Shown: positions 1 to 22,324 of the stretch, piece by piece | Layout: the number at the start of each line of letters is the position of its first letter | Position numbering within the stretch: position 1 is the first letter of the stretch | Virus record (IMG/VR): IMGVR_UViG_3300047370_000200 | Location: 1 to 22,324 of that record | DNA: 22,324 nt | DNA from: a virus | Direction: 5' to 3' (one strand) | Translations under genes and position numbers: made by a program | Notes under the pieces: generated by a model | What the model saw: the letters and a program-made list of their open reading frames with translations, nothing else | The model's database searches: none | Told to the model about the DNA's origin: nothing

Positions 1-512
1 GCTTCTCTTTCTTCAGCTCGTGCGTCTGGTGTTTGAACGGATTGCTTAATGACATCTCTTGCTTCTTTCTGTTCAGGCGTTAGTGCTTCGTATGCTTTCT
101 GCATTTGTCTTTCTTTGCCAACCTTAACTCCCAAGAAAGATGTGGTGGTTGGTATAGCCACACCTTCATACTTACTTCCTATCGGTGGGGTAATAGTACC
201 TGTCTCCACCAACTCATTCACCAATGGCTGTGCAACCTCGACTGCCTCAACCCAATTATCAGCGACCGCATCAGCTTGGAAGTAGACTCCACTACTTATA
301 GCTATACAGCCACTCATTCCCATACTCTGAGCCTGTGCTACCACAGACTGTACTACTGTTTCCCTAGCTATCGATTCGGTGGCAATGTGGTCACGAACAT
401 CGAAAGACTTGCTAGTGCTTTCATCAGAGCTATAAACATCTCCCTTAGCACCCGACCTAGTAATCGTGCCTTTGATAATAACTTCTTCACCATCTGAAAA
501 ATATTCACTCAT
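1..512 (-). CDS. Unknown phage protein, 5' part (runs off the left edge)
   Basis: This is an open frame of at least 170 codons with no stop before the window edge, so only the N-terminal part is present. It begins MSEYFSDGEEVIIKGTITRS. An alanine/valine-rich segment follows (residues about 45-75, with SVVAQAQSMGMSGCIAISSG), and the right-hand end of the visible part is charged and helical (QKAYEALTPEQKEARDVIKQ). The ATG at 512 overlaps the stop of the upstream 81-residue gene, as elsewhere in this operon, with a G-rich stretch just before it. No transmembrane segment or signal peptide is evident. I do not recognise a family. Its place after the host-recognition genes suggests a virion accessory or late gene, but that is only context. 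The two plus-strand frames over the same DNA read as low-complexity shadows. Confidence 0.7.
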   Translation of the reverse strand, partial: MSEYFSDGEEVIIKGTITRSGAKGDVYSSDESTSKSFDVRDHIATESIARETVVQSVVAQAQSMGMSGCIAISSGVYFQADAVADNWVEAVEVAQPLVNELVETGTITPPIGSKYEGVAIPTTTSFLGVKVGKERQMQKAYEALTPEQKEARDVIKQSVQTPDARAEERE

Positions 513-750
513 CCCCTAATCCGTAATCCTCTGGTACTCCATTAATCTCATCTAAAGTAACTGGTATACCAATTTCATTAGCTTCATTAACTACTGTTGT
601 ATCTGTTACATCATATATTAAAAACTCTTTTGCACTTTCAAGCTCTTGGATTGGAGTTACATAACCACAAGTCCAATTATTTACATTATTGTAGGCAACA
701 AAATATGTAGTTTCTTCTGGAAATTTAATTTCTACTGATTCTAAACTCAC
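505..750 (-). CDS. Small acidic protein of unknown function (81 aa)
   Basis: The start is GTG at 750, placed by a GGAGG ribosome binding site six bases upstream, and it shares GTGA with the stop of the PKD/DUF285-like gene. The protein begins MSLESVEIKFPEETTYFVAY and ends with an acidic tail (VPEDYGLGDE). It has alternating hydrophobic residues suggestive of beta strands and no membrane segment. I recognise no family. Being translationally coupled behind a putative surface adhesin, it could be a chaperone or small virion partner of that protein, much as small genes follow tail-fibre genes in many phages, but nothing in the sequence proves this. Confidence 0.7.
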   Translation of the reverse strand: MSLESVEIKFPEETTYFVAYNNVNNWTCGYVTPIQELESAKEFLIYDVTDTTVVNEANEIGIPVTLDEINGVPEDYGLGDE

Positions 751-1652
751 GCCCTACCTCCATCTACAATGGTGAACCCATAATTATCGATTAAATTTCT
801 TTTAGCAGGATAAGAAGGTATCGTTGGACTAGCTGTATAAGTTGAGTCTCCCATACTCATAGTAATGTTTCTGATATTAGTGTTATTATTAGCATATTGA
901 TTAATAGCTATAAGCAACCTACCATACTCATCAGAGCTTGCTAGTTTAGTTTCAGCGTGTGTTGATTGAGAATCATTCAAAAACATATACAACATTTCTA
1001 AACCATTATTAGTTAGTCCGTTAAAATTCCATCTACTTATATCAGTTGTAACAACACCCGCACTTTGAAACATACCTTTGTAGTTATTAACCTTACTAAA
1101 ATCAAACCTACTTAAGTCTACAGTTTTATTGGAGCCTGTTCTTAAAAACATATACTGAACATTGTCTTGAGGAACAGAAGGTCTAGTTGCAAATGTAACA
1201 GAAGTCAATCCGTTCATTTTTACAAAAGCACTTTTGAAGGAATCAGTCCGATTACTACCGCCATAATTAGGATTAATTTTTCCAAAGCCACTACCAATAA
1301 CTATACTAGTATAAGCATTTTTAATATCTTGATTGTATATACCCTTAATAGCCTCGGCTCTAAATCTAGGTATTTCAATGTTACCACTTGCAGGACTTAT
1401 TGTAATATTATAAGTTCCATTGGAAACATAAGAATGAGCAGGAGCGTTAAAAGTATAGTCCTGATTAATGGTCTCTGTAGGTGAACCATCACCCCAATCA
1501 ACTACATATCGTTGGCTTCCACTAAAAGGCAACTGACACGTTTGATTTTCAGGTGTATTAACAACATAAGTTAATACTGTATTAATAGAAGGTAACAACC
1601 CACCAACACCAGCACCGAATGAACCGAAGCCCGCTCCAAACGAACCAAACAT
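747..1652 (-). CDS. Putative virion surface/adhesion protein with PKD-like and BspA/DUF285-like regions (301 aa)
   Basis: Three parts can be seen. Residues 1-20 are a Gly/Phe repeat (FGSFGAG twice), probably a flexible or virion-binding tip. Residues about 25-90 look like a PKD immunoglobulin-like domain, with the hallmark DWGDGSPTET (52-61) and HSYVSNGTYNITI (73-85). Residues about 164-227 contain repeats in the style of DUF285/BspA leucine-rich proteins: two blocks, VDLSRFDFSKVNNYKGMF and TDISRWNFNGL, then LYMF. The C-terminus (INQYANNN to IVDGGRA) is compatible with the same repeat continuing. There is no signal peptide or membrane segment, as expected for a virion protein. The gene follows the tail fibres, so binding to a host surface is likely. 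The domain calls come from motif reading only; the adhesion role is inferred. Confidence 0.7.
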   Translation of the reverse strand: MFGSFGAGFGSFGAGVGGLLPSINTVLTYVVNTPENQTCQLPFSGSQRYVVDWGDGSPTETINQDYTFNAPAHSYVSNGTYNITISPASGNIEIPRFRAEAIKGIYNQDIKNAYTSIVIGSGFGKINPNYGGSNRTDSFKSAFVKMNGLTSVTFATRPSVPQDNVQYMFLRTGSNKTVDLSRFDFSKVNNYKGMFQSAGVVTTDISRWNFNGLTNNGLEMLYMFLNDSQSTHAETKLASSDEYGRLLIAINQYANNNTNIRNITMSMGDSTYTASPTIPSYPAKRNLIDNYGFTIVDGGRA

Positions 1653-1978
1653 TACACTTCTCCGAGTGTCACCACGTTAATGATCGCAGAGGTAGCAATA
1701 CGCTCACCTGCACGAACAATAGTAGTGTAAGAACTCCCGAATGTAATTAGCTTGCCGAGCGTGTATCCAGTTCCAGTCCCATTAGGAACAGTAGTTGTTC
1801 CGTTAGGTGTTACTGATACATACGCATCTGATGCTGTTGGTGTGATAACAACGTGACGATCACTAGTTGCATCCCATACAGTCGTAGACGCTCCTGTTAA
1901 ATTTTGTGCAGACGACACTCTAAGATGTGCAAACTGCATTTTATTTTGGTATCTATCTTCTGCTATTTTTACGTTCAT
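1652..1978 (-). CDS. Small beta-rich protein of unknown function in the fibre region (108 aa)
   Basis: The protein begins MNVKIAEDRYQNKMQFAHLR and continues as a Thr/Val/Gly-rich chain (VVITPTASDAYVSVTPNGTT) with the alternating pattern of beta strands. It ends in ATSAIINVVTLGEV. It shares one base with the next gene (TAATG) and begins 34 bases after the second fibre's stop, with AAGGT ahead of the ATG. Composition and position fit a small decoration or fibre-associated protein, but I recognise no family and assign no function. Confidence 0.75.
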   Translation of the reverse strand: MNVKIAEDRYQNKMQFAHLRVSSAQNLTGASTTVWDATSDRHVVITPTASDAYVSVTPNGTTTVPNGTGTGYTLGKLITFGSSYTTIVRAGERIATSAIINVVTLGEV

Positions 1979-2011
1979 AATTTACCTTACCTTTTTGTTA
2001 AAAAATTTTGC

Positions 2012-3298
2012 TTATCCTCTAAGCATTGCTCCTTGAATGTGAATACGTGCAGAATCTCCATTAGAAGAAGCATCAGTTGTTGTTCCTTCTACATTAATTC
2101 TAAAAACTAATGGTTGACCATCTCTCATAGCTTGGGTAACAGGTAATACTGCACAAGAACTAGTGTTAAATTGTAACCCACTAGCAGTACTATATTTATT
2201 ATTTGTTAGCGTACTTAATATGTGTTCCTTATAAAGTGTAGAAGTTCCACCTCTATAGTATCTACCTCTAACAAAGCATCGTCTATTTTGTCCTAGATCT
2301 CCGCTACCAAGAAGTGTTGTCGCTCTTAGTATTAAAGCATAACATTTACTTTGCCATCCAGTTTCAGCGGTAGATAATAAGTCATTAAGATAAGTTGTTA
2401 TAATAAACTCACCTGTATTTTGACCAAAATTATTTACATACTCAATATAAGTATTAGTATCTGATGCAGGTTTAGCGGCTGTTGATCCTGCTGTCCAATA
2501 TGAACCAGAAGCAGTTGCTCCATTTGTTCCATTTATTTCAATAAATCTAGGAAATGTATTTGTTATCTGTGAATCAATATAAGATTTAATTGCTTCAGAC
2601 GTAGATAGATTAGTAGCTGTAGCAGTACCCATTGTATCATCATCTATAACATCACTTAACTTTGCAAACGGAATAGCTTTTACAGCAAAGTTTCCATTAG
2701 TATCAAACTCCATTGTAGTGTTATCAACTTTTCCTGATATAATAGAGTTAGTAACCTCAATACCTTTATTGTTATTTGCAGCACCTGCTTGTAAATTAAG
2801 TAAATCTAACTCAGAAATATTACCATTAGTATCAAAGCCTAATGCTTTATTAGCCCGTCTAGTAGTTGAGCCTACTGTATATGTAGTTGTAGATGGATCA
2901 GTTTCAGGAAAAACAACTGTTCGATTTAACTGATCATTTTGCTGTTGATTCTGTGCTACTATCCGGTCGAATGATTTATTTAAAGCCGTTGGATCAATAG
3001 TTGATCCTTCCTGAAGATCATATTCCTGAGTGTAAGGCACTTCTCTAAATATAACTACTTTGTCGTGGATAGTTAATGCAGGAGATATTGTAATAACAAC
3101 ATCTGCACCTAACTCTACGTTGCCATTAGTAGCTGATACTGTAAAAGAAAAATCAGAAGAGGGTACAATATTTCCATTAGCTAATACAATAGATACCTTA
3201 ATATCACTAACATTAAAAAAAGGTAAAGTAAATTGAAAATTAGTTTGCCCCGCTGATGGTGTAAACTCTTGTCTATTATTTGTTGTACTTAAAGCCAT
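2012..3298 (-). CDS. Tail fibre protein 2, T7 gp17-like N-terminal anchor (428 aa)
   Basis: Residues 1-165 resemble the T7-type tail-fibre N-terminal domain that joins the fibre to the tail. There is a beta-rich start (FTPSAGQTNFQFTLPFFNV), then YTQEYDLQEGSTIDPTALNK and FDRIVAQNQQQND (about 89-122), and RANKALGFDTNGN (148-160). A short stalk with NNNKGI and AIKSYIDSQ leads to a tip from about residue 246 (FPRFIEINGTNG to HIQGAMLRG) that is unlike the tip of the neighbouring fibre. The first 240 residues align closely with fibre 1, so the two genes are paralogues. The ATG at 3298 follows AAGGTAGAG. It probably binds the host receptor, either together with fibre 1 or as an alternative. Confidence 0.85.
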   Translation of the reverse strand: MALSTTNNRQEFTPSAGQTNFQFTLPFFNVSDIKVSIVLANGNIVPSSDFSFTVSATNGNVELGADVVITISPALTIHDKVVIFREVPYTQEYDLQEGSTIDPTALNKSFDRIVAQNQQQNDQLNRTVVFPETDPSTTTYTVGSTTRRANKALGFDTNGNISELDLLNLQAGAANNNKGIEVTNSIISGKVDNTTMEFDTNGNFAVKAIPFAKLSDVIDDDTMGTATATNLSTSEAIKSYIDSQITNTFPRFIEINGTNGATASGSYWTAGSTAAKPASDTNTYIEYVNNFGQNTGEFIITTYLNDLLSTAETGWQSKCYALILRATTLLGSGDLGQNRRCFVRGRYYRGGTSTLYKEHILSTLTNNKYSTASGLQFNTSSCAVLPVTQAMRDGQPLVFRINVEGTTTDASSNGDSARIHIQGAMLRG

Positions 3299-3309
3299 TC
3301 TCTACCTTT

Positions 3310-4695
3310 TTATAATATTTTTTCAATGTAAACCGTTGCGTGTATTGGTGTACCCATTCCAGTAATAGAACCAGCATCACCAATGTTTGCAACGGTTCCT
3401 GCTGTACTATTAGTTCTAAATTTTAAAGCTACTGTTGTAGTACCAGCTAATGTTAATTTACCAATACAAGAAAAATCGTGTGTTACATTAGATGCAAAAT
3501 CATTAAAACTATGTAACAATTTACCTGCAATTAAAACAGAATCGCTATTTCCTGTGTCAACAATAGCACCTTGAACAAAGTTACTATTATTATTATTATT
3601 CATACCTATATTAGCATCAGCTTTAACTAGATATGTTCCAGCGGTTAATGTAATAATATTTGCACTTACACTCATAGAGGCATCATCGGAAAATGATGCG
3701 GTTAATGGGCAGGTTGTATTACCGCTACTTGATATTGATGTGTCTCCATTTTCTTGATAAATAAACAAAGACCTAAGAACACCGTTGTTATCTACATACG
3801 CTTTAATTGATTGCTGTGTAGCACCCTTAATCGCTGAGTTGCTAGTCATAGTATCTTCATCTAAAAGAATGTCACCGACCAATGCTCTCTCTGCTACTGT
3901 ACCTGTAGCTGTGTTTCCTAGTACGCTGTTAGATGTACTAATGTCCTGTAGCTTATCATAAGTTACATTGTCATTTAAAATCTTATCTGTTGTAACCGCA
4001 TCAGTATTTAGCTTGGCTGCTGTAATACCAGAATCTTTTACAGAAATATTACCATTAACATCAAAAGTTGTAGTAACAGAATCTACTTTAGCCTCTATTA
4101 TGCTATTAACTAAATTAATACCTTTATTATTATTTCCTCCTACTGTATTTGTACTAGATAAATTTAATTCTGTTACATTACCATTAGCGTCAAACCCAAG
4201 AGCTTTGTTAGCTCGTTCTGTTTCAGTTCCTACAGTATATGTACGAGATGAATCATCTGATACTGGAAACTCTACTGTGCGGGTAAAAGAATCATTTTGC
4301 TGTTGGTTCTGTGCAACAACCCGATCAAACGCTTTGTTCAATGCTGTTGGGTCAATGGTTGCACCTTCCTGCAAATCATACTGCTGTGTGTACTCAACGT
4401 CACGTTCAATGGTAAACTTGTCACCACTACTAGATGCTGCAATAGTTATGACACCGCCCTGCGATGGGTCGCCATTAGTTGCGGATAGTTGAAATTGATC
4501 TGCGGTAGGGCTGCTTGTTACTGGTGTGAGAAGTAAGTCTAATCCGCTTCTTGTTCGTGTAACTTTAATGTCACCGTACTTTTTGTTTGCCACGCTAACT
4601 GTAGTTGCGTCAAAAAACGGAATAAGAAATGTTAATGAAGTCGTACCCGCAGTAGGAGTAAAACTAACTTTATTTGTTGTACCAGACAATGCCAT
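3310..4695 (-). CDS. Tail fibre protein 1, T7 gp17-like N-terminal anchor (461 aa)
   Basis: I take the ATG at 4695, seven bases after GAGG, rather than the in-frame TTG two codons upstream; this gives MALSGTTNKVSF, matching the paralogue's MALSTTNN. Residues 1-175 form the tail-anchor domain (RDVEYTQQYDLQEGATIDPT at 99-118, FDRVVAQNQQQND at 123-135, RANKALGFDANGN at 161-173). Residues about 185-305 are a repetitive stalk with short coil-like units (AAKLNTDAVTTDKI). Residues about 308-461 form a beta-rich tip. Its pattern, with ITLTAGTYLVKADA in the middle and paired strands at the end, recalls C1q/TNF-like jelly-roll trimer heads; I hold that fold only tentatively. Five Asn codons in a row lie in the tip. 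Confidence 0.87.
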   Translation of the reverse strand: MALSGTTNKVSFTPTAGTTSLTFLIPFFDATTVSVANKKYGDIKVTRTRSGLDLLLTPVTSSPTADQFQLSATNGDPSQGGVITIAASSSGDKFTIERDVEYTQQYDLQEGATIDPTALNKAFDRVVAQNQQQNDSFTRTVEFPVSDDSSRTYTVGTETERANKALGFDANGNVTELNLSSTNTVGGNNNKGINLVNSIIEAKVDSVTTTFDVNGNISVKDSGITAAKLNTDAVTTDKILNDNVTYDKLQDISTSNSVLGNTATGTVAERALVGDILLDEDTMTSNSAIKGATQQSIKAYVDNNGVLRSLFIYQENGDTSISSSGNTTCPLTASFSDDASMSVSANIITLTAGTYLVKADANIGMNNNNNSNFVQGAIVDTGNSDSVLIAGKLLHSFNDFASNVTHDFSCIGKLTLAGTTTVALKFRTNSTAGTVANIGDAGSITGMGTPIHATVYIEKIL

Positions 4696-4702
4696 AACCA
4701 AA

Positions 4703-4706
4703 CCTC
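4703..4706 (-). promoter_or_regulatory. Ribosome binding site that fixes the fibre 1 start
   Basis: GAGG lies seven bases before the ATG at 4695. The upstream TTG at 4701 would be only one base from it, so it is not the start. Confidence 0.6.
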
Positions 4707-4713
4707 GCTTATT

Positions 4714-4743
4714 GTTATATTAATATTTTATATTCTTTGTCAA
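4714..4743 (-). promoter_or_regulatory. Putative sigma70-type promoter for the fibre genes
   Basis: A perfect -35 hexamer TTGACA (4743-4738) is followed after 18 bases by TATAAC (4719-4714), five of six matches to the -10 consensus. The -35 lies in the last codons of the 1629-residue gene, and the -10 just after its stop. The 13 bases AAAAGACTTGACA are also found at the capsid promoter. A transcript from here would start only about a dozen bases before the fibre 1 ATG. The region is AT-rich, so chance -10 matches are common; the perfect -35 and the repetition are the support. Confidence 0.5.
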
Positions 4744-7700
4744 GTCTTTTAATATTTTTTCTTCTGTTTTAATTCGTAAAAGTTCTGGTATGTTTTCATC
4801 ATCCCTTTCCAGTTCCTTTATTTCTCTTTGGAATTTATCGTATTCTGTTTCTTTTGATTTTTTAATTAATGTTGTAGGTGCTTCTACAAACCATTTATAA
4901 GCATTTGCAATGTTAATACCTGTTAATGGCTGAACAGCTATGTTTCCAAGTTTTGTTGATTTAGATATAAAATTATTTCCATTTTGCTTAAACCACTCAT
5001 CGCCTAAACCATATTTACTAGCTACATTCCATTCATAAATCATTTTTTGAATTTCACTAAACTCTTTAGCATCGTTTAAAACAGCATCAAAAGGAGTTCT
5101 GGTTAACTCAAATCCATCAATCAAACTTGAAACCATTGAAAAACTAGCACCCAAACTACCTAAATTAACAGTCAAAAGATTTTTTGCAAACCTTTCCGCA
5201 GCAGGAACATCAAAATCTTCTCTTAATAATTTCCCTTCTGCTTCAAAATTTTGCCTTAATCTTTCTTCCATTAATTCTTGAGCCGTAGTATTTATACCAG
5301 ATATAATTAAGTTATTTATTGCTAAGTAACCAGCTGTTCTTCCAGCTATTTGTAAATCTTTTTGAGTTAAAGTTCCCATTTCTTTTTTATTAACGAGTTT
5401 TACAGCACTTTTATAATTAAGATAATAGAGTTTATTTTTTTGTGAAGAAAAAGCAAAAGCCATTCTTAATAAAGGATTTTTACTTTGAGCCAAAGATGGT
5501 CTTGAAACAGCCTCAAAAGAAGGCTGAGTTTTCATTATTACATCTATAACTAAATTTTCAACTTCTTTATTAAATTGTTCATTAGATAATTCTTTTTTAG
5601 AATCAATAACCTTTTGTTCCATAGATCGATAAATAGACCCAATAACTTTAGCGTCCATATTTTTTATCATTTCAAAACCACGTTCATCTTTTTTAGATAT
5701 TTTTTGATCGCTATAAATATGACCAGTACGACCATCATATCTTGCTCTAAGATAATCAGATTTAGCTGACATTTCTTGAATAGATGCTGGCTTAGTAGTA
5801 AAAGCATTATTCATTATTTTTACATATTTTGAATCCATTACAGCAGCAGCAGTAGACATAGATGCTAACTGCATAGAAGCTACTTTTGGATTTAACTTTA
5901 AGGCTCTTCCACCTAAATACTTCATTGATGAATCAATTAATTTATTAACTTCTTTTTCGCCAAATCGTTCGCCCTTAAAAGGAGAGCCAGCTTCATTTAA
6001 TCCTTTTATGTAATTTTTATATGCTTTATATTCAACGCCACGACCTATTTGTTCATAACGATCTGCAAAACTTTCCCCTTCTTTATAGCTATCTTTAGAC
6101 TCCATTCTGTTTATCAAATTATTAATATCACGAAGAACAGAACCACGCCCAAAATATAAAGATACAATTCTTGTAGTTTGATTAAGCATTAACTCTGGAT
6201 TATATATTAACAAAGGATTATCAGAATTAGTACGAGCTTTAAACCTTCCGCTACTATCTGCAAATGTTTGAATAAATTGTTCATTAAATCCACGACCCTT
6301 ATCTAAATCAATATCTTTTAGCAATACTTCGCTAGATAAATTTTTACCTACTCGTAATCTTGCTCCAGTATAAGTAGAAATAGATAATGGATAGCCATTT
6401 ATCTCCATTGATCTTTCATCTGTATATGCACTTAGCTCTCGATATGCTGCAACCATTGCATCTGAAACTTCTGTTTCATTATTTTTACGCATATAATTTT
6501 CTATATCTTTATAAGCAGACTCATTAATAAAAAATGTTTTACGACCTGTTCCAGCTTTCCAACCAACCTTTGTGCTTTCATTCCAAGTTTCTATATCACG
6601 GTATCCTAAATAAATTCGTGATCTATCTGCTACACCAAGTTTAATCTTAATAGATTGCCCAGAGGAATCTGTTACAGTAAACTCTTGTTTATCTGCATTT
6701 TTAGAAAAATTTAATTTAGACATACGAGTTGCCACAGGAGACATTATATCCTGAACAGATAATATTACTTTATAAATATCAGCTTCTGATTGTTCTAACT
6801 TAGTTTGATATTTAGTAAATTCACCTTTACTATTAAAATAATCAAGAGATTCTGCAATCCCTCTTGGTATTAACTCACCGCCAACTTTAAATTTTTTAGT
6901 TAAATCTATAAGCGGTCTTGCTTTAGAATCTAAATCTATTTCAGGTCTTGATGCTATAATTTCTTTTTGCACAGCAGCTTCATAAAAAGATTTACTTTTA
7001 GAATATAATTTAATTTCCTGAGTAATTTTATTCATTTGATGCACATAACCATTAAGAGCGTCAGAAGTTAAACGCAATTCGGAAGCACTCATTTCCGAAA
7101 TAGGTTTTGGTTTAGCAACAGAAAGCATTAAATCAATATTTTCTAATACTTGTCTTTCTTCAACACTTGTAGCTTTTTGTTTTAACTTAGGTAGTTGATC
7201 GACTAATTTACCAGCATCAGTTGCGGTTATTACATCCTCAATATTTTTAGCTATATCAGGTCTAACCTTGCGGCTTTTTACTAACCTACGAGCTTCTGTT
7301 ACAGCAAAGTTTAAATCAGATTTAGCCTGTTTAATATTATATTGATCTATAACTTTTGCTACTTGTTCGTTAAATTGTTTTAAATATTTTTCTCTAGTTT
7401 TATCCGTCTTAGCCCCAGCAATTTTTCTTAAAGGTACAATTACTTTATCTCTTGTACTTTTAGGCATTGAATTAATAATATCCTGTGCTTCTTTTTGTGA
7501 AGAAACAATTTTATCAGAAATAGATTTAACTGCACCAGTAGCGGCTTTTTGCGATTCTTTTAAAACAACACGCAACATTTCTGCTTCAGTCATATCTACA
7601 CGCTTAGACATATCTTTTATGCCAATAACTTTTTCTATTGTTTGCAATCTTCCTGTAGCACGATCAAGAATAGTTGTTGCACGATCTGCAAATTGTGCTG

Positions 7701-9609
7701 GTGTTGGTTTAGATTCCATTAACTTTTGGAATTGAGCTTTTACTTTATCAGCTTGACGGTATGGAAGATTTGCTTCAGCAAAGTCAGACATTAATTTTAA
7801 TGATTTACTTATATCACCAATAGCCTCTTTGGCTGCTGTGCGACTAACCTGTTGCAATAATGTGTAATATTCTTTTTGTTTAAATTCTACTGCTGGTTTT
7901 TTCTGACGAATATTATTAATTCTATTAACAACCGTTTTTACTTTAGTTCCTTTAGGAGCATCAATAACTTCTCCTAACTGCTCGGTTCTTACTTGCAATG
8001 CTTCTGCTTGATCGAAGGGGTCTTTATTTTTATTTTCTCTAATTGTTTCAACTAAAGTTTGTTTAACTGCTTTTTCAATTTGTTTGTTTTCTAAAGGTTT
8101 TTCTGTAACAATTTCGTCAACTTTAGGCTCTACAGGTGCTTCTTTTTTAACAGGAGGTTTAGCTGCTTCTACTTCTGCTTCACGCTCAATACGAGCAAGA
8201 TCGTCTTGTAGTTTATTTTCAGTTGCTTTTATATCAGCTTTAGTTTGGTTTTCAATTTTATCTAATACTAAATAATCTTTACCATCACCAGATACTTCTA
8301 GTTTAATAAGCTCGCCATCATTTAAAGGTCTAAGTTTATTTGTAGGTCTTGGTGCTTCTGTTGGTACACCACGACTAGGCATCATATTAGCTCTAGCCAT
8401 AGCATCAATTTGAGCTGATTGGGCTCGATAGTTACTAATGTCTGTACGATAACTTTTAGTTAAAGCTGAAAAAACAATATCGTGACCAAGTAAATTACCT
8501 GCTTCCATTATTTTTTGAAAGTTATCCATTTCTGTGTTATTTATTATATCTTTATATCCACCTTCTTTGCCAGCAGATATAGCTGTATTAAGTAAGAAAT
8601 CTGCACCCTTAACAACAAAAGGATTTTTTAATGCACCAGAAATCGCAGGTGTACTAGTGTAAAGGCTTGTTACTAAATAAATATCTTTTCGTTCTTCCCA
8701 AGTAACATCTTCTGCCGTCATAGCTGCAAACAAAGATATTTTTTGTCCGTGTGCTAATGTGCTAAGAATACGTTTAGCTGTAAATTTTTTAGTTTCAAAA
8801 AGACCAGCACCTTTTATAGTTTGACCGCCTCTTGTCAATCCCATTTGATGTACACGACGTAAAAAAATTAATGTATCAGCAATAGAATTTAATGTAGTTA
8901 AAGTACCAGCTTCTTTTACATATCCTTCTTTGCCAAGATAATCTAAAAACGCTTGTTGTCTTTCTATTTGTCCTTTTGTAACACGACCACTTAACTCTGC
9001 AATATCATCAATTACTGGAATATCAAAATCTTCAAGTCCTATGTTTTGCATAAGACCTCTATATGCACTAGGAAAAAAATCAAGATATTTCCAATATGGA
9101 GTTAATCCACCTTCTTTTAAACCAGTTTCTATTGTTTCAGCAACTACTTCTCTACGATTTCTATATCCTGTATAAATACTTTGTAATACTTTTTCAAATC
9201 CAGTAGGTGCTGCTTTTATTTCACCTATACCTTCTCTACGAACTTCGTACTCATCTCGACGTAGCCATTTGTTCATTGTGTCAATAAGATCAATAGGCTC
9301 ACCAGTAACATCTTGTGCTTCTTGAATTTTGCCTGTCATTCCTGCTGTGGTAATACCATCAATACCACTATATGCTTCCATCATAGCTTGATGTTGTTCT
9401 TGAGGTATTTTAGTATTTATCTTATCTTGAACATAAGTATGATTAAATCCATACAACTCTTCTTCTGGGGTTGTTTGAGTGTCAGGAACAGTAATAGTTT
9501 TTTGCGATTTATATTGTTCATACAAATCTATAACTTCCTGCCTAGTTATATTAGGTTTACGTTCTTTTGCTGTTAATGCAAAATTTTTAAATTCAGAGGA
9601 AATAGACAT
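4720..9609 (-). CDS. Large internal virion / DNA-ejection protein (1629 aa)
   Basis: By position, third after tail tubular B and just before the fibres, this is the counterpart of T7 gp16, the largest ejected core protein. At 1629 residues it exceeds gp16 (about 1318). The N-terminal 450 residues are mostly helical and charged. A Lys/Pro/Glu linker lies at about 482-507 (KPPVKKEAPVEPKVDEI), followed by long coiled-coil-like helices. Near the C-terminus are hydrophobic segments: LLRMAFAFSS (about 1377), GYLAINNLIISGI (about 1427) and LGSLGASFSMVSSLID (about 1480). These could insert into the host envelope. I see no lytic transglycosylase signature at the N-terminus, unlike T7 gp16. The start overlaps the upstream stop (TAATG) with a weak ribosome site, so translational coupling is likely. 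Confidence 0.8.
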   Translation of the reverse strand: MSISSEFKNFALTAKERKPNITRQEVIDLYEQYKSQKTITVPDTQTTPEEELYGFNHTYVQDKINTKIPQEQHQAMMEAYSGIDGITTAGMTGKIQEAQDVTGEPIDLIDTMNKWLRRDEYEVRREGIGEIKAAPTGFEKVLQSIYTGYRNRREVVAETIETGLKEGGLTPYWKYLDFFPSAYRGLMQNIGLEDFDIPVIDDIAELSGRVTKGQIERQQAFLDYLGKEGYVKEAGTLTTLNSIADTLIFLRRVHQMGLTRGGQTIKGAGLFETKKFTAKRILSTLAHGQKISLFAAMTAEDVTWEERKDIYLVTSLYTSTPAISGALKNPFVVKGADFLLNTAISAGKEGGYKDIINNTEMDNFQKIMEAGNLLGHDIVFSALTKSYRTDISNYRAQSAQIDAMARANMMPSRGVPTEAPRPTNKLRPLNDGELIKLEVSGDGKDYLVLDKIENQTKADIKATENKLQDDLARIEREAEVEAAKPPVKKEAPVEPKVDEIVTEKPLENKQIEKAVKQTLVETIRENKNKDPFDQAEALQVRTEQLGEVIDAPKGTKVKTVVNRINNIRQKKPAVEFKQKEYYTLLQQVSRTAAKEAIGDISKSLKLMSDFAEANLPYRQADKVKAQFQKLMESKPTPAQFADRATTILDRATGRLQTIEKVIGIKDMSKRVDMTEAEMLRVVLKESQKAATGAVKSISDKIVSSQKEAQDIINSMPKSTRDKVIVPLRKIAGAKTDKTREKYLKQFNEQVAKVIDQYNIKQAKSDLNFAVTEARRLVKSRKVRPDIAKNIEDVITATDAGKLVDQLPKLKQKATSVEERQVLENIDLMLSVAKPKPISEMSASELRLTSDALNGYVHQMNKITQEIKLYSKSKSFYEAAVQKEIIASRPEIDLDSKARPLIDLTKKFKVGGELIPRGIAESLDYFNSKGEFTKYQTKLEQSEADIYKVILSVQDIMSPVATRMSKLNFSKNADKQEFTVTDSSGQSIKIKLGVADRSRIYLGYRDIETWNESTKVGWKAGTGRKTFFINESAYKDIENYMRKNNETEVSDAMVAAYRELSAYTDERSMEINGYPLSISTYTGARLRVGKNLSSEVLLKDIDLDKGRGFNEQFIQTFADSSGRFKARTNSDNPLLIYNPELMLNQTTRIVSLYFGRGSVLRDINNLINRMESKDSYKEGESFADRYEQIGRGVEYKAYKNYIKGLNEAGSPFKGERFGEKEVNKLIDSSMKYLGGRALKLNPKVASMQLASMSTAAAVMDSKYVKIMNNAFTTKPASIQEMSAKSDYLRARYDGRTGHIYSDQKISKKDERGFEMIKNMDAKVIGSIYRSMEQKVIDSKKELSNEQFNKEVENLVIDVIMKTQPSFEAVSRPSLAQSKNPLLRMAFAFSSQKNKLYYLNYKSAVKLVNKKEMGTLTQKDLQIAGRTAGYLAINNLIISGINTTAQELMEERLRQNFEAEGKLLREDFDVPAAERFAKNLLTVNLGSLGASFSMVSSLIDGFELTRTPFDAVLNDAKEFSEIQKMIYEWNVASKYGLGDEWFKQNGNNFISKSTKLGNIAVQPLTGINIANAYKWFVEAPTTLIKKSKETEYDKFQREIKELERDDENIPELLRIKTEEKILKDLTKNIKY

Positions 9610-11027
9610 TAATCAAACCCAATTTCATCAAAAAAAGTATTATAATCATTAGTATTATTTATTCTATTTTCGGCTTCTACGGTAGATGTTATCTGTAACA
9701 TATCTTTATAATCTTGTAGTTCTTTAAATGTATCTATTGACATATCTTCATCTAATACTTGATCAAAGGCTTTTATTAACGTTAAATGTTTTTGTATTGC
9801 TAAATCGCCTGTATATTCAATTGCAAATGCTTCAAAAGCATTATTAATTAATGCAAATGTTTCAGCTTGATCAGTAGTCATTTTAGTTTTTTTACTTATA
9901 CTAATTTGTTTTAAAAGATCGTTATAAACAATAGGTGAAAAATCTACGTCTTCTATTAGCATTATAATTCCATTTAACTCTTTATCTGTAATTTTTTTAC
10001 CTTTTAATGCGTACTCATTAAAGTCTTTTAAAATTTTAGTAAATTTAGCATTTTTTATAGGGTCTTGTAATTCAGCAGATGCTTGAGCATTTACAGACAT
10101 TGTTAATATTTTTAATTCTCTTTCAGAAATATTAGGATATTCTTTTCCATTAATGTAAAAAACATCTTGATCTAAACCTTCTAATTCAGTTGGAAACAAA
10201 TCTCCTGCTTCTAATTGTTTTTCATAAGAATCTAAAATACGACCTTGCTCTTGTTCTGCTTGTTCATCAGCTCGTTGATTTGCAATAAAAATTGAAGTTT
10301 GTAATCTATCAGAATCAGTTGGAGTAAAAGTGCTTTCAGCAAACATTTTTTCTGCTTTAGGTATATTTGTTTTTAATGTTGATGTTGTTACATTAAAATT
10401 TCTTTTTAAAGTAAATTTAGCTTTTTGTTCTACCGCCCAAGCTGGGGTGTACTCTTTTGAAAGACCAACGAGGTCATCTGTTGCTGTATTAAATTCAGCT
10501 TCGGTTCTTGCACCTGTTTCGGATTCTGCTCTTATAAGCTCTAAAGTATTAATTCTTTCTAAAGTATTATTAGCACCTACTGCTGCTATAGCTTCTATAT
10601 CAAATCTTTTATCTTCACCTATTCTTAAATAATTAATATCCTGCATAGATTGCGGAAGATATGTATTGCTATCAACAAGTTTATTTACATCCTGAGTAAA
10701 GGTATTAATTAACGCATTTGCTTCTTCTTCATTTTTAACATCTTTTAATGAATCTTTAAGTGCTTTTTGCATATTAGTATATTCAACACTAAACTTTTGT
10801 ACTTCGTTTTTGTTTTGTATTTCTTCTGTTTTTTTTCTAATATCGTCTTTTTGTTTTTGAAAAACATCAAACACATTACCAGCCGATTCAGCAACCGTTG
10901 CTAAAGTTTGAGCATCAGCACCAGCAGCTTGAATCATTGCACTAGCTACCCCACCGGTAATCATTTGAGTTCCTGTTTTTGCTGTAACTCCTACTTGTGG
11001 TTCATATCTTTTAAGTGAAATAGCCAT
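9609..11027 (-). CDS. Internal virion core protein, gp15-like by position (472 aa)
   Basis: The N-terminus (MAISLKRYEPQVGVTAKTGT) is followed by an Ala-rich stretch (ASAMIQAAGADAQTLATVAE). A long charged helical region then contains FDVFQKQKDDIRKKTEEIQN and KALKDSLKDVKNEEEANALI, and is probably coiled coil. No enzyme motif is visible. Its place between the small 143-residue core protein and the 1629-residue ejection protein matches T7 gene 15, although T7 gp15 is longer (about 747). It presumably forms part of the internal core or ejectosome. Start: ATG at 11027 overlapping the previous stop, with GAGG eight bases ahead. Confidence 0.75.
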   Translation of the reverse strand: MAISLKRYEPQVGVTAKTGTQMITGGVASAMIQAAGADAQTLATVAESAGNVFDVFQKQKDDIRKKTEEIQNKNEVQKFSVEYTNMQKALKDSLKDVKNEEEANALINTFTQDVNKLVDSNTYLPQSMQDINYLRIGEDKRFDIEAIAAVGANNTLERINTLELIRAESETGARTEAEFNTATDDLVGLSKEYTPAWAVEQKAKFTLKRNFNVTTSTLKTNIPKAEKMFAESTFTPTDSDRLQTSIFIANQRADEQAEQEQGRILDSYEKQLEAGDLFPTELEGLDQDVFYINGKEYPNISERELKILTMSVNAQASAELQDPIKNAKFTKILKDFNEYALKGKKITDKELNGIIMLIEDVDFSPIVYNDLLKQISISKKTKMTTDQAETFALINNAFEAFAIEYTGDLAIQKHLTLIKAFDQVLDEDMSIDTFKELQDYKDMLQITSTVEAENRINNTNDYNTFFDEIGFD

Positions 11028-11458
11028 TACATAAACCTCGTTATATCCGATTCAATACCCTTTATTAAAGCCTGTGTACCCTCAGCTTTTAAGGCATCTG
11101 ATTGTGCTTTTGCTCCCATACGAATTTGTTGTGCTTGTGTTTCTCCACCAATCATTGCAATATCTTGCTGACGTTCTAACTCTAATAAATCAAGTTGCAT
11201 ATTTTTAGCAGATTCAATAAGACTTAGCAAGTCCGTTCCTGTTTCTAATCCACCACGACCCGCAATACTTATACGCTGTTGTGCTTTAGCTTCACGTTGT
11301 TGTTTAACTAATCTGCGTGACTGAAAATCAATAGCTTGCTGTTCACCTTCGGCTTGTATTTCTGCAACCTTAGCATTATAATCGCCAATCATTCTAGCTT
11401 GTCTAGCTTGTCCTCTTTTGGCTGATCTACCAAATAAACCCGCAATAGTACCTATCAT
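11027..11458 (-). CDS. Small internal virion protein, gp14-like by position (143 aa)
   Basis: I place the start at the ATG at 11458, because GGAGGG (11472-11467) lies eight bases before it; the earlier in-frame ATG at 11476 would put that site inside the gene. The protein begins MIGTIAGLFGRSAKRGQARQ, a short hydrophobic helix followed by basic residues. It continues as an Ala/Gln/Glu-rich helix (AKVAEIQAEGEQQAIDFQSR, REAKAQQRISIAGRGG). Such small proteins with a hydrophobic N-terminus and a long amphipathic helix, placed just after tail tubular B, are the usual T7 gp14-type internal virion proteins. They are ejected first and insert into the outer membrane. The assignment rests on position and composition. 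Confidence 0.75.
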   Translation of the reverse strand: MIGTIAGLFGRSAKRGQARQARMIGDYNAKVAEIQAEGEQQAIDFQSRRLVKQQREAKAQQRISIAGRGGLETGTDLLSLIESAKNMQLDLLELERQQDIAMIGGETQAQQIRMGAKAQSDALKAEGTQALIKGIESDITRFM

Positions 11459-11459
11459 A

Positions 11460-14400
11460 TTAAGCACCCTCCGCATTAACGTGCGTAGCTATGCTTAGTA
11501 CCGTCATTGGGTATGGTAAGTCCTGCCGCACTTCTATTAGTTTTTCACGCTCATAATCTGACCCCACAAAGAATCTCTGTTGTCCAGTTTTTAAATCAAT
11601 CACTTGCCCTGATGGGTCTTGTGTATCCGCTACAGGGAATGTAGTTAGCTGTCTACCAGCCTCTCCAACCTTAGCACCCTTAGTCTTAAAGAACCGCACA
11701 ATAATCTTAGCTACAGCTTTGACTCGGCTTTGTGATAGCTTTTGATACAATGATGGCTCAATGGGCATAGGACGTAATGTGGAGGTGTAAGGCAATCCAA
11801 CAAGTAAAGTGTTATAATAGTCTGTTGTTGTAATCTTATTATTAGTTACAGTAACTTCTTCTACAAATGAATCATCACCTACTACCTGAACCTTCTTGCC
11901 ATTAATGTGGTCAAGTCCAGTAATCTCATTATAAACAAACTCAAATGTTAAAACAGATGGAGCAGCAAAATTATAATTAAGTATTACGCTATTGCTCCAA
12001 CCTGTAGTGGGTGCGTGTATATCATTTAAATCAGAAGAAGAACTAATCAAAGTGCTTCCACCAAAGAAAAAAGCTCTAAGTTCCCATACAGACCCAGTAA
12101 ATCTTATTTGAAGTGAACTGTCTGTTGAGTTTTCATATACTTTTTTACCGTTACTTATTTCATTTGTAAATTGATATGATCCATTAGCATTACTATTAAC
12201 ACCAGTAATCCCACTTATTGTTAAAGTATTGGTGTCGTATGTAAAATTATTTCCATTTAAATCTTGAAGTGTAATTGTATCTGGATCTTGACCTGTTCCT
12301 TTAAAAGATTTTCCATCAAGTAATGGGTCGTTAGTGTTAGATATTTTAATTACCTTGCCACTAATAGTGTCGCCTAATCCTGTTTTAGTTATTTCTAATG
12401 TTCCAAAAAGCGAACCTGTCCCTAAGTTTACTGAGTCAGCATTTTGAGCAGCTCCACCTTCTAACCTTTTACCAGAGTCTACATACCAATCTAAATCTTT
12501 TCGGGGATGAAACTTCTCAATGCAGTACTTACCATTACGCTCTACACAAACCCATACAGTATCTTCACCACCGTTATGAATAGATGCTGCACTATAATAT
12601 TTACCATCGGTATCTATTCTAGCCCACCCACGAACGTCTTGTCCACGCTCATAAGTTAATAGACAAGCGTCACCGTTTTCCTTTATGCACCAGATAAACT
12701 GGTTTGGTTGCTTTTGAATAAACATTTCAACAATACCAGAGTCGGTAATATCTTCGCTAATTAAGTTAAGATCATTACCAACAAAGGTATCCTCACCTTG
12801 AGAGTAAACCAACTCACGAACCTTTAATCCGTCACGTTGCACATATACAATAACATCGTTGGCTACCTCGGCTTGCAATGCCGCAGAACCGTATGCGTTT
12901 TCTACTAATGTAGTAATGTTGTTTTTTGTAATCAAAGAGTCACGGTCTGCCGAGCGGATAGATATTGCTGTACCCGCTGTACCCAAGAATAAGTACCGTT
13001 TGCTTTCTAACCACTTGGGTTCTTCTGGTGAATCGACTGTACGCTTGATAGCATCAGTAGATAGTTCTCCCGCAAGGAAGTTAAAGTTATCATTAAGAGC
13101 AGAAGCAAAAATATCTGCTGGTTGGTCTTTAGAACCTGCTAGCCATAGTCTGTTCTCAAAGAACTCAGATGCAGGGCAGAATCCACGATAAACAGAAAAT
13201 GCAGCTTCTGCCCAAAACAAAGTTGGATCAGGGTCTTGAGGAACAGTAGGATTATTAGGATCACTAAAGTTACCACCCTGAATCATTGATACTACAGTAG
13301 CGGTTGCTCTCGATGTTATTTCAATAACAGATGAAGCACTTGGTGTAAATGTTTGATCGGCTGCTATTAATGCGTATTCAAATGTGTCTGCATCAACTAC
13401 AGTAATTTGAGCTTCGATGTTTGGATTCGCTGTTGGTGTAAAACTAAGACCAGAAATAAGAACATAATCACCAGTAGATAATCCGTGTGCTGTAGCTGTA
13501 TCAATCGTTACTACATTGCTAGATAATACAGCACTATTAATTACTACACCAGCTCCAACTACTGAACTAATCGTTACCAAACCTTTATGATAAATATTAT
13601 CTGCTTCAATGCTAAACTGAAAGTCTTGAGTACTGGTTTGTAAAGTCCATTTTACTCTTAATTCTGTATTACCAGTTTCTGCAAAAGTAGAAGCATATTT
13701 AAAGTTTCTTTGAACACCGCCTCTTGTATCTCCTATTACCACATAGTCTAACCAGCTACCTCCATCTATACGTCTTTGTATAACAACAGACGCTTCCCAG
13801 TTTCCATCTGTTTCAAAAGACCAGTTAGAAAAACTAACGTCTAATGGTTCACTAGCAGCATCTTCGCCATTAGCAGTTCTTGTATCAGCTATTTCTTTTT
13901 TATCTGCTGCACGAATATGATCGATAGCCCAAAAAGAACCTTCGTGTCCCTTCTCAAATATTGCTGAACTAGCTGTTAATGTGGTTGTTCCTGAGTAAAT
14001 ATTTGGGCTAGGTAAAGATGGGTCAATAGTTGTAGATGTAATATTTACTTCTTGCAATGGAGGGTAAATATAAGAAATTGGTTCAATAGAAAACGTAGGA
14101 GTAATGGTTGTTCTTTTTAAAACTTGAGTTTCTTTTGTAGGACAAGTAAGAATTAATGTGTCATACTTACGGTTAAACTGAACTTGCCGTAGTTCCGTAG
14201 TAGTATAAGCAGGTACGGTTCCTATTACATCAACAGAAAAATTAGTTCCAGTTGCATCTTCATAATGTACTTTAGCGTAACTTGTACCTAGCTCTATAAC
14301 AAAACGAATGTCGCTAGAAAAATCAAACTCAATCATACGAGCTGGGTTAGTGCCATCTGGTGTATTTCCAGAACCCGCAAATTGCACAAACTCTGTACCA

Positions 14401-14546
14401 GCCCGACGTTCTACACCACCCTGTGGCAATACAATAAAGTTGTCAAGATCACGACAACCAGTTTTGTAAACTTGTAGGTCGTCACGACCATCCATCTTCC
14501 GAGATATTTCACCCGCATTAAACGCCTGTGTGTAATTAATAGCCAT
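11460..14546 (-). CDS. Tail tubular protein B, gp12-like, with an inserted domain (1028 aa)
   Basis: The N-terminus is diagnostic: INYTQAFNAGEISRKMDGRD, then YKTGCRDLDNFIVLPQGGVERRAGTEFV, the start shared by T7-like nozzle proteins. The middle holds the expected beta-propeller-like part (FFENRLWLAGSKDQPADIFA near residue 465, then IVYVQRDGLKVREL and CLLTYERGQDVRGWARID). A segment with an Ig-like look (SFSNWSFETDGNWEASVVIQ region) lies near 235-260. The conserved element GLDHINGKKVQVVGDD is at about 876. Between WYVDSG (about 685) and that element lie roughly 190 extra residues, including NGSYQF (about 787), NGKKVYEN and a closing PTTGW (about 848). T7 gp12 is about 794 residues, so the size excess is largely this insert. 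Role: distal tail nozzle. It overlaps tail tubular A by one base. Confidence 0.88.
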   Translation of the reverse strand: MAINYTQAFNAGEISRKMDGRDDLQVYKTGCRDLDNFIVLPQGGVERRAGTEFVQFAGSGNTPDGTNPARMIEFDFSSDIRFVIELGTSYAKVHYEDATGTNFSVDVIGTVPAYTTTELRQVQFNRKYDTLILTCPTKETQVLKRTTITPTFSIEPISYIYPPLQEVNITSTTIDPSLPSPNIYSGTTTLTASSAIFEKGHEGSFWAIDHIRAADKKEIADTRTANGEDAASEPLDVSFSNWSFETDGNWEASVVIQRRIDGGSWLDYVVIGDTRGGVQRNFKYASTFAETGNTELRVKWTLQTSTQDFQFSIEADNIYHKGLVTISSVVGAGVVINSAVLSSNVVTIDTATAHGLSTGDYVLISGLSFTPTANPNIEAQITVVDADTFEYALIAADQTFTPSASSVIEITSRATATVVSMIQGGNFSDPNNPTVPQDPDPTLFWAEAAFSVYRGFCPASEFFENRLWLAGSKDQPADIFASALNDNFNFLAGELSTDAIKRTVDSPEEPKWLESKRYLFLGTAGTAISIRSADRDSLITKNNITTLVENAYGSAALQAEVANDVIVYVQRDGLKVRELVYSQGEDTFVGNDLNLISEDITDSGIVEMFIQKQPNQFIWCIKENGDACLLTYERGQDVRGWARIDTDGKYYSAASIHNGGEDTVWVCVERNGKYCIEKFHPRKDLDWYVDSGKRLEGGAAQNADSVNLGTGSLFGTLEITKTGLGDTISGKVIKISNTNDPLLDGKSFKGTGQDPDTITLQDLNGNNFTYDTNTLTISGITGVNSNANGSYQFTNEISNGKKVYENSTDSSLQIRFTGSVWELRAFFFGGSTLISSSSDLNDIHAPTTGWSNSVILNYNFAAPSVLTFEFVYNEITGLDHINGKKVQVVGDDSFVEEVTVTNNKITTTDYYNTLLVGLPYTSTLRPMPIEPSLYQKLSQSRVKAVAKIIVRFFKTKGAKVGEAGRQLTTFPVADTQDPSGQVIDLKTGQQRFFVGSDYEREKLIEVRQDLPYPMTVLSIATHVNAEGA
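11467..11472 (-). promoter_or_regulatory. Ribosome binding site that fixes the 143-aa core protein start
   Basis: GGAGGG lies within the last codons of tail tubular B, eight bases ahead of the ATG at 11458. Confidence 0.6.
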
Positions 14547-15160
14547 TAGAATCTAGTGTCTTGGTGAAACCGTGAAAGTAAAAAGTCGCTTTCTTCCATT
14601 TCCCAATACTTGTTTTCTAATGTATCAACGCTTCGGGCTTGTGGAAGTATGAAATTGTTGTACTCTGAAATTAAATTGTTTTGCATTACTTGGTCTAGCT
14701 GCATAGGAACCGATAACTTAATAGCTAGGTTTTGTATTACAGCTTGCGTTAGGAATGCGTCTAGTGTGTTTACATCCTCAACTAATGATACATAACACAA
14801 GTAAACTGTTTTATAGTTACAAAGGATTGTACGACCTTCTACCACCCATTCTGTGCGATCATCGTAGGCTTCCTTATCGTCGTATACATTAACAACCCGA
14901 ACGCAGTCGTTAGGTAGTTGGTATTTGTATTCCCACTTAAATGCAGGTACTTCCGTTAGTCTAGTAAGTTCCGAACGTTTTAATGCACTATTCCACCGAT
15001 AGGTTCTTAATACTTCTTCTAGTGCTTGGTTAAAAAAGATATTACAGAGCTTTGCACTCTGCACAACCGCTTCTTGGTCATTTTGATTGATGTCAAGGGA
15101 GGCAATGGTGTCTGCTCCAATCTTAAGCAGAGCGTGATTACATATTTCAATCTTCGTCAT
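14546..15160 (-). CDS. Tail tubular protein A, gp11-like (204 aa)
   Basis: Typical start MTKIEICNHALLKIGADTIA, then ALEEVLRTYRWNSALKRSEL (about 46-65) and YKYQLPNDCVRVVNVYD (about 79-95), all characteristic of T7-like gatekeeper/adaptor proteins that sit between portal and nozzle. The length is close to T7 gp11 (196). The gene is preceded by GGAGG four bases from the ATG, immediately after the hairpin that follows the capsid gene. It ends in a one-base overlap (TAATG) with tail tubular B, so the two are probably translated together. Confidence 0.9.
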   Translation of the reverse strand: MTKIEICNHALLKIGADTIASLDINQNDQEAVVQSAKLCNIFFNQALEEVLRTYRWNSALKRSELTRLTEVPAFKWEYKYQLPNDCVRVVNVYDDKEAYDDRTEWVVEGRTILCNYKTVYLCYVSLVEDVNTLDAFLTQAVIQNLAIKLSVPMQLDQVMQNNLISEYNNFILPQARSVDTLENKYWEMEESDFLLSRFHQDTRF

Positions 15161-15181
15161 ATTACCTCCAAAATATAAAAT

Positions 15182-15221
15182 GGGGGACTTACACTAGCGG
15201 AGAAGGTCGCTAATAGCCCCC
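15182..15221 (-). terminator. Terminator-like hairpin after the major capsid gene
   Basis: Read on the coding strand, GGGGG (15221-15217) pairs with CCCCC (15186-15182). An inner stem ATTAGCG/CGCTAGT closes an eight-base loop. An A/T-rich run ATTTTATATTTT follows at once. It lies between the capsid stop and the tail tubular A ribosome site. T7 has its single late terminator (Tphi) in the same place, after gene 10. The U-run is broken by A residues, so read-through is likely; that would make it an attenuator lowering tail relative to capsid expression. Confidence 0.6.
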
Positions 15222-15229
15222 AAGTTTAA

Positions 15230-16201
15230 TTAGTCGATGTCTTCATCGCAACCGATTTGAACAACCTTTTCTTCTTCCATACGAACAGAACCGCAACGCA
15301 TTGCAGAGTAAGCATAGTAGTTGAATCGTTTGTCAGCACGTTTTGCAACGTCAGTCTCGATGTTCATTCCAATACCTGTGCGGATACCAGACTTAACCCA
15401 AGCGAAACACGCACGGATTTTATCTCCGTTCGGGTCAGCATCAGGAACATCATTAGTCCAGTTAGTATATGCAACTTCCCCGCTAGTAGTGTTAGCGAAA
15501 GGAATCAGGTTAGAAACAACAATATTGAATCCGTAGAAGGTATCAATAGAACCAGAAACCAACGCTTTAACATTCATAAAGTCGGTTGAGGTTGCTTTTG
15601 TATCTCCTAGCAAGTCTTCAATCTGTGCAGGTGTAACAGCCAAGTACGCTGTGTTTAACGGGTCGTCTAAGTCAACGCCAGCTTTTTGCAAGATAGCACG
15701 GGCGTCACGAATCTTATCGATTGTCAAACCTTGATTGTTGTTAAGAATTTTCTGACTAGTTCCGAGTACCGCAGGAGTACCAGCACCAGCTTTACCTGTA
15801 GGAGCGTCAGCAAATACACCAGTAAGAAACTCGATGTCTTTCTTCCGCATCAAAGCAGAAACCTGACGCTGTACATATTCAGACTCAGGGTTGATAAGTG
15901 TTTGAACCTTATCGAAACGGTCAAGCAACAAACCAACTTCGTAGCTATTCAAGTTTAGCTTACGACGTAAGTGTGAAATAGTATTGCTAGGTGAATCAAC
16001 CCCACCATTTGCAGTTCCTCCTGAATCTGTTATAACAGTAGCAGTTACAGAACCCAACTGATCGTAGTATGCGTCTTCACCAACAACGGTGTCTTCAAGA
16101 GACATACCAGTAAACTTACCGCCTTTTGTTTCAGCAACAAGATCAAGAGTCTTGCCATACTGATTAACAAACGCAGTATCAATTCCATTCAAAAAAGCCA
16201 T
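15230..16201 (-). CDS. Major capsid protein (323 aa)
   Basis: The protein starts MAFLNGIDTAFVNQYGKTLD and is of mixed alpha/beta composition without membrane segments. Features expected of T7-like capsid proteins include HLRRKLNLNSYEVGLLLDRF (about 82-101), SEYVQRQVSALMRKKDIEFL (about 106-125), and a C-terminal part with the alternating pattern GIRTGIGMNIETDVAKRADK. Its length (323) is near that of T7 gp10A (345). It follows the scaffold gene, has a strong ribosome site (AAGGAG, six bases before the ATG), its own putative promoter with a structured leader, and a hairpin after it. All of this fits the most highly expressed virion gene. The fold, probably HK97-like, is inferred from the family. 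Confidence 0.87.
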   Translation of the reverse strand: MAFLNGIDTAFVNQYGKTLDLVAETKGGKFTGMSLEDTVVGEDAYYDQLGSVTATVITDSGGTANGGVDSPSNTISHLRRKLNLNSYEVGLLLDRFDKVQTLINPESEYVQRQVSALMRKKDIEFLTGVFADAPTGKAGAGTPAVLGTSQKILNNNQGLTIDKIRDARAILQKAGVDLDDPLNTAYLAVTPAQIEDLLGDTKATSTDFMNVKALVSGSIDTFYGFNIVVSNLIPFANTTSGEVAYTNWTNDVPDADPNGDKIRACFAWVKSGIRTGIGMNIETDVAKRADKRFNYYAYSAMRCGSVRMEEEKVVQIGCDEDID

Positions 16202-16272
16202 TATAATCTCCTTATTTTAAATTTAGGCTCAATTAATTAATAATACACTAATCGGCTCTGATTATCTCACAA

Positions 16273-16348
16273 GGAGGTCTTGCCTACCATTTAACGTCTG
16301 GTTGGACGGCAACTTGGGTGGGTCTTGCGATTGTCCACCCTTTGTTGC
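16273..16348 (-). promoter_or_regulatory. Structured 5' leader of the capsid transcript (three hairpins)
   Basis: On the coding strand, the first hairpin has outer arms GCAAC (16348-16344) and GTTGC (16313-16309), then GGGTGG (16340-16335) pairing with CCACCC (16321-16316) around a 13-base loop. The second is CGTC/GACG (16308-16295) with a six-base loop. The third is GGTAGG/CCTCC (16288-16273), with one bulge and a loop CAAGA. The first and third hairpins share the sequence GCAAGACC. The first begins almost exactly where transcription from the upstream promoter would start. The likely role is mRNA stabilisation or a control site; the structures are read by eye and no energy was calculated. 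Confidence 0.5.
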
Positions 16349-16353
16349 ATATA

Positions 16354-16381
16354 CCTATAACATATTATAATTTTATGTCAA
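16354..16381 (-). promoter_or_regulatory. Putative sigma70-type promoter for the capsid gene
   Basis: A perfect TTGACA (16381-16376) is followed after 16 bases by TATAGG (16359-16354), with an extended -10 TG one base before it. It begins a few bases after the scaffold stop. The 13 bases AAAAGACTTGACA also precede the fibre genes. The -10 matches four of six consensus bases, but the extended TG element and perfect -35 compensate. A transcript would start near 16348, at the leader hairpin. Confidence 0.55.
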
Positions 16382-16387
16382 GTCTTT

Positions 16388-17263
16388 TTAGCTTCTTTCT
16401 TTTAATCTAAATTGTTTCTCACTTAAAGAATTTCGTTTCTCTAAGATGTGTGGAGGAATCTTCTCACCTTTTTTGAGGTATTCTTTAATCTCTTGCTCAA
16501 CATCAAATATTTGATCTGAGATTCCAGCCATTGTACTTGTCTGATGATGCCCAATTTCAGGATCATCTTGGAAACGTGTAGCAATATTAGCAAGTGTGGT
16601 TGCAAGTGCAGGGTCACGCAGTAGTCCAGAGTCGATTGCAAACTGCAAGTTTTCGTCTGGCATACCGTTGGCTTTAAGCATAGCAGTAATGCCATTCATC
16701 ATACCATCGTAGCCATCACCCCACTCACCCCGAAGCTCTTTATCCATAGCTTCATCGGCTTCCTTCATTGCTGCATTAGATTCTTCGATCTCTTGAGCAA
16801 CCATTCCAAGATACCAATCCACAAGTCCCTCAGCTTTTTCTGAACTAGCTCCCATTGCGTATGCTTGCTCTTTAAATCCCTCAACCGCTTTCTCAAAAAA
16901 TGGAGCCGAATCCTCGCCAACAAGTTCCCGAAACTCGTCACCAACCGTAAAATCATATCCGTCAGTACTTTCAGGGCGACCAAGTTTACCATAAAACTCA
17001 GCCCACTCTTCTTCCGTAGCGTCAGGTTTAGGTATATCACCTTTTTTACCAGCGAAACTCTGAAGCTCCTTAATATACTTTCCAACTTCTGTAGCATCTT
17101 TACCCTCCAAGTTTTTCCAAAAGCCAGCTTCCTTTACTTCATCATCTTCGATCTGGCTTAACATAGACCCAACGAATGACTCTGGCTGTGTGTTGCTTTC
17201 CTCAACAGGTGTTTCCACTACTTCTTCTGTCGTTACTTCTTCCGTTGTTACTTCTTCACTCAT
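16388..17263 (-). CDS. Capsid scaffolding (assembly) protein (291 aa)
   Basis: The N-terminus is a highly acidic repeat (EEVTTEEVTTEEVVETPVEE, residues 3-22). Then come VGSMLSQIEDDEVKEAGFWK and WAEFYGKLGRPESTDGYDF (about 87-105), a motif common in scaffolds of T7-like marine phages. The C-terminus is helical and basic (LKKGEKIPPHILEKRNSLSE, then FRLKERS), as expected for the capsid-binding end of scaffolds. The gene sits directly before the major capsid gene and overlaps the upstream small gene by eight bases. It would fill the procapsid and leave or be degraded at maturation. The Thr/Glu repeat arises from imperfect 15-base DNA repeats. Confidence 0.87.
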   Translation of the reverse strand: MSEEVTTEEVTTEEVVETPVEESNTQPESFVGSMLSQIEDDEVKEAGFWKNLEGKDATEVGKYIKELQSFAGKKGDIPKPDATEEEWAEFYGKLGRPESTDGYDFTVGDEFRELVGEDSAPFFEKAVEGFKEQAYAMGASSEKAEGLVDWYLGMVAQEIEESNAAMKEADEAMDKELRGEWGDGYDGMMNGITAMLKANGMPDENLQFAIDSGLLRDPALATTLANIATRFQDDPEIGHHQTSTMAGISDQIFDVEQEIKEYLKKGEKIPPHILEKRNSLSEKQFRLKERS

Positions 17264-17531
17264 AATCTTCCCTCTCTATTTCTTTCATATTGAGTTGTTT
17301 TTTTATAGATAGAATCACACTCCGTAGAGAGTTCATCTTAGATTCAATGATGGGGTCGTTGTACTCGGTGTAATCTTCCCACTTGCAAATCTGCACAAGA
17401 AACCTAGCTACTAAACAAGCATTGTTATTTGCTGGGTCAAAAACCTCAATGAACGCTCGTCTTGTTTCTTCTGATAAATCCTTCTCGCTGTCCCACGTAA
17501 AGTCGTAGGTCACTTTATCAATTATATCCAT
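17256..17531 (-). CDS. Small protein of unknown function between portal and scaffold (91 aa)
   Basis: The ATG overlaps the portal stop (TAATG), and the end overlaps the scaffold start by eight bases, so it belongs to the head operon. The protein is acidic and mixed helical (DFTWDSEKDLSEETRRAFIE, then ARFLVQICKWEDYTEYNDP, about 42-60). There are no membrane segments or enzyme motifs. A small gene here is common in T7-like phages, but I recognise no family. It might help head assembly; that is context only. Confidence 0.75.
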   Translation of the reverse strand: MDIIDKVTYDFTWDSEKDLSEETRRAFIEVFDPANNNACLVARFLVQICKWEDYTEYNDPIIESKMNSLRSVILSIKKQLNMKEIEREDYE

Positions 17532-19180
17532 TAACCACCCATTGCTTGTTGTGTTAGTTCTCCAATTAACTCTGCCCCTGAACCCTCTTCGGGAGCCTTC
17601 TGAGTTTTAACGTATGCGTCACTCAAAGCCTGTGCATTAGCTCGTTCCTCCGCAGCAGCCTGTGCCTCAGCACGTTGCCCACGGATTTCATCGACCTCCG
17701 CTTCTGATAGCTGTAGATCAATCGGAACCATATTAACTTCTTGAATAAACCTTGCAGTCTTATCTGCGTTTACATTGTCAAGAATCTCTGGCTTGAACTG
17801 TGCAATCTGCATCATCTGTTGCATAGCTGTCATTGTTCCAAACAACTCAATTTGCCGTGAAGCGATAGATGCTTTACCAACCAAGTCAAACTCAAGCGTT
17901 GCACCTGATAGCTCTTCTATCTCAAGCTCTTGGAACATACCTGCTCGCAGCATAATACCAAACGCACGCTCCAAGATTGGTGTGACAAAGTATTTATTCA
18001 AACGGTTTACCGCAGGTGTTAAGAATTGCAAAGATAAATTAAGTCTTTCTTGCGACTCAAACGCTGTCATATTCTGCTTATTAATAAGAGGATTAAACAA
18101 AGGAACATAGAACGCATCTAAGATTTCCTGCTCTTTCTTTTCAATCATCTGGTCGTTGACGATTACGTTATCCATTGGGCGTAACTGCTCAGGCTTGGAT
18201 AGCGGGTTGCCAGCGTTCCAGTAAATAATAGAACCAGAATCATTGCTAATACGACGAACACTTCCGTCGTTCGGAGCCAACCACGGTGGATTGGATACAC
18301 GTTCTGCACCACGGATGCGGGACACTTCCATACGGTTAATCATAGGCATCGTAGCAAATACTTCCAACGCAGGTGAGCGTCCGTACTTCTCATAGTTTGT
18401 TTTATAAAACCGACCCACCGAGTAGGGCATTTCATCAAACCCTGACTCCAGAACCAACTTGCTACCCTCCAGAGAAATATAATATGAAGCAATAGGCTTC
18501 TCAGTCTTCTCAGGTGAGTCGGGTACAAACTTGTTTCGAGGCATTACGATGTGGATAAATGTAAATTCTTTTGTAGAACTCTTGGGGTCTTGTGCTAAAT
18601 CAGCGATGTTTTCAGGGCAATCATCACCAAACTGCTGAACAGCCTGACGAGCAGTTAGCTTGAACTCACGTATAACCGTGTCAACCTCACCAAGATAGTT
18701 TTCGCAAAAGTAAAATTGATTAATGTAGTGTGAGCGGAAGTTAAGTATACGCTTCGCAGTTGGCTCACAATACAGCGATGTAGTACCAATGTAACCGCAA
18801 TGGTCAATACATTGTCCCATTTCTTCATAGAAGTTAGACTCTTCGATTGCCCGAACAAACTTCTTGGTAACAGAACTCAATGCCCGTACCACGTTGTCGC
18901 TCTGCTGTAGGTCACGGTTCTGCGGTACAACACGAATCCAATTCTGCCCCTGTGGAAATAGATGGCTCATCATACCAGCCGTGAACATACGACGAGCTTT
19001 GATACCGATGTCGGTTATACGTTGCTCATCATCCCGCTGACCCTTAGACCGTTTGCTTTGGATGTTATCAGCACTTGGGTTGCAGAACTCTGCCGCTGAC
19101 TCGTAAAGATTCTCGAAGTTTTGCCGTTCAGAACTAGACTTCTCACGCTTATACATTGTGATTAAAGAAGATACTTCCAT
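17531..19180 (-). CDS. Portal (head-tail connector) protein (549 aa)
   Basis: Close to the T7 gp8 type in length (536) and pattern. It starts with the helical YKREKSSSERQNFENLYESA and the AAEFCNPSADNI region, then GIKARRMFTAGMMSHLFPQG (about 54-73) and QNWIRVVPQNRDL. EESNFYEEMGQCIDHCGYIG and TTSLYCEP (about 112-141) are typical of podovirus connectors. LNLSLQFLTPAVNRLNKYFV (about 380) and the Ala/Glu-rich C-terminal helix (QRAEAQAAAEERANAQALSD) fit the clip, crown and barrel parts. It forms the dodecameric ring through which DNA is pumped. The start at 19180 overlaps the previous stop by one base. The ribosome site is weak, and an internal start at residue 9 (MYKREK) cannot be excluded. Confidence 0.92.
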   Translation of the reverse strand: MEVSSLITMYKREKSSSERQNFENLYESAAEFCNPSADNIQSKRSKGQRDDEQRITDIGIKARRMFTAGMMSHLFPQGQNWIRVVPQNRDLQQSDNVVRALSSVTKKFVRAIEESNFYEEMGQCIDHCGYIGTTSLYCEPTAKRILNFRSHYINQFYFCENYLGEVDTVIREFKLTARQAVQQFGDDCPENIADLAQDPKSSTKEFTFIHIVMPRNKFVPDSPEKTEKPIASYYISLEGSKLVLESGFDEMPYSVGRFYKTNYEKYGRSPALEVFATMPMINRMEVSRIRGAERVSNPPWLAPNDGSVRRISNDSGSIIYWNAGNPLSKPEQLRPMDNVIVNDQMIEKKEQEILDAFYVPLFNPLINKQNMTAFESQERLNLSLQFLTPAVNRLNKYFVTPILERAFGIMLRAGMFQELEIEELSGATLEFDLVGKASIASRQIELFGTMTAMQQMMQIAQFKPEILDNVNADKTARFIQEVNMVPIDLQLSEAEVDEIRGQRAEAQAAAEERANAQALSDAYVKTQKAPEEGSGAELIGELTQQAMGG

Positions 19181-19614
19181 TAAATTGTCATTCCTGTTGA
19201 AGATTGAATTCGTTTTAACTCGGCTGCCCTTTTATTGTAATCTGAAATATATTCACCGTATTGTATTCTTTGTTGTTTTTCAATTAAATTTGCTCCTGCT
19301 GAACCTTTATATCCCGACCCTCTAGCTTTTTCTAGTTTAGCTTGCAATTCAGGATTAAACTCTTCTATAGTTTTTTTTCGTTCTTGAGGTCTAGCAGATG
19401 CAGCTCTTACGTTAGCCAGTTGAATAGGTGATGCACCCAACAGTTGCCCACCCGCTCCAATTCTTTGTCCTTGAGTAACATAAGCTCCTGCTCTTTGACG
19501 ACGGGCTGCTTCTTGACGCATAGTAGGTGAAATTACTTCTGCTGTAATATCCTCTGCTGGCGGTGGCGGGGCTTTTGGTGGTGGGGGTGGTGCTGGCTTT
19601 TTACTGCGACCCAT
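19180..19614 (-). CDS. Proline-rich small protein between terminase and portal (144 aa)
   Basis: A basic, proline-rich N-terminus (MGRSKKPAPPPPPKAPPPPA) is followed by a low-complexity Ala/Arg/Gln/Gly region (RQEAARRQRAGAYVTQGQRI). The C-terminus is helical (LIEKQQRIQYGEYISDYNKR, AAELKRIQ). It is probably largely disordered. It sits between the packaging motor and the portal, with a 14-base overlap upstream and a one-base overlap downstream. The basic N-terminus could bind DNA or a capsid partner. I assign no family or function. Confidence 0.8.
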   Translation of the reverse strand: MGRSKKPAPPPPPKAPPPPAEDITAEVISPTMRQEAARRQRAGAYVTQGQRIGAGGQLLGASPIQLANVRAASARPQERKKTIEEFNPELQAKLEKARGSGYKGSAGANLIEKQQRIQYGEYISDYNKRAAELKRIQSSTGMTI

Positions 19615-19933
19615 AACTTAATCTCCTGATCCTGTCCAGTTTATAAAACTTCAAGGGCTTGTCCCCTCGTTCAAACGCAACCCAAGTTAAATTGTATGGG
19701 CAAATCTCATATAGACGTTTTATGTCTCCTGCTGCATAATGTACATACCAGCAATCAAGTTTGTCAAGTTCTTTTTCAGAGTTTTTTCCTTGTAGTATAT
19801 TCTTATTGTGCATAATCGCCATAACAAACAGGCGGTTGTCACTATAAACCACCCCATTAGTCGAGTAGTGATGTATCAATTCCTCTAACTCGCTCCCATA
19901 GCGGTCTTTGGCTTTCTGTATCGGTGTGTTCAA
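19601..19933 (-). CDS. Small conserved-looking phage protein with a WYVHYAAGD motif, TTG start (110 aa)
   Basis: I choose the TTG at 19933, because AGGAG (19945-19941) lies seven bases before it; the TTG at 19957 has no such site. The product is MNTPIQKAKDRYGSELEELI, then HHYSTNGVVYSDNRLFVMAI, DCWYVHYAAGDIKRLYEI, LTWVAFERGDKPLKFYKLDR. The Trp/Tyr-rich core and the VAFERG strand look like a compact alpha/beta protein. I have seen this pattern among unassigned genes beside terminases of podoviruses, but I cannot name it with certainty; a GNAT-like fold is only a guess. It begins inside the terminase gene in another frame (77-base overlap). Confidence 0.72.
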   Translation of the reverse strand: MNTPIQKAKDRYGSELEELIHHYSTNGVVYSDNRLFVMAIMHNKNILQGKNSEKELDKLDCWYVHYAAGDIKRLYEICPYNLTWVAFERGDKPLKFYKLDRIRRLSYGSQ

Positions 19934-21287
19934 TGGTGTACTCCTGTGCTGAACCAACTCTCGTTGGTAGGTTCTTAGCCATACCTTCTCCCAAGTACGA
20001 CTCTACTAAGTTTAAATGGACTGCCATCACCATAGTGCGGAACGCATCTGCTCCGTGTGAGTGTGCATCGTGTACTGGTCGCCCTGACGACCCCTCACGG
20101 TAGCTATCTAGGTGTTCGATCAAGTCCTGACACCGTTCGTGTATAAAAATATCCCGCATCATACGACGGCATATCTCAATATCCTGCAAGACCGAGTTGG
20201 TCTTTGGCACTCTTCTAAAGTCTATACCTACTTCTCCAGCCCTCGTAACCAAATCACCAAACAACATACGCTTGGATACGTCGTGCGGTGCATAATGCCC
20301 ACCATATTTGTAGTTTTTGCTGTTAATAACTGTGGCGTAGTCCTCAATCTTCTTACCAGTAGATTCGTGGTAATCAATAATGAATGGCTTTCCATCTACA
20401 AACTGTGCGAAAACAATACTAGTAGCATCACTAGTTCCTAAATCCCAGAAGGTGTAGACCCGCCCAGAGCCATTATAGTTTCCAAAACGCCCCTCATTCC
20501 TAAGTATTTGCAGTTCGTGTCCATAGTAACTGTTTTCTACCTGTGAAACGGCTTCGTTGAGGTACTCTTGCCTCGCCATAGCGTAAGATATAATTCCGCT
20601 ATCCACATCGTCTTGGATATTTTTAAAAGCTTTGCCGTCATACGGATTAATCTTTCCAGCCAGTTCAGGATTAATTGATACACCATCCCCAATCCAGTAA
20701 GCAGTCTTGGTGTCCTCAAGGGTGTACCACTGAGTAAACCAATCCTTACGGTCTTTGTTATTTTCGTACAGTCGCCATAGGTGATTCGACTTTCCACGCA
20801 ATGTGCCATTGAAAATAACGAATGCAGAACCTTCCGTAAGGATAGGAGCCAGAAAGCCACTAACTTCCTCTTTGTGTAATGAAAACTCCGACAATACATA
20901 ACCACTACCTCCCTGTCCAACAAAGTTCAAGTTGTCCGTCCCATCAATTTTAATACGACTACCATTAATCAAATCTAAGAAAAAATCGCTATTGTTCTTA
21001 CGCAATACTACTTCAGGCGGGCAGAGCAAGTCAATAAGTTTTTTACCCCCCGCCCATTCGCAAATGTTGTCCCACAATGCACGCTGCGCCCACGCTCTGG
21101 TAGGGAATAGGTAGTAATAGTTGCCTGCTCTTTGTATCGCCCGCTTCATCAAAGCATTGAACGAGGTCACATCCTTGCCCGCACGACGGTGCCACGAGAT
21201 AACAGAATACTGTGTACCCGCATCAAACGCTTTTAAGAATGGTACTTGATAATCTCTAGGCGAGATCGTCGGGATGCGAATCCTCAT
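19857..21287 (-). CDS. terL: Terminase large subunit, packaging ATPase and nuclease (476 aa)
   Basis: ATPase motifs: Walker A variant WHRRAGKD (residues 32-39), an SEFSLH Walker B with the catalytic Glu at 134, and the coupling motif FNGTLRGKSN (159-168). Nuclease motifs: FWDLGTSDATS (280-290, Asp 282), YAPHDVSKR (332-340, Asp 336) and PVHDAHSHGADAFR (404-417), together supplying the acidic residues of the RNase H-like site. This is the HRRAGKD type of terminase. The length is shorter than T7 gp19 (586), but both domains are complete. The ATG lies within the end of the upstream Cys-rich gene (32-base overlap). It moves genome DNA through the portal and cuts it. Confidence 0.93.
   Translation of the reverse strand: MRIRIPTISPRDYQVPFLKAFDAGTQYSVISWHRRAGKDVTSFNALMKRAIQRAGNYYYLFPTRAWAQRALWDNICEWAGGKKLIDLLCPPEVVLRKNNSDFFLDLINGSRIKIDGTDNLNFVGQGGSGYVLSEFSLHKEEVSGFLAPILTEGSAFVIFNGTLRGKSNHLWRLYENNKDRKDWFTQWYTLEDTKTAYWIGDGVSINPELAGKINPYDGKAFKNIQDDVDSGIISYAMARQEYLNEAVSQVENSYYGHELQILRNEGRFGNYNGSGRVYTFWDLGTSDATSIVFAQFVDGKPFIIDYHESTGKKIEDYATVINSKNYKYGGHYAPHDVSKRMLFGDLVTRAGEVGIDFRRVPKTNSVLQDIEICRRMMRDIFIHERCQDLIEHLDSYREGSSGRPVHDAHSHGADAFRTMVMAVHLNLVESYLGEGMAKNLPTRVGSAQEYTIEHTDTESQRPLWERVRGIDTSLLD
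19941..19945 (-). promoter_or_regulatory. Ribosome binding site for the TTG-started gene at 19933
   Basis: AGGAG with seven-base spacing to TTG, inside the terminase coding region. It decides between two in-frame TTG codons. Confidence 0.55.
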
Positions 21288-21408
21288 CTATCTTCTCGGT
21301 ATAGCACTCTAAACACATAGCCTCAATCACATTGCCGTGGTCGTCCTCAATCTCAATAATTGGGTTGTCAGATGTTTCAGCACAACAACATTCGTAACAA
21401 GTTCTCAT
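21256..21408 (-). CDS. Cys-rich mini-protein, probable zinc binder (50 aa)
   Basis: An intact frame of 50 codons begins directly after the stop of the previous gene, with AAGGTGA seven bases ahead. The sequence starts MRTCYECCCAETSDNP, and MCLECYTEKI comes at residues 31-40. CxxC at 4-7 and again at 32-35 is the spacing of a small zinc ribbon. The tail is acidic (EDSHPDD). The large terminase starts inside its last 32 bases. The function is unknown; a nucleic-acid or protein adaptor role beside the packaging genes is only inferred. Confidence 0.65.
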   Translation of the reverse strand: MRTCYECCCAETSDNPIIEIEDDHGNVIEAMCLECYTEKIDEDSHPDDLA

Positions 21409-21648
21409 CTATATCACCTTTATATCTTTTATGCAACCAACTGGTATCACAATTTTGTCTGCCAGTTCTATCGTATCTTTATATCTCGTTGTAAACAAAC
21501 GCAAGTATTTTTTTGTGTGAGTGTCAATCCAACCCACACTTTGGGCTAGGGCGGGTTCAATGTTATCCTCCGTGTGCAAGTCAGCCACGATGTCCCACCA
21601 TTCAACATAAACCCTAGTTCCATTTTGGAACTTCTCCTGATTTTTCAT
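21409..21648 (-). CDS. Small protein of unknown function (79 aa)
   Basis: ATG at 21648, three bases after the stop of the Cys-rich gene upstream, with AGGGG ahead; its TAG is followed immediately by the next ATG. The sequence reads KFQNGTRVYVEWWDIVADLH, then SVGWIDTHTKKYLRLFTTRY and DKIVIPVGCIKDIKVI. The spaced strands, with VYVEW, GWI and KYLRLFTT, suggest a small barrel (SH3-like), without catalytic motifs. No family recognised. Its close coupling to both neighbours makes it a real gene. Confidence 0.75.
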   Translation of the reverse strand: MKNQEKFQNGTRVYVEWWDIVADLHTEDNIEPALAQSVGWIDTHTKKYLRLFTTRYKDTIELADKIVIPVGCIKDIKVI

Positions 21649-21651
21649 TAA

Positions 21652-21795
21652 TTACAAATCCCCTTCAACCATATTATCAAATTCTATACCGCAGTACGGA
21701 CAGTAAGTAGGGTCATTCATTCCATCTGATATTTCGTGTATGAAAAAATAGTTCTGGCAGTTATAACACTCGCAGTAACTAAGGCTATTAAGCAT
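21652..21795 (-). CDS. Cys-rich mini-protein with CxxC and CPYC, probable zinc ribbon (47 aa)
   Basis: A 47-codon frame begins MLNSLSYCECYNCQNYFF and contains TYCPYCGIEF at residues 30-39. The CECYNC cluster (8-13) and CPYC (32-35) are two metal-binding knuckles about 18 residues apart, the pattern of a zinc ribbon of the kind seen in tiny phage proteins. It starts five bases after the small terminase stop and ends three bases before the next ATG. There is no clear ribosome site, so coupling to upstream translation is likely. Function unknown. Confidence 0.6.
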   Translation of the reverse strand: MLNSLSYCECYNCQNYFFIHEISDGMNDPTYCPYCGIEFDNMVEGDL

Positions 21796-21800
21796 ATTAA

Positions 21801-22205
21801 TTATTTGTTTGTAGTCGATTTTGGTTTCCTTTCTGGAGCTTTGCTTCTGCCCTTCTTTTTGACATCATTATAGTTAACAGATTTAGCTTTGCTATAATCA
21901 ATAACCTCAATAATTATATCCTGCTTCTCTTCGCCAAGCCCCGCCAACTTTGCAAGCTTGTCCGATGCCTGTGCGTTGCCACGCTCACTCTCTGTGAATA
22001 GATGCTCTAAGACAGCCTTACGTAGCCCATCCTTGTCCTCTAGGTCTACTGAGGCAGTCGTAGCTATTTTTACTTGTTCTATTAGCTCCGCTTCAGCCTT
22101 AGAGAGCTTCCTATACAAAGCCTCGAACTCCTGTGATAAAGCCCACAACTTCTTGTTGTCGTCAGCAGACTCTTGTAACCTAGCATATATCTCTTGTGAA
22201 GTAAT
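21801..22205 (-). CDS. terS: Probable terminase small subunit, apparent ATT start (134 aa)
   Basis: The frame is open from 22220 to 21801 with no ATG or GTG. The only well-placed signal is AGGAG (22217-22213), seven bases before an ATT codon at 22205, giving TSQEIYARLQESADDNKKLW after the initiator. The alternative is TTG at 22148 (115 residues), which has no good site. The protein is helical, with EALYRKLSKAEAELIEQVKI, then AVLEHLFTESERGNAQASDK and LAKLAGLGEEKQDIIIEVID (about 83-102). It ends in a basic tail (KKKGRSKAPERKPKSTTNK). The AxxxLAKLAGL segment and basic tail are usual in small terminases that bind the packaging site. The identification is by pattern and by position before the large subunit. 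Confidence 0.6.
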   Translation of the reverse strand: MTSQEIYARLQESADDNKKLWALSQEFEALYRKLSKAEAELIEQVKIATTASVDLEDKDGLRKAVLEHLFTESERGNAQASDKLAKLAGLGEEKQDIIIEVIDYSKAKSVNYNDVKKKGRSKAPERKPKSTTNK

Positions 22206-22212
22206 TTTAAAT

Positions 22213-22217
22213 CTCCT
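22213..22217 (-). promoter_or_regulatory. Ribosome binding site ahead of an ATT start
   Basis: AGGAG seven bases before ATT at 22205. It is the only strong site near the beginning of the small terminase frame. Confidence 0.5.
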
Positions 22218-22236
22218 GATTTAATTTCATTTACTC

Positions 22237-22265
22237 TGTATAAGACATTAACTAGAGTAACACAA
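22237..22265 (-). promoter_or_regulatory. Weak candidate promoter before the small terminase
   Basis: TTGTGT (22265-22260), 17 bases, then TATACA (22242-22237). It matches three and four of six consensus bases, respectively. The spacing is ideal but the hexamers are poor, and the AT-rich background makes chance matches likely. The rest of 22225-22324 shows no complete gene; it may hold the last codons of a gene lying to the right of the window. Confidence 0.25.
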
Positions 22266-22324
22266 GTGAAATTTTTAAAAAGTTGTCCGAGGTCTAAATA
22301 CATACATCCGCAGCCACTCGGGGC

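Follow-up and report, generated by a model that had tools for sequence, protein, structure and literature searches.

Gene order at the locus

The window analysed here is a record of 22,324 bases from a marine bacterial virus whose late genes lie on the minus strand, as do all window features described below. Their order is terminase, portal, scaffold-like, capsid, tail and internal virion proteins and two tail-fibre-like genes, after which come a 108-aa gene, the gene under study (hereafter the payload gene), an 81-aa gene and a 170-aa gene that the end of the window truncates. The capsid and terminase names were checked by searches, and the other structural names upstream of the fibres were assigned from gene position and reading of the ORFs. 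For the capsid protein, the nearest relatives (~35%) are those of HTVC010P-type Pelagibacter podoviruses, a distant kinship, and the terminase matches these podoviruses too, among many others.

The two consecutive fibre-like genes (2012-4701) have related N-terminal domains. The first (3310..4701) matches phrog_24210, tail fiber protein (1e-7), and the second (2012..3298) carries a phage tail-protein N-terminal domain, with residues 1-131 matching phrog_1640, tail protein (1.7e-10). A full-length relative of the second gene, 68% identical, is found on the L026 contig, where the tag and payload differ.

Directly upstream of the payload gene lies the gene for a 108-aa beta-rich protein (1652..1978), a proposed adaptor that is 81-87% identical at the amino acid level in six contigs with the FGSFGAG tag described below. 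The payload gene itself (747..1652, ATG start) encodes 301 aa, arranged as tag, PKD-like head, DUF285 repeats and C-terminal cap, and its start overlaps the stop of the upstream gene. It is followed by the 81-aa gene (505..750), termed here the partner gene on the basis of its match to a partner-family profile, whose GTG start overlaps the payload stop codon. The 170-aa gene (3..512) is conserved in relatives and marks the right flank. An earlier note, made from the DNA alone, had placed the protein in a podovirus fibre region, in keeping with its position next to fibre-like genes.

Domains and predicted fold of the payload protein

The ORF at 747-1652 carries every string that the earlier note had quoted: MFGSFGAGFGSFGAG.., VDWGDGSPTET, HSYVSNGTYNITI, DLSRFDFSKV and DISRWNF. 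Its first 21 residues form a glycine-rich tag, MFGSFGAGFGSFGAGVGGLLP (1589..1652), common to close relatives in which the protein is otherwise unrelated; the glycine-rich repeat within it is a duplicated FGSFGAG motif at residues 2-15. Residues 23-88 (1389..1586) form a PKD-like (Ig-like) head, assigned from sub-threshold Pfam matches, the family alignment and a leave-one-out profile. With the payload protein alone as query, the score was 17.1 bits for PKD_4 (PF18911; cut-off 27) and 13.5 bits for PKD (PF00801; cut-off 23.5), both below the gathering threshold. We call the segment PKD-like because the aligned segment matches PKD, among the matches listed, in about 26 of the 44 rows of the family alignment, a frequency biased upwards by the selection of relatives with a WGDG pattern. 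DUF285 (PF03382) matches residues 164-224 (981..1163) above its gathering cut-off (E 1.3e-6, 28.5 bits against 25). Only about three DUF285-type repeats, of leucine-rich type, are present, and the BspA-type LRR model (PF13306) gave no match listed for the payload protein at E up to 1, although some relatives match it. The C-terminal cap (residues 243-301, 750..926, ..YGFTIVDGGRA) aligns to the ..YGWTIVDGG.. of phage relatives. Residues 23-101 also match PHROG 14220 (6.8e-7), a family without an assigned function.

Structure prediction, which the earlier note had proposed together with profile searches, was less informative. The single-sequence model had a pLDDT of 35 and the alignment-based model a modest mean pLDDT of 59.5. 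Beta strands were predicted at residues 26-87 with modest model confidence, and PDB matches were weak and mixed: Foldseek retrieved nothing from the PDB at E<=0.001, and VIA-align gave no Z above 5.0. When viral models were searched, the best structural matches were phage proteins of the 26-residue-repeat, PKD and BspA kinds, in line with what the sequence had shown. No close relative of the entire payload protein turned up in a direct scan, and no DNA-level match was found among deposited phages.

A payload family shared by unrelated phages

The decisive test used a profile of 14 phage relatives from which the window was left out. It matched the window protein at E 3.5e-28 (92.6 bits), with an envelope of 13-301 and a profile range of 20-281 of 281; the rows had been aligned with the window present, a small leak. 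Together with the DUF285 score, this confirms that PKD-like and DUF285 segments are joined in one phage protein, as the earlier note had read it; in the profile searches it had suggested, the DUF285 part stood and the PKD part, on the payload alone, fell short. The window protein consists of the 21-residue glycine-rich tag and, behind it, a full-length member of a widespread phage family. In the alignment, members of this family share a PKD-like head (VDWGDGS...HTY..GTY), DUF285 repeats and a 'YGWTIVDGG' cap.

A scan of viral contigs with the alignment, drawn with the WGDG pattern so that PKD frequencies are biased upwards, yielded at least 71 payload relatives; the alignment comprises 43 different relatives and the window. 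DUF285 was matched in 34 of these 44 rows, among the matches listed, and the annotated isolates phage KZY1 and Synechococcus phage S-CBWM1 carry the pair. The full-length family membership and the domain counts of the relatives therefore indicate that the combination of PKD and DUF285 in one protein, which the earlier note had thought unusual, is common in phages, as judged by profile matches. One search used an idealised composite query; its counts indicate no more than that this architecture is common.

In other phages, the payload is annotated as 'putative tail protein' or adjoins tail-assembly or baseplate genes. Apart from a weak portal match in L045, window genes other than those of the module have no homologue in the payload-bearing loci, so the module is shared without the backbone. 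DUF285 proteins occur in many contexts (PMC2996958), and the payload could be a non-virion protein that acts inside the cell or is secreted, its gene being placed among the late structural genes; the operon position, with the payload start overlapping the upstream stop, and the fibre-like neighbours in several lineages make this very improbable.

A replaced cassette with sharp borders

Relatives of the 108-aa gene were found on seven contigs, and the tag pattern added an eighth. Six of the eight (L003, L004, L005, L006, L007 and L015) extend into the next gene. Its product starts with M(S/N)FGSFGAGFGSFGAGVGGLLP, like the MFGSFGAG... of the window, and has a body thereafter unrelated to the window payload. 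The complete replacement payloads of the close relatives are 675-729 aa long. All six closest relatives thus keep the upstream gene and the DNA of the tag, but the remainder of the protein and the following gene are unrelated. The first 21 residues and the preceding 108-aa gene belong to the resident phage lineage.

DNA comparison located a stretch at 532..1588 in which homology to the closest relatives is absent, with homology present on both sides. To its left, between 2010 and about 1588, identity of the window to the six relatives is 86-88%; to its right, from 531 to 1, identity is 98.7% to L021 (the contig of L007), 87% to L025 and 85% to L026. Base by base, the left junction falls within the tag end (..GGGTTGTTACC), and the right junction lies at TTACGGATTAGGGGATGAGTGA, which covers the last bases of the small gene and the first of the 170-aa gene. 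The small gene encodes 81 aa in the window and an unrelated protein of 135-139 aa in the close relatives. All of these small genes end in YGLGDE or YGLGNIGDE; thus, the resident end was kept, and the payload and most of the partner were exchanged. The cassette consists of residues 22-301 together with the 81-aa gene, except for a few codons at its end, and it occupies the place where the close relatives have an unrelated payload and an unrelated partner. The earlier note had pointed to expansion and contraction of DUF285-type repeats as a route to receptor switching; the close relatives of the window differ by replacement of the whole payload and partner.

The identity of the 1-531 flank to IMGVR_UViG_3300049810_001563 (98.7%, compared with about 70-86% for most matching stretches elsewhere) suggests that this flank was exchanged recently. 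The window is the one place where PKD and DUF285 were seen behind this exact FGSFGAG tag, and the case for this particular swap therefore comes from a single genome. Synonymous sites in the tag DNA were not more conserved than those of the upstream gene (Fisher p 0.76-1), and this comparison does not support a recombination hotspot in the tag DNA. By eye, the payloads of the closest relatives have a LamG-like look, which no Pfam or PDB match supports, and we call them unannotated for that reason. An antisense match (E 3e-4, two stops) was taken as a chance match. On L025, a 698-aa protein (L025:5736-7832) with a long tandem repeat (NATNIASNDTDIATNVTNI...) adjoins the cassette.

A small partner gene accompanies the payload

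In unrelated payload-bearing phages, the next gene usually encodes a protein of 60-80 aa. A profile (type A) was seeded from eight such proteins, none of them from the window. Of the 90 ORFs in the window, 505-750 was the best match (E 3.9e-6, 19.2 bits), whereas the best of 2000 shuffled controls reached 8.9 bits. The replaced stretch contains this 81-aa gene of a payload-linked family, and the moving unit is thus the payload plus its partner. Partners of type A or B lie directly downstream of 18 of the 23 distinct complete phage payloads, a count that is descriptive since the type A profile was iterated on the same loci; the window match is an independent test. Relatives of partner A also occur behind other payloads (L088, L102 and L104), so the pairing with DUF285 payloads is not exclusive.

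Type B partners, about 61-72 aa with SYRDDATVQEF..FPDQY, were seen behind DUF285 payloads in different phage types (L042, L048, L053, L056, L059, L084 and L097). Neither the partner nor its relatives matched the Tfa or DUF4376 tail-fibre chaperones in Pfam or a tail-chaperone PHROG, and searches of Pfam and PHROG gave no annotated homologue of known function for the 108-aa gene or the partner. Matches of the partner family to Pfam DUF1348 and to PHROG were sub-threshold.

N-terminal tags and their proposed adaptors

The N-terminal segments of family payloads differ from one another and are richer in glycine than the rest (median 14% against 9%; 25 proteins, Wilcoxon p 5e-4). In unrelated phages, payloads and partners of these families occur together behind other, different N-termini. 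The 108-aa gene is always paired with the FGSFGAG tag. Four contigs carry a second tag, MSLWLNLGQLATRA.., which has a ~100-aa upstream gene of a separate type, and the payloads behind it resemble those behind FGSFGAG... In other phages (L084 and L101), a member of phrog_12296, 'tail fiber protein', precedes the payload, and isolate annotation agrees. These sequence associations support a putative link between tag and adaptor at the tail.

A more general scheme would be that of a tag and a socket, in which each lineage keeps its own glycine-rich tag and matching adaptor and draws payload-partner cassettes from a pool shared by unrelated marine phages, the 60-80 aa partners being new dedicated assembly partners or caps. 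Two tag-adaptor pairs (FGSFGAG.. and MSLWLNLGQLATRA..) have been seen, and we rate this scheme as plausible, at slightly less than even chances.

Origin of the payload

Cellular relatives of the payload are abundant in Bacteroidota genomes, mostly as parts of long and often secreted proteins, and the earlier note had suggested acquisition from a cellular adhesin. This abundance speaks for a recent transfer from such a surface adhesin, for example of a marine flavobacterium. In the tree, however, the smallest well-supported set containing the window consists of eight phage rows (98/91); the window branch is long, so the tree evidence on origin is only moderate and not conclusive. The partner gene, present in phages, is absent in both types A and B from the 731 ORFs around 75 cellular relatives. 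Because of the all-phage tree set and the phage-only partner, the sequence evidence favours transfer between phages; a direct origin in a cellular adhesin is the less favoured reading, and we judge a recent one to be most unlikely.

A proposed role in adsorption

The payload is most likely a virion adhesin or receptor-binding protein with a cognate assembly partner, in agreement with the host-binding role put forward in the earlier note; we infer both its virion location and its binding. That it is a distal receptor-binding protein built of tag and payload, its body swapped as one cassette with the partner, seems to us rather probable. The proposal draws on the full-length membership of a phage payload family, the sharp homology breaks at 1588 and 531, and the replacement payloads of L003-L007 and L015, which bear the same tag. 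It also draws on the partner family found directly downstream in phages and matched by the window's gene, on a module common to phages without the backbone, on the setting beside two fibre-like genes, with a 'tail fiber protein' before the payload elsewhere, and on published precedents (PMC10504331, PMC10579305).

Under this proposal, the 108-aa adaptor would let the tag dock the payload to the tail, and the PKD-like and DUF285 surfaces would bind a cell-surface ligand, probably a glycan or a surface protein. In the manner of fibre chaperones, the 81-aa partner may assist folding or oligomerisation of the payload or keep it capped. Exchange would occur by recombination between co-infecting phages, with the left crossover presumably in the tag DNA and the right one in the shared partner-gene end and the start of the next gene, and could alter adsorption specificity in a single step.

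The strongest alternative is a decoration of the head or neck, a surface adhesin holding the virion on extracellular polymers or mucus-like material, like Hoc-type proteins with Ig/PKD domains, and not deciding host range. In two loci (L088:48-1451 and L104:1404-2807), a single 468-aa fusion protein combines the head-completion domain Phage_HCP (PF05521, above cut-off) with PKD and DUF285, so that the module sits on a neck protein. T4 Hoc also contains PKD domains, as do adhesins of gut phages that have been tested for binding to epithelia (PMC13370021). The window payload, however, adjoins two tail-fibre-like genes, positional counterparts of the gene before it are called tail fibre proteins, and wholesale replacement between close relatives fits host recognition better. 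A decoration role is accordingly less likely, though it deserves more weight than the other alternatives, and we retain the receptor-binding protein as the preferred reading.

Comparison with known systems and implications

Several unrelated phages encode proteins with a PKD-like head followed by DUF285 repeats, as in the window: KZY1 (XPQ49276.1), Synechococcus phage S-CBWM1 (gp93, 'putative tail protein') and the ACG-2014f group. Such phage proteins are annotated under names such as 'BspA family leucine-rich repeat surface protein' and 'surface protein 26-residue repeat'. The KZY1 protein also shares the DGG cap. These proteins differ from that of the window in their N-termini, usually have more repeats and are about 22-27% identical to it in the alignment. 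The repeat unit is that of the PARCEL/DUF285 repeats, which have spread horizontally and occur mainly in membrane proteins of bacteria and protists (PMC2996958); the window version is a tagged phage payload. DUF285 proteins are also packaged in an algal giant virus (PMC7507832).

In the Alteromonas phages A5, V22 and P24, a tail fibre and its cognate chaperone are common to unrelated phages (PMC10579305). As proposed for the window, a recognition protein and a small partner gene move as one module between unrelated marine phages. The Alteromonas chaperones are DUF4376 proteins of 195-239 aa with a tested function, whereas window-type partners have 66-81 aa, no DUF4376 match and a putative role. 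A second parallel comes from HTVC010P-type pelagiphages (Polarivirus skadi), to whose group the window belongs distantly by its capsid protein. These marine podoviruses have a hypervariable region in the virion genes, seen as a read-recruitment gap, with a lectin-type structural gene and an uncharacterised ORF (PMC10504331), and metaviromic islands carry host-recognition genes (PMC3909814). The window likewise has a variable, probably structural gene and an uncharacterised ORF in the virion-gene region, here with a PKD and DUF285 payload. Such regions and islands are known as read-recruitment gaps, whereas in the window the borders, the tag and the partner exchange are seen in assembled relatives.

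The pair of PKD and DUF285 is already known in phages, and the notable result is the replaced two-gene cassette, which suggests a way for such phages to alter their targets of attachment. What changes as a unit is directly visible here: tag and adaptor are fixed, and the body and the partner gene are exchangeable. If confirmed, the tag would mark recognition proteins that have no recognisable domain, as in the replaced payloads without a Pfam match, and tag and partner together would offer a handle for predicting recognition proteins in viromes.

In two other loci (L101:1715-3259 and L187:3063-4625), a phage-encoded GroEL lies beside the adaptor, payload and partner genes, and GroES is annotated next to GroEL in Flavobacterium phage elemo.
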